DNA from: Candidatus Siliceabacter maunaloa
GTDB lineage: Bacteria; Actinomycetota; Thermoleophilia; Solirubrobacterales; Solirubrobacteraceae
Direction: 5' to 3'
Length of the DNA stretch: 62,108 nt
Assembly: GCA_024330185.1 (NCBI GenBank)
Contig: JANDLV010000020.1
Location: 1 to 62,108, forward strand
This document shows, piece after piece, positions 1 through 62,108 of this stretch. A program made the translations under genes and the position numbers. The notes under the pieces are model-generated. The model was not told the DNA's origin, ran no database searches, and saw only the letters and a program-made list of their open reading frames with translations. Positions within the stretch are counted from its first letter, which is position 1. Every line of letters starts with the position of its first letter.

Positions 1-14
1 CCACCATCCCCTCC

Positions 15-50
15 AGCGAGCCCGCCCGGCCCCGGTCCGGCGGGCTCGCT
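15..50 (+). terminator. GC-rich hairpin, likely terminator of the upstream gene
   Basis: A perfect 12-bp inverted repeat (arms 15-26 and 39-50, 12-base loop) lies just inside the window edge, before the first gene. There is no long T run after it, only GTTGTT, which is common for actinobacterial terminators. It probably ends a transcript from the left, though the gene itself is outside the window. Confidence 0.55.
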
Positions 51-119
51 GCGTTGTTGGCGCCGGGCCCGTCGAGCCCGGTTTGGTTCGTCGGACACTC
101 GGGAAGATGACGAGCGACT

Positions 120-530
120 ATGGCGACCCAACAAGAAGACCCACGCACCAAGGAGCTCGTCCAGGCGCTCTCCGAGCAGACCTCCACGCTCCTGCGCAAG
201 GAGCTCGCCCTGGCCCAGGTCGAGCTCAAGGAGAAGGGCAAGCACGCCGGTCTCGGCGGCGGCCTGATCGGCGGCGGCGGGCTGCTCGCCCTCTACGGTC
301 TCGGTGCCCTCTTCGCCGCGATCATCATGCTCCTGGGCACGGCCATCGCGGCGTGGCTCAGCGCCCTGATCGTCGCCGTGGTGCTCTTCGCCGTCGCGGG
401 GGGCCTGGCCCTCAGCGGCAAGAAGGAGGTCCAGCGCGCGACCCCGGCCAAGCCCGAGCAGGCGGTGGCGTCCACAAGCGAGGACGTCCGCCACGTCCGC
501 GAGCACGCGAAGGGAGGCGGACATGGCTGA
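120..530 (+). CDS. phage holin family protein (holin superfamily III)
   Basis: This is a 136-residue membrane protein of the holin superfamily III type that is common in actinobacterial chromosomes. The N-terminal 40 residues are a charged amphipathic helix (TKELVQALSEQTSTLLRKEL). Two hydrophobic segments follow at about residues 45-70 and 75-100, then a polar tail. Despite the family name these chromosomal members are not linked to lysis; their role is unknown. The next gene overlaps by 8 bases and encodes a DUF3618 protein, a very common partner, so the two form an operon and probably a membrane-associated pair. Confidence 0.8.
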   Translation: MATQQEDPRTKELVQALSEQTSTLLRKELALAQVELKEKGKHAGLGGGLIGGGGLLALYGLGALFAAIIMLLGTAIAAWLSALIVAVVLFAVAGGLALSGKKEVQRATPAKPEQAVASTSEDVRHVREHAKGGGHG

Positions 531-948
531 CGAGGCTCCAGAGGCTCGGGATCCGGCCACGGCGGCCGGCGCACCGCTCGCCGACACCGACAAGTCGCCG
601 GAGGAGCTGCGTAGCGAGATCGCCGAGGCCCGCGAGGACCTCGGCGAGACCGTCGAGCAGCTCGCGGCCAAGGCCGACGTCAAGACGCGCGCCCACGAGG
701 CCGTCGAGGACGCCAAGGGTCGCGCCCACGACAAGGTCGAGGAGGGCAAGACCCAGGTCCGCCAAGCGGCCGATCGCGCGCAGGCGACCGCCCAGCAGAA
801 GCGCGCGGAGGGCATCAGCACCGACGACGTGCGCGGTGCGGCGCAGACCGGTGTGGAGCAGGCCAAGGCCAATCCCGCGCTCGCCGTCGCCGCAGGCGTC
901 GGGGCGGCCCTGCTGGTCATCCTCATCCTGCGCAGGCGCAGGGCCTAG
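523..948 (+). CDS. DUF3618 domain-containing protein
   Basis: A 141-residue protein with the DUF3618 signature near residues 22-45 (SPEELRSEIAEAREDLGETV), a long charged helical region rich in Ala, Lys and Glu, and a single C-terminal membrane segment at about 118-136 followed by a basic RRRR tail. It therefore looks like a tail-anchored protein with a cytoplasmic helical domain. The start overlaps the end of the holin-like gene by 8 bases. The function of the family is not known. Confidence 0.8.
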   Translation: MADEAPEARDPATAAGAPLADTDKSPEELRSEIAEAREDLGETVEQLAAKADVKTRAHEAVEDAKGRAHDKVEEGKTQVRQAADRAQATAQQKRAEGISTDDVRGAAQTGVEQAKANPALAVAAGVGAALLVILILRRRRA

Positions 949-960
949 CCACCCGGGCGC

Positions 961-1737
961 GTGCCGTCGCTCGGGGTCCTCGCCCTCGGCGACTCGATCA
1001 CCAACGGCGGCGGCGAGCTGCAGTGGGGCGTCGCCCTGCAGTCCTGGGCCCTGTGGACCGCGCGCGCCCTCGGCCTGCCCTACAGCCCGTTCGCCACCGA
1101 TGGCGCCACCGCGCGCGACGTCGTGGGCGTGCAACTCCCGGCGCTCGGGTGGCGCAGCGCGCGTCCCGAGGCCCACTACGAGCTGGCCTGCGTCTACATC
1201 GGAGCCAACGACGTCCGCGCCCTCGACTGGGCGGCGGACGCCTTCGAGCGCGACCTCGATGCAACGCACGGCGCGCTGGCGGCGCGCGCGCAGCGGCGCC
1301 TGGCGGTGACGATACCGCTCGATCTGGGGCGCCCGCGCGCCGGGCCCGAGATCGAGGAGGCAAACGCGGCGATCGAGCGCGTGGCCGCTCGCCATGGGGT
1401 GCTGGTACTCGACCTGCGGGGCATGCGCGGCAGGCGCGTGCTCATGGCCGACCATGTGCACCCGACCGCCTTCGGGCAGCTGGCCATCGCCGAGCGGGCG
1501 CTGGACGTGCTGGCCGCCGACGGGATGGAGGTGCTGGAGCGTCCGTGGGAACTGGTGCGCTACGAGACCACCCGCGTGGGGCGCCTGCGCGGCGACGCCA
1601 CGTACGCCTACCGCAGCGCCAAGCAGAGCATTCGGGCTGCGGGAGACCACCTCGGGGCCCGCCTCAGGCAGCCACGTCGGCGGCCTTTCGGCACCCCCGG
1701 GCTCAGCGAGCGGGCGCGGAGGCCTCGGAGGGGCTGA
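961..1737 (+). CDS. SGNH/GDSL hydrolase family protein
   Basis: A 258-residue esterase/lipase-type enzyme. The four SGNH blocks are visible: block I GDSIT with the nucleophile Ser12, block III GAND at residues 81-84, and block V D164-x-x-H167, the rest of the triad. No signal peptide is seen, so it is probably cytoplasmic. A GTG at 961 was taken as start because the GDS motif sits only 10 residues in, as usual. The natural ester substrate cannot be told from sequence. The C-terminal 50 residues are basic and extend beyond the usual fold. Confidence 0.8.
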   Translation: MPSLGVLALGDSITNGGGELQWGVALQSWALWTARALGLPYSPFATDGATARDVVGVQLPALGWRSARPEAHYELACVYIGANDVRALDWAADAFERDLDATHGALAARAQRRLAVTIPLDLGRPRAGPEIEEANAAIERVAARHGVLVLDLRGMRGRRVLMADHVHPTAFGQLAIAERALDVLAADGMEVLERPWELVRYETTRVGRLRGDATYAYRSAKQSIRAAGDHLGARLRQPRRRPFGTPGLSERARRPRRG

Positions 1738-1766
1738 CCGCGGAGGCTGTGGCACCATCTCGCGCC

Positions 1767-2357
1767 GTGTCGCAACTGCCCGTCGAGGAGGCCGTCGCCC
1801 GCTACGCCGCCGGCTTCTTCCCGATGGACGACGACCCGGCCGCGCCCGAGGTGCCCTGGTATGCGGCTGATCCCCGCGCGGTGCTCGAGCTCGACGCAGC
1901 CACCCGGGCCGCGCTGCACCGCCGGCTGCGCCGCAGCCTGGCCCGCGCGCAGCCGGGCTGGGAGCTGCGCCGTGACGGGGCCTTCGAGGCCGTGGTGGCC
2001 GCCTGCGCGCGGCCCCGCGCGTCCGACGACGGCGTGTGGATGACGCCGCGCCTGCGCCGTCAGTACACGCGGCTGCACGCCGTCGGCGTGGCCCACACCT
2101 TCGAGCTGTGGGTGGACGGCGCGCCCGCGGCGGGGATCGTCGCTGTGCTGCTGGGACGCGCGGCGCTGATGGAGTCGATGGTCCACAGCGTGCCCCACGC
2201 GGGCAACGTCCTGCTGGCGCGCACGGTCGATCAGCTGGCCGCAGACGGCTTCACGCTGTGCGACATCCAGCTTCCCACCCCCCACACTGTGCGCCTGGGT
2301 GCGCGGCCGGTCTCCCGCGCGGAGTTCGACGCGCGGCTACGGAAGGCGCTCTCCTAG
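1767..2357 (+). CDS. aat: leucyl/phenylalanyl-tRNA--protein transferase
   Basis: Aat moves Leu or Phe from tRNA to N-terminal Arg/Lys of proteins, marking them for ClpAP-type degradation (N-end rule). Recognisable family blocks are AAGFFPM near the N-terminus, VPWYAADPR, the ESMVHS block (usually ESMFS) and the C-terminal DIQLPTPHTVRLGARPVSR block. It is short, 196 residues against about 230, and divergent: the usual ASK segment reads HAGN. The start was set at GTG 1767, though GTG 1749 is also in frame. Its stop overlaps that of the convergent gene in a shared CTAG. Confidence 0.8.
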   Translation: MSQLPVEEAVARYAAGFFPMDDDPAAPEVPWYAADPRAVLELDAATRAALHRRLRRSLARAQPGWELRRDGAFEAVVAACARPRASDDGVWMTPRLRRQYTRLHAVGVAHTFELWVDGAPAAGIVAVLLGRAALMESMVHSVPHAGNVLLARTVDQLAADGFTLCDIQLPTPHTVRLGARPVSRAEFDARLRKALS

Positions 2358-3223
2358 GCGGCGGTCCACAGCGCCCCGCTGCCCAGCGTCTCGCGCCCGA
2401 GCTCGCCGCGGGCGGCGGCGGTGATCAGCGCCTCTTCGGCGCCCTCGTCGTCCACGATGGCGTTCTCGGGGGCCATGCAGGCGGCGACCTCGCGCGTGGT
2501 CAGCCCCTCGGGGAAGCCGGCCAGCAGCTCGGTCACGTCCTGCGCCGCGCCCCGGCGCTCGATGGAGCGGTCGAGGTTGGCGACGCAGAGATCGAAGGCC
2601 TCCACGGGCTGGAAGCCGCCGGCCTCCAACGTGCGCCCGTCCCGGGCGGCGAAGGTCAGCGACGGCGCGGTGAACCGCCAGGCGCCGTCGGTGTCGGCGG
2701 CCTTGCCCTGGAAGTGCGTCGGCCCGCCCTGCGCGGTGCGCGCCAGGGCGCGGTCGGACTGGTAGGCGGCCTCGACGTCCTCGTCGTCAAGGCGCGCGAC
2801 GACCGCGGCGGGGTCGAGGCCCGCGACGCGGCCCAGGGCCGCAAGGATCGAGTCGTCGTCGTCCATGGGCAGCGCGGTGGTGAACCACGCGAACTGCAGC
2901 GCGCGGAAGGCGGCGACCTCGAGCTCGGGCCGGTCCAGGCGTACGACCACCACCGCGCGGCAGGCGCGGCCCGTGGCCGGGATGCGTTCGCGTGGCTGCG
3001 TGGCGAAGGGCATGCCGCGCACGCGGAAGCGCTGGTAGCCGCGGGCCATCTTCTCGCCGGTGTAGCCCGCCTCCTCGTAGCGCGTGGAGTCCTCGGCCAG
3101 GCCGATCATCACGTGGCGCCAGCGCAGCCCGTCTGCGTAGCGCCAGCGCAGCACGGCCAGCGCGGGGGAGGCGGAGTAGCCCCAGGGGCAGCCGGGGTCG
3201 TTGAAGTGGGTCACGTCGAGCAT
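2354..3223 (-). CDS. DsbA family protein, FrnE-like
   Basis: A 289-residue thioredoxin-fold protein of the DsbA/FrnE/HCCA-isomerase group. The active-site region reads DPGCPWGY, so the CxxC disulphide motif is reduced to one cysteine (C-P-W-G), as in 2-hydroxychromene-2-carboxylate-isomerase-like members. A redox role is therefore doubtful, and a glutathione- or mycothiol-type isomerase or transferase is possible. The start is ATG 3223, with the active site 12 residues in. It is transcribed away from the metallophosphatase at 3283. Confidence 0.7.
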   Translation of the reverse strand: MLDVTHFNDPGCPWGYSASPALAVLRWRYADGLRWRHVMIGLAEDSTRYEEAGYTGEKMARGYQRFRVRGMPFATQPRERIPATGRACRAVVVVRLDRPELEVAAFRALQFAWFTTALPMDDDDSILAALGRVAGLDPAAVVARLDDEDVEAAYQSDRALARTAQGGPTHFQGKAADTDGAWRFTAPSLTFAARDGRTLEAGGFQPVEAFDLCVANLDRSIERRGAAQDVTELLAGFPEGLTTREVAACMAPENAIVDDEGAEEALITAAARGELGRETLGSGALWTAA

Positions 3224-3282
3224 GCGCCCACACTGTTGCACACGCAATGATCCCACCTGCCGTCTGCCTGGGTACGTTGTCG

Positions 3283-4335
3283 ATGGTGCGCACGCTCGTG
3301 ATCAGCGACCTCCACCTCGGCTCGCGCATGCAACGCGACGTGCTGCGCCAGCCCGAGCCGCTGGGCGCACTGGTCGTCGCGCTGGACGGCATCGACCGCC
3401 TCGTGCTCATGGGCGACGTCGTCGAGCTGCTCGAGGGCCGCCCGCGCCGCGCGATGGCCGAGGCCGAGCCGGTCCTGCGCGAACTGGGCGCGGCGCTGGG
3501 CCGCGGGCGCGAAGTGGTGATCGTGCCGGGCAACCACGACCACCTGCTCGTGCGCCCCTGGCTGCGCGAGCGCATGGACTCCGACAAGCGTGTCGGCCTG
3601 ACCGCGCGGGTGGCGGCGCGCTCGAGCGGCCGGCTCGAGGCGCTGGCCTCCTGGCTCAAGCCCGCGCGGGTCTCCGTGCGCTACCCGGGCTTCACGGTCG
3701 CGCCGGGCGTCTTCGCCACCCACGGCCACTACCTCGACCGCCACCTCATGCCGTCGCTGCCGGTCAGCGTCTCCCGCGGCCCGCTGTCGCCCCTGCCCGA
3801 GCGCGCCCGGCCCGAGGACTACGAGCGCGCCTCGGGCCCCAGCGCCGCGGCGGTGCAGGGGCTGCTGGCCACCGCCCTGCCCGGCGCGATCGGCGACCCG
3901 TTCGACATCGTCGCGGGCGTCGCCCGCCGCCTGGCCCTTGCCGCCGTGCCTGTCTCGGCCCTTCTGCGCGGTGGCGAGGTGCTCGCGCCGCTGTCGGCCG
4001 GGCTGCTGGGCGTGCAGTTCCGCCGCGCCGGCCTGCCCGCCATGGCCCGGGCCGCGCGCACGCTGGGCGTCCGCGCGCAGCACGTCATCTTCGGCCACCT
4101 CCACCGCGGCGGTCCGCTGGCGCCCGACCGGCCGGCCGAGTGGACCCACGCCGGTCTCGACGGCCCGCTACATCTGCACAACACCGGCTCGTGGGTCTAC
4201 GAGCCCCTGCTGCTGGCGGGCATGCGCCCGCCCCACCCCTACTGGCCCGGCGGCGCGGTGCTGGTGGAGGAGGGCCGCGAGCCGCGCACGCTCACGCTGC
4301 TGGACGACGTCCCGTCCGAGCTGCTGCTGCCCTGA
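3283..4335 (+). CDS. metallophosphoesterase
   Basis: A 350-residue calcineurin-like phosphoesterase. The dinuclear metal site motifs are complete: D9-x-H11 (SDLHLGS), GD at 44-45, GNHD at 83-86, HGHYLD in the middle and GHLH near the C-terminus. ATG 3283 is chosen because the DLH motif normally lies within the first 10 residues. Substrate is unknown; these enzymes cleave phosphomono- or diesters such as nucleotides or UDP-diacylglucosamine. It stands alone between divergent and convergent neighbours. Confidence 0.85.
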   Translation: MVRTLVISDLHLGSRMQRDVLRQPEPLGALVVALDGIDRLVLMGDVVELLEGRPRRAMAEAEPVLRELGAALGRGREVVIVPGNHDHLLVRPWLRERMDSDKRVGLTARVAARSSGRLEALASWLKPARVSVRYPGFTVAPGVFATHGHYLDRHLMPSLPVSVSRGPLSPLPERARPEDYERASGPSAAAVQGLLATALPGAIGDPFDIVAGVARRLALAAVPVSALLRGGEVLAPLSAGLLGVQFRRAGLPAMARAARTLGVRAQHVIFGHLHRGGPLAPDRPAEWTHAGLDGPLHLHNTGSWVYEPLLLAGMRPPHPYWPGGAVLVEEGREPRTLTLLDDVPSELLLP

Positions 4336-4358
4336 GCGGGGCCTCGCCGATGCCACGC

Positions 4359-5492
4359 TCAGGCGGCGCGGCGCAGGTCGCGCTCGGGGTCGATCCCCCA
4401 GCGCGCGGCCACGGCGGCCAACTCCTCCCCGACCGCCCAGCGGTCGACCTGCGGGGCGCCGTCGTGGTCGGGCGTGGCGCCCTTGAGGAGCATCGAGCCG
4501 GTGTTGTCGCCCAGGCGGGCGATCTCGGCGACCTCCTCGTCGCTGAGCACCACCTCGCGGGGGACGGCGACGAGCTCGGCGCGCTTGCTCTCGACGGCCA
4601 GCTCCTGCTCGCCGGGCTCCTGGATCAGGGTCGGCACCGTGCAGGCCACCGGCCCGTGGGCGAGGTTCCACTGACAGGCGAGCTGGAGCATCGTCAGGCC
4701 GTGGCGCTCGGCGATCGGGCGCATCCCCTCCATGCGCTCGAGCCCCGCCTCGACCCACCCCTCGGGGCGGAAGAGGCGGTGGTCGCGCTCCACGAAGGCG
4801 TGCCCCGGGGCGACGTCGTCCCACAGCAGCCCGCCGTAGTCCACGACGCGGGTGATGAGATCTACGTCGTGGCGCTGCGCCGCGGCCATGCACAGCTCGC
4901 CCGGCCAGGGCTCGAGCGGGTTGAGGATGACCATGGCCCAGTCGATCAGCGCGCCGAAGCGTTCGAAGCAGTCGATGAGGTCCAGCGTGAAGCCGTTGGC
5001 AGGGCCCGGGGCCACGCCGAGCTTCCGCGTCAGGCCGGCGTCGCGCACCGCGGCCAGCGCGCCCCAGACCGCCTCGCTGCGATAGCCCGTGGCGTCGGGG
5101 TTGTGCAGCAGCAGCAGGTCGAAGTGATCGACCCCGCAGCGCTCCAGCGAGCGCTCGACGGCCATGCGAACGTAGTCGCCGTAGGCCTCCTCGCCACGCA
5201 GGCGCGGGTCGGTGAAGCGCGGATAGCCCTTGGCGCCCTCGCGCTCGCCCTCGTAGAAGTCGTGGCCGATCGCGCCCACCAGGCTGACCTCGTCGCGCTT
5301 GACCCCGGCGATGGCCCGTCCGGCCAGGCGGTCGCCCTCCCCTGCGCCGTAGGCGTCAGCGGTCAGGAGCGTGTCGATTCCGTCGGCGGGGCGCAGCAGC
5401 GCTGCCAGGCGGTCTTCCTCCAGCGCGACGCCGAAGTGCATGTAGCGCCCGCCGCTCCAGGTGCCCACCGCGACGTGTCCGGGGTCGGCCAT
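4359..5492 (-). CDS. aldo/keto reductase
   Basis: A 377-residue AKR-fold oxidoreductase expected to use NADPH. The N-terminus contains GTWSGGRYMHFG, then the catalytic region around TADAYGAGEGDR with the Tyr, and LLLLHNP with the conserved His. ATG 5492 gives the normal family start. It lies just 5 bases downstream of the yqgE-like gene on the same strand, so the two are likely co-transcribed. The substrate cannot be inferred. Confidence 0.8.
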   Translation of the reverse strand: MADPGHVAVGTWSGGRYMHFGVALEEDRLAALLRPADGIDTLLTADAYGAGEGDRLAGRAIAGVKRDEVSLVGAIGHDFYEGEREGAKGYPRFTDPRLRGEEAYGDYVRMAVERSLERCGVDHFDLLLLHNPDATGYRSEAVWGALAAVRDAGLTRKLGVAPGPANGFTLDLIDCFERFGALIDWAMVILNPLEPWPGELCMAAAQRHDVDLITRVVDYGGLLWDDVAPGHAFVERDHRLFRPEGWVEAGLERMEGMRPIAERHGLTMLQLACQWNLAHGPVACTVPTLIQEPGEQELAVESKRAELVAVPREVVLSDEEVAEIARLGDNTGSMLLKGATPDHDGAPQVDRWAVGEELAAVAARWGIDPERDLRRAA

Positions 5493-5497
5493 GGCGT

Positions 5498-6043
5498 CTA
5501 GTTGAGCGATGGGTCGAGGGGCATGCGTGCCACGAGGCGAAACTTCCCGCCCTTGCGATCGAGCACTGCGCTCCACAGGCCCTCGGGCTCGGCGGTGAAT
5601 ATCTCGTCGCGGGTGGGCTCGTGGACGATCCAGTCCTCGCGCTCCAGCTCGCCGTCGAGCTGGCCCGGGCCCCAGCCCGCGTAGCCGGCGAAGACGCGCG
5701 CGCGGCGGGTGACCTCGGCGACCTCCTCGAGGTCCGAGCCCGCGGCCATGAAGCCGATGTCGTCGAGGACCACCACCGCGGCGCGATCGGGCGCGTCGAA
5801 CTCCGCCAGCACGGTGACCGCCGTGGGCTGGACCGGGCCGCCGACGTGCACCAGCTCCCCGTGCTGCACGACGGACTCGAGCGTGGGGGCGGCCTCCTCG
5901 ACCACCGCGTGGGAGGGGCGGTTGAGCACCACGCCCATCGCCCCCTCGTCGGAGTGCTCGGTTACCAGGATGACCGTGCGCGCGAAGTTGGGGTCCTCGA
6001 GCGTCGGGGAGGCGATGATGAGGTTGCCCTTCAACGATTCCAT
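5498..6043 (-). CDS. YqgE/AlgH family protein (UPF0301)
   Basis: A 181-residue member of the YqgE/AlgH family at full length. The diagnostic N-terminal GNLIIASPTLEDPNFARTV and the block GAMGVVLNRPS are present, as are GGPV and the YAGWGPGQLDGE block. Its biochemical function is not established. It heads a short operon with the aldo/keto reductase. Confidence 0.9.
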   Translation of the reverse strand: MESLKGNLIIASPTLEDPNFARTVILVTEHSDEGAMGVVLNRPSHAVVEEAAPTLESVVQHGELVHVGGPVQPTAVTVLAEFDAPDRAAVVVLDDIGFMAAGSDLEEVAEVTRRARVFAGYAGWGPGQLDGELEREDWIVHEPTRDEIFTAEPEGLWSAVLDRKGGKFRLVARMPLDPSLN

Positions 6044-6049
6044 CCTGTC

Positions 6050-6745
6050 CTATTGTGGGCCATCGGCCGGCTCGCCCATCGCGCGCGCCGCGGTGCGCGA
6101 CCTCCGCACGTGGGCGCGGGCCAGCAGCGCGCCGCTGAGCATCGTGACGCCGAGCAGCGCGAACGCGATCAGGGCCAGCGGCGAGGTGAGGTCGTCCAGG
6201 CTGCCGCCCAGGGCGGTGTAGGCGAAGGCGCGGGGCGTGGAGGCGATGAGGGTTCCAAGGCCGATCTGCACCGCCGTGATGCCGGCCAGACCGGCCGCGT
6301 AGGACATCGGCGCGTCGGGGACCGCGGGGGCCAGGCGCGCGACGATCACCGCGAGGAGGCCGTGGCGTGCGGTCCAGGCCTCCACCGCCGCGTGGCGCGC
6401 GGGGGCCAGTGCGGCGGCGCCTTCGCGGCCGGCGCGGCGCGCGATCCCCCGGGCGAGCAGGGCGGTGCCCACGGCGCTGCAGATCGTGACCGCGGTCCCC
6501 AGCACAGGTCCGAAGAGCAGCCCGCTGGCCCCGGCCAGCAGCCAGCCCGGGACCAGTGCGGCGCCGAGGAGGGCGCCTGCGACGACGTAGGCGAGCGGGG
6601 CGAGGGGACCGGCTGGGTCGATGGAGGTTCGGACGTCTTGCGTGGATATGACCCCGCCGAAGGTGAAGAGGGCGCCGAGGCCCACGAGCGTCGCGACGAG
6701 CAGCGCGAGGCGCGTTCTCGGGCCCGGGCGGGGGCGGGTCAGCAC
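6050..6745 (-). CDS. TVP38/TMEM64 family membrane protein
   Basis: A 231-residue multi-spanning protein with the VTT (SNARE-associated/DedA-like) domain. The re-entrant loop motif VPGWLLAGASGLLFGP and the downstream P-x-x-P-x-x-x-x-Y-x-AGL block are visible. The family is proposed to move lipids across membranes. GTG 6745 was preferred; the frame stays open to 6901, but that longer form would run through the strong hairpin at 6824-6868 and into the dismutase gene. Confidence 0.8.
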   Translation of the reverse strand: MLTRPRPGPRTRLALLVATLVGLGALFTFGGVISTQDVRTSIDPAGPLAPLAYVVAGALLGAALVPGWLLAGASGLLFGPVLGTAVTICSAVGTALLARGIARRAGREGAAALAPARHAAVEAWTARHGLLAVIVARLAPAVPDAPMSYAAGLAGITAVQIGLGTLIASTPRAFAYTALGGSLDDLTSPLALIAFALLGVTMLSGALLARAHVRRSRTAARAMGEPADGPQ

Positions 6746-6823
6746 TGAGGGGGGCGTACGTGGGGGCGCTTGCGCTCGCGCCCGCACTGGGCCGGCGCTC
6801 GCACTGTGGGTCCGCGGTTGAGG

Positions 6824-6868
6824 CGCTTGGCGCTTTTTCCGCAGTAGGTGCGGGTAAAGCGCCAAGCG
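6824..6868. terminator. strong 20-bp hairpin downstream of the superoxide dismutase
   Basis: An inverted repeat with arms 6824-6843 and 6849-6868 pairs over 20 positions with a single mismatch and a 5-base loop. The first 13 pairs are perfect. It sits 8 bases past the stop of the dismutase gene, in its direction of transcription, and shields the TVP38 gene from read-through. Confidence 0.75.
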
Positions 6869-6875
6869 ATCCTCG

Positions 6876-7526
6876 CTACTCCTTGTCGGCCGCGCTGGCA
6901 CCCGCCCGGGCCGCCTCGGCCTGGCCGAGCTGGCGGTTGACGTGATCCCAGTCGAGGTTGTCGAAGAAGGCCTCGACGTACTGCTTGCGCCCGTCGGGCG
7001 TGGCGCCGAAGTCCGCCGCGTAGGCGTGCTCGTAGACGTCGATGGCGAGCACCGGCACCATGTTGTAGACGGCCCAGAGGTTCTGGGTGTCCATGATGTA
7101 GTTGAACAGCGACCCGTCGTTGAGGTCGTAGCCCACCATGACCCAGCCGCGCGCCGCCGAGGCCGCCTTGCGCACCGCCTGGTGCCACATGGCCAGGCCG
7201 CCGGGGTACTCGGCCTCGATCAGCTCGGAGAAGCGGCCCTTGGGGTCTCCGCCCTCACCGCCGAGATGGCCGAAGTACAGCTCGTGGTTCTTGAAGCCCA
7301 GCAGCGCGAAGGTGTAGTCCACCGACACGGCGCGCAGTGGCGAGTAGACCTGGTTGCCCTCGATCTCGCCGTAGTCGAACTCCTTGAGGATGCGTCGACA
7401 CTCGTTGGACTTCTTCACGTAGCCCTCGTAGAGCTTGTAGTGGTCCTCCATCGTCTTGCGCGAGATGCCGCGCAGCTCCTTGTCGAAGGCGGGGAACTTG
7501 CGCGGGGTCAACTCGTCCCAGGGCAT
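6876..7526 (-). CDS. superoxide dismutase, Fe/Mn family (divergent)
   Basis: A 216-residue protein with the Fe/Mn-SOD fold, which converts superoxide to peroxide and oxygen. Metal ligands can be assigned as H29 (MEDHYKLYEGYV), H81 (KNHELYFGHLGG), D163 and H167 (AIDVYEHAYAADFG). The usual first-ligand block HHxxYV reads DHYKLYEGYV and the second block has HELYFGHLG in place of the usual H-S-x-F-W, marking it as one of the divergent SODs. Metal choice cannot be read reliably. Confidence 0.8.
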   Translation of the reverse strand: MPWDELTPRKFPAFDKELRGISRKTMEDHYKLYEGYVKKSNECRRILKEFDYGEIEGNQVYSPLRAVSVDYTFALLGFKNHELYFGHLGGEGGDPKGRFSELIEAEYPGGLAMWHQAVRKAASAARGWVMVGYDLNDGSLFNYIMDTQNLWAVYNMVPVLAIDVYEHAYAADFGATPDGRKQYVEAFFDNLDWDHVNRQLGQAEAARAGASAADKE

Positions 7527-7576
7527 GGGTCTCCTCTCGTGATTTGTCCTGACCCCGACACGGGTACCCGAAGTCC

Positions 7577-7759
7577 ATGCCGATCAAGAACGACGAGGAC
7601 CTTCCGCGGACGCTCCAGAAGTCGGACGACAAGGCCAAGTGCACGTGGGCCAAGGCGGCCGACAGCGCCGAGGAGGAGTAAGCGAGGAGGCTCGGCATCG
7701 AAGGCCGCTCGAGCATGAGCAAGCACGAGCTGGCCAGGGCGATCCAGAAGAAGCAGTAA
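7577..7759 (+). pseudogene. collapsed ChaB/Rho_N-type stress protein
   Basis: Reading from ATG 7577 gives a 34-residue ChaB-like start (NDEDLPRTLQKSDDKAKCTW) that hits TAA at 7679-7681. The same frame then continues as a Rho termination factor N-terminal-like motif (RRLGIEGRSSMSKHELARA) to TAA 7757. Intact actinobacterial relatives join these two parts through roughly 50 to 80 residues of middle region, which is absent here. It looks like an in-frame internal deletion with a stop at the junction. The first 34 residues could still be translated. Confidence 0.6.
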
Positions 7760-7781
7760 GAGGCGCTGGGGCGCGTGCCCG

Positions 7782-7958
7782 CTAGGTGTTCTCGCCGGAG
7801 GACCGGCGGCGCCAGCGACTAGGGTGGCGCTCGTTCTCGGCGCGCTCGCCGAGGGCCTGCGCGACGGAGAAGCCGATGAGTCCCAGCGCGAGCACGGGGA
7901 ATACGACCCCGAAGAGGCCGATGAGCGCGATGGTCATGGAGAAGGCGCTGGCCAGCAT
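7782..7958 (-). CDS. small membrane protein
   Basis: A 58-residue protein not resembling a named family. It starts at ATG 7958, is strongly hydrophobic over residues 5-32 (one or two close membrane passes) and ends in a basic polar tail (HPSRWRRRSSGENT). Codon third positions are almost all G or C, which supports translation. No clear Shine-Dalgarno is seen. It is divergent from the gene at 8052. Confidence 0.5.
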   Translation of the reverse strand: MLASAFSMTIALIGLFGVVFPVLALGLIGFSVAQALGERAENERHPSRWRRRSSGENT

Positions 7959-8051
7959 GGGTCGGATGATAGTCCACGCCGCGCGTGGGTGAGCGTCCGG
8001 TGCAAGGCTCCCGGGTAGCAGTCAGGCATACGATCCCGAGGAGGGATGCCC

Positions 8052-8843
8052 GTGAGCACCGCAGTCATCATCGCCATCGCCGTCGCGGCAGTACTGATCC
8101 TGATCCTGCTGGCCGTCGCCGTGCCCAAGAGCCGGCGCAAGGCGGCAGAGCGCCGCGAGGAGCGCCGCCGTGAAGAGCTCGCCGAGCAGGAGCGCGAGGA
8201 GGGCCGCCGACGCGAGGCTCGCGCCCAGGTCGCCGACGCCGAGGCCAGTCGCGCCGAGCACGCCGCGGGCGCCGCCCGCGAAGAAGCCGAGCGCACCCGC
8301 GCGGAGGTTCAGGTCCAGGAGGCCCGCGCCGGGCTCCGCGAGCACGGCGAGGACCCGGACACCGCCGGCGTCCCGCGGCGCGAGGGCGCTCGTGACGAGC
8401 GCTCGGCGCATGACCGTGATGGGCGCGAGCGCGACCGTGGCGAGCATGGCCGCAGCGAGCGCGACGAGCATGGTCGCGGCGAGCGCTCGGCGCACCGCCG
8501 CGACGAGGTGGAGCGCGATGGCCGTGAGTCGCACGACCGCTCGCCTTCGGCGCTCTCCGGCGACAGCGATCACGGCCGCTCGGTGGCCCGCGAGCCGGCC
8601 GCGGGTGAGCGCGGGGCGCGGGACGAGCGACCTATGGCCCGCGAGGGTGCCGGGCGCGGCGGCGATCCCCGGGGGCGCGGCGACGATCCCCGGGGGCCCG
8701 ACGACGATCCCCGGGGGCCCGACGACGATCCCCGGGGGCCCGACGACGAGCCCCGCTCGCGCGGGAAGGGTGCGACCGAGGCCCACGGCCGCCCGCCGCA
8801 GCGCCGCGGCGGGCTGTTGGGCCGCCTGACCGGCAAGGGCTGA
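8052..8843 (+). CDS. single-pass membrane protein with long charged repetitive tail
   Basis: About 263 residues: a hydrophobic helix at residues 3-24, a basic stretch KSRRK, a Glu/Arg/Ala-rich coiled region to about residue 95, then a low-complexity Arg/Asp/Gly/His tail containing five copies of a heptad D-D-P-R-G-P-D. GTG 8052 is chosen over ATG 8046 because the GGAGG at 8040-8044 is 7 bases before GTG but too close to the ATG. No catalytic motif is visible. It may be a membrane-tethered scaffold or nucleic-acid- or wall-interacting protein; function unknown. Confidence 0.6.
   Translation: MSTAVIIAIAVAAVLILILLAVAVPKSRRKAAERREERRREELAEQEREEGRRREARAQVADAEASRAEHAAGAAREEAERTRAEVQVQEARAGLREHGEDPDTAGVPRREGARDERSAHDRDGRERDRGEHGRSERDEHGRGERSAHRRDEVERDGRESHDRSPSALSGDSDHGRSVAREPAAGERGARDERPMAREGAGRGGDPRGRGDDPRGPDDDPRGPDDDPRGPDDEPRSRGKGATEAHGRPPQRRGGLLGRLTGKG
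8661..8765 (+). repeat. five tandem 21-bp units inside the charged tail
   Basis: Units begin at 8661, 8682, 8703, 8724 and 8745. Units 2-4 are identical and units 1 and 5 have diverged. Each encodes a DDPRGPD-type heptad, so unit gain or loss keeps the frame. It is a protein-coding minisatellite rather than a CRISPR array. Confidence 0.85.
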
Positions 8844-8860
8844 GCGGACCCCGGTCGGGT

Positions 8861-8879
8861 GCCGGGCCCGCGGCCCGGC
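8861..8879 (+). terminator. hairpin terminator after the repetitive membrane protein
   Basis: A perfect 8-bp stem (8861-8868 with 8872-8879, loop CGC), extendable by two more pairs, lies 17 bases after the stop at 8843. No T tract follows. Confidence 0.5.
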
Positions 8880-9004
8880 GCTCGGCCTGGTCAACCCCCT
8901 CACGGTGACCGCCGCCCACGCGACCCGCCCGGCGGTGCGGCGCCCTCCGGTGTCGCGGGCGCGCCGACCGGCGTCGCTGCGGTGCGCGCCACTACGGTGA
9001 ACCC

Positions 9005-9511
9005 GTGGCCTGGCTCGAAACGCTCCCGCACTGGCCCGACGGCACCGCCGCCTGGCTGGTGACGCACGGCGAGGTCTCGTTCGAGCGCCTGGCCGAGGCG
9101 ACCGCGCACGAGCCGCTCGCGGGTCCCGACCCGGCGCAGCCGCCGGTGCTCTGGCCCAACGCGATCCCGGTCTCGACCGCCCTGCGTACCGGGCCGCGCT
9201 CCGTCCTGCTCGCGCTGGGCCGCCGGCGCGGGTCGCTGGCGCGCCTGCGGGACGACCCGCGCGTCGCGCTGGCGGTCATCGGCCCGGGCGTCGCCTTCAC
9301 CGCCCGGGGCCTCGCCGCCGTGACCGCGGACCCGCTGCCCTACGCCGAGCGGGTCGCCGCGGTCACCATCGCCGTCGCGCGGATCCAGGACCACGCCCAA
9401 CCGACCTTCGCCATCGACGACGGCCCCCGCTGGCACTGGACCGACGAGGACGCACGTCAGGCCGACGTCGCCACCCGCGCCGCGCTGCGGACCCTCGCGC
9501 AGCGCGCATAG
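9005..9511 (+). CDS. pyridoxamine 5'-phosphate oxidase-like (FMN-binding split barrel) protein
   Basis: A 168-residue protein whose middle resembles split-barrel flavin proteins: PVSTALRTGP, then LALGRRRGSLARLRDDPRVA, then a beta strand with TARG. These features fit a small PNPOx/F420-dependent reductase-like fold, but no fully diagnostic motif is present. It is transcribed 15 bases ahead of the FAH-family hydrolase, so the two probably form an operon. Confidence 0.5.
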   Translation: MAWLETLPHWPDGTAAWLVTHGEVSFERLAEATAHEPLAGPDPAQPPVLWPNAIPVSTALRTGPRSVLLALGRRRGSLARLRDDPRVALAVIGPGVAFTARGLAAVTADPLPYAERVAAVTIAVARIQDHAQPTFAIDDGPRWHWTDEDARQADVATRAALRTLAQRA

Positions 9512-9526
9512 GCTCTGCGAGCACTG

Positions 9527-10321
9527 ATGCGCCTGGCCACCTTCGTCCCCCCCGGCGCGACCGCCCCCGTCGCGGGTGAGGTCCGTGGCGACGAGGCGAT
9601 CGCCTTCGCCGACGACCCCGCCGCGACGGTCCTCGACCGCCTCACGACCGGCGACCGCTCCCCGGCGACCGGCGGCGCCCACCCCCTCGACCAGGTCAGG
9701 CTGCTGGCCCCCGTCCCGCGTCCCCGTGCGATCTTCGGCATCGGGCTCAACTACGCCGCCCACGCCGCCGAGCAGGGCCGCGAGCAGCCCGACACGCCGA
9801 TCGTCTTCATGAAGCTGCCCGGCTCCTCGGTGGCGCCCAACGAGCCTGTGGATCCGCCCCATGCCGCTCGCCGGCGCCTGGACTACGAGGGCGAGCTGGT
9901 GGTCGTCATGGGCGCGGCCGACAACGTCGCCGGTTACGCGATCGCCAACGATCTCAGTGCTCGCGACCTCCAGGGCCGCGAGCCGCAGTGGACCCGGGCC
10001 AAGGGCTTCGACGGCGCCTGCCCCTGGGGCCCGTGGATCACCACGGCCGACGAGGCCGGCGACCCCCACGACCTGCGCCTGCGCACCTGGGTCAACGGGG
10101 AGCCCCGCCAGGACGCCCGCACGTCGGACCTCATCTTCACCGTCCCCCGGCTCGTCGACCACCTCACGCAGACCTGCACGCTCGAGCCCGGCGACCTCAT
10201 CCTCACAGGCACGCCCAACGGCGTCGGTGTCTTCATGGACCCCAAGCGCTTCCTCGGGGCCGGCGACACGATCCGCATCGAGATCGAGCGCCTGGGCACC
10301 ATCGAGCACGCGATCGCCTGA
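9527..10321 (+). CDS. fumarylacetoacetate hydrolase (FAH) family protein
   Basis: A 264-residue enzyme of the FAH superfamily, which cleaves or decarboxylates beta-keto acids in aromatic-compound breakdown. The core begins at FGIGLNYAAHA. The metal-binding carboxylates lie in the LDYEGELVVV and ANDLSARDLQ blocks, and the C-terminal GDLILTGTPNGVG motif is intact. Which keto acid it uses (acylpyruvate, 2-hydroxyhepta-diene-dioate and so on) is not evident. Confidence 0.85.
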   Translation: MRLATFVPPGATAPVAGEVRGDEAIAFADDPAATVLDRLTTGDRSPATGGAHPLDQVRLLAPVPRPRAIFGIGLNYAAHAAEQGREQPDTPIVFMKLPGSSVAPNEPVDPPHAARRRLDYEGELVVVMGAADNVAGYAIANDLSARDLQGREPQWTRAKGFDGACPWGPWITTADEAGDPHDLRLRTWVNGEPRQDARTSDLIFTVPRLVDHLTQTCTLEPGDLILTGTPNGVGVFMDPKRFLGAGDTIRIEIERLGTIEHAIA

Positions 10322-10337
10322 GCGCGGCGCATCCTCC

Positions 10338-10919
10338 TCAGTGGGAGTGGATCACCCGATCGATGAGCCCGTACTCGGCGGCCTGGTCGGCGGTGAAGAA
10401 GCGGTCGCGCTCCATGTCGTCGTGCACCTGCTCCTCGGGCTGGCCGGTGTGCTGCGCGTAGATCTCGTCGATGCGCTTGCGGGTCTTGAGGATCTCGCGC
10501 GCATGGATCTCGATGTCGCTGGACTGCCCCTCGAAGCCCGCGGAGGGCTGGTGGATGAGGATGCGGCTGTTGGGCAGCGACATGCGCTTGCCCGGGGCGC
10601 CGCCGGTCAGCAGCAGCGAGCCCATCGACATCGCGATACCGACGCAGATCGTCTGCACGTCGGGCTTGATGAAGCGCATCGTGTCGTACACGGCCAGGCC
10701 GGCGTAGATGGAGCCGCCGGGCGAGTTGATGTAGATCGAGATGTCCTTGTCGGGGTCGGCGCTCTCGAGGTGCAGGAGCTGTGCGACCACGAGGTTGGCG
10801 ATCTGGTCGTTGATCGGGGAGCCCAGGAAGATGATGCGCTCGTTGAGCAGGCGGGAGTAGATGTCGTACTCGCGCTCGCCGCGGGCGCTGCGCTCGACGA
10901 CCATGGGAACAAGGGGCAT
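10338..10919 (-). CDS. clpP: ATP-dependent Clp protease proteolytic subunit
   Basis: A 193-residue ClpP, normal length. The barrel-forming serine protease works with Clp ATPases to degrade tagged proteins. The triad is intact: S98 in [12 protein letters not shown]123 in NSRILIHQP and Asp in the [20 protein letters not shown] block. ATG 10919 was chosen, with a possible alternative ATG at 10904. The start lies only 18 bases from the start of the divergent ABC transporter gene. Confidence 0.95.
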
Positions 10920-10937
10920 GCCTCTAGCGTAAAGGCG

Positions 10938-11717
10938 GTGACCCCCGCCCTGCGTATCGAGGGTCTGAGCAAGACCTACGACGACACCGGCGGCCTCCTG
11001 CGTCGGGCCGGCGCGGGCGGCTTCCAGGCGCTGTCGGGCTTCGACCTCACCGTCGACGCCGGCGCGTTCTTCGGCCTGCTGGGCCCCAACGGGGCGGGCA
11101 AGACCACCCTGATCTCGGCCGTGTGCAACCTCATCCGCGTCACGGCGGGGGAGATCAGCGTCTTCGGCGAGGCCCATGACGCGATGAGTGCCCGGCGCCT
11201 GGTCGGGCTGGCCGAGCAGGACGTCAACCTCGACCGCTTCCTCGACGTGGAGGAGACGCTGGTCTACCACGGTGGCTACTACGGCATGGCGCGGGGGCAG
11301 GCCCGCCGCCGCGCGCGCGAGATGATGGACATCTTCGACCTCAGTGGGAAGGCCGGCGTGCGCGCGCCCAAGCTCAGCGGTGGCATGCGCCGCCGTCTCC
11401 TCCTGGCCCGCGCGCTCATGCACGAGCCGCGCCTGGTCATCCTCGACGAGCCCACCGCGAGCGTGGACTTCGAGCTGCGCCTGGAGCTGTGGCGCTACAT
11501 CCGCCGCCTGCACGACGAGGGGGCCACGATCCTCCTCACCACTCACTACCTGGAGGAGGCCGAGGAGCTGTGCGACGAGATCGCGCTCATCCGCTCGGGC
11601 CGCCTGCTGGCCCGAAACAGCGCCGACGGCCTGCGCGCCGCCTACGGTGTACGGACCCTGGCTGACGTCTACGTCCGGGCCATGGGCGGGGAACGTGATG
11701 TCTCCCAGCCCGCCTGA
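10938..11717 (+). CDS. ABC transporter ATP-binding protein (DrrA-like)
   Basis: A 259-residue ATPase with Walker A GPNGAGKT near residue 50, signature LSGGMRRRL, Walker [13 protein letters not shown] and the switch His in LLTTHYLEE. It is the energy-supplying subunit of an ABC-2 exporter together with the permease at 11781. GTG 10938 is the start. The substrate is unknown; DrrAB-type pairs export hydrophobic compounds or lipids. Confidence 0.9.
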
Positions 11718-11780
11718 ACCGGCCTCGGTGGAGCTGCGACGACCCGAGGCCGTGCGCGCCGCGCCCGACGGCGGGCGCTG

Positions 11781-12557
11781 ATGGCCGCGGTTCCCGCCCG
11801 TCGCCGCGGCCTGGTCGCGCTGGCCACCCGGGAGACCGCCCGCGTGCTCAAGCTGTGGACGCAGACCGTCGCCGCGCCGATCCTCTCCTCGTCCCTGTTC
11901 ATCGTCGTCTTCGGGCTGTCGCTGGGCGATCGGATCGACGCGATCGACGGGATCGCCTACGAGGTCTACATCGTGCCGGGGCTGATCACCATGGCCATGG
12001 TGCAGGCCGCCTACTCCAACAACGCCAGCTCCATCTTCCAGGCGCGCTTCGAGCGCTACATCAACGACGTGCTGTCGGCGCCCATGAAGCCGTGGGAGGT
12101 CAACCTGGGCATCACGCTGGGCGGCGTCATGCGGTCGCTGCTCGTCGGCGCCGGGCTGTTCGCGATCTCGCTGCTGGTCACCGCGGTGCCCGTGCGTGAG
12201 CCGCTGGTGCTGGCGGGGGCGGTCGCCCTGCTGGTGGGTCTCTTCGGCTCGCTGGGGATCGTGGTCGGCATCTACGCCGAGTCCTTCGACCACCACATGG
12301 CGGTCAACAGCATCGCGATCCTGCCGCTGGCCTTCCTGGGCGGCGTCTTCTACTCGGTCGAGTCGCTGCCCTCGCCGTGGCAGGAGCTCTCGCTGGTCAA
12401 CCCGCTCTTCCACCTCGTGCAAACGATGCGCTTCGGCTTCCTGGGCGTCAGCGACGTCCCCGTCGGGATCGCCCTGGGCGTCACGGCGATCCTCACGCTC
12501 ACGGTGGTGGCCTGGAGCGCTCATCTCTTCTCCACGGGCCGCCGGCTGAAGGCCTAG
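11781..12557 (+). CDS. ABC-2 type transporter permease
   Basis: A 258-residue protein with about six membrane segments, typical of DrrB/NodJ-like permeases. The family signature [16 protein letters not shown] and the loop [19 protein letters not shown] are present. It lies 63 bases after the ATPase gene on the same strand and forms the membrane half of that exporter. Confidence 0.85.
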
Positions 12558-12571
12558 TGGCCCATCCCGCA

Positions 12572-12703
12572 AGTCCGCACCCGTTTGGATCGGCCGCCGA
12601 TCACCGTCTGGCGGCGTCCTCGCTCGGTCATGGGCCTGGAGGCCCACTCCCTCACTGCGTCCTTGCCAGCCGGCGCCGGCAACCGCCCAAACGCGCACGG
12701 ACT
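12572..12703. other. branched inverted-repeat structure between permease gene and pgsA
   Basis: Outer arms 12572-12588 and 12687-12703 pair at 14 of 17 positions. Inside are three further hairpins: 12589-12601 (ATCGGC/GCCGAT), 12631-12646 (TGGGCC/GGCCCA with loop TGGA) and 12663-12682 (TTGCC/GGCAA). The whole would fold as a multi-branch RNA or DNA cruciform. It could be a terminator cluster, a leader for pgsA, or a small mobile palindrome. I recognise no known family. Confidence 0.4.
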
Positions 12704-12721
12704 CACAGGACGGACCACTAG

Positions 12722-13300
12722 GTGCTCGCGCCCAACCTGCCCAACGCCCTGACCGTCGGGCGCATCCTCCTCGTGCCCGTGCTGGTCGCGGCGCTGCTGG
12801 CCGGCGTGCCGGGGGGCGACGTGCTCGCCGCGGTGGTCTTCGCCGTGGCCTCGTTGACCGACTACGTGGACGGCTGGCTGGCCCGCCAGCGCGACGAGGT
12901 CACGGCCTTCGGCAAGCTGATGGACCCCATCGCCGACAAGCTGCTGGTCGTCGCGGCGCTAGTCTCGCTGGTCTCCCTGGAACGCCTGGCCGCGTGGGTG
13001 GCCATGGTCATCATCGCCCGCGAGCTCGCCGTCACGCTGGCTCGTGCGCAATCCGACGTGGTCATCCCGGCGGGCGCGTTGGGGAAGGCCAAGACGACCG
13101 TGCAGGTCGTCGCCATCTTCTGCGTCATCGCCTTCGAGGCGGCCCTGTGGGTCGACCTGCTCGTCTACGGGGCGGTGGCCATCACGGTGGTCAGCGGCCT
13201 GGAGTTCTTCTTCGGGATGCGCCGCCGCGAGGCCGCTCAGCGAGCGCAGGCGGGCGCGGGGGCGGGCGCGGCGTCCAGCCACTCGCGCGCCGAGGTGTGA
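12722..13300 (+). CDS. pgsA: CDP-diacylglycerol--glycerol-3-phosphate 3-phosphatidyltransferase
   Basis: A 192-residue integral membrane CDP-alcohol phosphatidyltransferase, first step of phosphatidylglycerol synthesis. The full signature D(x2)DG(x2)AR(x8)G(x3)D(x3)D is present at D47, D50, G51, A54, R55, G64, D68 and D72. GTG 12722 starts it. The C-terminal 22 codons overlap the end of the convergent folE2 gene by 64 bases. A related phosphatidylinositol-phosphate synthase cannot be fully excluded. Confidence 0.85.
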
Positions 13301-14262
13301 TGCAGCGCGTGCTCGCCTGAGCTCAGCTCGGCGCGCACCTCGCCCAGCAGGCCGAAGCGCTCGGCAACGACGTCGTGGCGATGGATGGTCTCCAGGTTCT
13401 CCTGACGGGCGGAGACGAACGCGTCGTCGCCCAGGAAGCCCAGGCGCTCGACCACGCCGCCGATCATCTCGCGCACGCAGTCCTCGACGAAGCGCGGGCG
13501 GCGGTGGGCCTTCTCGACCACGGCACCCTCGTCGGAGCGCTTCATCAGCTCGTAGACCTCGGCGCTCATGGACTCTTCCACGATGGCCAGGAGGTCGCGA
13601 GCGTCGACGTCGTCCGTGCAGCCCTCGGGACAGCCGACGTGCAGGGTGCCCAGCCCGCGCTGGTTGTGCGTGGCCATCGGGACGGCCTCGAAGATGCGCG
13701 CGACCTGCTCGGTGTCGAAGCCGTCGGCGAGGAGGTTCTCTTGCGCGCGGCCGGCCATCAGGCCCTGGGCGCAGGGGCAGGCGGTCATGCCCTGGGCGGT
13801 GACGCCGATCAGGCGCCGCGTGCCGGCCCGCGAGACCACCGCGGTGCCGTGCATCGTGTAGATCTCCTGCGTCGGGATGCCCGAGACCGGTGCGGGGCGG
13901 TGCTCCGGGTAGCGGGCCGCGATGGTCACCTCGGCGCGCCGGGCGCCCTGGCCCTCGCGCACCAGCACGGCGATGCGCTCGGCCAGCGTCTCGGCGCGGA
14001 AGGGCGCCTCGTTGAGGACCACCTGGCCGATCGCCTCGTTGACCGTCTCCTCGAAGCGCGACATGTGGGCGCCCTTCTGGTGGGGGCCCAGGTCCACGAA
14101 GCAGGTGAGCTGGGCGGAGAAGAGCTGCTCCCGGTCGCCGACGCGCAGGCGCACGATCTTCTCGACCTCGGTGACGCCGACGCGCGAAAGGCTGACCTGC
14201 ACGCGGGGGAGCCCGGCCTGCACGTCGGTGGGGTCGGCGGTGGGGGCGCTTGAGGGCTCCAC
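13237..14262 (-). CDS. folE2: GTP cyclohydrolase FolE2 (type IB)
   Basis: A 341-residue FolE2/MptA-family enzyme that opens GTP to dihydroneopterin triphosphate, the first step of folate synthesis. Family blocks include VDLGPHQKGAHMSRFEE, the catalytic Cys region ACPCAQ, and ATHNQRG. GTG 14262 is the best start since the frame further upstream is not conserved and runs into the long inverted repeat at 14279-14437. FolE2 enzymes are metal-flexible and often zinc-regulated in other bacteria; no such site was identified here. The 3' end overlaps pgsA. Confidence 0.9.
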   Translation of the reverse strand: MEPSSAPTADPTDVQAGLPRVQVSLSRVGVTEVEKIVRLRVGDREQLFSAQLTCFVDLGPHQKGAHMSRFEETVNEAIGQVVLNEAPFRAETLAERIAVLVREGQGARRAEVTIAARYPEHRPAPVSGIPTQEIYTMHGTAVVSRAGTRRLIGVTAQGMTACPCAQGLMAGRAQENLLADGFDTEQVARIFEAVPMATHNQRGLGTLHVGCPEGCTDDVDARDLLAIVEESMSAEVYELMKRSDEGAVVEKAHRRPRFVEDCVREMIGGVVERLGFLGDDAFVSARQENLETIHRHDVVAERFGLLGEVRAELSSGEHALHHTSAREWLDAAPAPAPACAR

Positions 14263-14278
14263 GGAGGGCCGAACGTTA

Positions 14279-14437
14279 GGGCCTGTCCCGCTTGGCCCGC
14301 GGCCGGAGGCGACCGCCCCGCGGCGCCCGGCGCCGTCCGGCCGGTCACGAAGGCCACCAGCATGCGTTCGCGACCGGACGGCGCCTGGCATCCACGGATG
14401 CGGCCCCCTCCGACCACGCTCCAAACGGGACAGACCC
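14279..14437. repeat. 159-bp imperfect inverted repeat in the folE2/sigma divergent region
   Basis: The outer arms are 14279-14293 and 14423-14437. An inner arm pair is 14329-14350 with 14367-14385, and the sequence between also pairs imperfectly. Most differences between arms are C-to-T transitions that read as G-U pairs in the minus-strand transcript, the strand of folE2, whose start is 17 bases away. This favours an RNA hairpin in the folE2 leader, but a MITE-like element is equally possible. Confidence 0.6.
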
Positions 14438-14525
14438 GCGCCACGCCACCATCGTGACCGTCGAGGGCTTGTGCTATCACTCACGAGCGTGGGTGGAGGC
14501 CCGTGAGCGAGGAGGTCGCGAGCGC

Positions 14526-15677
14526 ATGATCAAGGCGGATGAGCTGCTGGCGGACGAGGCGCCGATCCACGAGCTGGAGGAGTTGCGCCCGCTCGTGGTG
14601 GACGCCATCGACCGAGGGACGGTGGGCTTCGAGGAGCTCGCCCGTGCCCTCGACGAGGTGGAGGTGACCAAGGAGCAGGTCGGCGAGCTGCACGCCTACC
14701 TCTCCGAGCAGGGCGTCGAGGTGCTGGGCAGCGACGGCCGCCTGCTGGCCACGCCGGAGGGCGCGCGCATCGAGACGGCGGCCGAGGCCCGCAAGGCCAC
14801 CCGCCGGGGGGACGAGGCGCCCAAGCGCGCCGAGATCGACCTCACCGTCGAGCCCAGCCTCGACTCGCTGCGCCTGTACCTGCGCTCCATCGGGCGTACC
14901 CCGCTGCTCAGCGGCGCCGAGGAGGTCGCGCTGGCCAAGCGCATCGAGCGCGGTGACATGGACGCCAAGCAGCACATGGTCGAGGCCAACCTGCGGCTCG
15001 TCGTGTCCATCGCCAAGGGCTACCTGGGCCGCGGCCTGACCTTCCTGGACCTCATCCAGGAGGGCTCGCTGGGCCTGATCCGCGCGGTGGAGAAGTTCGA
15101 CCACCGCCGCGGCTACAAGTTCTCCACCTACGCGACCTGGTGGATCCGCCAGGCCGTGACCCGCGCGATCGCCGACAAGGGCCGCACGATCCGCATCCCC
15201 GTCCACATGGTCGAGAAGCTCAACAAGGTCGTCCACGTCGAGCGCCAGCTCGTCCAGGCCCTGGGCCGCGAGCCCGCGCCCGAGGAGATCGCCGCCCAGC
15301 TCGAGTGCTCGGCGCGCGAGGTGCGCGACATCCTGCGCATGAGCCAGCAGCCGATCTCCCTGGAGAAGCCGATCAGCGACGAGGAGGACACCTCGCTGGG
15401 CGACTTCGTCCAGGACGAGAACATGCCCTCGCCCTTCGACCTGGCCTGCGACACCATGCGCCGCGACCACGTCCGCCGCGCCCTGTCCGCGCTGCCCCCC
15501 CGCGAGCGCCAGGTCATCGAGATGCGCTTCGGCCTGACCGGCGGGCGCCCGCGCACGCTGGAGGAGGTCGGCCGGGCCTTCAACGTCACCCGCGAGCGCA
15601 TCCGCCAGATCGAGAACCACACGCTCAAGAAGCTCGAGGCGTTGCCGGAGGCGCAGCGGCTGCGGGACGTTTCGTAG
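14526..15677 (+). CDS. RNA polymerase principal sigma factor (RpoD/SigA type)
   Basis: A 383-residue group 1 or 2 sigma-70 factor. The N-terminus has a short region 1.1-like helical domain. Then come region 1.2 ([16 protein letters not shown]), region 2 with [19 protein letters not shown] and the -10 recognition/melting block [18 protein letters not shown], region 3, and region 4 with [24 protein letters not shown] lies about 10 bases before ATG 14526. Without a view of the rest of the genome I cannot tell the housekeeping factor from a close paralogue, although the match is excellent. Confidence 0.85.
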
Positions 15678-15899
15678 GGGCGGCCGTTCGGCGCCCGTTC
15701 CGTCCGTCGCGACGAATCGCTTGACCAAGCCGGCTCCAGCTCGTGCAGGAGACGGTCGACGCTGGTGGATACCGGCCGAGCGCGTCGAGGGTGGGACGTG
15801 CATCCTGGCTCGGTGGCCCGAAGTACGAGGAGTTCGAGGTCGAACTTGGCCGTCCGCTGCCGGTCGTAGACGCCGCGTGACCGCTATCCTGCCGGCCCC

Positions 15900-15981
15900 G
15901 GCGGGGTTCCGGAGCGGTCAAACGGACGACGCTGTAAACGTCGCGGCTCAGCCTTCGCAGGTTCGAATCCTGCCCCCGCCA
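15900..15981 (+). tRNA. tRNA-Tyr (GTA)
   Basis: An 82-nt class II tRNA. Acceptor arms 15900-15906 (GGCGGGG) and 15974-15980 pair fully, with discriminator A at 15981. The anticodon loop CTGTAAA gives anticodon GTA, closed by GACG/CGTC. A long variable arm and the T loop GTTCGAATC follow. CCA is not encoded. The defence island starts 57 bases downstream, a typical location for tRNA-directed integration. Confidence 0.95.
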
Positions 15982-16037
15982 TTCTTCGCTCATAGTCACC
16001 GAGCCCGAGATCGTCAGATGAAGGCGCACGCTTGTTC

Positions 16038-19000
16038 TCAGGCCAGCGTCAGTACGCCGTCCGCCATGAGCTCGTGAACGTGGGCCTCGATAGTCCCCGC
16101 GACCGCTGGGTCGCGGACGAGGACGCCGACCTCGAGATTCGCCGTCAGCGCGCGCTGGGTCAGGTTCGCGCTGCCCACGAGCGCTCGCTGCCCGTCCACG
16201 ACGAGGGCCTTGGCGTGCAGGGCGGCTCCGACGCTCTCGCCGGTCCACTCACCGCTCCGTCCCCACACCGTCGCCATCTCCAGGTTCGCCCCGCCCGGCC
16301 ACGGCTCGCTGGCCACCGCCCGATGCAGCGTCAGCCCATCCTCGGTGAGCCGGTCGAGGCCCACCTCGCGCGTATCGCCCTGGGCCAGCGTGTTCGTAGC
16401 GACCAGCCCGGAGCCACCGCCGCGGCGCACCAGCCCGCCGGCGCGCAGGAAGAAGTAGGCGACCAGGTCGGCGCTGCCGCGCACGCCGCCCGCCACCCAC
16501 CCCACGAGGTGGTCGCGGTACCGCGTCCCGAGCGCGCCGGTGATCCGCTGCCCGCCCTGGAACGGCGGGTTCCCCACGATCGCGTCGAACCCGCCCTGCG
16601 CGCTCACCTCCGGGAACTCCAGCGGCCAGTGCAGCGGCCGGCGATCATCGAACACGAGCACCTCGCCGTTCCCGCCGCCACCACCCGTCCGCTCCACCAG
16701 CCAGTCCGCCGCCCGGTCGCGCACGCGGTCCGGGCGACGTCCCGATCGACGGCAGCGACAGACGAGTCCAGCAGCACCCGCACCTCACCCGCCACCGAGC
16801 CCGTCAGCGGGTCTGCATCCGGCACCTGGCTCAGCGCCGCCCCGACCATCAGATCGCCCACCAGCCGCGCGTCGCCCAGCGCCTCCTCGGCCTCGCCCAG
16901 CAGCGCCGCCTTGTGCTCCGCATCTCGCACGTCGCGCACCACGAACGCCTCGAGCTCCCGCCGTAGCCCCAACGCCCGATCCACCGCGCGCGAGACCTCG
17001 TCGAAGCCGAGGTCGAAGCTGCTCTGCCGTCGCCACGCCGGGTCCATGTGCATCACCCGCAGCTGCCGAAGATCCACAACGCCCAGCAGCGAGTCGCCGC
17101 AGCGCAGCGCGTGGTCGACGAAGGAGAACGGGCGGTCGCGGACGAGCGTGATGAGCCACAGCGAGAGCTTGGCCATCTCGACGGCCATCGGGTTCTTGTC
17201 CACGCCGTACAGGCAGCGCTCGGCGACGAGGCGGTGGGCCAGCAGCTCGCGCTCCTGGGCCTGCGCGGGCAGCGGCGGCTCGTCGGGGGCCTCGGCCCGC
17301 GGGCGGCCGAACGCGGTCCACTCTACGCCGGCGTCCAGGCCGGCCCAGCCCTCCAGCAGGCGCGCGGCCAGGTAGCGGCAGGCGGCGACCAGGAACGCGC
17401 CCGAGCCCATCGCGATGTCGGCCACCTTGAGGTCCAGCAGCTCGGCGGCGGGGCGCAGGCGCCAGGCCGCAGGGTCGGCCTCCTGCGCGGGGCCGGGCGC
17501 GTAGGCGACCGGGTCCAGCGCGTGCTGGACGACCTCCTCGGCCAGCGAGCGCGGCGTGTAGTAGGTACCCGACGCGCAGCGGTCCAGCGCCTGGGTCACG
17601 AACAGCGAGCCGGCCAGCAGCACCTCGGGGTCGCCGCGCAGGTCGGTGCGCAGCAGGTCGTGGAAGGGCAGCACGCGCTCCAGCAGCGTCTCGTCGTTGG
17701 CGCACGCCGCGCGCAGCCGCGAACGCGCCTCCTCCTCCATCTCGGCGTCGAGCGCCTTGCCGATTGCCTTGGCGCTGCGCCTCGCCTTGGCCAGCGCCGC
17801 CGCCAGCTCCTCGCGGCCCTGCGCGGCCCAGCCCTCCACTTCGCTCAGCGCCAGCTCGGGCTCGAGCTTGCCCGCCACGCCCAGCGCCGTGTCGGTGGTG
17901 CGGATCGCGGTGTGGTCGAGCAGACCCTCGTAGACGTGGCCGATCTGCTCGACGTCCAGCGCGCGGAAGGACAGCAGCACGCGCGCGCCGTCGCGGCCGC
18001 CCCTGATCCAGGCTCTGCAGGGCGTCGAGCAGGTGCAGCACGGTGCGGTCGTCGACGGGCAGCGGGGCGGCGGCGACCGTGTGCCAATCGGTGTCCTGCG
18101 CGCGGCCCTCCAGGAACGGGTAGCGGTCGGGGTGCAGCAGGCCGCCGCCGTAGGCGGGCAGGCGCAGCGCGTCGTGCTCGATCCCGCCGTGCACCGCGCG
18201 GAACAGCGCGAGGATGCGGTGCCACGCGGCGGTGGACTTCTCCAGGACGTCCTCGCCGTCGCGGTCGGCGCGCTCCTGGAGCTGGGCGCGCAGCGTCGTC
18301 GCGGCCAGCGCCTCGCCGTAGCGCAGGTCGTCGATGGGCAGCAGCCGGCGCTCCTCGGCGACAAACAGGAAGACCAGGCGCATCATCACCGTGACCGCGC
18401 CGCGGTACCTCCTCGTCGGGCACGAGCGCGAGCAGCTCGCCGTGGCGCTCGCGGTCCTCGCGATCCAGCGTGGCGATCAGCAGCTCGACGGCGCGGCGCA
18501 CCTGTGCGCCCAGGCGGTCGGTGACCTCCTGCTGGCGCTGCGCGCTGTCGGCCAGCAGCGCGGCCACGCCCTCCTCGACGGACACGCTGAAGAAGCGGTG
18601 GGCGCCCAGCAGCGTGGCGAAGGCGCGCAGGGTGAGACCGTCCTCCTGCAGCCAGATCTCCGCCCGCCAGGTGCAGGCGCGCCGGTGGTCTGGCCCTGGC
18701 GTGACCACACCAGCGTCCAGCGCTCGCCATCGGTGACCAGCGCGAGGGGGATGGAGCTGGCGCGGGCCAGCTCCGCGGCACGGTCGATCGGGCTGGCTGC
18801 CCAGCCCTCGCCGGGCGGCGGACGGTCCAGCGCCGTGTCGGCGGGCACCACGTGCACGAGCAGGACGGGCACGCGCCGTTGTCGGCGCCGTGGTCGCGCA
18901 CGACGAGGTCGGGGCGCAGCGTGACCCCGTGCTCGGCCACGCGGTGGGCCGGGTCGGCCTCGGTCGCCTCGGCGGTCGCGCCCCGTAGCCCCAGCAGCTC

Positions 19001-19204
19001 GTCGAGGACCCAGCGCACCCAGCGCGCCTGGAGGCCGGGCTCGGCTCGCCACTCCGCGTACGCGAGACGCAGGTCATCCGCGGCCTGCGGCCTGGCGTCC
19101 AGGCCGTCGGGCAGCGCGCGCTTGAGCGTGGGGACGGTGAGGAACGGGCCCGTGGTCTCGACGAGCGAGAGCCACTCGGCGTGGTGGTGCTCGACGCCCC
19201 TCAC
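16038..19204 (-). pseudogene. drmMI (DISARM adenine methylase) remnant fused to the end of drmC (PLD)
   Basis: Read from GTG 19204, the methylase can be followed through six frame segments, with frameshifts near 18876, 18676, 18408, 17998 and 16731. Landmarks: VMMRLVFLFVAEERRLLP, SAM motif I DIAMGSGAFL, and motif IV GNPPFQGG, which marks an N6-adenine methylase of the Eco57I/class 1 DISARM DrmMI type. After ATVWGRSGEW the last open frame passes directly into a phospholipase-D HKD tail (LHAKALVVDGQRALVGSANL), which fits the C-terminus of DrmC. An in-frame deletion therefore removed the rest of drmMI, drmA, drmB and most of drmC. It cannot make a working methylase. Confidence 0.8.
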
Positions 19205-19214
19205 GGCCGGGTCT

Positions 19215-19260
19215 TCTCTCGGCCCGTCGGTCCCTCCCTCATGGCCGTGAGTTTCGCAGG
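19215..19260. repeat. direct repeat copy A, upstream of the methylase remnant
   Basis: This 46-bp stretch matches 20941-20987 at about 40 positions, in the same orientation, with core GGCCCGTC-R-GTCCCTCCCTCAT. It lies just 5' of the methylase remnant, so it may be that gene's old leader. The two copies bracket the DUF4160/DUF2442/unknown-gene cassette. Confidence 0.6.
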
Positions 19261-19348
19261 CGCGGGGCTCGCGGCCGCTCCTGCGGGCTTCGCCCGGTGA
19301 CGTGGCGGCGGTTGTGCGCGCCCTCGTACGAGGCCAGCCGAGCATCCG

Positions 19349-19630
19349 GTGCACCAGTCAGTATCGCGGCATGCCGACGGTCAGTCGTTCTACGGGATCA
19401 CGATCCAGATGTTCTTCAAGGAGCACGGCGTCCCCCACTTCCACGCGCGCTATGGCGGACAAGTCGCCGTGTTCACGGTGGAGCCCCTCGAGGCCGTTCG
19501 AGGCGAGCTCCCAAAGCGTGCCGAGCGCTTGGTTCGTGACTGGGCTCGCTTGCATCAAGCGGAGCTGATGCGAAACTGGGAGCACGCGCGAGCGGGCACT
19601 CCGCTCACGCTGATCGAGCCACTGCAATGA
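19349..19630 (+). CDS. DUF4160 domain-containing protein, N-terminus shifted
   Basis: A 93-residue protein of the DUF4160 family (core FYGITIQMFFKEHGVPHFHA and VRDWARLHQAELMRNWE). Family members begin MPTxSRFYGI. Here ATG CCG ACG GTC AGT CG at 19371 is out of frame with the FYGI segment, as if one base had been lost near 19387. The domain stays open only through the upstream GTG 19349, giving a novel first 13 residues. The next gene overlaps by 4 bases. The pair is common and toxin-antitoxin-like, but its function is unproven. Confidence 0.65.
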   Translation: MHQSVSRHADGQSFYGITIQMFFKEHGVPHFHARYGGQVAVFTVEPLEAVRGELPKRAERLVRDWARLHQAELMRNWEHARAGTPLTLIEPLQ

Positions 19631-19905
19631 GCGACATTCGCGACATCGTCGGCGTCGAGGTCACGGGCGACCACAGCCTGCGCGCCACCTTCGACGACGG
19701 GGCCGTACGCGAGGTGAGCCTCGAGGGCCCGCTCGACGGGCCGGTCTTCGAGCCCCTGCGCGATCCCGAGCTGTTCGCGCAGGTCAGGGTCGACCGTGAA
19801 TCCGGAACCGTCGTGTGGCCGACCGGCGCCGACCTGGACCCCATCGTCGTCTACGAGGGGCTCCCGCCTCTCAATGCCCGAGTCGTGCGGGAAGCCACCG
19901 TCTGA
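19627..19905 (+). CDS. DUF2442 domain-containing protein
   Basis: A 92-residue DUF2442 protein: N-terminal beta strands (VEVTGDHSLRATFDDGAVRE) and the C-terminal block GTVVWPTGADLDPIVVYEG. Its ATG overlaps the stop of the DUF4160 gene (ATGA), so the two are translationally coupled. DUF4160/DUF2442 pairs recur in accessory regions. This copy appears intact. Confidence 0.85.
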   Translation: MSDIRDIVGVEVTGDHSLRATFDDGAVREVSLEGPLDGPVFEPLRDPELFAQVRVDRESGTVVWPTGADLDPIVVYEGLPPLNARVVREATV

Positions 19906-19991
19906 CGTTCCTGAACTCGGGCCACGCAGACCCTCGCCTCGGCTGCCCGCATGGGATCAGAGGTCGCCGTCGCGGATGCCACACTGGCGAC

Positions 19992-20870
19992 ATGGAGGCA
20001 GAGGAACGCAACGCTCTGATGCGGATTCATCAGGCCGAGACTGCACGGCGTGAGGGTGGGCAAGCCCCGTGCTCGTTCAAGCTGCTCCATACGGGCGCGA
20101 TGCGCAGCCAGATCGACCATCCATGCTGGGATCCGTCCTGGGCTGTGCCCTCAGAGCACACGATCGATGATCTCGCCGACCGGGGACTGCTCCGTGTGGA
20201 GCCGAGCCACAACAAGAGCCGCGACTTCGTACTGACGCCTGATGGGCGCGCCGCCGCCGCGGCCATCGCTGAGCAGGCCACGATGCCGATCGCCACAGAG
20301 GGCCACGCACCCGCGGCCACCGACGTCCTGGAATGGCTCATCCGCGTGGAGAAGGTGGCACCCGCCACGTTCCGTTCGCCCTCTCTCCTGCTTGACCGGG
20401 CGGTTGCGGACCAACTGGTCAGCCTCACCGGGCGCGAGTCTCTGGCCCGTCGGATCCTTGCGTTGGCCGATGAGGGCTATGTGTCCGGCCTCATCACGCG
20501 CACCTTCGGTGCGACGGACGAGCAGACGCTGAAGGACTCCACGGATCTCGGGTTGACGATGAGAGCTCATCAGTCCATGACGCAGCCGTCCACGACACGA
20601 ACGATCAACGTCTTTGGGGACGTCATCGACAGCCAGATCGCGGCCGGCAACATCACGAGCTACACGACCTTCGTGGAGTTGCTCGATCGGGCTATCACCG
20701 AGATCGACGGTATCGACGAGGTAGACAACGAGACCAAGGAGGAAGCGAAGGGGGTCCTCGCGCGTCTTCGGGGCAAGGCAGCCGAAGCTTCAGGCGAGGT
20801 CGCGACAGGTGCCGCCGGCGATCTCGCGGCCGCGGTTCTGGCTCGTCTCGTCGGGTTGCCGCTCGGCTGA
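19992..20870 (+). CDS. unknown protein with winged-helix-like N-terminus and GDVxxSQIAxGN motif
   Basis: A 292-residue protein I do not recognise as a named family. The first 90 residues resemble a winged helix-turn-helix (LADRGLLRVEPSHNKSRDFV as wing). Residues about 215-235 hold INVFGDVIDSQIAAGN, a motif seen in several effector-associated proteins of bacterial conflict systems. A helical C-terminus rich in Ala and Glu follows. GC content is visibly lower than in the core genes, and it lies between the two 46-bp direct repeats, both signs of acquisition. The frame is intact from ATG 19992. Confidence 0.6.
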   Translation: MEAEERNALMRIHQAETARREGGQAPCSFKLLHTGAMRSQIDHPCWDPSWAVPSEHTIDDLADRGLLRVEPSHNKSRDFVLTPDGRAAAAAIAEQATMPIATEGHAPAATDVLEWLIRVEKVAPATFRSPSLLLDRAVADQLVSLTGRESLARRILALADEGYVSGLITRTFGATDEQTLKDSTDLGLTMRAHQSMTQPSTTRTINVFGDVIDSQIAAGNITSYTTFVELLDRAITEIDGIDEVDNETKEEAKGVLARLRGKAAEASGEVATGAAGDLAAAVLARLVGLPLG

Positions 20871-20940
20871 TCGCGCACACGCCAGAGGTCTTCGCTATCG
20901 CGTGCGCCGGCCCACCGGATGACAGCGGAACCGCCCAGGC

Positions 20941-20987
20941 CTCTCCGGGCCCGTCAGTCCCTCCCTCATCGCGGTGATTCTCGCAGG
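20941..20987. repeat. direct repeat copy B
   Basis: This is the second copy of the roughly 47-bp sequence at 19215-19260, same orientation, between the unknown gene and the relE remnant. No coding role is evident. It may mark the junction of an insertion or a duplicated leader segment. Confidence 0.6.
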
Positions 20988-21034
20988 AAGTCTCGCCGCC
21001 GCCCCTGCCCGCGGGATCGGGCATGAGGAACGCA

Positions 21035-21302
21035 TCAGAGTGGACGGTAGGCATCGCGGCGGTGCTCGATGCGCACCACGATGACCTGGCGTGTCTCATC
21101 GTGCGGTCGGTAGAGCACCCGGTAGGTACCTCGACGTGCGGCCCAAGCGCCGGCCAGGTCGCCGCGTAGCGGCTTGCTGACCCGCCGGGGTTGTTGCACC
21201 AGGGCGGTCGTGAGGAAGTCGATCACGGCAGCGGCGACCGCCTCGGGAAGTCGCTCGGTCAGCGCTCGACGTGCCGGCGGGGTGAGACGAGCCCGTAGTC
21301 AT
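21035..21302 (-). pseudogene. RelE/ParE-family toxin with N-terminal frameshift
   Basis: From ATG 21302, preceded by AGGAGG, the frame gives MTTGSS and is then wrong. A shift near 21285 restores LTPPARRALTERLPE, and then the toxin core (LRGDLAGAWAARRGTYRVLY and IEHRRDAYRP) runs to the stop at 21035. The core is that of RelE mRNA interferases. An in-frame GTG at 21226 could give a 63-residue product lacking the first helix, probably inactive. Confidence 0.65.
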
Positions 21303-21576
21303 CCTCCTGGCTCGACGGCCGAGGCGGCGGACGGCCTCGACGCCGCGCACGACATCGCCCCCGCCGTACGCGGCGTCAGCCTCGCGGATGTCGGCCAGGG
21401 CCTCGGGGTCGCTGAGCACGAACAGCGTCTCTTCGAGCTGAGCGAGGTCCTCCGGACTGATGATGACGGCCGCGTCGTGGCCGCTGCGGGTGATGGTGAC
21501 CCGCGGGTGCTGGCGCGACCCGATCGACGACCTCGGACAGATGATCCCGGACGGCTCTCGGCGGTTGAGTGCTCAT
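21303..21576 (-). pseudogene. YefM/Phd-family antitoxin with frameshifts
   Basis: ATG 21576 begins a normal Phd/YefM start (RAVRDHLSEVVDRV). After about 20 codons the frame must change to read RVTITRSGHDAAVIISPEDL and LEETLFVLSDPEALADIREA. At the 3' end this second frame has no stop and runs through the toxin start, so a further indel is needed. It is the expected antitoxin partner of the RelE remnant downstream. Both genes being broken is consistent with loss of the pair. Confidence 0.65.
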
Positions 21577-21840
21577 GGCCACGATTGTGGCGCTTATGGC
21601 GTTCTTGTCGAGTCGGGTGTCGACGAGAACTCAAGGTTCGTTCATACGGGGACGACGTGCGCGCCACCTCGCGCCCATCGAATCAAGCCGTGGCGGCGCC
21701 CAGCGGCGACCTCGCCCTCATGCGGGGACCAGACTGCTGGCGCGCGCCGCCATTGCGGTCGCCCCCCGCGCCAGGAGTCACGCTGTTGCTCCAAAGCGTG
21801 ATCGAGGACGTCCGAGCCGCTCTAGGCAGTCACGCGTACG

Positions 21841-22599
21841 TTACTGAGCGGCCCCCTGCTCCTCGACCGCAGTCTCTCCGACGAGCTCGATGGCCCGATC
21901 GCCATCGACCACCGTCAGCCGCGTAGCTCGGCTCGCCAGCCGGTCATTCGCGTGCCACTGGCCGCGGGAATCCTCCAGGTGCCGTTCGAGCCCTCGTGGG
22001 AGCGCCTCGACTAGGTCGTGGGAGCTAAGCGCCACACGGGTGAGGGCCCAGCAGCGTTCGAGATGCTGGCCGAGGTTGACCCACTGCCACCGGCTCTCGG
22101 CGAGCTGCCGGGAGTCCCTTCGGCCGGGAAGCATGAAGGCGCCCGCGGGGGCGGGATGACCGCCGCGCTCACAGTGCGACGCGTACTCCTCGGTTCGGAA
22201 GCGACCCTTGGAACGCTTGCGCATCGCGGCGGGGCGGAAAAGGCGCTGCCGGTCGTCGGGTAGCGCGCGAAGCCAGGTGGCGGCCTCGTCGGGGTACTCA
22301 CCAAACAGCCAGGCAAGGTACTCGCACTCGACGAGCTGCCGCACGAGCGCCGCCGCGGCATAGTGGCGGTTCTCATCAAGCAGCGTCACCGTTCCTTGAG
22401 CGACCTCACCCGTCATCTGAAGAACGATGCCAAGCGAAAGGGTGCCATCGTCTTGCACGGTCCAACCGGTCACCCAAACGGCGTATCCAGCTTCATCGAA
22501 CGCGCTGGCTGCGGTCCGGCACCACTCCACTCGCCGCTCATGCGCGGCTGGATCTTGAAGCAGCCCTTCGAAGGCCTCACGGGTGATCATCGTGGCCAT
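21841..22599 (-). CDS. hypothetical protein
   Basis: A 252-residue soluble protein of unknown function with an intact frame. Clear helical blocks include AAAALVRQLVECEYLAWLFG followed by a basic segment AAMRKRSKGRFRTEEYASHC and a His-rich region. The arrangement recalls helical proteins of the DUF5677/AbiV-like kind found in defence islands, but I cannot assign it. It lies downstream of the phosphoribosyltransferase gene on the same strand, possibly as a third member of the dprA operon. Confidence 0.6.
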   Translation of the reverse strand: MATMITREAFEGLLQDPAAHERRVEWCRTAASAFDEAGYAVWVTGWTVQDDGTLSLGIVLQMTGEVAQGTVTLLDENRHYAAAALVRQLVECEYLAWLFGEYPDEAATWLRALPDDRQRLFRPAAMRKRSKGRFRTEEYASHCERGGHPAPAGAFMLPGRRDSRQLAESRWQWVNLGQHLERCWALTRVALSSHDLVEALPRGLERHLEDSRGQWHANDRLASRATRLTVVDGDRAIELVGETAVEEQGAAQ

Positions 22600-23666
22600 G
22601 GGTCCAGCGTAGGTGCCCCACCTCTCCCTCGCAGTCGTGGGCTCCCCGAGGCGCGCTTGATGGGGAGAGGCGTGGCCCTATCCGAGGATAAAGGCGGCCG
22701 TTGAGCAGAAGTGTGACTCGGCGGCCTGAGGGTGACACTTGACTGTTTCCGCGCCATCATTGACATCGCCGCACACGGCGGATGCTGGAGAGCGGTGACC
22801 TCAGCGATCCGAGCGGCGTCCACGCCCGAGCCACAACAGCACCATCTGCGCGGGTCGCCACGTGACGACCGACCCGCTGCTGGGACGCGCGACAGGAGCG
22901 CGAATGCGGCCGATGCAGCGCAGCTACAGCCGGGCGCGATGCACCGCATACGTGCCCCAGTCAAAGCCAGAGGCAGATCCGCGAGCCGTTGGCGGTGGTC
23001 GCTGTACTCGAGTTTGACGTAGCGGCCGATGACGACGAGCGCCACGGCGTCGGCCCCCGCATCACGTAAGCCGCCGCCGCGGACTGCGCCGAGCTTCCGG
23101 TCGTCCACGTGTCGTCGACGAGCAGCACCGCACTGCCATCGAGCCGCTGCGTCGCGCGGTATCGGACAGCATCGAAGCGCCGCTCGTCGGCCTCGGAATC
23201 GGCCGGCCGCAACGCGCTGGTAGCTCGCGGCGGTCGGCTGGGCGTGCTCGCCGACGATCGCACGCAGACGGTCGCGGGCGTCGTCGCGCGCAGTCGTCTT
23301 GGACGCCACCGTCGTCATCACGTCGAACGCTGGGATGCCTGCCTCCCCGGCGAGGCAGCGCTCATGAGCGCGGATGAATCGCCAGAAGACCGCGAGGAGG
23401 TCTCTCGAGAACCGAGTGCGTACCTGCGCGTCGGGGTTGTCCTTGTGCTTCCGCAGCGCGGTGTGCATCTGTTCGGTGCTCGGCGCGTACGTGATCGGCA
23501 CCACGACGTCGAGGTGGTCGGGCTGGTGGGCGTAGCGGTAGCACGTCGGGTAGCCGTCGGTGAACGTCCGGCACACGCGGCAGGTATCCGGACCGGTGGG
23601 TGCCGGCGCTCGCATGAAGTTCGCATAGGGAGCGCTGACCTCATCGACGGTGGGTCGACCGGCCAT
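22587..23666 (-). pseudogene. phosphoribosyltransferase-domain protein with two frameshifts
   Basis: ATG 23666 starts a protein with a zinc-ribbon-like segment CRVCRTFTDGYPTC and a helical domain. At about 23210 the frame shifts; the second frame carries the PRPP-binding loop VLLVDDTWTTGSSAQSAAAA. Near 23070 it returns to the first frame with LRDAGADAVALVVIGRYVKL. The whole is a ComF-like amidophosphoribosyltransferase-type protein. The true 3' end is unclear, perhaps near 22920; the first frame stays open to 22587. It lies 12 bases after the DprA-like gene. Confidence 0.7.
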
Positions 23667-23678
23667 AGCCGCTGAGTC

Positions 23679-24524
23679 CTACTCGATGAGCGAAAGCTCG
23701 GAGGAGTAGACGCGCTCCAGCACGGGGATCACCTCGTCGACCGCGTCGATGACGTGCACGCCCGGCCGGTCGGCGTAGCGCTGCGCCCACGGATGCGCGA
23801 GCAGCGAGCGCATGAGGAAGACTGGCCTGCCGTGCTCAAGAGCAAGCCGAGCCTGCATCCGCGCACCGCTGGTCTGCGAGGCCTCGATGACGATCGTCGC
23901 CTGTGCGAATCCGGACATCACCGCGTTGCGCTCCGGGAAGGTCCATCGTCGTGGACCCTGGTCTGGCCACAGATGGGAGATCACCGCCGACTCCTCGCCC
24001 AACAGACGCTGGAGCTCGGCGTTCTCCTTCGGGAAGACGTGACGTAGCCCCGTACCCAGCATCGCAACGGTCCGACCACCGGCCTCGAGCGCTGCCGTGT
24101 GGGCCGCTGTGTCGATGCCGGCCGCGAGCCCGCTGACCACGACGTAGCCAGCATCGACCAGGCCGCGAGCGACTGCGCCGGCTTGATCGAGCCCGGAGTG
24201 CGTCGGCGAGCGAGTCCCAACCACTGCGACGCTGCGCTGGTCGTCGCCCGCGAGCTTTCCGCGGACGAACAGGGCCGGCGGCCGGTCATGAACGGTCTGG
24301 AGGTTCGCCGGGTACTCGTCGTCGAGCGCGGTCTGGACCGCGATGCCCTGCCGGCTCCAACCCTCAAGCTCCGCCTCGATCGCCTCGAGGTCTACAGCGC
24401 CTCCGTCGTCAGGGTCAAACAGCCGCCCCTCCCCGGGATCTGCGGCCTCGAGCGCCCTCAGCGCGCTGCCCTCGGTCTCCAGGAGCTCTACGACTTGCCC
24501 GCGGGTCAAGGTCGAGGTGCGCAT
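23679..24524 (-). CDS. DprA/Smf-family Rossmann-fold protein (accessory type)
   Basis: A 281-residue protein with an intact DprA core: AVVGTRSPTHSGLDQAG, VVVSGLAAGIDTAAHTAALE, VAMLGTGLRHVFPKEN, and the RRWTFPERNAVMSGFA and SGARMQARLALEHGRPVF blocks. Housekeeping DprA protects transforming single-stranded DNA for RecA. This copy sits in a defence island directly upstream of a phosphoribosyltransferase gene. I recall DprA-phosphoribosyltransferase pairs being listed as candidate antiphage modules, but cannot check this. It is one of few unbroken genes in the island. Confidence 0.8.
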   Translation of the reverse strand: MRTSTLTRGQVVELLETEGSALRALEAADPGEGRLFDPDDGGAVDLEAIEAELEGWSRQGIAVQTALDDEYPANLQTVHDRPPALFVRGKLAGDDQRSVAVVGTRSPTHSGLDQAGAVARGLVDAGYVVVSGLAAGIDTAAHTAALEAGGRTVAMLGTGLRHVFPKENAELQRLLGEESAVISHLWPDQGPRRWTFPERNAVMSGFAQATIVIEASQTSGARMQARLALEHGRPVFLMRSLLAHPWAQRYADRPGVHVIDAVDEVIPVLERVYSSELSLIE

Positions 24525-24710
24525 CAGCGCGACTACCGCCGCTGTCTCCCTTCGATGGCATCATCTCAGCCGACGGGAACACGTGTTCGAATCGTAGCAA
24601 CGGCACCGGATCCCACCGTAGCGACGTCTTTCGCCCTCGCCGAGGGGCTCACCCTCGACTGCCCGGCTTGTCGGTCATAGCTACGCGTCGGGGTCGCGGA
24701 AGGACTTCGG

Positions 24711-25001
24711 CTAGTCGGCGGTGATGCAGACGTCGTCGCCAGAGAGCACGGCTTCGCCGACGCGCTCACGCATGTTGGCAGCGATGTCCTTCGCCAGGTC
24801 CTGAGAGCGGTTGAGCAGGGTGAAGGTGATCCACACCTTGCCCTCGGCGGTGTCGGCGCGGGCGGTCATGCCGGCGGTGTCCGGGGGCGCGTGCTCGAGC
24901 GCGGCGTCGAACAGGGCTTCGGTGAACGCTCCGTCTTCGTCGCCGGAGGGGACGGTGAACGGCAGCGTGATGGTCCAGTCGCGGTATGCGGGCTCGCTCA
25001 T
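24711..25001 (-). CDS. small hypothetical protein
   Basis: A 96-residue acidic protein without recognised domains. It has alternating strand-like segments (YRDWTITLPFTVPSG, KVWITFTLLNRS) and a helix (DLAKDIAANMRERVGEAV). It follows the HicA-like gene by 60 bases on the same strand and may be its partner, though it does not resemble HicB. Confidence 0.5.
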   Translation of the reverse strand: MSEPAYRDWTITLPFTVPSGDEDGAFTEALFDAALEHAPPDTAGMTARADTAEGKVWITFTLLNRSQDLAKDIAANMRERVGEAVLSGDDVCITAD

Positions 25002-25061
25002 AGGGCCATCATCATCTGCCCATCGTAAGGAAAGATCAACCGCTGGGTGTCGCAGACCCGG

Positions 25062-25301
25062 TCAGGCGTCCAAACCTGCATCACGGAAGGCGGCGAGGGC
25101 GTTGTTATATGCGCGATGGTCGCTGCTCGTCGCGTGGAGCATGACCTGGCCGACGCGGTCGGGCGCCTGCCAGAGGATGCCCTTCTTCTTCTGGGCGGGC
25201 CACCATCCGGCGTCCCAGGCGATCTTCTGGAGCTTCTTGAGCTCCTTGGCACCGACGTAGATGAACCCCTGATCGGGGTCAGCGATGCGCTTTGGGTGCA
25301 T
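25062..25301 (-). CDS. small HicA-like protein
   Basis: A 79-residue protein starting at ATG 25301, with GAGGAG 9 bases upstream. The region KELKKLQKIAWDAGWWPAQKKKGILWQ resembles the HicA dsRNA-binding fold in which a helix is followed by a Gly-Trp turn and a basic strand, and the later MLHATSSDH could carry the His. The match is weak and there is no HicB next to it. Confidence 0.45.
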   Translation of the reverse strand: MHPKRIADPDQGFIYVGAKELKKLQKIAWDAGWWPAQKKKGILWQAPDRVGQVMLHATSSDHRAYNNALAAFRDAGLDA

Positions 25302-25406
25302 CGGGCGGGTCTCCTCGGTCGAGGTGATCCGTCCGGACGCGCTGCCACGATGACGCACCCTGCACGTACGTAGTCGTCGCGGTCGGCCCGGCCGGCTGAA
25401 CGTTAG

Positions 25407-25434
25407 AGCGCCTCGGCTTGCCGGCCGGGGCGCT
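25407..25434. terminator. hairpin downstream of drmD
   Basis: Arms 25407-25416 and 25425-25434 pair over 10 positions with one G-U. It is about 110 bases beyond the drmD stop in the drmD direction and may end that transcript. No T run is present on that side. Confidence 0.35.
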
Positions 25435-25542
25435 TCTCTTTGGGAGGCACATAGGCCCGAGCATGATGCCGGTGGGATCGGACGGGATTGGGCCGGAGAC
25501 GACTACCCCGCCTACTCGCTTGCTCGTCGCGGGCAACGCCCC

Positions 25543-28500
25543 TCACAGCCGCCCGCCCTCGGGCACGAGCAGCGTGACCGCGGCGGGGAACAGGCGGTGG
25601 GTCGGCTCGGCGTAGCGGCGGTCGATGGCCGCCTGCTCGGTGGCGATCTCGCCCGGGATCGCGTCGAGGCGCTCGCGCAGCGCGTCGCGGTCGCGCTGGA
25701 TCTGGCGGCGGTCGTCGGCGTCGAGCTCGAGGCCGGTGATGAGCTGGAGTTGGTTGTCGCCCTCGCCGAAGGCCTCGCGGCGGATGGTCGCCTCGAGCTC
25801 GGTCAGCGTCGCGGCGACGTGCTCGCGCTCCTCGGTCGCCCGGCGGCCCAGCGTGGCGGTGAGGTCGCGGGCGCGCTCGCCGGCGCGGGCCTCGAGCGCA
25901 GCGCGCAGCAGGCCTCCGCCTGCGCCAGCCGCACGACGAGCCGCTCGCGCAGCGGGACGGGCGGCGTGGTGTCGCGCGCGGCCGCCAGCGCCGCCTCGGT
26001 CGCGCCCACGTTCAGGCGCTCGCCGCGGCCGTCGTCGGCGGGGACCCGCAGGCCCGCGGCGATGAGCTGCTCGTGCAGACGGTGGCCGCTGGCGCCGGTG
26101 ATGACCAGGCGGCCGTGGGCGACGGCCACGGGCGCGCCCAGCGACGGGTCGGCGTAGCGGATCGCGACCCGGTGCAGGCGACGGCCGGTGCCCCACACCT
26201 CGGCGCGCAGCAGCGACATTGCGAGCGCCACGAGGCGGTGACCGAGGTGGGCCAGCACGACGTCGGTGCGCCCGCGGGCCAGCTCGTGGTCGAAGGTGAT
26301 CGGGCGGCGCTGCTCGGGGCGGGTGGGATGCTCCAGGCCGATCGTGGCCGCAGCCCAGCTCGCGGTCAACGCGGGCACGGCCCAGGTGCCCGGCTCCTCG
26401 CCGGGGCGCAGCGGCGGCTGGCGGGCCAGCTCCAGCGCCGTGTGCACCACGCGCTCGACGCGCTGGGGGCGCAGGTGCAGCGCCTCGCGGCTGGCGTCCA
26501 GCTCGTCGCGCAGGCGGGCGACGCGCTCGTCCATCGTGCGCTGCTGGGTCAGCAGCGCGCGCAGGGCGCGGGAGTCGCCAAGCCGCGTGTCGTCGAGGGT
26601 CGCGCGGCGCCCGAGCATCGCCTCCTCGACCTGGCGGGCGATCACCGGGCCGGCGCTGCCCAGGTCCTCGCGGATCTGGGCCACCTTGCGCACGACGCGA
26701 GCGAGGAAGTCCAGGTCGCCGTCCAGCGTGCCGTCGGCGCCCCGGCGGGCGTCCTCCCAGCCGGCGCTGACGCAGTGGTGGACGAGCACCTCGGCGGCGG
26801 TCTGGCCGTGGCGGTCGATGCGGCCGTTGCGCTGCTCCAGGCGGTTGGGGTTCCAGGGGATCTCGGCGTGGGCGAGCAGGTGGCACCGGCGCTGCAGCGA
26901 GATGCCCTCCGACGCCGCGTCGGTGGCCAGGAGCACGCGGACCGGGTGATCGGTGGGCGGCTCCTGCCACACGGCCTTGATGCGCTCGCGCTGCTCGTCG
27001 TCGGTGGTGCCGTCCAGCAGCGCCACCCGCTCCCCGGCGATCCCGCGTGCGGCCAGGCGCTCCTGCAGATAGCGCTGGGTGGCGCGGTACTCGGTGAACA
27101 CGATCACGCGCTCGTCGGTGAACGTCTTCTCCGGCCGGACGTTCTCGGCGACCCAGTCCAGCAGCCGCGCTGTCCGTGCGTCCTCGGTCACCGCGGCCCG
27201 CTGCGCCCAGCCGTGCATCCGCTCCAGCAGCTCCTGCTCCTGCGCGCTGGGGGTGTCGCGCTCGGTACGGGCGGTGGCGCGTAGCGCCTCGCGGGTCGCG
27301 GCGCCCACGCCTTCCTCGGCTCGCTCCTCGTCGAGGTCCAGGCCCACGTCCTCGAAGAGCCGCTCGAGCACTGCGGGCGCGGGAGCCGGCGGTGGCGCGG
27401 CGCCCCCGCGGCGAAGCGTCTCGCGGTGGACCTCGAGCGTGCGCAGGAAGGCGGCAGGGGAGGAGAACAGACGCTTCTTGAGCAGCGTCACCACGAAGTC
27501 GGAGGCCAGCGTCTGTGCGCGCCCGCCCTGTAACCGGCCCGCGCGGGCGGCGCCGTAGGCGACCAGGTCGGCGTGCACGGCGCGCTCGTCGGCGGGGTGC
27601 TCGACTTCGAGCATCACGACCCTGCGCAGCGGGAAGCGCGGGCTGCCGTCGGCGTTGCGCAGGTCCTGCTTCAGCCGGCGGACCGTGACCTCGCGCGTGG
27701 CCTCGGGGGTGGGCCGGATCCCGCGAGCGAAGCGGTGAGGGTCCAGCAGCTCCAGCAACGCGGCGAACGAGTTCTCGTACCCGTTGTGCGGGGTGGCCGA
27801 GAGGAAGAGCCGGTGCTCGCAGTGGGGGGCCAGCGTGCGGACCGCCGCGGTGCGCAGCGTGTCGCGGGCGTAGCGCCCGCCCGCGCCGGCCGGCGCACAG
27901 TTGTGGACCTCGTCCACGATCAGGACGTCGTAGCGGCGCGGGATCTCGGGGTGGGGCGGCAGCACCTCGCGCAGCAGGCGCATCCCCAGCTCTCCCTTGA
28001 GCCAGTCGATGGAGACGATCAGGCGCGGGAAGTGGGCGAAGGGGTTGGCGCCGATGCCCCGCGACCGGCGCAACTGGCCCAGCAGCTCGCGGTCGACGAT
28101 GCGGAACTCCAGTCCGAACTTCTCGCGCATCTCGTCGCGCCACTGCACCTGCAGGGCGGCGGGACAGACGACGAGCGCGGTGCGCGCGCGGTGGCGCAGC
28201 AGCAGCTCCTGCACGACGAGGCCCGCCTCGATGGTCTTGCCCAGGCCGACGTCGTCGGCCACCAGCAGCGTCGTGCGCGGCATGCGCAGGGCGCGCACCA
28301 GCGGCTCGAGCTGGAAGTCCTCGATGGTGATGCCGCTGCGAAAGGGCGCCTGCAGCGAGCGCTGGTCGGCGCTGGTGACCGCTCCCCAGCGCACCGCGTC
28401 GAGGAAGGCATCGAGCTGGGCGGGGTCGTCGAGGCGGTCTGCGGCCAGCGCGGGGAGCTGGGCCTGCTCGATGACCTTCGTGCCGGGCTCTATCTCCCAT

Positions 28501-28730
28501 ACGACCTCCAGCTCCTCGCCGGTGGCATCGTCCTCCACGGAGACCAACGAGACGAGGTGCTGGACGGTGCGACCGTCGCGGGCGGCTTGTGCGTCGCGGG
28601 CGACGCCGGCGACCACCCACATGCGCCCCCGGACCCGCGCGAGCTGACCCTCCTCGGGCGCGGCGGCCGGCGGCCGGCGCGGGAGTCCCTCGTCGGTCGA
28701 CGCCACGGCGTCGATCGTCGTCAGCCCCAT
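25543..28730 (-). pseudogene. drmD: DISARM SNF2-like helicase drmD with a C-terminal frameshift
   Basis: From ATG 28730 the protein matches DrmD: an N-terminal domain (ARVRGRMWVVAG), Walker A region LLVADDVGLGKTIEAGL near residue 159, DEVH at 273-276, LFLSATPHNGYE, and the C-terminal helicase motifs ATDAASEGISLQ and RNGRIDRHGQT. The frame is intact for about 940 residues, then shifts near 25915 and stops at 25803. The other frame supplies the native tail (LLRAALEARAGERARDLTAT onward) to 25543. The loss would remove about 120 residues. DrmD is the class 1 DISARM helicase; here it is separated from the methylase remnant by 6 kb of other genes. Confidence 0.8.
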
Positions 28731-28785
28731 CGATCCGATGGTACCTGTGGGGAGGCGAGCGAGCTTGGCGTCGCCCGTCGGCGCT

Positions 28786-28814
28786 TGTCGCTATTCTGTC
28801 GCCAGGTAGCGACA
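28786..28814. promoter_or_regulatory. operator-like palindrome before the Xre-RES pair
   Basis: A perfect inverted repeat TGTCGCTA (28786-28793) and TAGCGACA (28807-28814) with a 13-base spacer lies 28 bases before the antitoxin start, in the divergent region shared with drmD. Its position fits autoregulation by the Xre-type antitoxin, as known for the family. A GGAGGGG follows ahead of GTG 28842. Confidence 0.65.
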
Positions 28815-28841
28815 TAGCGTGACCGGAGGGGAGCAGACACA

Positions 28842-29522
28842 GTGGCGGTCCTAGAGGAGGTGGAGCGGCGCGCGCTCGAGGATGTCGACACGGCGCTGTC
28901 TGAAATCCAGGTGAGCTTGGAGGAGGCTGCGCGCAGGGGCGCCTTGGATGTCGAGGTGTTGGAGCGCATGGCCGAGACGGTCAAGGAGATGGCCGGCCGG
29001 CTGAACGACAGCTTGCCGCCGCAGGTCGATGCGCATACGGCAGATGAGATCCGACGGCGGCTGCTTTCGGTGCTGACCCACCCTCGGGGCGAGGGGTCGG
29101 ACCTCGACGTCGCCGACCACGTGCTGATGGAGATGGAGGCGGTGCGCCACATCCTGCGCGACCTGTTGCAGGAGCAACCGCCGATCGAGTTGCGTGACGC
29201 TGGACGCATCGTGGCGCTGCTGGAGGAGTGGCTGCCGTCGGTCAGCGTCGCGCAGCTCGCGGGCCTCCTGGGCCTGTCCGGCCGCCAGCTGCAGCGCTAT
29301 CGACGCGAGGGCGGGGCGGCGAGCGCGCGAGCGCAGCTTGTCGCACGCCTGGTGGCCATCCTGCGTCATGCATGGACCGGTGAGGGCGTGGTGGCGTGGT
29401 TCGATCGCGGGCGCCACGACCTTGCGGGCAAGCGGCCGATGGATCTCCTCGACGAGCCGGGTGCCAACGAGAGGGCACTGGTGTTGGCGGCCCGGGCTGG
29501 ACGCGTTCAGGGTGGCGTCTGA
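28842..29522 (+). CDS. Xre/MbcA/ParS-type antitoxin
   Basis: A 226-residue protein whose C-terminal third is the toxin-binding domain of Xre/MbcA/ParS antitoxins: LLGLSGRQLQRYRREG (helix-turn-helix), then AILRHAWTGEGVVAWFDRGR and KRPMDLLDEP. The N-terminal 110 residues form a helical extension. It should bind and silence the RES toxin encoded by the next gene (11-base overlap) and repress the operon through the palindrome upstream. Confidence 0.8.
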   Translation: MAVLEEVERRALEDVDTALSEIQVSLEEAARRGALDVEVLERMAETVKEMAGRLNDSLPPQVDAHTADEIRRRLLSVLTHPRGEGSDLDVADHVLMEMEAVRHILRDLLQEQPPIELRDAGRIVALLEEWLPSVSVAQLAGLLGLSGRQLQRYRREGGAASARAQLVARLVAILRHAWTGEGVVAWFDRGRHDLAGKRPMDLLDEPGANERALVLAARAGRVQGGV

Positions 29523-30102
29523 GCAGACCGCGCTGCCCATCAGTGCTCCGGGGACGCTCACCGCGTTTCGCTTCTCCACCTACGACGTGCCGTTCTGGGC
29601 GCGCCCCAACACCAGGGCCGGGCGATGGAACCGGGTCGGCGACGACCCGACGCAGTACTGGTCGCTGAGCCCTGCCGGCGCGTGGGCGGAGCTGATCCGT
29701 GCAGAAGGCCTGACGAGGGAGCGCGAGCTTGACCTGGTCCAGATGCCGCTGTGGGTGTGCACGGTGCCGGCAACACTGATGCACGATCTCCACGACCCGG
29801 GTGTCCAGGCGAGCTACGGGCTTGACTTCACCGACTTGATCGACGACGACCACACCGCCTGCCAGGCCGCGGCCAGGGCGTTACGGGCTGATTGCCCTGG
29901 GGTGATCGCGCCGTGCCCCGCGCTGGACGGCCACGCCAACCTCACGCTCTTCGGTGCGCGTCGCGCGATCGAGTGGCTGAGCCAGCCGGCCCTCGCCTCG
30001 ACGATCCCCGCAGCGGTGGCCGCCATCGGCCGCCCGCCGAGAGATCTCCTCGCGCGCGTGCGCCGACCGTCGACGCCGAGCCCGCAGGCCCAGCTGTTCT
30101 AG
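29512..30102 (+). CDS. RES-domain toxin (NAD+ phosphorylase family)
   Basis: A 196-residue RES family protein, toxins that deplete NAD+ (MbcT, Res). The diagnostic Arg and following region FRFSTYDVPFWARPNTRAGR and the Glu/Ser block YWSLSPAGAWAELIRAEGL are intact. GTG 29512 overlaps the antitoxin gene, giving tight coupling. Unlike most of the neighbouring island genes, both members of this pair appear functional. Confidence 0.85.
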   Translation: MASEQTALPISAPGTLTAFRFSTYDVPFWARPNTRAGRWNRVGDDPTQYWSLSPAGAWAELIRAEGLTRERELDLVQMPLWVCTVPATLMHDLHDPGVQASYGLDFTDLIDDDHTACQAAARALRADCPGVIAPCPALDGHANLTLFGARRAIEWLSQPALASTIPAAVAAIGRPPRDLLARVRRPSTPSPQAQLF

Positions 30103-30143
30103 CGGATACCCGCCGCGGGAGCGGCCCCGACCACCGGCCGACG

Positions 30144-30806
30144 TCAGTCCAGCGGGCGGATGGCGCGCTTGGGCGGGGCCGTGCCGAACACGGCGTCCCA
30201 GTAGGGCGCGCTGACGCCGAAGGCGGTCGTGTCGTCCTGGAAGTGGTGACGCATGTGCGCCTCGCGCAGGTGGCGCCCGATCCGCCCCTGCGGCGCGCGG
30301 TGGTGCAGCCAGTAGTGGGTCATGTCGTAGACGAGGTACCCCGCCAGGAAGCCGCTGCCCACGCCCGCCCACAGCGCGTCGCCGAGGAAGAGCCAGAACG
30401 CGAGCAGGAAGAGCCCGGCCAGGGGCACCGACGCCGAGGGCGGCATGACCAGCCGTCGCGGGTCGCTGGGGTGGTCGTGATGCACCCCGTGGACTAGGTG
30501 GTGCAGCCGCGCGCCGATCCCGCCCGAGGGCTCGAAGTGGAAGACGACCCGGTGCAGCCAGTACTCGGTGATGGTCCACAGCACGTAGCCGGCGACGACC
30601 AGGCCGGCCAGCGCGAGGACGCTCACCTGTCCGGCCCCGAGGACGGCCAGGACGACGATCGCCGGGACGAAGATGGCCACGGGGACGCCCGGGTGCACGC
30701 GCGTGAGGCGGTCCATCCACGGTGATGCGAACAGCGGCGGCGACGCGCGGAGCTGCTCGGCGCGGGAGGGGACGGCGGGCTGGGCGAGAGGGGTGGGGTC
30801 GGGCAT
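30144..30806 (-). CDS. sterol desaturase/fatty acid hydroxylase family protein
   Basis: A 220-residue membrane di-iron enzyme. The His clusters are complete: TEYWLHR, HHLVHGVHHDHP, MTHYWLHHR and HMRHHF, set between four hydrophobic segments. By length and motif it resembles fatty-acid 2-hydroxylases rather than sterol C5 desaturases. ATG 30806 was chosen. It marks the return to ordinary chromosome after the island. Confidence 0.85.
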   Translation of the reverse strand: MPDPTPLAQPAVPSRAEQLRASPPLFASPWMDRLTRVHPGVPVAIFVPAIVVLAVLGAGQVSVLALAGLVVAGYVLWTITEYWLHRVVFHFEPSGGIGARLHHLVHGVHHDHPSDPRRLVMPPSASVPLAGLFLLAFWLFLGDALWAGVGSGFLAGYLVYDMTHYWLHHRAPQGRIGRHLREAHMRHHFQDDTTAFGVSAPYWDAVFGTAPPKRAIRPLD

Positions 30807-30896
30807 GGCGCGAGGGGCCTGGTCTGTTGCGATCCTGTGAACCGCAAGGGCCGGTTGCTCCGATGGTGTGCCGTCCAACCCTACGCGTCAGCCGGG

Positions 30897-31140
30897 CTAC
30901 GGGACAAGGCCGGCGTCGCCCGCGCGACGCCCGCGCGCGTGGGCCAGCGCGTCCTCCACGCAGGCGCGGCGGACCTCATGCGGATCGACGGCGTAGGTCT
31001 GCGGCGTCCCGCCCGGCCCGCGGCGCACCGCTACGCGTACACGCGCGAGGTGCATGGTGCCCAGCGGGCGCCAGGGCCTGCGCGTCGACCTCGCCCAGCA
31101 GCGCGTCGAGGTCGTCGAGTAGGAGCTGACCGTCTGCACG
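30897..31140 (-). other. possible small frameshifted gene in the 30807-31157 gap
   Basis: The 350-base gap between the hydroxylase and the acyl-CoA dehydrogenase has no convincing intact gene. On the minus strand a coding-like stretch ([20 protein letters not shown], about 31070-31130) is followed, in another frame, by ATG 31055 to 30897 (52 residues, TYAVDPHEVRRACVEDALA). Together they look like one small gene with a frameshift. Its family is unknown. Confidence 0.25.
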
Positions 31141-31157
31141 AACGTTACATTGCCGCC

Positions 31158-32420
31158 ATGGAAGCCTCCACCTTTGACACCATGGCCGCCGACACCGCCG
31201 ACGGCCAGCCGACCTTCACCCTCGAGCTCAACCAGGACCAGAAGGACATCCGCGACTGGGTCCACGGCTTCGCAGAGGGCGTCGTGCGCCCCGCCGCCGC
31301 CGAGTGGGACGAGCGCGAGGAGACCCCCTGGCCGATCATCCAGGAGGCCGCCAAGATCGGCCTCTACGGCTTCGAGGGTCTGGCCCAGTTCTTCGCCGAC
31401 CCAACCGGGCTGACCCTTCCCGTGGTCAACGAGGAGCTCTTCTGGGGCGACGCGGGCATCGGCATGGCCATCATGGGCACGGGCCTGGCCGTCGCCGCGA
31501 TCTTCGGCCAGGGGACCCCGGAGCAGATGGGCGAATGGATCCCCCGCTGCTTCGGCAGCGTCGAGGAGCCCAAGGTCGCCGCGTTCTGCTCCTCTGAGCC
31601 CGACGCGGGGTCGGACGTCTCGGCCATGCGCACCGGCGCCAAGTACGACGCGACGACCGACGAGTGGGTGCTCAACGGGCAGAAGGCCTGGGCGACCAAC
31701 GGCGGCATCGCCGACGTCCACGTGATCATCGCCAGCGTCGACCGCGAGCTGGGCGCCCGCGGCCACGCGGCGTTCCTGGTGCCCATCGAGGCCGCCGGGA
31801 TCGAGCAGGGCGCCAAGGTCAAGAAGCACGGCCTGCGCGCCTCGCACACATCCGACGTCCACCTCGACGACTGCCGCATTCCCGCCGCCGACGTGCTGGG
31901 CGGCAAGGAGAAGCTCGACGAGCGCCTTGCTCGCGTGCGCGAGGGCAAGAAGAGCTCGGGCCAGGCCGCGATGCAGACATTCGAAGCCAGCCGTCCGACC
32001 GTCGGCGCCCAGGCCGTCGGCATCGCCCGCGCGGCCTACGAGTACTCGCTGGCCTACGCCAAGGAGCGCAAGCAGTTCGGCCGCCCGATCATCGACAACC
32101 AGTCGATCGCCTTCACGCTGGCCGACATGAAGATGGAGATCGACGCCGCCCGGCTGCTCGTGTGGCGCGCCGCCTGGATGGGGCGCAGCGGCCACCGCTT
32201 CGAGAACGCCGAGGGCTCGATGAGCAAGCTCAAGGCCGGCGAGGTCGCCGTCATGTGCGGCGAGCGCGCGATCCAGATCCTGGGCGGCAACGGCTACACG
32301 CGCGAGTTCCCCGTCGAGCGCTGGGCGCGCGACGCGAAGATCTACACGATCTTCGAGGGCACGAGCGAGATCCAGCGCCTCGTGATCGCGCGCGCGATCA
32401 GCGGGCTGCGCATCCGGTAG
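31158..32420 (+). CDS. acyl-CoA dehydrogenase
   Basis: A 420-residue FAD enzyme of fatty-acid or branched-chain acyl-CoA oxidation. Family features: FCSSEPDAGSDVSAM (substrate/FAD loop), NGQKAWATNGGIADV, RKQFGRPIIDNQ, LGGNGYTREFPVERWARDAK, and TIFEGTSEIQRLVIAR carrying the catalytic-region Glu. Length is normal. ATG 31158 starts it. The chain-length preference cannot be told. Confidence 0.9.
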   Translation: MEASTFDTMAADTADGQPTFTLELNQDQKDIRDWVHGFAEGVVRPAAAEWDEREETPWPIIQEAAKIGLYGFEGLAQFFADPTGLTLPVVNEELFWGDAGIGMAIMGTGLAVAAIFGQGTPEQMGEWIPRCFGSVEEPKVAAFCSSEPDAGSDVSAMRTGAKYDATTDEWVLNGQKAWATNGGIADVHVIIASVDRELGARGHAAFLVPIEAAGIEQGAKVKKHGLRASHTSDVHLDDCRIPAADVLGGKEKLDERLARVREGKKSSGQAAMQTFEASRPTVGAQAVGIARAAYEYSLAYAKERKQFGRPIIDNQSIAFTLADMKMEIDAARLLVWRAAWMGRSGHRFENAEGSMSKLKAGEVAVMCGERAIQILGGNGYTREFPVERWARDAKIYTIFEGTSEIQRLVIARAISGLRIR

Positions 32421-32484
32421 CGGGTGACGCCTACTAGTATCAATTGACTCAAGCACGCCGGGCGGGTTGTCGATGTAGACATGG

Positions 32485-33981
32485 ATGGGCGCTGCGACGA
32501 CCGTTGTCACTCCGCGCCGTCTCGGGCTCCCACTGCGGGCGCTGGGGGACGAGCGCTTGGTCCGCCTGGCGGCGGCGGGGAACAGCGATGCGCTCGCGGC
32601 GATCTTCGAGCGCCATCACCAGGCGCTGTATCGCTACTGCCGTGCGCTGCTGGGCAGCGCGGAGGACGCGGAGGACGCCCTGCAGAACGCGATGGCGCGT
32701 GTGGTGCGGGCGCTGCCGGGCGAGACCCGCGAACTCGCCCTGAAGCCCTGGCTGTATCGGATAGCGCACAACGAGGCGATGCGCATCGCGGGACGCCAGC
32801 GGCCGCAGGGGTCCCTGGAGGAGGCCGAGGAGGTGGCGGCGCGCCCCGAGGCGGAGGGTCGGGAGGCGCGCGAGCGCCTGGGGGCGCTGCTGGCCGACCT
32901 GCGCGAGCTGAGCGAGCGCCAGCGCGGGGCGTTGGTACTGCGCGAACTGGAGGGCGCGAGCTTCGCGCACATCGCGTCGGTCTTCGGGGGCAGCGAGGCG
33001 GCGGCCAAGCAGACGGTGTACGAGGCGCGGGTATGCCTCGCCGACTTCGCCCGGGGGCGGGCCATGGAATGTGACGAGGTGACCCACGCGCTGTCGGACC
33101 GTGACCGCCGCCGGCTGCGCGGCCGGCCGGTGCGCGGCCACCTGCGCGCGTGCAGGGAGTGCAGCGCCTTCGCGGAGGCTTTGCGTCTCCGCCCGCAGGA
33201 GTTGCGCGCGCTCGCGCCGCCGCTCGCCGCTCCCGTCGCCGCGGCGCTGTTGGGCAAGCTGCTGGGCGGCGGAGGTGGGGGCGCTGCCGGTGGCCTGGGC
33301 ACCTCGTCGGCGACCGGTGGCGCGCTGGCCTCGCTCTCGCTGCCCTCCTTCGCCCTGAAGGGGCTGGCCACGGTCGCGGTGGCCACGAGTGTCGCGGTCG
33401 GTGCCGAACAGCTTGCGCCGGGCCTGCCCGACGGGGGCGGCGGGCCGGCCGCGATCACCCAGGGCGAGGCTGGGGACAGCGCCGGCGACCGCGATGGCGA
33501 GGAGGACGGGCGACGGGACGGGACCCAGAGCCGCGACGATCGAGAAAGAGCGGGGCGCGAGCCCGGCGGGGCTCGCGACGAGCGCGAGACGAGCGTCGCT
33601 GAGGCGACGCGCGGAGAGAGCGGGGACCGCTCGGGTCCAGACGCGGGCCGCCCCGTGGTGGCCGATCGCTCATCGGGGCGCGCCGTCCCCGCGTCCGGCG
33701 AGCCCGGGAGCTCGCCGGTGGGCGGCTCCCGGGGGCCATGGGAAGGCAGTGGCGCGCGCCCCGGCCGCGGCCCGATCGGCGACGCGCCCCGCCCGTCCGC
33801 GCCGTCTTCTCCGGGCGGGCCACGCCAGGCGCCCGCCCCACGCGGGGACGCGCCCGAGGCCACCGCGCCCTCGGCCAGGCCGAGTCCCCTCCCGCGTGCT
33901 CCAGCGCTGCCCTCCGCCCCCGATGTCGTCGCGCCCACGGTGCCCGCCGAAGCCGGCGCGGGCCGCGGCTCCGGGCGCTGA
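32485..33981 (+). CDS. ECF sigma factor fused to a zinc anti-sigma domain, membrane segment and disordered tail
   Basis: A 498-residue fusion. Residues 20-195 are an ECF sigma: region 2 around YRYCRALLGSAEDAEDALQN and region 4 around LRELEGASFAHIASVFGGSE. It runs straight into a zf-HC2 zinc anti-sigma motif C196...H219-x3-C223-x2-C226. Next comes a Gly-rich linker, a membrane helix at about 289-307, and some 190 residues of Pro/Gly/Asp/Arg-rich disordered sequence presumably outside the cell. A sigma held to the membrane by its own anti-sigma domain would need cleavage or a conformational change to act. Confidence 0.8.
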   Translation: MGAATTVVTPRRLGLPLRALGDERLVRLAAAGNSDALAAIFERHHQALYRYCRALLGSAEDAEDALQNAMARVVRALPGETRELALKPWLYRIAHNEAMRIAGRQRPQGSLEEAEEVAARPEAEGREARERLGALLADLRELSERQRGALVLRELEGASFAHIASVFGGSEAAAKQTVYEARVCLADFARGRAMECDEVTHALSDRDRRRLRGRPVRGHLRACRECSAFAEALRLRPQELRALAPPLAAPVAAALLGKLLGGGGGGAAGGLGTSSATGGALASLSLPSFALKGLATVAVATSVAVGAEQLAPGLPDGGGGPAAITQGEAGDSAGDRDGEEDGRRDGTQSRDDRERAGREPGGARDERETSVAEATRGESGDRSGPDAGRPVVADRSSGRAVPASGEPGSSPVGGSRGPWEGSGARPGRGPIGDAPRPSAPSSPGGPRQAPAPRGDAPEATAPSARPSPLPRAPALPSAPDVVAPTVPAEAGAGRGSGR

Positions 33982-34051
33982 GTCACGCCCGCGCGAACTT
34001 CTGCCGATATCGCCTTACGGAACCCGGTGCGCCCGGTTTCTGTTCTTGACA

Positions 34052-34121
34052 ATGGCAAACCCGTCGAGAGGCGGGGGCGCAAAACCAGGGGTCTCCTGCG
34101 TGGGAGATCGCCCAGTTGCCA
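34052..34121 (+). promoter_or_regulatory. cyclic di-GMP-I (GEMM-I) riboswitch
   Basis: The segment matches the GEMM-I aptamer. P1 is TGGCAA (34053-34058) with TTGCCA (34116-34121). P2 is CCCGTC-GAGA-GGCGGG with the GNRA tetraloop that docks in the P3 receptor. Then comes the conserved GGGGCGCAAAACC (consensus GGGACGCAAAGCC) and P3 GGTCTCC/GGGAGAT. The 3' strand of P1 touches the AGGAGG ribosome site of the next gene, so ligand binding should control translation of the secreted protein at 34132. Confidence 0.85.
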
Positions 34122-34131
34122 GGAGGCATCG

Positions 34132-35127
34132 ATGTTCCACCTCAAGCACCCCTTCACGGCCGCCGCGGTGGCCGTTGCCGCGCTGGCGCTCCCCGCGAGC
34201 GCCGCCGCCCACAGCGATCCGAGCCTAGGCTCGGCCCGCGCGCACGCCGAGCGTGCCGACACCTACCTCGACCGGGCGCTCAGCCAGCTCGAGCGCAACC
34301 GCGACCGCTCCGCCGAGCGCTCGTATGACCGTGCGCGCCTCGAGCTGCGTCGTGGCGAGGCCGACGCCCAGCGTCTGCGTCGCGCGGCCGACACGGGGGC
34401 CGAGCGCTCGCGTGCGGCCCGTGCGTACTGGGCGGTGGGCGACCAGGCCGACGAGAACATCGAGGTGCTGGTCGAGATGCTCGACGGGGCCCGCGGGCGC
34501 TTCGAGGAGAAGGTCGCCGGCGTCATCGATCGCGATCTGCTGGGTCGCGACCGCGCGATCCGTCTCATCAGCGCCCTGATCGAGGACGGCGTGAACGAGA
34601 ACGCGCTGGGTGGCCTGACCGCCGCGCTGGAGTCACTGACCTCCGAGCGCGCCGGTGAGGTCGAGGCCATGGCGGCGGCGTTGACCGGCGGCGAGCTGGG
34701 CTCTGGTGCCGAGGACGAGGTCGAGGACGCGATCGAGGACGCCGTCGAGGATCAGGGTGGCGCCGCGCGGCAGCTCGAGGAGTTGCTGGCCGGCGATCAG
34801 GTGCCCGAGGAGGGCAAGCGCGGCCTGGCGATCGCGCTGGCCGCGGTCAACGGCGAGCGCGTCGAGGCCGCCCAGGCCCTCGAGGGCCTGGGTGAGCGCA
34901 TGCCCCAGGGCGTGCGCGTCGAGGTCGGCGAGATCCTCGACTTCGTGCGCGAGATGACCGGCGCGCCCGTGCCGTCGATCGGCGGCGGCGGGTCGCAGGG
35001 CGGCGCACCGACCGGTGGCCTGCCGGTCCCCGGTGGCCTGCCGGTCCCCGAGGGCCTGCCGATCCCCCAGGGCCCGCCGATCCCCCAGGGCCCGCCGATC
35101 CCCGGCGGCCTTCCCTCACTGGGCTAG
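34132..35127 (+). CDS. secreted protein with C-terminal Gly/Leu/Pro repeats
   Basis: A 331-residue protein with a clear signal peptide (basic start, TAAAVAVAALALPASAAA, cleavage near residue 25). A helical Arg/Glu-rich domain follows (about 30-280), then a tail of six hexad repeats such as GLPVPG and GPPIPQ encoded by 18-bp DNA repeats. AGGAGG lies 5 bases before ATG 34132. Placed under a cyclic di-GMP riboswitch, it is likely a surface or matrix protein linked to attachment or motility state; this is inference from context. Confidence 0.75.
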   Translation: MFHLKHPFTAAAVAVAALALPASAAAHSDPSLGSARAHAERADTYLDRALSQLERNRDRSAERSYDRARLELRRGEADAQRLRRAADTGAERSRAARAYWAVGDQADENIEVLVEMLDGARGRFEEKVAGVIDRDLLGRDRAIRLISALIEDGVNENALGGLTAALESLTSERAGEVEAMAAALTGGELGSGAEDEVEDAIEDAVEDQGGAARQLEELLAGDQVPEEGKRGLAIALAAVNGERVEAAQALEGLGERMPQGVRVEVGEILDFVREMTGAPVPSIGGGGSQGGAPTGGLPVPGGLPVPEGLPIPQGPPIPQGPPIPGGLPSLG

Positions 35128-35136
35128 GGGCGGGCG

Positions 35137-35153
35137 CCCAGGGCATCCCTGGG
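35137..35153 (+). terminator. hairpin after the riboswitch-controlled gene
   Basis: CCCAGGG (35137-35143) and CCCTGGG (35147-35153) pair perfectly around a CAT loop, 10 bases past the stop at 35127, with further GC pairs at the base. Confidence 0.45.
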
Positions 35154-35300
35154 GGCGAGCTCGGTCGACCAGAAGGCCGGCTCGTCCCAGGGAAGCTCGT
35201 CCGCCGCGAGCGCCGTTCACCGCGGGCAGAACCGAGTCTCGGCGAGCGCGGGATTCAGCGTCACGCCGCCGGACCCTACGCGCTACGCTGCGGCGATCCC

Positions 35301-35373
<73 letters not shown>

Positions 35374-35411
35374 CTCCCAGCGGAGTCGCTCACGTTGGTG
35401 GACCTTCGGCG

Positions 35412-35636
35412 GTGCGCGCGGAGACCAGGCACTCGCGCATGCGCTCGACTCGAGTATCGGCCTGCGTGGCGCCGGTGCCACACGAACGCTTGAAGTCCGC
35501 GTTGCGCGAGATCGACCCGCCGATGCTGCGCGCATCCGTCGCGCCGCGGCCGCTCGACGCGTGGAAGTGCGCCTCCTGCGTGCCGGACGAGGCGCTCGAG
35601 GACATGCTCGGGGCGCAGGACGCCGATGGGCCGTGA
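35412..35636 (+). CDS. possible small protein in the 35374-35837 gap
   Basis: The 464-base gap after tRNA-Thr holds two overlapping candidates with similar GC3: this 74-residue plus-strand frame from GTG 35412 (ERLKSALREIDPP, WKCASC, DEALEDMLGAQD) and a 91-residue minus-strand frame 35390-35665. The plus-strand product looks more protein-like. Neither resembles a known family, and one or both may be chance. The remaining bases to 35837 show nothing else. Confidence 0.3.
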   Translation: MRAETRHSRMRSTRVSACVAPVPHERLKSALREIDPPMLRASVAPRPLDAWKCASCVPDEALEDMLGAQDADGP

Positions 35637-35837
35637 GCCGCGGTCGTCGTCATCGGTGATTCCATTGTCCTGGCGAGTGCATGAGCCCCCGCCGTTGCGA
35701 ACGAGTCCGACCTGCGCCGTGCTCTGGCGGGGTGGACTCGTCGTGCAATTGGCCCGGTACGCGGTGGTGGCGGTGCGACCTGCACCTCCACTCGCCGGCG
35801 TCCCACGACTTCCGTGACATCGCCCGCCCGATCTGGC

Positions 35838-36056
35838 TCATACGGTGTCGTAGCTCGCGGGCGTGGCCGGCGGCAGGGGCGGAGTAAGGATGCCTCCATA
35901 CTCGTGCATGACCGGCGTCCGAGCCGGCTCGGCGATGTAGCTCATGTGCTCTGCGCGGTGGCGCTTGGCCAGGCACCTCGGGCAATAGTCGGGCGCCAGA
36001 AAGTGCGCGCGCGGGCGGATGGCGAAGTGGCAGTGGGGACAGCTCAGCAGGCTCAT
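35838..36056 (-). CDS. small zinc-ribbon protein
   Basis: A 72-residue protein with CPHC near the N-terminus and CPRC about 20 residues later, a likely zinc ribbon, plus several His residues. Its ATG 36056 overlaps the stop of the second ogt gene (ATGA), so it is the last gene of the sigma-ogt-ogt operon. Function unknown. Confidence 0.6.
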   Translation of the reverse strand: MSLLSCPHCHFAIRPRAHFLAPDYCPRCLAKRHRAEHMSYIAEPARTPVMHEYGGILTPPLPPATPASYDTV

Positions 36057-36601
36057 CTCGCTCTGGTTCCCGCGCAGGCGGGGTCGTTGACCGGCCCTGG
36101 ACGGATTGTCGAGTGGCCGACACCTGTCGCACCGCGGCGCTCGAGGTCGAGGAGCGCCTGCTTGCGCTGCAGCCCGCCGAGGTAGCCGGTCAGCGCGCCG
36201 TCGCTCGCGACCACGCGGTGGCAGGGCACGATGACGGGCACGGGGGTGCGGCCGACCGCCGCCGCGACCGCCCGGACACCACCGGGTCGCCCGAGCGCGC
36301 GGGCCAGCGCGGTGTAGGAGACCGTGGATCCGTAGGGGATCGCCAGCAACCGCTGCCAGACGGTTCGTTGGAAGGGCGTGCCGCCGAGGTCGAGCGCGAG
36401 CTCGAACCGCTGTCGATACCCGGCGAAGTACTCCTCGAGCTGCCGCGCGGGCTCGGCGAACGCCAAGGGCGCGCGGTTCTCCTCGTCGAGTGGTACGCCG
36501 CCCCCGGGGAAGTGCAGCGCGGTGAGTCCCCGCGGGCCGCTGTGCAGGGTGAGCGGCCCGAGCGGACTCTCGTAGATGGTCCACGGGACGGGCCCGCTCA
36601 T
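36053..36601 (-). CDS. methylated-DNA--protein-cysteine methyltransferase (second copy)
   Basis: A 182-residue Ogt/MGMT suicide repair protein that takes O6-alkyl groups from guanine onto its active cysteine. The IVPCHRVV active site, the helix-turn-helix YGSTVSYTALARALGRP and the preceding FQRTVWQRLLAIP block are intact. ATG 36601 overlaps the stop of the first ogt copy by 4 bases. Two unlike copies in tandem suggest different alkyl substrates or dosage. Confidence 0.9.
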   Translation of the reverse strand: MSGPVPWTIYESPLGPLTLHSGPRGLTALHFPGGGVPLDEENRAPLAFAEPARQLEEYFAGYRQRFELALDLGGTPFQRTVWQRLLAIPYGSTVSYTALARALGRPGGVRAVAAAVGRTPVPVIVPCHRVVASDGALTGYLGGLQRKQALLDLERRGATGVGHSTIRPGPVNDPACAGTRAR

Positions 36602-37218
36602 ACCGCGCCCTCCAGGCACAAGAGCTGCGCCTTGGCCTCTGGCCCGCCGCGGTAGGAGCCCAGCGCGCCGTCGGAGCGCAGCACGCGGTGGCAGGGCACC
36701 AGGATCGGCAGCGGGTTGGTGGCCAGCGCAGTGCCCGCCGCCCGTACCGCGGCGGGGCTTCCCGCTTGCGTGGCGACCTGCCGGTACGAGGCGGTCTGCC
36801 CGTAGGGGATCTGCGCGGTGGCGCGCAGCACCTCGCGACGGAACCCCGCGGTCAGGCGCCAGTCCAGTTCGACGTCGAACGCGCGGCGCCAGCCCCCGAA
36901 GTACTCGTCGAGCTGCCGACGCGCGCGGGTCACCGCGTCGCGCGGGGCGAACAGCACCCTGGCCGATACGCGGCGCGCGAGCTCGTCGAGCACCGCGTCC
37001 TCGTCCTCGGACGGCAGTCCGACGCGGACCAGCCCCTCGGGCGTGGCTCCCAGCAGGATCGGCCCCAGCGGCGAGTCGTGACGCTCGAAGGCGACGTCGA
37101 CCAGGTCCTCCGCCTCGGCCCGGGCGGCCAGCTCACGCCGGGTCCGCTCCCAAGCGCCCGGGTCGAGAGGCGCGGCGCTGCGCAGTGACTCCTCCAGGGG
37201 GCTCGTGTCGTCGTTCAT
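36598..37218 (-). CDS. methylated-DNA--protein-cysteine methyltransferase (first copy, N-terminal extension)
   Basis: A 206-residue Ogt/MGMT paralogue with LVPCHRVL and YGQTASYRQVATQAGSP. It has about 40 extra N-terminal residues, acidic and helical (PGAWERTRRELAARAEAEDL), which the second copy lacks. It lies 79 bases after the ECF sigma gene and is coupled to the second ogt through ATGA. The operon layout implies alkylation-damage control by the sigma factor. Confidence 0.9.
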   Translation of the reverse strand: MNDDTSPLEESLRSAAPLDPGAWERTRRELAARAEAEDLVDVAFERHDSPLGPILLGATPEGLVRVGLPSEDEDAVLDELARRVSARVLFAPRDAVTRARRQLDEYFGGWRRAFDVELDWRLTAGFRREVLRATAQIPYGQTASYRQVATQAGSPAAVRAAGTALATNPLPILVPCHRVLRSDGALGSYRGGPEAKAQLLCLEGAV

Positions 37219-37297
37219 GGTCCTCAGACGGTGCCGGGGGCCGGGACGTGAGAGGGCGTCGTCGTGGCATTGGTCGACGCCGGGCGGCAGGTGGCCA

Positions 37298-37810
37298 TCA
37301 TTCTCGACCCTTCCTGAGTTGGACCAGGCCCTCGAAGACGTTGCGCCGAGCCGCGGGCTCGGAGGTCGCCATCACCGCGGCGATCTCGGCGTGCGAGAGG
37401 TCGCCGGCGAAGCGCAGCATCACGGCCTGGCGCTGCTTGTGGGGCAGCGCCCGGACCTCGGCCCAGAGCGTGTCGTCCCGTAACGCGTTCTCCTCCGCGC
37501 CGGCCAGGCTCTCGATGTCCTCGACCGGCTCGGGAGCCCGCGCCCGCGCGCGATGTGTATCGATCGCCTTGCGAGCGGCGATCGAGAACAGCCACGCGCG
37601 GATCGCGCCTGCGTCGCGGACCGCGTCGTAGGCCCGCAGCGCCGATAGCAGGGCCTCCTGGAAGCAGTCCTCGGCGCCCGCAGGCCCGACCTCGACCACG
37701 CAGAATCGCAGCACCGCGGGCCCGTGAAGCTCGACCACCCACTCGAACGGCGGCAGGCTCGCTGTCGCCGTCCTCCCGGTCGTATGTCGCTTCAGCGGAT
37801 CCCGTGCCAT
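37298..37810 (-). CDS. ECF-type RNA polymerase sigma factor
   Basis: A 170-residue sigma factor with region 2 (AEDCFQEALLSALRAYDAV, AIRAWLFSIAARKAIDTHR) and region 4 (LPHKQRQAVMLRFAGDLSH, AEIAAVMATSEPAARRNVFE). No anti-sigma gene is adjacent; instead the two alkyltransferase genes follow. The region 4 recognition helix reads SEPAARRNV, unlike most ECFs. A tiny 25-codon frame overlaps its stop (ATGA) but is probably not meaningful. Confidence 0.8.
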   Translation of the reverse strand: MARDPLKRHTTGRTATASLPPFEWVVELHGPAVLRFCVVEVGPAGAEDCFQEALLSALRAYDAVRDAGAIRAWLFSIAARKAIDTHRARARAPEPVEDIESLAGAEENALRDDTLWAEVRALPHKQRQAVMLRFAGDLSHAEIAAVMATSEPAARRNVFEGLVQLRKGRE

Positions 37811-37924
37811 GCGTCGCCCGCCGGGGTGCGCGACCGCGGCGTCTGTGCACCCTGGATGGGCATGTTGTCGTAAGACGCCCGGACCGACGGTTTCGTGAGG
37901 GGACCGCTCTCGTCCTGCGATCCG

Positions 37925-38254
37925 TCACCGCCTGCGCATCACGTGCCGCTCCTGCCGGTGCCTGCAGCTGGGCGTTGCGCTGGACGGCACGAGAAGGAGC
38001 TCTTTGCCGAGGGTGTCGGTGACCCTCGCGACGGTCCGCGCGGCCGTCGCGACCGCGTCGGCCTCGTCGGCCATGGGCGTGAGGACGTCCTTCATGAGGC
38101 GACGCAGGACGACGAGGGGCGGGTCGGCGTCGAGGGAGGCGTGCTCGCTGTGGGCGAGCATGTGGTCGAGGATCACGGCGAGCTGGCCGTAGGACTGCAG
38201 GAGGGCGTCGACGAGTTCGTCGAGGCCGGGGGAGGGGTGCTGTGGTCGTGTCAT
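37925..38254 (-). CDS. hypothetical helical protein
   Basis: A 109-residue protein of unknown function, mostly helical (LDELVDALLQSYGQLAVILD, LRRLMKDVLTPMADEADAVA). ATG 38254 starts it. It is on the same strand as, and 45 bases downstream of, the rtcB-like gene, so may be in its transcript. Confidence 0.55.
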   Translation of the reverse strand: MTRPQHPSPGLDELVDALLQSYGQLAVILDHMLAHSEHASLDADPPLVVLRRLMKDVLTPMADEADAVATAARTVARVTDTLGKELLLVPSSATPSCRHRQERHVMRRR

Positions 38255-38299
38255 GCCTTCCCTAGGCTCGAGAGGCCGATGTTCGCCCCCCGCGTCGGG

Positions 38300-39469
38300 T
38301 CAGTCCTTGTAGGGGTCGAATGTCTCGGGGGCGGCCATGGCCACGCCGAGCGGCGTGAGGCGGTGCAGGACCTCGATGGTCGGGCCGTGGGCGGCCAGGA
38401 CGGTGTCGAGGCGCTTGTAGGCGGCGGGTGCTTCGTCGGCGGCGGCGCCGCGCAGCTCGACCCCGTGCGCGCCCAGGTCGCGCTGCACCGCGGCGAAGTC
38501 GATGCGGCCCTCCTTGAGCCGGCCGCGGCGCTTGGCCATGCGGCCGCCCGGATGCTCGGGGCACAGCGTGAACGGGTCGTGGTCGCCGAGACCGGCCTGC
38601 GCGCGCTCGTGGCGGAACCGCCCGAAGGGCATCCAGAAGTCGCAGTCGCGCTGCGTGCACTCCGCGCGGTTGCCCATGCGCCCGGCCGCCTGGGTGCGTG
38701 ACATGACCCGGCCGGCGCCGTGGACGGTCGAGTGCAGCAGGTCCGCGCCGGCGGGATCGTCGGTGCCGCGCAGGATCACCGAGGGCTCACCCATGGTCGC
38801 GCCCACGAAGCCCTCCTGGCCGGGGAAGGCGGGGGTGCAGCCCTTGCGGATCACCCAGGCGTCGATGCCGCGGTGACGTTCGCGCCACGCGAAGTTGTGG
38901 TGGTTGTGGACGCTGTAGGTCGCGGACGCGCCGAGGATCTCGAGCACCTTGTCGACGACCACGTCGCGGCCTGCGTAGGCGTACTCGCCGGCCAGCTCCA
39001 TGGCGGCGATGTAGTCCCGCCCCAGCTCGGAGTCGACGTGCAACAGCACCGGCGGCGAATCCATCTCGCCGTCAGGGCCCCGCTCGTCGAAGCGCTTCCC
39101 CGCAGCGAGACTGAGGAAGCCCGACGCCGTCTTGTGCCCGAAGCCCCGCGAGCCAAAATGCACGCCGACCCAGACCAGGCCGTCGTCGCCGGCGAACAGG
39201 TCGATGTAGTGGTTGCCGGCCCCGACCGTGCCCAGCTGGTTGCGCGCGCTCTGGAAGAGCTTGCGCTGTGGGCGAAAGTCGGCCTTGAAGATCGCCTCGA
39301 GCACCGGATGGTCCACCGGCTCCTCGTTCTTGCGCCCCACGCCGAAGGAGATCCGCTCGAAGATCTCGTCCACCGCGTCGCCGGCCTGGGCGCAGCGGCG
39401 CAGCTGCTCGACGGCGCGCTCGTCGACATCGCCGCGGACGGTGATGGGGATCTCGGGCTCGGTGGCCAT
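38300..39469 (-). CDS. RtcB-family RNA ligase-like protein with internal deletion
   Basis: A 389-residue RtcB homologue. RtcB joins 2',3'-cyclic-phosphate and 5'-OH RNA ends using Mn2+ and GTP. Metal and guanylate residues GAGNHY (H87), VHFGSRGFGHK (H104), SVHNHHNFAW and STVHGAGR are present. However, after RRCAQAGDAV (residue 33) the sequence jumps to DEIFERISFGVGRKN, and the roughly 65 residues that normally lie between, with the D-x-H and DIxCG metal-binding Asp and Cys, are missing. The frame is otherwise intact. It is probably inactive as a ligase or has a changed role. Confidence 0.75.
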   Translation of the reverse strand: MATEPEIPITVRGDVDERAVEQLRRCAQAGDAVDEIFERISFGVGRKNEEPVDHPVLEAIFKADFRPQRKLFQSARNQLGTVGAGNHYIDLFAGDDGLVWVGVHFGSRGFGHKTASGFLSLAAGKRFDERGPDGEMDSPPVLLHVDSELGRDYIAAMELAGEYAYAGRDVVVDKVLEILGASATYSVHNHHNFAWRERHRGIDAWVIRKGCTPAFPGQEGFVGATMGEPSVILRGTDDPAGADLLHSTVHGAGRVMSRTQAAGRMGNRAECTQRDCDFWMPFGRFRHERAQAGLGDHDPFTLCPEHPGGRMAKRRGRLKEGRIDFAAVQRDLGAHGVELRGAAADEAPAAYKRLDTVLAAHGPTIEVLHRLTPLGVAMAAPETFDPYKD

Positions 39470-39569
39470 GCAGCGCATGGTGGCGGATGTGCGGGCGGCG
39501 TGGAGCCCTTGCCATGGCGGCGCGTGTCGCCGGCGTTCGCCCGTCCTGGGGTTCGAGCCCGGCGCTGCA

Positions 39570-39616
39570 TCGAGTGTCGACTTGCTGGTCCATAGGGCGA
39601 ACAACTCGACACTCGG
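39570..39616. repeat. palindromic repeat copy 1 (REP-like)
   Basis: Outer arms CGAGTGTCGA (39571-39580) and TCGACACTCG (39606-39615) are identical to those of 59318-59362, and the inner CGAACAA arm is also shared, in opposite orientation. Here the inner pairing is partly lost. It lies about 100 bases upstream of the rtcB-like start and is flanked by two similar 14-bp sequences (39549 and 39618) resembling GGGTTCGAACCC. Confidence 0.65.
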
Positions 39617-39710
39617 TGGGTTCGAACCCGGCCGGTCGGCCCGCTCGCCCCGGTGTTCGCGATCGCGCCCTTGCGCGCGTGCGCCCGCTCCCCTACCGTT
39701 GCTCGTCGCG

Positions 39711-39832
39711 ATGACCGCACGCACGTACAAGCTCCGCACGCCCATCTCCGGCGCCGCCCACGGCGCCGGCGGCTGGAGCTGCTCGCGGTCGGAGCGCCTG
39801 CAGCCGTTCAACGACGCGCGCGACGGCGTCTA
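39711..39832 (+). CDS. possible 40-residue protein
   Basis: A short frame from ATG 39711 with high GC3 (TARTYKLRTPISGAAHGAGG, then SERLQPFNDARDGV). It sits in the 379-base gap between the rtcB-like gene and the coiled-coil gene, 16 bases before the latter. No family is recognised, and it could be a leader peptide or chance. Confidence 0.3.
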
Positions 39833-39848
39833 GCGGGAGGTCATCATC

Positions 39849-41048
39849 ATGGCTCCCGCGACGTTCGCGGGAGCCGCGCCCCAGGTCCGACAGGGCCGGG
39901 TGGTGTGGGACCGTGACGCGATCATCAGCGCCATCCGTGAGTGGGTGGCCACATACGGCGAGCCGCCCCGTGCGGCCGACTGGAACCCGTCCTCGGCGAA
40001 GTGGTCGCGGCAGGAGTGGCGCATCGAGCGCTACCGCGCCGGGCGTGCCGACGGGTCGCCCTGGCCCGCGCTGAACTCGGCCAAGCGGCCGTTCGGCGGG
40101 TCGCTGTCGGAGGCCATCCGCGCGGCGGGCTTCGAGCCGGCCAGGCCGGGGCCCCGGCGCCGCACTGACGTCGATCTCGCCCGTGCCGACCGCTCTACCG
40201 TCGATGTCGAGGGTCACGCGCTGCTGGACGCCGCGCTCACGCAGGTGCGCGCTGCCGACCGGCGCGTGGCCGTGCTCGAGGGCGGGCTGGAGCGGGCGCG
40301 CGCGAGCGCCGAGCGCTTCCGCGTGGAGCGCGACGCGGCGCGGCGCTCGGCCAAGGCCGCGTTGAAGCCCAAGGTGGTCCGTGAGCGCGTCGTCGACGGC
40401 GCGGCGATCGCCCGTGCCCGGCGCCGGGCCGACGCCGCCGCGGCGAAGGCCGACACGGCCGTCCGTGAGGCCCGCGAGCACCGCGATCAGGTTGCCCGTG
40501 CGCGGGCCGACGCGGTCGAGGCGGGCACGGCGGCCAAGCGGCTGGCGGCGCGGCTGGAGCGCTCCGAGGCGACGATCGGCACGCTGCGCGACGAGCGCGG
40601 CGAGCTCAAGGGCGAGGTGGATCGGCTGGCCGACCGGCTGGTGGTCGCTGAGCGCCTGCTCGCGGGCGCTCGGGCGGAGGCGGCGCGGGCTGACGAGGTC
40701 GGGCCCGAGGTGGTCACCGTGCGCGAGGAGGCGCCCGAGGCCGCCGAGGTGCGCGCCGCGCAGGCCGAGGCCGCCCGGGCGCGCCGCACCGCCCGGGACG
40801 CCGAGCTGCGCGCCGCCCGCGCCGAGCGCGAGCTGCGCGAGACGGTGGCCGCGGTTCGCGGCGAGGCGCGCCGGCTCACCCCCGCCGAGCTGGCCGAGCT
40901 GCGCGCCGACGGCCCCTCGGGCCCCGCCATCATGGCCGAGGCCCTCAAGGCCCTGTCGGCCGCCCGGACCACAGCCAACCCGACGCGCACGCAGGCCGCC
41001 CTGCGCCACGTCGCCCAGGCGGCCGTCACCTGGCAGGAGCGGATCTGA
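39849..41048 (+). CDS. coiled-coil protein with N-terminal homing-endonuclease-associated repeat
   Basis: A 399-residue protein. Residues 18-95 match the repeat found with homing endonucleases and common in this lineage (WDRDAIISAIREWVATYGEP, later FGGSLSEAIRAAGFEPARPG). Residues about 120-360 are an almost unbroken Ala/Arg/Glu coiled coil, and a short helical C-terminus ends in TWQERI. The first part is a likely DNA-binding module, so a DNA-tethered coiled-coil protein is plausible. No catalytic domain is present. Confidence 0.7.
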   Translation: MAPATFAGAAPQVRQGRVVWDRDAIISAIREWVATYGEPPRAADWNPSSAKWSRQEWRIERYRAGRADGSPWPALNSAKRPFGGSLSEAIRAAGFEPARPGPRRRTDVDLARADRSTVDVEGHALLDAALTQVRAADRRVAVLEGGLERARASAERFRVERDAARRSAKAALKPKVVRERVVDGAAIARARRRADAAAAKADTAVREAREHRDQVARARADAVEAGTAAKRLAARLERSEATIGTLRDERGELKGEVDRLADRLVVAERLLAGARAEAARADEVGPEVVTVREEAPEAAEVRAAQAEAARARRTARDAELRAARAERELRETVAAVRGEARRLTPAELAELRADGPSGPAIMAEALKALSAARTTANPTRTQAALRHVAQAAVTWQERI

Positions 41049-41082
41049 TCGGTCCGCTCCTGTCGGGGCGGAGCAGTCAAGT

Positions 41083-41105
41083 GTCCTGCCCTGGTGTGGC
41101 AGGAC
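41083..41105. terminator. hairpin between coiled-coil gene and ABC permease gene
   Basis: A perfect 8-bp stem GTCCTGCC (41083-41090) with GGCAGGAC (41098-41105) and 7-base loop. It lies 35 bases past the coiled-coil stop and about 120 bases past the convergent permease stop, so it may serve either. Confidence 0.5.
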
Positions 41106-41224
41106 AACAGTCAGGCAGGACGGTAGGGCCTCGGGGCCCGGTGACCTCGACCTCACCGTCTACGACGCCCACCGCCGCGCGTGGACCGGACCGCGGCAGG
41201 CCGCAGCGGGGCGTCGACGGCGGA

Positions 41225-41983
41225 TCAGTCCACCAGCCGCCGCTGCATCGAGACGCCCGCCAGCCACCACATCGCCGCCCCGAAGGCCAGCAGCGCGCCG
41301 ACGTGAATGGCGTCGGCGCCCGGCTCGAAGCCGAAGGCCGCGTGGCGCACCAGCTCGACGCAGTGGTAGAGCGGGTTGACCTGCGCGAGCACGCTGGCCA
41401 GCTCGGGCAGGGCGGTGATCGGGAAGAACGTGCCGGCCACCAGGAAGAGCGGCGTGAGCACGGCGCTGATGACGTAGTTGAAGTTCTCGATCGAGTTCAT
41501 CCGTGCGGCGATGGTGATCCCGAAGCAGGCCCACCCGAAGCCGGCGGTGAACGCGATGAAGGGCACCACCAGCATTCCCGCGCGCGGATCCAGGCCGAAG
41601 GCGATGGCCACCAGCAGCGGCACGCACCCGTAGGTGCCTGCTCGCGCGGCGATCCACAGCGCCTCGGCGGTGACGATCTCGCGGGCATCGACGGGCGCGG
41701 CCATGATCGCGTCGTAGGTGCGCTGGAACTTGTACTTGACGAAGGTGGAGAACATGGCCGGGAAGGCGCTGGAGAAGAGGACCGCCGTGGCCACCACGCC
41801 GGTGCCCACGAACTCGATGTAGTCGAGCCCCGCGACCTCGGAGACCAGCGAGCCGAAGCCGAAGCCAAAGGCCAGCAGGTAGATGGTCGGCTCGACCGTC
41901 GAGGAGAACGTGGTCGCACGCCAGTAGGCCGAGAAGTTGACGACCTCGCGCACCAGCACCCCGGTCAGCGACGGGCGGTTCAC
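41225..41983 (-). CDS. ABC-2 type transporter permease (NodJ-like)
   Basis: A 252-residue permease with about six membrane segments. Landmarks: FSSTVEPTIYLLAFGFGFGS, the loop KYKFQRTYDAIMAAPVDARE, and the family block TPLFLVAGTFFPITALPE. GTG 41983 overlaps the ATPase stop (GTGA). With the ATPase it makes a NodIJ/DrrAB-type exporter, the second in this window and distinct from that at 10.9-12.6 kb. Confidence 0.85.
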   Translation of the reverse strand: MNRPSLTGVLVREVVNFSAYWRATTFSSTVEPTIYLLAFGFGFGSLVSEVAGLDYIEFVGTGVVATAVLFSSAFPAMFSTFVKYKFQRTYDAIMAAPVDAREIVTAEALWIAARAGTYGCVPLLVAIAFGLDPRAGMLVVPFIAFTAGFGWACFGITIAARMNSIENFNYVISAVLTPLFLVAGTFFPITALPELASVLAQVNPLYHCVELVRHAAFGFEPGADAIHVGALLAFGAAMWWLAGVSMQRRLVD

Positions 41984-42879
41984 TCGATCTCCTCCCCGGT
42001 AAGCAGCACGAAGACGTCCTCCAGGTTGGCCGCCCGGCGCTCGCCCTCGGGCAGGTCGCCGTCCAGCGCCTCGGCGCCCAGGATCGACACGCTCGTCCCG
42101 GTGCGCCGTACGGCCCACCCGCGCGCGTGCGCGTGAGCCTCCACCTCGGCCAGCCGCGGCGGCGGCCCGTAGACCTCCACGGCGTCACGGCCGGCGTGCT
42201 TGGTCACCAGCTCGCGCGGCGCTCCGGCGGCCACGGCCCGGCCCTCGGCCATGATCGTGACCGTGTCGGCCAGCCGCGCGGCCTCCTCGATGTAGTGGGT
42301 GGACATCAGCATCGACACTCCCTCGGCGCGCAGCGCGCCGATCAGCGCCCACAGCTCCTGGCGCACCTGCGGATCGAGGCCCACCGTCGGCTCGTCGAGG
42401 AGGAGGAGCTGCGGACGGTGCACGAGCGCGCGGGCGATCAGCAGCCGCCGGCGCATCCCGCCCGAGAGCTCGTCGACCTTCGAGGCGCGCCGGTCGGTGA
42501 GCTTGGCGAGCTGCAGCGCGCGCTCGATGGCCGGCTTGCGCTCCGCTCGCGCGACCCGGTAGAGATAGGTGAACACGAGCAGGTTCTGCTCGACGGTCAG
42601 CGCCTCGTCGAGGTTGTCCTGCTGGGGCACGACCCCCATGAACGCCCGCGCGGCCTTCGAGTCCCCGGGCAGCGTGCGCCCCAGCACCTCGATCTCGCCC
42701 TCGTCGGCGATGGCCTGCGCGGTGAGCAGGCGCATGGTCGTCGACTTGCCCGCGCCGTTGGGGCCCAGCAGCCCGACGCACGTGCCGGTCGGCACGTCGA
42801 GGTTCAAACCCGCGACCGCGGTGATGGGGCCGTAGCGCTTGACGGCGCCGCGCAGGCGGATGGCGGGGGCGGGGGGCAC
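41980..42879 (-). CDS. ABC transporter ATP-binding protein (NodI-like)
   Basis: A 299-residue ATPase: Walker A GPNGAGKST, signature [17 protein letters not shown], Walker B LLLLDEPTVGLD, switch STHYIEEA. The C-terminal 70 residues form the extra domain of NodI/DrrA-type ATPases ending in LEDVFVLLTG. GTG 42879 starts the operon. The substrate is unknown. Confidence 0.9.
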   Translation of the reverse strand: MPPAPAIRLRGAVKRYGPITAVAGLNLDVPTGTCVGLLGPNGAGKSTTMRLLTAQAIADEGEIEVLGRTLPGDSKAARAFMGVVPQQDNLDEALTVEQNLLVFTYLYRVARAERKPAIERALQLAKLTDRRASKVDELSGGMRRRLLIARALVHRPQLLLLDEPTVGLDPQVRQELWALIGALRAEGVSMLMSTHYIEEAARLADTVTIMAEGRAVAAGAPRELVTKHAGRDAVEVYGPPPRLAEVEAHAHARGWAVRRTGTSVSILGAEALDGDLPEGERRAANLEDVFVLLTGEEIE

Positions 42880-43070
42880 GCCCGGAGGCTAGACCTCACT
42901 GGGATAATCGACCTCGACGACGCCCACCCGCCCGGATCGTGACCCGCTCGCCCACAACCGCTCCTGTCCCCCGGAGGCCCTCGCGGTCGCCCAGGAGCTC
43001 GTCGAGCACGACACCATCCTTCAGGCTGCCCCCGGGTGCGCCCCCGCCGGCGCCGGAGCGCGTCGGCCAC

Positions 43071-43274
43071 ATGAGGCCGAGGACCACGCGGGGCACGGCC
43101 CCCGGCGTGCGCTTCGCGACCTGGACCGTGATGGTGATCGTGTTCCTGGTCCTCTCGTGGCTCGTGGCGACCCTTCCGGGTGTGACATGGCTGGTGGCAG
43201 GGGCCGCGGGAGGGCTGGTGGTGGGCCTTGGAGGCGCATCATGGGCCTGCCTGCGCGCCTGGTGGCGCGGATGA
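43071..43274 (+). CDS. small two-pass membrane protein
   Basis: A 67-residue protein from ATG 43071 with two hydrophobic helices (TWTVMVIVFLVLSWLVATLP and a Gly-rich second at about 38-58) and a basic end. The frame is open further upstream, but that part is Pro/Ser-rich and unlikely. No family is recognised. Confidence 0.5.
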   Translation: MRPRTTRGTAPGVRFATWTVMVIVFLVLSWLVATLPGVTWLVAGAAGGLVVGLGGASWACLRAWWRG

Positions 43275-43350
43275 GGGGTGCGAGGAGAAGCCTCACGGGT
43301 CGACCCACCCCTCGTGTCGCGCAGGCGCCGCGACCGGTTCAATGTCGTGG

Positions 43351-44121
43351 ATGACCGACTGGAGCCCCGGCGCCTACGAGCGCACCGCCGTGCAGCTGGA
43401 GCCCGTCGCCCACGTCGCTGTTGACGCAGCGGACGTACAGCCCGGCGACCGCGTCCTTGACGTCGCGTGCGGCACCGGCAACGCGCTGCTCGCCGCCGCC
43501 GCTCGCGGCGTCTGGGTCGCCGGCGTCGACCTCGCCCCGCGGCTCGTCGGGGTCGCACGCGACCGGGCGGCGCGCGCCGGCGTCGAGGCCGACCTGCGTG
43601 TCGGCGACGCCACCGCGCTGCCCTTCGACGACGACGCCTTCGACGCGGCGATCTCCGTCTTCGGCGTCATCTTCGCCGCGTCGGCAGAGGACGCCGCCAG
43701 CGAGCTGCTGCGCGTCGTGCGCCCCGGAGGGCGAATCGTGGTGACCGCCTGGGTTCCGGAGGGCCCGATCCACGAGGGCGGCCAGCTCGCCCGCCGTGTC
43801 GTCGGTGAGCTCAGCGGTTCCTCGGCCGAGCCACCGCGCAACCCCTCCTGGGGCGATCCCGACGCGCTCAGCGCCCTGTTCGCTGCGGCGACCGTGCGCA
43901 TCACCGAGCAGCACCTCGCGTTCACGGCCTCGAGCCCGAACGCCTGGGTGGACGACCAGCTCGACCACCACCCGCTGTGGCTGGGTGTGAGACAGAGACT
44001 CGGGGAGCGCATGACGGCCGTGGGCGAGGAGGTCATCAGGCTCATGACCGAGGGCAACGAGGATCCGGCAGCGTTTCGCACGACGAGCCGCTACCGGGTC
44101 GTGCACGTCACCGTGCCGTAG
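43351..44121 (+). CDS. class I SAM-dependent methyltransferase
   Basis: A 256-residue small-molecule methyltransferase. SAM motif I VLDVACGTGNALL, the acidic motif II VAGVDLAP, motif III GDATALPFDDDAFDAAI and LLRVVRPGGRIVVTAW are intact. ATG 43351 is chosen, with ATG 43342 also in frame. The C-terminal domain, which would hold the acceptor, gives no clear hint of substrate. Confidence 0.85.
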   Translation: MTDWSPGAYERTAVQLEPVAHVAVDAADVQPGDRVLDVACGTGNALLAAAARGVWVAGVDLAPRLVGVARDRAARAGVEADLRVGDATALPFDDDAFDAAISVFGVIFAASAEDAASELLRVVRPGGRIVVTAWVPEGPIHEGGQLARRVVGELSGSSAEPPRNPSWGDPDALSALFAAATVRITEQHLAFTASSPNAWVDDQLDHHPLWLGVRQRLGERMTAVGEEVIRLMTEGNEDPAAFRTTSRYRVVHVTVP

Positions 44122-44127
44122 TCGGGC

Positions 44128-44367
44128 TCAGTCCTGTGCGTGGTGGCCGATCACGTGGCTCAGGGTCCGGCAGCCGGGGCAGGCTCCCACGAAGGAGTCG
44201 CCGCTCAGCAGTTCCTCGACCCGCTCTGGCAGCGGCGGCGGCTCATCGCCGCGCGCGCTGGCCTCGTCGGCGAGCGTGACGTGGCGTGGTTGGTGCTCGT
44301 GAGCCTCGTAGGGGAGAGGCGACCCGCACCAGGGACAGAACTGGGGTTGGGTAGGTGCGGTGGTCAT
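44128..44367 (-). CDS. small zinc-ribbon protein
   Basis: A 79-residue protein with FCPWCGSPLP at the N-terminus and ACPGCRTLSHVIGHH at the C-terminus, two CxxC knuckles likely to bind one zinc. The middle is acidic. Its 3' end meets that of the methyltransferase gene, and its start faces the kinase gene. Function unknown. Confidence 0.65.
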   Translation of the reverse strand: MTTAPTQPQFCPWCGSPLPYEAHEHQPRHVTLADEASARGDEPPPLPERVEELLSGDSFVGACPGCRTLSHVIGHHAQD

Positions 44368-44491
44368 GGCTCAGCGGCTCGACGCGGTGACCGTGCTCCC
44401 GCCTCATCGATCGGATCTCAGGCTAGCACCAGCCCTGGGAACCAGCCTGCCCTGCGATCATCGGCCCCGTGCCGGCGTCGGGCCCCGGGCC

Positions 44492-45970
44492 GTGAGCGAT
44501 CCCACCGTCTGGCTGGGGCTGGATCTCGGGACCCAGAGCGTGCGCGCCCTGGCCGTGTCGGCCGACGGCGCCATCCTCGCCGACGCCTCGCGACCCCTGA
44601 CCAGCCACCGCGACGGTCCCCGCCACGAGCAGGACCCGGAGGAGTGGTGGGAGGCCATGGCGACGGCCTGCCGCGAGGCGTTGGACGGGCTGACGGCACA
44701 GGCGATCGGAGGGCTGGCGGTGTGCGGCACCTCGGGGACCGTGCTGCTCGTCGACTCCGCGGGACATCCGGTCTCTCCGGGCCTGATGTACGACGACTCC
44801 CGGGCGGTCGACGACGCCCGGCGGGCCGGCGAGGCGGGCGGCGCCGTGTGGGACTCGCTGGGCTATCGCATGCAGCCCTCCTGGGCCCTCCCCAAGCTGC
44901 TGTGGCTCCTGCGCGAGCACGGCGAGCCGGCACGCGGCGCCCGGTTGGCCCACCAGGTCGACGTCGTGACCCGCAGGCTCGTCGGCCACGAGGTGCCCGC
45001 CGACAGCAGCCACGCGCTGAAGACCGGCTACGACCTGCTCCACGACGTCTGGCCGCACGAGGTGATGACCGCGCTGGGCGTCCCCGACGGGCTGCTTCCC
45101 GACGTCGTGCGCTCCGGCGCGCGGCTGGGAGTGGTGGGCCACGCCGGCGCCGAGGCCACGGGCATCCGCGAGGGCACGCCCGTGGTCGCGGGCATGACCG
45201 ACGGCTGTGCGGCGCAGCTGGCTGCGGGGGCGCTGAACCCGGGCAGCTGGAACTCGGTGCTCGGGACGACCCTCGCGCTCAAGGGGGTGGCGCGCGAGCT
45301 GATCCGCGATCCGCTGGGCGCCGTCTACTCGCACCGCTCGCCCGACGGCCGCTGGCTGCCGGGCGGCGCCTCGAGCGTCGGCGCGGGCGTGCTCTCGACC
45401 CACTTCCCTGGCCGCGACCTCGAGGTGCTCGACCGGCGAGCGGCGCAGCACGAGCCGGCGGGCGCGCTCGCCTATCCGCTCGTCTCGTCCGGTGAGCGCT
45501 TCCCGTTCGTCGCCCCGCAGGCCGAGGGCTTCATGCTGGGGGAGCCAGCCGACGAGAGCGACCACTACGCCGCCCTGTTGCAGGGCGTCGCCTACGTCGA
45601 GCGGCTGTGCTTCGACCACCTCGACCGCCTCGGGGCGCCTACCGACGGCCCGCTCAGCCTGACCGGCGGCGCGACGCGCAGCCGCTACTGGTGCCAGCTG
45701 CGCGCCGACGTGCTTCGCCGCGCGGTCTGGCTGCCCGAGCACGCGGAGCCAGCGCTGGGGATGGCGGTGCTCGCCGCCGCCTCCTCCGAGGGGCGCCCCC
45801 TTGCTGAGGTCGCCACCCGGATGGTGGGGGTGCGCGAGGTCATCGAGCCGCGCCCCGACCGCGACGGCCGGTTCGCCGAGCCCTACGTGCGCCTCGTCGA
45901 CGAGCTCGAGCGCCGAGGCTGGCTCGACCCGGGCCTCGCCGAGCACGCCCGCGTCAGGGCCGCGCGGTGA
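44492..45970 (+). CDS. FGGY-family carbohydrate kinase
   Basis: A 492-residue sugar kinase. The N-terminal phosphate loop GLDLGTQSVRALAV, the substrate region GTSGTVLLVD, the DGCAAQLAAGA block and the adenosine motif LSLTGGATRSRYWCQLRADV are present. It resembles xylulokinase or ribulokinase-like FGGY enzymes, but the exact pentose or polyol cannot be assigned. GTG 44492 puts the phosphate loop at residue 9. Confidence 0.85.
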   Translation: MSDPTVWLGLDLGTQSVRALAVSADGAILADASRPLTSHRDGPRHEQDPEEWWEAMATACREALDGLTAQAIGGLAVCGTSGTVLLVDSAGHPVSPGLMYDDSRAVDDARRAGEAGGAVWDSLGYRMQPSWALPKLLWLLREHGEPARGARLAHQVDVVTRRLVGHEVPADSSHALKTGYDLLHDVWPHEVMTALGVPDGLLPDVVRSGARLGVVGHAGAEATGIREGTPVVAGMTDGCAAQLAAGALNPGSWNSVLGTTLALKGVARELIRDPLGAVYSHRSPDGRWLPGGASSVGAGVLSTHFPGRDLEVLDRRAAQHEPAGALAYPLVSSGERFPFVAPQAEGFMLGEPADESDHYAALLQGVAYVERLCFDHLDRLGAPTDGPLSLTGGATRSRYWCQLRADVLRRAVWLPEHAEPALGMAVLAAASSEGRPLAEVATRMVGVREVIEPRPDRDGRFAEPYVRLVDELERRGWLDPGLAEHARVRAAR

Positions 45971-46022
45971 CTGCCGGTCATGCTCGGCGACCGCCGGTGA
46001 GCCACCTAAGCTCCGCCACGCC

Positions 46023-48128
46023 ATGACCGTCGTTCTCGACCGCCGCGACGTGCGCACCGGGCAGGTGCGCGGGCGCTACTTCCGCGAGAACTTCGCCCAG
46101 GGTGGCTTCGACCTCGTGCAGGTGCTGCCCGAGCTGGTCACCAACGCCGACGCTGCTATCGCCGCGGCCGGACGCGAGCGGGGACGCATCGAGCTGGGCT
46201 TCGGCGCGCCGGACCCCGACTTCGTCGCCGACTGGCGCCGCGAGCTGCGCCGCCTCGGAGTCCGCGGCCTGCCGGCGTGGCGCCAGGAGGTGCGCTGCAC
46301 CGACGACGGCATCGGGGTCGACGCGGAGGCGGTCGACGCCCGGTTGGGCGCCCTGGGCGTTGCGCCCGACCACGCCGGCCAGCGCGGCCTGTTCGGTCGC
46401 GGGCTGCGCGACGTGTGGCTGGCTCAGGGCGGCGGGCGCATCGCGGGCGTGCGCGGCGACCGCGCGGTGGAGTCGTGGTTCTTCCCGGCCACCGGCGACG
46501 ATCCCTACGCCTACGCCCACGTGCGAGACGAGCCGCAGACCGCCGGCCACCGTGCCGCCCTGGGTGTCGAGATCAGCGGCACGCGCGTCACCGTCCCGCT
46601 CCCCGATGTCCGCCCGCCGGCTCCCGGGCGGCTGCGCACGCTGGTCGCCCAGCTCGTGCAGCTGCGTCCCCTGCTCGAGGATCCCGCCCGTGAGCTCTGG
46701 CTGGAGCTGCCCGGCCAGCCGCTCGGCCTGGTCACCTACCCCGCACCCGAGCCCGACCCCGAGCGCCCGGTGCTCGCCGATGAGGAGGTCGATCTGGGCG
46801 ACGGCGTCCGTGCGCGGATCACCGTGCGCCGCGCAGTGCAGCCGATCCCACTCACGCCGCTGCGGGCCACCCGCCGCGGCGGCCTGGTCGTGCGTTCGGG
46901 CCGCTCGGCCCACGAGGTGACACTCGTGGGCAGCGAGGGCCTACCGGGCGCGCGCCACCTCTACGGAGAGGTGTGGTGCGAGGCGATCGAGGAACGCCAG
47001 CGCGCGGCGCTCGACCAACCGCGCCCCCAGCTCGTCGTGCGCGCCGACCGCACCGGGCTCAACGAGCACCACCCGCTCGTCCGGTGCCTGTACGCGGCGA
47101 TCGACCGCGTGGTCAAGCCCATCGTCGCCGCCGAGGAGCGTCGCGCCGGTGCGCACCTGCTCAAGCCGGGCCGCGCGGTCCGCGCCCGCGACGAGGTCGG
47201 CCTGCGCCAGCTCAACGACGCGCTGCGCAACGCCTTCGACGCGCCGGGATCGGCGGGGTTCGGTCGCGGCGAGCAGCCCGCAGACCGCGCGCCGCTGGCC
47301 AAGGGAACCCAGGGCGAGGGCGAGGGGGAGGGCGACGGCGCTGGGGAGGTCGATGGCTCCGCGGCCCAGCGCTCGCCCGCCATCGAAGCACCGATCCGCT
47401 TCAAGCAGTCGCTCGTGCGCATGCACCCCGGCGAGCAGCGCAGCGCCTCGGTGCTATTCGAGCCGACCCGCATCCCGCCGGGAACGCCTGTCGAGGTCTC
47501 CGCCGACTCGGGCCTGAACTTCAAGTTGTCGGCCGTCGAGGTGCCCGAGCCCAACGCCCGCGGCTGGAGCCGCCTGACCGGCACCCTGCGGGTCCGCGCC
47601 ACCGCCGACCCGGGCGCCCGCCTGACCGTGCTGGCCGAGGCCGCCGGCCATACTGCCGAGCTCGAGGTGATGATCGTCCGCCACCGTGCCGCTGGCTGGG
47701 TGCGCGAGATCGCCCGCAAGAACGAGGACAGCGTCACCGAGGCCCACTTCGACCCGGAGGCCGGTGTCGTCACGGTCTTCGAGGGCCGCCCCGAGTTCCG
47801 CGCACTGGAGCGCGCCGCCCGCAGCGCCGGCTTCCGGCGCAACCGCGCGCGCGAGTATCTCCCCTTCCGCATGCTCGAGGTCGAGGCCGCAGCCAACGCC
47901 GTCTACGCCTGGGCGGCCGAGCGCATGGTCGAGCGCCGCGACGCCGGTACCCGGCCCACGGACCCGGCGGAGTACGCACGCGTCGTGCGCTTCGAGGCCC
48001 AGGCCCTGCGCCACCGCGTCCACGAGAAGCTCATGCGCGCCTTCCTGGAGCCTGAGGTCTTCGAGGGCGGCGTGCGACTCGAGGAGGCCGCGGCGATCGC
48101 GGCGCAGGGGAGCCTGCTGGACGATTGA
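46023..48128 (+). CDS. GHKL-type ATPase with Ig-like middle domain (candidate defence component)
   Basis: A 701-residue protein. The Bergerat ATP-binding fold is intact: N box E37-L-V-T-N41-A-D, G1 box D95-G-I-G-V-D, G2 box GLFGRGLRD at 122-130. Residues 130-380 form a transducer-like middle, then an acidic Gly/Glu linker (about 425-445), an Ig-like beta domain (SASVLFEPTRIPPGTPVEV, about 475-560) and a helical C-terminus. No histidine kinase, MutL endonuclease or Hsp90 signature is seen. The helicase gene begins 9 bases later, so the two proteins should act together. It resembles no named system I know. Confidence 0.7.
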   Translation: MTVVLDRRDVRTGQVRGRYFRENFAQGGFDLVQVLPELVTNADAAIAAAGRERGRIELGFGAPDPDFVADWRRELRRLGVRGLPAWRQEVRCTDDGIGVDAEAVDARLGALGVAPDHAGQRGLFGRGLRDVWLAQGGGRIAGVRGDRAVESWFFPATGDDPYAYAHVRDEPQTAGHRAALGVEISGTRVTVPLPDVRPPAPGRLRTLVAQLVQLRPLLEDPARELWLELPGQPLGLVTYPAPEPDPERPVLADEEVDLGDGVRARITVRRAVQPIPLTPLRATRRGGLVVRSGRSAHEVTLVGSEGLPGARHLYGEVWCEAIEERQRAALDQPRPQLVVRADRTGLNEHHPLVRCLYAAIDRVVKPIVAAEERRAGAHLLKPGRAVRARDEVGLRQLNDALRNAFDAPGSAGFGRGEQPADRAPLAKGTQGEGEGEGDGAGEVDGSAAQRSPAIEAPIRFKQSLVRMHPGEQRSASVLFEPTRIPPGTPVEVSADSGLNFKLSAVEVPEPNARGWSRLTGTLRVRATADPGARLTVLAEAAGHTAELEVMIVRHRAAGWVREIARKNEDSVTEAHFDPEAGVVTVFEGRPEFRALERAARSAGFRRNRAREYLPFRMLEVEAAANAVYAWAAERMVERRDAGTRPTDPAEYARVVRFEAQALRHRVHEKLMRAFLEPEVFEGGVRLEEAAAIAAQGSLLDD

Positions 48129-48137
48129 CGGCGAGCG

Positions 48138-50861
48138 ATGACGACCGCGCACCCCACCCTGCTGACCTGGACGGCCTCGGCCGACCGCGACGCGCTGGAG
48201 GCTCAGGGCTGGGACGTGATCGACTTCGTCTGGCTGTGCCGGGACGTCGCCGCGCCAGGGCGCGGCGAGAGCGCCGGACGCCGCACGTTGGACAATCCCG
48301 CGCGACCCTGGCTCGCTCGCGTCGCCGCCGCCGGCAAGCTCGCGGTGGTGGGCGTCGCACTGCGGACCCTCGACGATGTCGCCGCCCTCCACGGGTACGT
48401 GCTCGAGCCGGCCTGGCGCGCTCGAACCTCCATCCTGATCGAGAGCGAGCACCGTCTCACCCGGCTGGCCCTCGAACGGTTCATCGACCCCGAGTTCGAG
48501 TACCCCCACACGCTGGAGCGGGCGCTGCACGCGGCCATGAGCCTGTACCGGGCCGCACCGGAGGAGACGGGCGAGCACGCGGCCCCGGCGCCGGTTGTGT
48601 CGCTGGACCCCGAGCAGCGCCGAGCGGCCGCCGCGCACGAGGGCGTGGTGCAGGTGATCGCCCCCGCGGGCAGCGGTAAGACGACGGTCCTCATCGAGCG
48701 GGTGCGCGCCCTGCTCCATCGCGGCGTCCCGGCCGGGCAGATCCTCTGCACGACCTTCAATCGCGACGCCCGCGTGGAGCTCGACGAGCGTCTGCGCGCG
48801 GCGGGGATCCACGCGGTCGAGGCCCGCACATTCCACAGCCTGGGGCTGAAGATCATCGGCGACGAGCGGCTGGCCCGGCCCAACGGCACGCGGCAGCTCT
48901 CGCTGGGCCAGTTCAAGCGCCTGTGCGCGCTGGCCGCCCGGGAGGAGGGGACCTGGATCGACGTCACCGACGCGCGCGCCGCCATCAGCGACATCAAGCT
49001 CGGCATGCTGGCCTCGCCCGCCGAGTTCCGTCGCCGCGCGCACGAGCAACAGGACGGCTCGACGCTGGCGCGGATCTACGAGCTCTACGAGCAGCAGCTC
49101 GCCGAGCTGGACGTCAACGACTTCGACGACCACGTGATGCTGGCCGTGCGCGCGCTGCGCGAGGACCCCGAGCTGCGCGGTCGCTGGCAGGCGCGCTTCA
49201 CCCAGGTTCTCGTCGACGAGTATCAGGACATCGAGCCAGCTCAGGAGCTGCTGGTGCGCATCCTTGCCGCGCCGCAGGACGGCTTCTTCTGCGTGGGCGA
49301 CGAGGATCAGACCCTCTACGGGTGGCGCCGGGCCAGCGTGCGGCGGATGATCGACCTCGACCGCGCCTACCCGGGGTTGCAGCGCATCTCGCTCGCCCAC
49401 AACTACCGCTGCCCCCCGGAGATCGTCGCCGCCTCGCGGCAGCTCATCGAGCACAACACCGTCCGCTTCCCCAAGCCGATCCAGCCTGCGCCGGACCGGG
49501 TGCCAGGCGGCGCCAGGACGCTGGGGCTGCACGAGCACGACGACCACGCGCAGGCCGCCGGCGAGGTCGCGCGCGTGCTCGCCGGGAGCCGTCGCGGGGA
49601 GATCGTGATCCTGGCGCGCACCACCAACCTCCTGCGCACCGTCGCGCTGGCCTGCGTGGACCTCGGCGTGCGGATCACCGCACCCGAGGCGGTGTTCGAG
49701 CCGCGCGGCGCCCGCCAGGCGCTGGAGGCCCACCTGCGCCTGTGCGGCGACCCGCGGAAGGCGCGACCTGAGGACGTAGTGCTCGTCTGCCGCGCGCCCA
49801 ACCGGGGTCTGCCCTTCGAGGCCGAGACGCAGGTCGCCGAGTCGCTGCGTCGCGGGCACACCTTCAGCGCGAGCCTGACCTCGCTCCAGGCCGGCGACCG
49901 CCAGCGCTCGAAGCTCGACCAAGCCGGCACCATCCTCGATGCGCTCGCCGGAATGACGGACGCCTCGCGCTTCGTCGCGTTCTTGCGTGTCGCCGGCGGC
50001 CTGGACGACCACTTCGCCGAGTACGAGAGCGCCTTCGCAGGCACCGAGCAGGTCGAGCTGGAGGTCCTCGATCAGGCCACCGCGGAGGCGGCGGGTCGAA
50101 GCGTGGCGCAGTACGGCGCCGTGGTGCAGGGGCGCACCGACGCGCTGCGTGCCATCCGCGACGACGAGCACGGCATCGAGCTGACGACCATCCATCGTGC
50201 CAAGGGCCGCCAGTGGCCCGAGGTCCAGCTCTTCGCCTGCGAGGAGCGCCAGCTTCCCCACCGCCACTCCTTCGAGGCCACCGACGAGGAGCGGGCGGCC
50301 GGGGAGGGCGTGGAGGCCGAGCGTCGCCTGGCCTACGTCGCCTTCACCCGCGCGCAGCGAGCGCTCGCGGTGCACACGACCGAGACCGCGGCCAGCCGCT
50401 TCCTGACCGAGGCGGGGCTCGACCCTGCGCAGCCCTACCAGCGGCCCGCGCCCCCGCGCGCGCCCGGACAGGCCACGCGCTCGCGTCGAGGCACTGACGG
50501 TCGCGAGCGGGCAGGTAGCGCCCCGACCTCCGAGGAACCGGTCGCCGCGGGCCTCGACAAGGCCCAGCGGATCGGCCTCGGATATGCGCTGCGCACCGCT
50601 GCGACCCGCGAGGTGGCGCTGGGCATCGCGGCTGGCGCGATCGAGCAGCGGCTGATCGGCCCGGCGACCACGTCGCAGAGCATGACGCTGACCAAGCTGC
50701 TCGCCGCCGTCGAGCAGCTCACCGACTCCGAGCGCCGGGCGCTGCTGGGCGCCGCGGACGTCGAGGACGGCGAGGTGCCGGTCAGGCGCCTGGATGCGAC
50801 CGCGCGGGCGCGCCTGGTGCGGGCGCTGAGAGATGTGGCCGGCTCTCGAGCGTGGTCGTAG
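48138..50861 (+). CDS. SF1 (UvrD/Rep-like) helicase with unusual N-terminal domain
   Basis: A 907-residue helicase. Residues 1-150 are an N-terminal domain not found in UvrD (DALEAQGWDVIDFVWLCRDV). Then come motif I APAGSGKTT at 176-183, Ia TTFNRDAR, II VDEYQD (D360, E361), III GDEDQTLYGWR, IV HNYRCPPEI, V TIHRAKGRQWPEV and VI RRLAYVAFTRAQ. After residue 790 there is a 120-residue helical tail. All catalytic motifs are intact, so it should unwind or translocate on DNA in partnership with the GHKL ATPase. Confidence 0.85.
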   Translation: MTTAHPTLLTWTASADRDALEAQGWDVIDFVWLCRDVAAPGRGESAGRRTLDNPARPWLARVAAAGKLAVVGVALRTLDDVAALHGYVLEPAWRARTSILIESEHRLTRLALERFIDPEFEYPHTLERALHAAMSLYRAAPEETGEHAAPAPVVSLDPEQRRAAAAHEGVVQVIAPAGSGKTTVLIERVRALLHRGVPAGQILCTTFNRDARVELDERLRAAGIHAVEARTFHSLGLKIIGDERLARPNGTRQLSLGQFKRLCALAAREEGTWIDVTDARAAISDIKLGMLASPAEFRRRAHEQQDGSTLARIYELYEQQLAELDVNDFDDHVMLAVRALREDPELRGRWQARFTQVLVDEYQDIEPAQELLVRILAAPQDGFFCVGDEDQTLYGWRRASVRRMIDLDRAYPGLQRISLAHNYRCPPEIVAASRQLIEHNTVRFPKPIQPAPDRVPGGARTLGLHEHDDHAQAAGEVARVLAGSRRGEIVILARTTNLLRTVALACVDLGVRITAPEAVFEPRGARQALEAHLRLCGDPRKARPEDVVLVCRAPNRGLPFEAETQVAESLRRGHTFSASLTSLQAGDRQRSKLDQAGTILDALAGMTDASRFVAFLRVAGGLDDHFAEYESAFAGTEQVELEVLDQATAEAAGRSVAQYGAVVQGRTDALRAIRDDEHGIELTTIHRAKGRQWPEVQLFACEERQLPHRHSFEATDEERAAGEGVEAERRLAYVAFTRAQRALAVHTTETAASRFLTEAGLDPAQPYQRPAPPRAPGQATRSRRGTDGRERAGSAPTSEEPVAAGLDKAQRIGLGYALRTAATREVALGIAAGAIEQRLIGPATTSQSMTLTKLLAAVEQLTDSERRALLGAADVEDGEVPVRRLDATARARLVRALRDVAGSRAWS

Positions 50862-50871
50862 CTGCCAGCCC

Positions 50872-51264
50872 TCACGGCTCGACACGCAGCGCCGGGCCGA
50901 CCTTGTCGATGGCGCGGTCGAACGACGCGACCCTCGCCCCGGGCCGCAGCTCGGCGCGGCCCACGAGGCAGGCCTCCGCGAAATCCAGGCGCCCAGTCTC
51001 GAAGAGCTCCAGCGCGCGCAGGATCGCTCCGTCGTGCTCGGTGAGCACGTTGGGCAGCGCGATCGCCGCTCGCATCATCCGGGCTACGTCAGGCCGTGCA
51101 ACCCCGTAGACCGAGCTGAGGACGTACACGCTCTCGGCGACGACCAGCTCGGTCAGCACGAGGTCCGCCGCGCTCTCGAGGTACCGCGTTGCGCGAGTCG
51201 CCATGTCGGGTGGATCGCCGGTCAGATGGCGGATCAGGATGTTCGTGTCGAGAAGGACGGTCAG
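50872..51264 (-). CDS. vapC: VapC-type PIN ribonuclease toxin
   Basis: A 130-residue PIN domain toxin. The first catalytic Asp is in TVLLDTNILIRHL, further acidic residues are in LTELVVAESVYVL and VASFDRAID. To include the first Asp, translation must begin at CTG 51264, which overlaps the vapB stop as CTGA. The only ATG (51204) would remove that residue. A CTG start, or a recently mutated ATG/GTG, is therefore inferred. It is tail-to-tail with the helicase gene, 10 bases apart. Confidence 0.8.
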   Translation of the reverse strand: MTVLLDTNILIRHLTGDPPDMATRATRYLESAADLVLTELVVAESVYVLSSVYGVARPDVARMMRAAIALPNVLTEHDGAILRALELFETGRLDFAEACLVGRAELRPGARVASFDRAIDKVGPALRVEP

Positions 51265-51512
51265 CGTTCGAGCCGCTCCGCCCGTACACGCCAGGCGCGC
51301 CCACGTTCCTCGGCGAACTCGATTCCGCGGGCCTCGGGCGGCACGGACACGCTCCCGGCGAGCGCGAGGAAGTCGTCCGTCTTGGCGAGGACGGCGACGC
51401 CCTGCTCGAGACGGAAGATGAGCTGATCGCCGGCTTGCACGGCGAGCGCGTCCCGGACGGCCTTCGGAAGCGTGACCTGACCTTTGCTCGTGACCTTGGC
51501 GACGACGTCCAT
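51261..51512 (-). CDS. vapB: VapB-type AbrB-family antitoxin
   Basis: An 83-residue protein with an N-terminal AbrB/SpoVT DNA-binding fold (VAKVTSKGQVTLPKAVRDAL) and a C-terminal toxin-binding tail rich in Arg and Glu. ATG 51512 starts it, inside the left edge of a palindrome that is its likely operator. It should neutralise VapC and repress the operon. Confidence 0.85.
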   Translation of the reverse strand: MDVVAKVTSKGQVTLPKAVRDALAVQAGDQLIFRLEQGVAVLAKTDDFLALAGSVSVPPEARGIEFAEERGRAWRVRAERLER

Positions 51513-51514
51513 CG

Positions 51515-51538
51515 CCTTACAGTACACGAGATGTAAGG
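51515..51538. promoter_or_regulatory. operator-like palindrome at the vapB start
   Basis: A perfect inverted repeat CCTTACA (51515-51521) and TGTAAGG (51532-51538), spacer 10, lies 2 bases upstream of the vapB ATG and is AT-rich for this genome. It fits binding of a VapBC complex to its own promoter. Confidence 0.6.
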
Positions 51539-51662
51539 TACGAGGGCGGCTTGCGCCCGGCAACGATCGGCGGCTATGAGCCTGCCGGCGACTGATCAGC
51601 GGTAGGTTCTCGTTGGTCGGTCTCACGCGACGTACCCTGGCCGGCTATGACCACGCGTTCAC

Positions 51663-51936
51663 GTGGACCTTGGCCTTGAGGTTGGTCAGGCGCAGCGGGT
51701 GGTCGCGGTGGCGCGTGCGCCCAAGAAGCTGCGCTCGCTGCTCGAGCGCCAGCGCGCGGCGCGGGAGGCTGGACTTCGTCTTCTCCCTCCCCCGCTGGTA
51801 CGTCGAGGAGCGCGGCTGGGTCTCCGGTCATGTCAGCGTTGCGGATCGAGCTGAACTGCACCCCCCGGCGTATACCAGGGCACGCTCCCGCCTCACCCCA
51901 GCGGCAGTGGCTTGCAGACCTCCGGGTCGCGCTTGA
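51663..51936 (+). pseudogene. possible frameshifted small gene in the 51539-51892 gap
   Basis: Coding-like sequence appears in one frame from GTG 51663 (RAPKKLRSLLERQRAAREAG) and continues in another from about 51768 (DFVFSLPRWYVEERGWVSGH). Joined, they look like a single small protein broken by one indel. It shows no recognised family. Otherwise the 380 bases between the vapB start and the next minus-strand gene hold only the vapB operator. Confidence 0.25.
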
Positions 51937-52237
51937 ACCCTACGTCCGCCCACGCGCGGACCTCCCACGCCAGGCCGCCCCACTCGGTGTGGATCGGCGG
52001 GCCCGCCTGGGGTGGCACCGCGAGAGCGAAGGGGAGCGTCTCGGCGGCGGCCAGCTCGCCCTCGCGGGCAAGGATCGCGCTCGCGTAGACGATGTCCTCG
52101 CGGTAGTCGCGGCTGTGCTCGCACAGGCGGATGGCCACCTGCAGCAGGCGGTGCCCGACGCCCTCGGTGACGACCACGCGACCGCGCAGCTCGCCGCCGG
52201 GCGGCGCGGGGCCGTCGAGCTCGAGGGCGAGCTTCAC
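51893..52237 (-). CDS. small beta-rich (arrestin-like) protein
   Basis: A 114-residue protein with the pattern of an arrestin/sporulation-control fold (LALELDGPAPPGGELRGRVV, then IRLCEHSRDYRED, then LPFALAVPPQAGPPIHTEWG). GTG 52237 overlaps the stop of the membrane protein gene (GTGA). The two probably work as a pair. Function unknown. Confidence 0.55.
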   Translation of the reverse strand: MKLALELDGPAPPGGELRGRVVVTEGVGHRLLQVAIRLCEHSRDYREDIVYASAILAREGELAAAETLPFALAVPPQAGPPIHTEWGGLAWEVRAWADVGFKRDPEVCKPLPLG

Positions 52238-52911
52238 GGGTCCACCCAGACCGCTGCCGGCGGCGAGTGCCGACCGCGCTTGTCGTCCAGGACCGTGCGC
52301 GCGCTCACCAGCCAGGCGAACGAGATGACCTCGCCCTCATGGGAGTAGGGCCGGTCGGCGGGCAGGCGCAGGCGGACCTCGCCGGAGGGGGAGGCCTGCG
52401 TGGTCTCCTCCCAGGCCGTCGCCTCGGCGACCATCCGGCTGGTCGAGGAACCGCCTTCGCTCCCGCCGCTGCGCTGGCGCTTGTCCCAGTGCACGCGACA
52501 GGTGAGGGTCACCTCGATGCCGACCCGCGCAGGCGCGCCCGCGACCATCGCGCGCAGCTCCTCCCCGCGCCGCGCACGGTGGCGGTCGACCCGCACATCG
52601 AGCGCCTTGTCGCGGCGCGGGTTGGCCTTGCGCCAGAGAGCGAAGGCCACGCCGAGGAAGAGCGCTGCGCCGCCGACGGTAGCGAGCCAGAACCAGGCGG
52701 GGTCCGGACCGCCGATGTCCCCGCCGACTTCGGATGCGATGGCGCCGAAGAGCAGGGCGACGCCGCCGAACAGCACCAGGAAGAAGACCGCCCCGACGAC
52801 CAGGAACGGCGCGATGCACCCGCCGGCGCGCACGTTGAGCGCCCGCCGCTTGCTCTGGGGCCCGGGCTGCGCGCCGGGGGGCAGGTGCTCGGGGTGGGCT
52901 GCTACTGCCAT
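52234..52911 (-). CDS. membrane protein with C-terminal beta-rich domain
   Basis: A 225-residue protein with two membrane helices at about 36-65 and 75-97, then a basic linker and a beta-rich cytoplasmic or external domain (LRAMVAGAPARVGIEVTLTC) resembling the arrestin-like fold of the following gene. ATG 52911 was taken as start, with 52920 also possible. It is divergent from the YccF gene. Confidence 0.55.
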   Translation of the reverse strand: MAVAAHPEHLPPGAQPGPQSKRRALNVRAGGCIAPFLVVGAVFFLVLFGGVALLFGAIASEVGGDIGGPDPAWFWLATVGGAALFLGVAFALWRKANPRRDKALDVRVDRHRARRGEELRAMVAGAPARVGIEVTLTCRVHWDKRQRSGGSEGGSSTSRMVAEATAWEETTQASPSGEVRLRLPADRPYSHEGEVISFAWLVSARTVLDDKRGRHSPPAAVWVDP

Positions 52912-52996
52912 GGGCCGCATCGTGTCAGCCACGGCAGGCATGCCGCGACGAGCTGGCGTGAACCGGCCCCCGAGCGGGCAACCTCGGACGACCACC

Positions 52997-53413
52997 GTGC
53001 TGCGCCTCGTCTTCAACGTCATCTGGCTCGTGCTCAGCGGCTTCTGGCTGTTCCTCGGCTACGCGCTGGCCGGGATCGTCATGTGCCTGTTGATCGTCAC
53101 GATCCCCTTCGGGCTACAGGCCTTCAAGCTCGCGGGCTTCGCGCTGTGGCCGTTCGGGCGCAGCGTGGTCTTCGAGCCGGGGCGCAGCGGGGCGAGCGTC
53201 GTGGGCAACGTCCTGTGGGTCGTGCTGGCCGGCTGGTGGCTGGCGCTGCTGCACATCGGCTCGGCCATCGCGCTGGCCGTCACGATCATCGGCCTCCCCT
53301 TGGCCTGGGCCGACCTGAAGCTCGTGCCCGTCGCGCTGCTGCCCTTCGGCAGCGAGGTGGTCGATGGGCAGGCGGCCCCCCGGGACCACGGTCGCGCCGT
53401 CAGCGTCGCGTAA
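52997..53413 (+). CDS. YccF domain-containing membrane protein
   Basis: A 138-residue protein with two copies of the YccF motif: IVTIPFGLQAFKLAGFALWP with FGRSV in the first half, and IIGLPLAWADLKLVPVALLP with FGSEV in the second. Hydrophobic helices precede each. The role of the family is unknown. GTG 52997 starts it. Confidence 0.85.
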   Translation: MLRLVFNVIWLVLSGFWLFLGYALAGIVMCLLIVTIPFGLQAFKLAGFALWPFGRSVVFEPGRSGASVVGNVLWVVLAGWWLALLHIGSAIALAVTIIGLPLAWADLKLVPVALLPFGSEVVDGQAAPRDHGRAVSVA

Positions 53414-53539
53414 GCCGTCACAGCGCGTGTGAACGGTTCGCGCCCGCGTGCCCGGCGGATCGGGGTCCATGCGCAGCCCATCATCCACCCCGGCCGGGGG
53501 TGCGCCCGGCCGCCACCGGAGCGCTACACTGCCGCGTCA

Positions 53540-53564
53540 GACCTGCCCCGGGCAGGTCGTTTTT
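53540..53564 (+). terminator. intrinsic terminator/attenuator-like hairpin ahead of rpmG
   Basis: GACCTGCC (53540-53547) pairs perfectly with GGCAGGTC (53551-53558), followed by GTTTTT (53559-53564), a real T tract unusual in this GC-rich window. A TACACT (-10-like) stands at 53525-53530, so the hairpin could lie at the very start of the rpmG leader and attenuate it. Alternatively it simply ends the YccF transcript. Confidence 0.65.
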
Positions 53565-53593
53565 CTGTCCTCACCCGCGCCGAGGAGCGCCAT

Positions 53594-53758
53594 ATGGCTC
53601 GCGGAGATGTGCGGATCGCAGTCACCCTCGCCTGCGAGGACTGCAAGCGCCGCAACTACCAGACCAACAAGTCCAAGCGAAACAACCCTGATCGCATCGC
53701 GCTGCGCAAGTTCTGCAAGTGGTGCCGCGCCCATACCGGTCACCGGGAGACCCGCTGA
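53594..53758 (+). CDS. rpmG: 50S ribosomal protein L33
   Basis: A 54-residue L33 of the zinc-binding (C+) form, with CxxC pairs in ACEDCKRR and FCKWCRAH. The sequence [20 protein letters not shown] is typical. Six bases separate it from secE. It heads the secE-nusG-rplK-rplA cluster, the classic actinobacterial order. Confidence 0.95.
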
Positions 53759-53764
53759 TCTGTC

Positions 53765-54226
53765 ATGGCCCGTGATCGTGAGCGAGCCAGGGACCGCAAG
53801 GCGCGGCGCAAGGGGCTGGAGCGTGAGAACACGCCCGGTCCCGTCGACCACGGCTCCGGCGAGGTCGACGAATTCCAGGCCGAGCTCGTCAGCAACGCGC
53901 AGGGCGCGGGCGCGCGCGACGAGCTCCCTCCCCGCGAGGAGGCCGACCTCGAGCGCGAGGCCGTCGCGGCCGGCGGCTCCGGCGGCAGCGGATCGGGCGA
54001 GCCCCCGACCGACCGCCGCGACCGCGACGAGGGCGGCGGGGGCATCGGGCGCTTCCCGGGCTTCATCAAGGCCTGCTGGGCCGAGCTGCAACGCGTCCAG
54101 TGGCCCGATCGCCGCCAGGTCGGGCAGGCCACCATGGTCGTCCTGGGCTTCGTCGCGCTGGCCGGTGCCTTCCTGGGCCTCATGGACCTGGGCGCCAGCC
54201 GGCTCGTCGACCTGATCATCCTCTGA
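53765..54226 (+). CDS. secE: preprotein translocase subunit SecE
   Basis: A 153-residue SecE. The conserved C-terminal part (FIKACWAELQRVQWPDRRQV followed by one membrane helix) is normal. The first 95 residues are a long acidic and Gly-rich extension, longer than in most bacteria. It clamps SecY in the Sec channel. The gene lies just before nusG as usual. Confidence 0.9.
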   Translation: MARDRERARDRKARRKGLERENTPGPVDHGSGEVDEFQAELVSNAQGAGARDELPPREEADLEREAVAAGGSGGSGSGEPPTDRRDRDEGGGGIGRFPGFIKACWAELQRVQWPDRRQVGQATMVVLGFVALAGAFLGLMDLGASRLVDLIIL

Positions 54227-54260
54227 ACCTGAACCACACGAGAGAGTCTTCCCCCGAGCA

Positions 54261-54782
54261 ATGTTCCGCTGGTACGTCGTCAACACCTACTCCGGGCACG
54301 AGAACAAGGTCAAGCACAACCTCGAGCATCGAGTGACCTCCCTCGGCCAGAAGCGCCACGTCCGTCAGGTCGTGGTGCCGACCGAGAGCGTCTCGGAGAT
54401 GAAGGACAACCAGAAGATCACCGTCGAGAAGCGGACGATGCCCGGCTACGTCCTCGTCAACATGGACCTCAACGAGGCCTCCTGGGGCGTGGTCAAGGGC
54501 ACGCCGGGCGTGACCGGCTTCGTCGGCGCCTCCAACGAGCCCGTGCCCCTGACCCAGTCCGAGGTCGACCGCCTCCTGCACCGCGAGGTCGCCGTGCGCG
54601 AGCGCACGAGGGCCAAGTTCACCATCGGCGAGTCGATCAAGGTCATCTCGGGCCCGCTGTCGGACTTCTCGGGCGAGATCAGCGAGATCAACGAGGACGC
54701 CTCGCGCCTCAAGGTCCTTGTGTCAATCTTCGGCCGCGAGACCCCGGTCGAGGTCGGCTTCGACCAGGTGAAGAAGGTCTAG
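54261..54782 (+). CDS. nusG: transcription termination/antitermination protein NusG
   Basis: A 173-residue NusG: N-terminal NGN domain (RWYVVNTYSGHENKVKHNLE, MPGYVLVNMDL) and C-terminal KOW domain (GESIKVISGPLSDFSGEISE). It lacks the long N-terminal acidic extension seen in many actinobacteria. It couples RNA polymerase to the ribosome and to Rho. Confidence 0.95.
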   Translation: MFRWYVVNTYSGHENKVKHNLEHRVTSLGQKRHVRQVVVPTESVSEMKDNQKITVEKRTMPGYVLVNMDLNEASWGVVKGTPGVTGFVGASNEPVPLTQSEVDRLLHREVAVRERTRAKFTIGESIKVISGPLSDFSGEISEINEDASRLKVLVSIFGRETPVEVGFDQVKKV

Positions 54783-54858
54783 TCTCATGAGGCCGGAGGC
54801 CGAGTTCGATTTCAGGACGCGGGCCTTGGATGGCCCGCGGAGGTAATCACTAAGCGCC

Positions 54859-55284
54859 ATGGCCAAGAAAGTCCTCACAACCATCAAGCTCCAGTCCGTG
54901 GGCGGCCAGGCCAGCCCGGCCCCGCCGGTCGGCCCCGCCCTGGGCCAGCACGGCATCAACATCATGGAGTTCTGCAAGGCGTTCAACGCACAGACCCAGC
55001 AGGATGCCGGCACCGTCATCCCGGTGGTCATCACGGTCTTCGAGGACCGCTCGTTCACCTTCGTGACCAAGACGCCGCCCGCCGCGGTGCTGATCAAGAA
55101 GGCCATCAGCCTCGAGAAGGGCTCGAGCGAGCCCCACCGCGACAAGGTCGGGCGCATCAGCCAGGCCCAGCTGCGCGAGATCGCCGAGCAGAAGCTGCCC
55201 GACCTCAACGCCCACGACGTCGACCAGGCGACCAAGATCATCGCCGGCACCGCCCGCTCCATGGGCGTGGAGGTGGACGCCTGA
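54859..55284 (+). CDS. rplK: 50S ribosomal protein L11
   Basis: A 141-residue L11, complete. The N-terminal stalk-base domain ([20 protein letters not shown]) and the C-terminal rRNA-binding domain ending in [10 protein letters not shown] are present. Its stop shares one base with the start of rplA. Confidence 0.97.
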
Positions 55285-56009
55285 TGGCCCGCCGCGGCCG
55301 CCTCTACCGCGAGCGCCTCGGGCAGGTCGACCGCGAGCGCGAGTACGCCCCCGCCGAGGCCATAGCGCTGCTCAAGGCGCTGCCCGCGCCGAAGTTCGAC
55401 GAGTCCATCGAGGTGCACGTGCGCACCGGGCTCAACGTGCGCCACGCCGACGAGCAGCTGCGCGGCACCATCGCCATGCCCAACGGCCTGGGCAAGGAGG
55501 TCACCATCGCGGTGTTCGCCCGCGGCGACAAGGCGCGCGAGGCCCAGGAGGCCGGCGCCGACATCGTCGGCGACGAGGACCTCGCTCAGCGCGTGACCGA
55601 CGGCTTCACCGACTTCGACGTGGCCATCGCCACGCCCGACCTCATGCCGCTCGTCGGTCGCCTGGGGCGCATCCTGGGCCCGCAGGGCAAGATGCCCAAC
55701 CCCAAGGTGGGCACCGTGACCATGGACGTCGGTCGCGCGGTCACGGAGTCCAAGGCGGGCAAGGTCGAGTACCGCACCGACCGCACGGCGATCATCCACC
55801 TCGTCCTGGGCAAGCGCAGCTTCCCCGACGACCAGCTCCTGGAGAACTACGCGGCGGTCATCGACGAGCTCATCAAGGCCAAGCCGTCCGCGGCCAAGGG
55901 GCGCTACCTGCGCACGATCACCCTGGCTCCCACCATGGGCCCGGGCGTGAGGGTCGACCCCAGCCGTACCCGTGACATCCTCGGGGAGGCTGCGCCCACC
56001 CCCGCGTAG
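55284..56009 (+). CDS. rplA: 50S ribosomal protein L1
   Basis: A 241-residue L1, complete, with the signature [20 protein letters not shown] and the C-terminal [15 protein letters not shown]. It starts at ATG 55284, overlapping the rplK stop by one base, and forms the L1 stalk. Confidence 0.97.
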
Positions 56010-56081
56010 ACGCCCGCAGAGGCCACCGAAGACCGCCGGCAGCGCGCCCATCGCGCGCACAAGCCCGGCACAGGAGGCAGG
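56010..56081 (+). promoter_or_regulatory. probable L10 leader
   Basis: The 72 bases between rplA and rplJ contain ACCGAAGACCGCCGGC near 56027, similar to the conserved core of ribosomal protein L10 leaders, and an AGGAGG 4 bases before the TTG start. L10(L12)4 binding to such leaders represses rplJL. The assignment rests on position and a short match. Confidence 0.45.
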
Positions 56082-56768
56082 TTGAACCGAGAACAGAAAG
56101 CAACGGTGATCGACGAGATCGCCGGCCAGATCAGCGAGGCGAACGCCGTCTACGCGATCGACTACCGCGGCATCTCCGTGCCCCAGGCGGCGGAGCTGCG
56201 TGCGCGCCTGCACGGCGCCGGCGCGAGCTTCCGCGTGGTCAAGAACACGTTGACGCTGCGCGCGGCTGACCAGGCGGGTGCCGGGTCGCTCAAGGGGCTG
56301 CTGGAGGGCCCCACGGCGCTGACCTTCGTGCGCGGCGACGTCGCCGCGGCGGCCAAGGCGCTCAACGACTACGCGCGCGAGACCAACCTGATGGCCTTCA
56401 AGGGCGGCCTGATGGACGGCGAGGCGCTCGACGCCGACCAGCTGCGCTCGATCGCCCGCCTGCCCACCCGTGACGTCCTCCACGGCCAGCTCGTGGCCAT
56501 GGTCGCCTCGCCCCTGACCGGGCTGGTGCGCACGCTGAACGCGCTGATCTCCGGCCTCGCCGTCCAGCTCGGGCAGATCGCCGAGCAGGGCCTGGTGGGC
56601 GGGGACGCCCCACAGGCGCAAGCGGCGGCGCAGGCGCCCGCAGCATCCGCCGACGAGCCGCCGGCGCCCGAGGCGCCGGACCAGGAAGCAGACCCCGAAC
56701 CCGAACCCCAGCCCGTACAGCCCGACCAGGCCCGTGGCGAAGACCAGACCCCCGAGGAGGACGCATAA
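56082..56768 (+). CDS. rplJ: 50S ribosomal protein L10
   Basis: A 228-residue L10, base of the L7/L12 stalk. Conserved parts include [32 protein letters not shown] and GPTALTF. Translation begins at TTG 56082. The C-terminus has an extra 50 residues, first Ala/Pro-rich then acidic Pro/Glu/Asp-rich, longer than the usual 175-residue form. Confidence 0.95.
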
Positions 56769-56770
56769 CC

Positions 56771-57145
56771 ATGCCCACAAGCACCCAGGACTGGATCGCC
56801 GAGCTCAAGGGCATCTCCGTGCTCGAGCTGTCCGAGCGCATCAAGGCACTCGAGGAGGAGTTCGGCGTGTCCGCTGCTGCCGTCGCGGCTCCGGCGCCCG
56901 CCGCCGCCGAAGCCGCCCCGGCCGAGGAGGAGTCGACGACCGTCGACGTCGTCCTCACGGGTCCCGGCGAGAAGAAGATCCAGGTCATCAAGGTCGTGCG
57001 CGCGGCCACGGGCCTGGGCCTCAAGGAGGCCAAGGCACTCGTCGACGAGGCCCCCAAGGCAGTAAAGGAGGGCATCGAGCGCGACGATGCCAACACGCTC
57101 AAGACCGAGCTGGAGGAGGCCGGCGCGAGCGTCGAGCTGAAGTAG
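56771..57145 (+). CDS. rplL: 50S ribosomal protein L7/L12
   Basis: A 124-residue L7/L12, complete: N-terminal dimerisation helix region ([20 protein letters not shown]), Ala-rich hinge and C-terminal factor-binding domain ([20 protein letters not shown]). It starts 2 bases after the rplJ stop. Confidence 0.97.
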
Positions 57146-57169
57146 CGCTGCAGCGCATCGAGCCGTACC

Positions 57170-57196
57170 GGAGGGCCCCGCACGCCGGGGCTCTCC
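57170..57196 (+). terminator. terminator of the rplJL transcript
   Basis: An 11-bp stem (57170-57180 with 57186-57196, one G-U pair, loop CACGC) 24 bases after the rplL stop. It separates the ribosomal operon from rpoB, in contrast to the usual rplL-rpoB read-through. Confidence 0.65.
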
Positions 57197-57201
57197 CCGG
57201 T

Positions 57202-57546
57202 TCAGGCGCCGGCCGGAGGAGGGCCGCGCATCTGGTCGATCACGGCCCAGAGAGCGGCGCGGTGTGCGCGAGCCTCGTCCATGGCGTCGTCGTGCCAGGC
57301 GCGCGCCTCCTCGGTGTGCCGGAGGATCTCCTGTGTGGACGCTCGCGTCTCCTGGCCGAGCGCATCCATGCGAGCCATGATCTGTTCGAAGAATATCTCG
57401 CTACGTCGGCGCTGCTCGCGGAGCTCGACGCGGAACTCGCGCGACTCCGCCTGCGCGCCCTCGAATGTCCTCTCGATCGCCTCGATGGCCCGGCGCTGGC
57501 CGGCCAGGTTCTCGTCCATCCGCTCGAGCAGCTCACGATCGGTCAC
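57202..57546 (-). CDS. coiled-coil hypothetical protein
   Basis: A 114-residue almost wholly helical, charged protein (AIEAIERTFEGAQAESREFR, FEQIMARMDALGQETRAS) starting at GTG 57546. No family is recognised. It lies in the block inserted between rplL and rpoB. Confidence 0.5.
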   Translation of the reverse strand: MTDRELLERMDENLAGQRRAIEAIERTFEGAQAESREFRVELREQRRRSEIFFEQIMARMDALGQETRASTQEILRHTEEARAWHDDAMDEARAHRAALWAVIDQMRGPPPAGA

Positions 57547-57608
57547 GGGATCATTGTGCCACGGCGGCCACGCGCCGAAGACGCGCGCTCTGTGCCAACT
57601 CTGTGCCG

Positions 57609-57929
57609 CTACTGCGCTGGGTAGGCGATGAGCTCGACGGCCTGCCCGCCCGGCCCCTCGACGTAGAAGGACCGGGTCCCGTCACGGTGGGGGCGGATCT
57701 CGTGGCCCCCGGCGGCCGCGAGACGCTCCAGCTCATCTCCGTCGACCCGCCAGGCCAGGTGACCCGGGTGCTGGTCGGCCAGGACGAAGGCCAGTTTCAC
57801 CCCGGCCGCCTCGATGAGGCCCCAGGTCGGGTCCTCGTGCAGCACGCGGACGCCGGGAACGGTCTCGCGCCACCAGGCGATCGCCGCGCCGATGTCCGGC
57901 ACTTGTTGGGCGACGTGGTCGAAACGCAC
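57609..57929 (-). CDS. VOC family protein (glyoxalase/bleomycin-resistance fold)
   Basis: A 106-residue single-domain VOC protein: N-terminal FDHVAQQVPDIGAAIAWW (with the first metal-site His), central PGHLAWRVDG and C-terminal FYVEGPGGQAVELIAY (with the Glu). Likely binds a divalent metal and a small molecule. Members similar to this include methylmalonyl-CoA epimerase-like enzymes, but the substrate is not clear. Confidence 0.75.
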   Translation of the reverse strand: MRFDHVAQQVPDIGAAIAWWRETVPGVRVLHEDPTWGLIEAAGVKLAFVLADQHPGHLAWRVDGDELERLAAAGGHEIRPHRDGTRSFYVEGPGGQAVELIAYPAQ

Positions 57930-57983
57930 GTCCGCGAGGCTACCCGTCACACGGGCGCGTGCCCGTGCCAAGCAGAGGGTGAG

Positions 57984-58541
57984 ATGGACGACCGCGCCGA
58001 TGACGAGCTGCTGCAGGCCACCGCGGCCGAGCCCGAGGCCTTCGCGGCGTTCTACCGCCGCCACGCCACCGCGGTGCTGGGCTATCTGCGCCGGCGCACG
58101 GGCGACATCGAGACGGCGGCCGACCTCACCGCGGAGGCCTTCGCACAGGCGCTGACCGCCTCGGAGAGCTTCGACACCTCCCGCGGTCCGGCCCGCGCCT
58201 GGCTTTTCGGCATCACCAACCATGTCCTCTCGGCACACCGCCGCCGCGGCCACGCCGAGCGTCGCGCGCGCCGGGCGCTGGGGATCAGCGAATTGGGCTT
58301 CGCGCCCGACGAGCTCGCGCGCGCCGACGAGATGCTCGACGCGCGCCTTGGAGGCTGGCTCGCCGCCCTGGTCGCCGACCTGCCCGCCGACCAGCGCGAG
58401 GCCGTCCTTGCCCGCGTGGTGCAGGAGCGCGAGTACGAGGAGATCGCCGCCGCGACGGCCAGCACCCCGGCCGCCGTGCGCCAGCGCGTCAGCCGCGGCC
58501 TGCGCCGACTGTCCCTGAACATCCGAAGGGAGGAGCCATGA
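57984..58541 (+). CDS. ECF-type RNA polymerase sigma factor
   Basis: A 185-residue sigma factor with region 2 (AAFYRRHATAVLGYLRRRTG, ARAWLFGITNHVLSAHRRR) and region 4 (LPADQREAVLARVVQEREYE, EIAAATASTPAAVRQRVSRG). ATG 57984 starts it. The next gene overlaps by 4 bases and encodes a single-pass protein that may be its partner. Confidence 0.85.
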   Translation: MDDRADDELLQATAAEPEAFAAFYRRHATAVLGYLRRRTGDIETAADLTAEAFAQALTASESFDTSRGPARAWLFGITNHVLSAHRRRGHAERRARRALGISELGFAPDELARADEMLDARLGGWLAALVADLPADQREAVLARVVQEREYEEIAAATASTPAAVRQRVSRGLRRLSLNIRREEP

Positions 58542-59314
58542 CCGAGGTCCTGGACCGCATCGAGGAGGAGCTCGTGGCCGCCGCGCGGCGCCGGGCGGCG
58601 CCCGCGCACTCGCCCCGGCGGCGGGCCCGCGCCTCCCGCCGCACGCTCGCGCTGGCCGGGGCCGGCGTCCTGCTCGCCGGCGGCGGCGCCGTGGCCGCGG
58701 TGACGACGAACGGCAGCAATGAGGACGAGAACGTCACGCGCCTGCTTCAAGAGGACCTGCTGGGTGTGGTGGCGGGTGGGCTGCGGGTGGAGCTGTCGGT
58801 CGGCCAGTGGACCGCCGTCGCCTATGAGTCTGATGGCGGCTTCGGCGTCCGTGGCTCCGAGTCGCTGTGTCTGGCGACCGTCTCGAAGACGATGAGACAG
58901 CGACCAGCGGGCGGAACCCCGGGCCGCGACAAGCCGTCGGCGCTGCTCAAGGCGTCGTGCCAGGGCCCGTGGCCGCTCGCCGAGGGGCCCGGGCTCTTCA
59001 CCGCCCCAGCCCCGGCCGATGGCGGGCGCGATCCGAGCAGTCACCTGACCAGCGGCCTCGTTCCCCCCGACGTCCGCCGCGCGGAGCTCCTCCTCCCCGA
59101 TGGCACCCGCCGCCCCGCCGAGCTCTCTAGGCCCTTCATCGTCGAGCTCGCGGGCAACGACCTCAATCCAGTGCCCGGCGCCCCGCGCGACGCCCCGCCC
59201 CCCGGCGGCACGGTCTCCGCGCGCCTGCTCGCCGGCGCCACCGCCGCCGAGCCCGAGGCCGCTCTCCTCACCTTCGCCGACGGCCGCACAGAGCGCGTCC
59301 CGCTCGGCCGCTGA
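58538..59314 (+). CDS. single-pass membrane protein, putative sigma partner
   Basis: A 258-residue protein: about 36 cytoplasmic basic residues, a membrane helix at about 37-56 (TLALAGAGVLLAGGGAVAAV) and a Pro/Ala-rich extracytoplasmic part. It is coupled to the ECF sigma gene by ATGA. The layout is that of an anti-sigma, but no zinc anti-sigma motif is present, so the role is inferred from position only. Confidence 0.6.
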   Translation: MTEVLDRIEEELVAAARRRAAPAHSPRRRARASRRTLALAGAGVLLAGGGAVAAVTTNGSNEDENVTRLLQEDLLGVVAGGLRVELSVGQWTAVAYESDGGFGVRGSESLCLATVSKTMRQRPAGGTPGRDKPSALLKASCQGPWPLAEGPGLFTAPAPADGGRDPSSHLTSGLVPPDVRRAELLLPDGTRRPAELSRPFIVELAGNDLNPVPGAPRDAPPPGGTVSARLLAGATAAEPEAALLTFADGRTERVPLGR

Positions 59315-59317
59315 CAC

Positions 59318-59362
59318 CGAGTGTCGAGTTGTTCGGTCTCAGGCCGAACAAGTCGACACTCG
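59318..59362. repeat. palindromic repeat copy 2 (REP-like), possible terminator
   Basis: Arms 59318-59336 and 59344-59362 pair at 18 of 19 positions: CGAGTGTCGA, one mismatch, then TTGTTCGG, with 7-base loop. It starts 4 bases after the membrane-protein stop. The same element occurs at 39570-39616 in reverse orientation. Confidence 0.75.
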
Positions 59363-59441
59363 ACGCCTCGCGGCCCGGCGCGAGCGACAGCCCCACCCTC
59401 CCTCACCAGCAAACCCACCCACACCAGCGCAACCGCCCCGT

Positions 59442-59470
59442 TTGAACGGAGCGCGCACCTTCCCTACACT
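59442..59470 (+). promoter_or_regulatory. sigma-70-type promoter upstream of rpoB
   Basis: TTGAAC (59442-59447) and TACACT (59465-59470) are separated by exactly 17 bases, a near-consensus housekeeping promoter. The rpoB start is about 200 bases downstream, giving a long leader. A second TAGATT at 59586-59591 could be a further -10 element. The 360-base gap 59315-59674 holds only this and the palindromic repeat. Confidence 0.6.
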
Positions 59471-59674
59471 GTCCCCGCCGACCGATAGTCGAAGCCGCCC
59501 TCAGTTGGCGCCGCGCCACATACGCGTCGCCCGGGCGGGGTCCGTGAGTGTTGGCCGCCCCTCACAGGGGTACGCGTCGCTGTGCTAGATTGAACGGTCC
59601 GCGCCAAACCTGGGTCCGTCCCGGTCTCGGCGCGTCCTCGTCTCCGCCTCCGACACTCCTGAGGAGTCGCCGCC

Positions 59675-62108
<2,434 letters not shown>

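What the first reader, a model, noticed from the sequence alone, without database searches (positions are those of the whole stretch)
38300..39469. RtcB-like protein lacking about 65 residues that carry metal-binding Asp and Cys
Residues up to AGDAV match the N-terminus and from DEIFERISFGVG the middle of RtcB, but the usual segment between, with D-x-H and the D-x-x-C metal motif, is absent, while the frame and all other active-site histidines remain. A clean in-frame loss with the rest conserved suggests either recent deletion or a repurposed protein.
Basis: partly seen in the sequence, partly recalled or inferred. Interest (0 to 1): 0.5.

Follow-up and report, generated by a model that had tools for sequence, protein, structure and literature searches.

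The report
RNA ligase gene missing active-site segment
An actinobacterial draft genome holds one gene for the RNA-repair enzyme RtcB, and 177 bases covering part of its active site are gone without disturbing the reading frame; it is most likely a recently broken copy of a gene this group of bacteria can live without.

Summary
Gene 38300-39469 (-) encodes a 389-residue RtcB homologue lacking 59 residues (not about 65) against its nearest orthologue. The lost block carries the D-x-H and D-x-x-C motifs, equivalent to Asp95 and Cys98 of Pyrococcus RtcB; Cys98 binds both Mn ions. Frame and four other active-site histidines remain. In a 64-row alignment of whole-looking genes, only the window lacks the block. 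It is the only RtcB match in a 95%-complete genome, and the block was not found elsewhere there. The window nests among orthologues that have the block, on a short branch, with no excess of replacements. The predicted model loses three core strands. Related genomes hold other broken orthologues, and another genome of the genus lacks rtcB at the matching locus. Best reading: a recent 177-bp in-frame deletion leaving a probably inactive allele of a dispensable repair gene. Assembly error cannot be excluded without reads; repurposing is possible but unsupported. In passing: tRNA T-arm-like motifs lie upstream of rtcB in 11 of 13 clade members.

The parts
38300..39469 (-). rtcB-like gene, 389 aa, with an internal in-frame deletion
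39370..39371 (-). deletion junction between codons V33 and D34; 59 residues (177 bp) absent relative to L033
39209..39211 (-). codon of H87 (equivalent of Pyrococcus His203), retained
   Evidence: equivalence counted on the printed alignment
39158..39160 (-). codon of H104 (equivalent of His234), retained
   Evidence: equivalence counted on the printed alignment
38897..38899 (-). codon of H191 (taken as equivalent of His329), retained
   Evidence: equivalence inferred
38720..38722 (-). codon of H250 (taken as equivalent of the nucleophile His404), retained
   Evidence: equivalence inferred
39849..41048 (+). divergent neighbour gene used as synteny marker; no Pfam match

Best explanation
This is the only rtcB gene seen in the genome, after a recent in-frame deletion of 177 bp. 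Shown: the block is absent; it is present in the orthologues compared; the rest is collinear, in frame and not accelerated; no second rtcB or stray block is seen in the assembly. Inferred: the break joined two points sharing at most about three bases; the product lacks the Asp and Cys ligands and three core strands, so it should not hold two Mn ions with GTP, should not guanylylate its remaining histidine and should not ligate RNA, and it may not fold; the loss was tolerated because this RtcB is an accessory RNA-repair enzyme.
For: Missing block defined against orthologues; single PF01139 match; 60-aa probe negative in G000 and positive in G007, G050, G028, G051. Of 25 close orthologues (E<=1e-100) among 146 family genomes searched, G000 is the only one without the block. 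Tree: window end branch 0.1 inside an 11-row clade (95/92). No excess of replacements in 18 Tajima comparisons; 1 of 109 otherwise invariant columns broken, others 0 to 7. Ligand roles from passages of PMC10630183. Model loses strands 31-39, 46-52, 68-77 of the intact orthologue; TM to 1uc2_A normalised on the target 0.52 against 0.64. Dispensability: 117 of 146 family genomes have no match at E<=1e-20; G001, labelled same genus, has the flanking genes but no rtcB; other damaged orthologues.
Against: No sign of decay in the rest of the gene, which a long-dead gene would show; so the deletion must be young, or the protein is still of use. AlphaFold gives the shortened chain a confident model (pLDDT 91.8), though built on an alignment of intact relatives. 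No reads were available to confirm the junction.
Confidence: 0.8

Rival explanations
1. The gap is an artefact (chimeric reads, misassembly) or a minority strain variant; the organism has an intact rtcB.
For: The window is a contig of a 120-contig draft genome; reads could not be seen; the rest of the gene evolves as if functional.
Against: The two ends share at most about three bases, too few for graph-based assembly to join by itself (inference from how such assemblers work); the join is exactly in frame; no N in the window.
Confidence: 0.13
2. The protein has been repurposed: a ligase-dead RtcB kept as an RNA-binding or regulatory protein.
For: The rest of the protein is conserved like intact orthologues, including four active-site histidines. 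The start of the abstract of PMC9650030, seen in a listing, says RtcAB catalytic activity is not needed to bind the RtcR CARF domain.
Against: No RtcR and no archease found in the genome (controls rang in 1 and 6 of 14 genomes). No relative shares the gap. Three core strands are lost. One random deletion in three keeps frame.
Confidence: 0.05
3. A natural RtcB subfamily lacks this block and the window belongs to it.
For: None found. One other lineage (G032/G060) has an in-frame loss, but of a different 62-residue block.
Against: The nearest relatives on the tree have the block, and so do 63 of 64 aligned rows.
Confidence: 0.02

Closest known systems
RtcB 3'-5' RNA ligase (PF01139; Pyrococcus horikoshii PH1602, PDB 1uc2 and 4dwr)
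   Same: Same family by sequence (159.2 bits; best PDB E 8.7e-16) and by predicted fold; four active-site histidines kept.
   Different: Lacks the block with the Asp95 and Cys98 equivalents and three core strands; activity therefore doubtful.
Intact orthologues in Solirubrobacteraceae and Patulibacter (L033, L113, L114 and others)
   Same: 74-81% identical, collinear elsewhere; in G007, G050 and G107 the same divergent neighbour gene lies beside rtcB.
   Different: They have the 59-residue block.
Deleted rtcB of G032/G060
   Same: In-frame loss of about 60 residues including metal-ligand residues in the same orthologous group.
   Different: Different block (with the GNH and HFGSRG histidines); the two assemblies are 99.8% identical over 12.8 kb, so one lineage.
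RtcB2 / release-factor-linked RtcB (TIGR03073, PRK09588)
   Same: RtcB superfamily.
   Different: 51.2 bits against 271.8 and 77.8 against 407.

Membership tests
RtcB (PF01139), by descent | Sequence match over the curated cut-off | tested here: met
   159.2 bits, cut-off 27
RtcB as a working ligase | Asp and Cys metal ligands (Asp95, Cys98) | tested here: not met
   Absent; present in 63 of 64 aligned rows; roles from passages of PMC10630183
RtcB as a working ligase | Four active-site histidines (203, 234, 329, 404) | tested here: met
   H87, H104, H191, H250; columns H in 64 of 64 rows
RtcB as a working ligase | Complete core fold | tested here: not met
   Model lacks strands 31-39, 46-52, 68-77 of the orthologue; a prediction only
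RtcB as a working ligase | Mn/GTP binding, guanylylation, RNA ligation | not testable with these tools
   Needs protein assays
RtcB2 / TIGR03073 | Score over the curated cut-off | tested here: not met
   51.2 against 271.8 bits

The most novel reading that the evidence does not exclude
The deletion produced a ligase-dead RtcB that this lineage keeps as an RNA- or tRNA-fragment-binding protein, its gene governed by the tRNA T-arm-like elements that lie in front of it.
Probability: 0.04. Interest if true: 0.65.

Novelty: new member of a known kind. Interest (0 to 1): 0.22.

Why it matters
As read here it is one more broken allele of an accessory RNA-repair ligase. Its use is as a warning that an RtcB annotation in this group need not mean RtcB activity, and as a sign that this RtcB clade is lost or damaged repeatedly. 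If the product were kept for another purpose it would be a natural ligase-dead RtcB; the listings of the searches showed no title or abstract start describing one.

Tried and rejected
Rejected. (1) Block moved elsewhere in the genome: the 60-aa probe has no match in G000 at E<=10, while it finds the block in four control genomes; in G001 it gives only two noise-level hits, E 0.23 and 0.63. (2) Second intact rtcB: one PF01139 match only. (3) Loss of an intein with its surroundings: G027 has a 450-residue intein-like insert at DIG|C, inside the region lost in the window, but nothing in the window points to a former intein. (4) Faster evolution since the deletion: not seen. (5) Long direct repeats at the break: the scan of L033 5060-5300 lists none that joins the two ends. 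(6) A known RNA in front of the window's rtcB: no tRNA by ARAGORN and only two below-threshold, unrelated Rfam hits in 37000-41000.

Led nowhere: the methyltransferase, sigma-factor and small genes next to rtcB gave no functional link. My first count of the upstream motif measured from row starts lying up to 84 bases before the start codon; it was redone with corrected starts, and only one search is used.

Full report
What is there. The window is contig C34 of a 3.79-Mb, 120-contig genome, 95.4% complete and 0.55% contaminated. Its best named relatives for this gene are Solirubrobacteraceae and Patulibacter. ORF 38300-39469 (-) gives a 389-aa protein whose only Pfam match is RtcB, PF01139, 159.2 bits against a cut-off of 27.

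The gap. Against P0002 (the L033 orthologue, 445 aa, 81% identical) exactly 59 residues are missing, P0002 31-89, between V33 and D34 of the window protein; both flanks stay in frame and without stops. The block carries CADAH (D37, H39) and GYDIGC (D64, C67). On the printed phmmer alignment with P. horikoshii RtcB I count these as positions 65, 67, 95 and 98. Passages I read of the review PMC10630183 say that Cys98, His234 and His329 hold one Mn and Asp95, Cys98 and His203 the other. So a ligand of both metals and one further ligand are gone, while H87, H104, H191 and H250 remain.

Is it peculiar to this genome? In the 64-row alignment D37, H39, D64 and C67 are present in 63 of 64 rows; only the window lacks them. 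The alignment took 62 of the 99 references plus L033 and the window. Left out before that list were copies of the window, split or damaged rows (L018/L130, L021/L022, L034/L122, L064/L131/L136, L065), L069 (large insert, but with DAHLGY), duplicates and rows under 330 aa; so this count concerns whole-looking genes. In the wider search of 146 family genomes, 29 match at E<=1e-20 and 25 of these at E<=1e-100. G000 is the only one of the 25 without the block, with these qualifications: G141 starts at residue 35, where its locus ends; G177 changes frame inside the block, near residues 54-59; G027 has a 450-residue intein-like insert at DIG|C; G032/G060 keep it but lack another block. A 60-aa probe finds the block in G007, G050, G028 and G051, not in G000. 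PF01139 gives one match in G000. Of 399 genomes drawn from the class, 43 match at E<=1e-40. None of the listed matches shows this gap with both sides present, but some listed matches are fragments that do not cover the block: G293 (80-229, one stop) and a second copy in G080 (74-203).

When and how. The tree places the window, end branch 0.1, in an 11-row clade whose other 10 rows have the block (support 95/92; order inside unresolved). Raw pN and pS of the window against L033 and L113 (0.128 and 0.129; 0.417 and 0.383) are like those of L033 against L113 (0.134; 0.373). Of 18 Tajima comparisons none shows a significant excess in the window; the largest, chi2 5.77, comes from fewer changes in the window, 12 against 27. 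Of 109 columns invariant in the other 25 rows the window breaks 1, the other rows 0 to 7; within the 11-row clade it breaks 5 of 214, the others 0 to 10. So either the deletion is young compared with the split from the nearest sequenced relatives, or the protein is still constrained; these data do not separate the two. Relatives read GTC or GTG followed by G on the left of the break and ATG GAC on the right, so at most about three bases (TGG) are shared. One random deletion in three keeps frame, so the clean frame proves little.

Effect on the protein. AlphaFold2 models were made from the same 64 rows with either protein first. The intact orthologue (pLDDT 95.2, pTM 0.91) has strands 31-39, 46-52 and 68-77 and the first half of helix 78-95 in the lost block. 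The window model (pLDDT 91.8, pTM 0.84) lacks these strands, has one fused helix 17-39, and block means of 58 to 76 over its first 30 residues. Against 1uc2_A the TM-score normalised on the target is 0.52 for the window and 0.64 for the orthologue, E 2.2e-15 and 2.7e-29. High pLDDT from an alignment of intact relatives does not prove that the shortened chain folds.

Why it could be lost. 117 of 146 family genomes have no match at E<=1e-20. G001, labelled same genus (87% complete), matches the neighbour gene at 39849-41048, the stretch 41225-42891 beyond it and the tRNA-Thr stretch 35321-35373, all on one contig; between neighbour gene and tRNA it has other ORFs and no rtcB (best tblastn E 0.41). 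In G007, G050 and G107 the neighbour gene lies beside rtcB. Other orthologues are damaged. G032 and G060 lack a different block of 62 residues relative to L009, with the GNH and HFGSRG histidines; they are 99.8% identical over 12.8 kb, so one event. Patulibacter medicamentivorans (L034/L122) and Patulibacter HTM.34 (L064/L131) have the gene in two frames, which may be sequencing error. Passages of PMC5175333 name Keio in-frame deletions of E. coli rtcB, so the gene is not essential there. All this fits an accessory gene.

Conclusion. A recent 177-bp in-frame deletion in the only rtcB seen in this genome, most probably inactivating (0.8). By descent it is an RtcB; of the requirements for a working RtcB, the Asp and Cys ligands and the complete core are not met. 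Assembly fault or strain variant (0.13), repurposing (0.05) and a natural subfamily (0.02) remain. Literature searches for RtcB with paralogues, pseudogenes, inactive forms and Solirubrobacter listed nothing on such a form by title or abstract start; the last found 0 papers.

Side result. The region before rtcB holds tRNA T-arm-like motifs. With the expression G[GA]nTCGAn[CT]C on either strand, the 200 bases before the aligned start hold 15 hits in 2,600 bases for 13 clade members (11 of 13 have one), against 20 in 149,666 bases elsewhere in the same loci, a 43-fold excess; with annotated tRNA genes left out, 14 hits (10 of 13) against 18, 45-fold. Eight relatives outside the clade have 0 hits in 1,600 bases. 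The expression was chosen after some of the hits had been seen, and the members are related, so the fold excess is not a probability. In all of G000 GGGTTCGARCCC occurs at four places: the T arms of a tRNA-Ala and a tRNA-Gly, and the two before rtcB. In G004 a true tRNA-Tyr lies just before rtcB and supplies the motif. No tRNA was found there in the window, nor at that place by Rfam in the seven other loci tested. Passages of PMC7790460 describe rsr-yrlBA-rtcBA operons whose YrlA RNA has a tRNA-like domain; no TROVE protein was found in 11 of 11 genomes tested, so I do not claim a Y RNA.

Noticed in passing
window 39549-39560 and 39618-39629, with inverted repeat 39568-39591 / 39595-39618: tRNA T-arm-like motifs (GGGTTCGAGCCC, GGGTTCGAACCC) upstream of rtcB; 2 hits in the window against 0.12 expected, only four places in the whole genome, the other two being tRNA T arms. 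Similar motifs lie upstream of rtcB in 11 of 13 clade members, about 43 times denser than elsewhere in the same loci. Could be a tRNA-like leader, a palindromic protein-binding site or a decayed tRNA gene.
   Followed up: partly
L009 2830-2911 (-), beside rtcB 1501-2808 (-): In G004 a tRNA-Tyr gene lies directly upstream of rtcB on the same strand.
   Followed up: partly
L021 and L022 (G032:C99, G060:C93): The orthologue lacks a different 62-residue block in frame, with two other metal-site histidines; the two genomes, listed as separate species, are 99.8% identical over 12.8 kb here.
   Followed up: partly
L130 (G027:C457): 450-residue intein-like insert between DIG and the metal-binding Cys of RtcB, starting with Cys and ending VVHN before the next Cys; intein character judged by eye.
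   Followed up: partly
window 35301-39850 and L156: Between the tRNA-Thr and the neighbour gene at 39849 the window and its congener G001 carry different genes, so this looks like a variable site.
   Followed up: partly
window 36053-36619 and 36598-37218 (-): Two overlapping tandem O6-methylguanine-DNA methyltransferase genes next to a sigma-70-type factor gene at 37298-37810.
   Followed up: no
L017/L126 (G008): Orthologue with the Cys-containing insert (P0002 residues about 321-366) replaced by a short loop, as in distant RtcB proteins; the insert varies widely in the clade.
   Followed up: no
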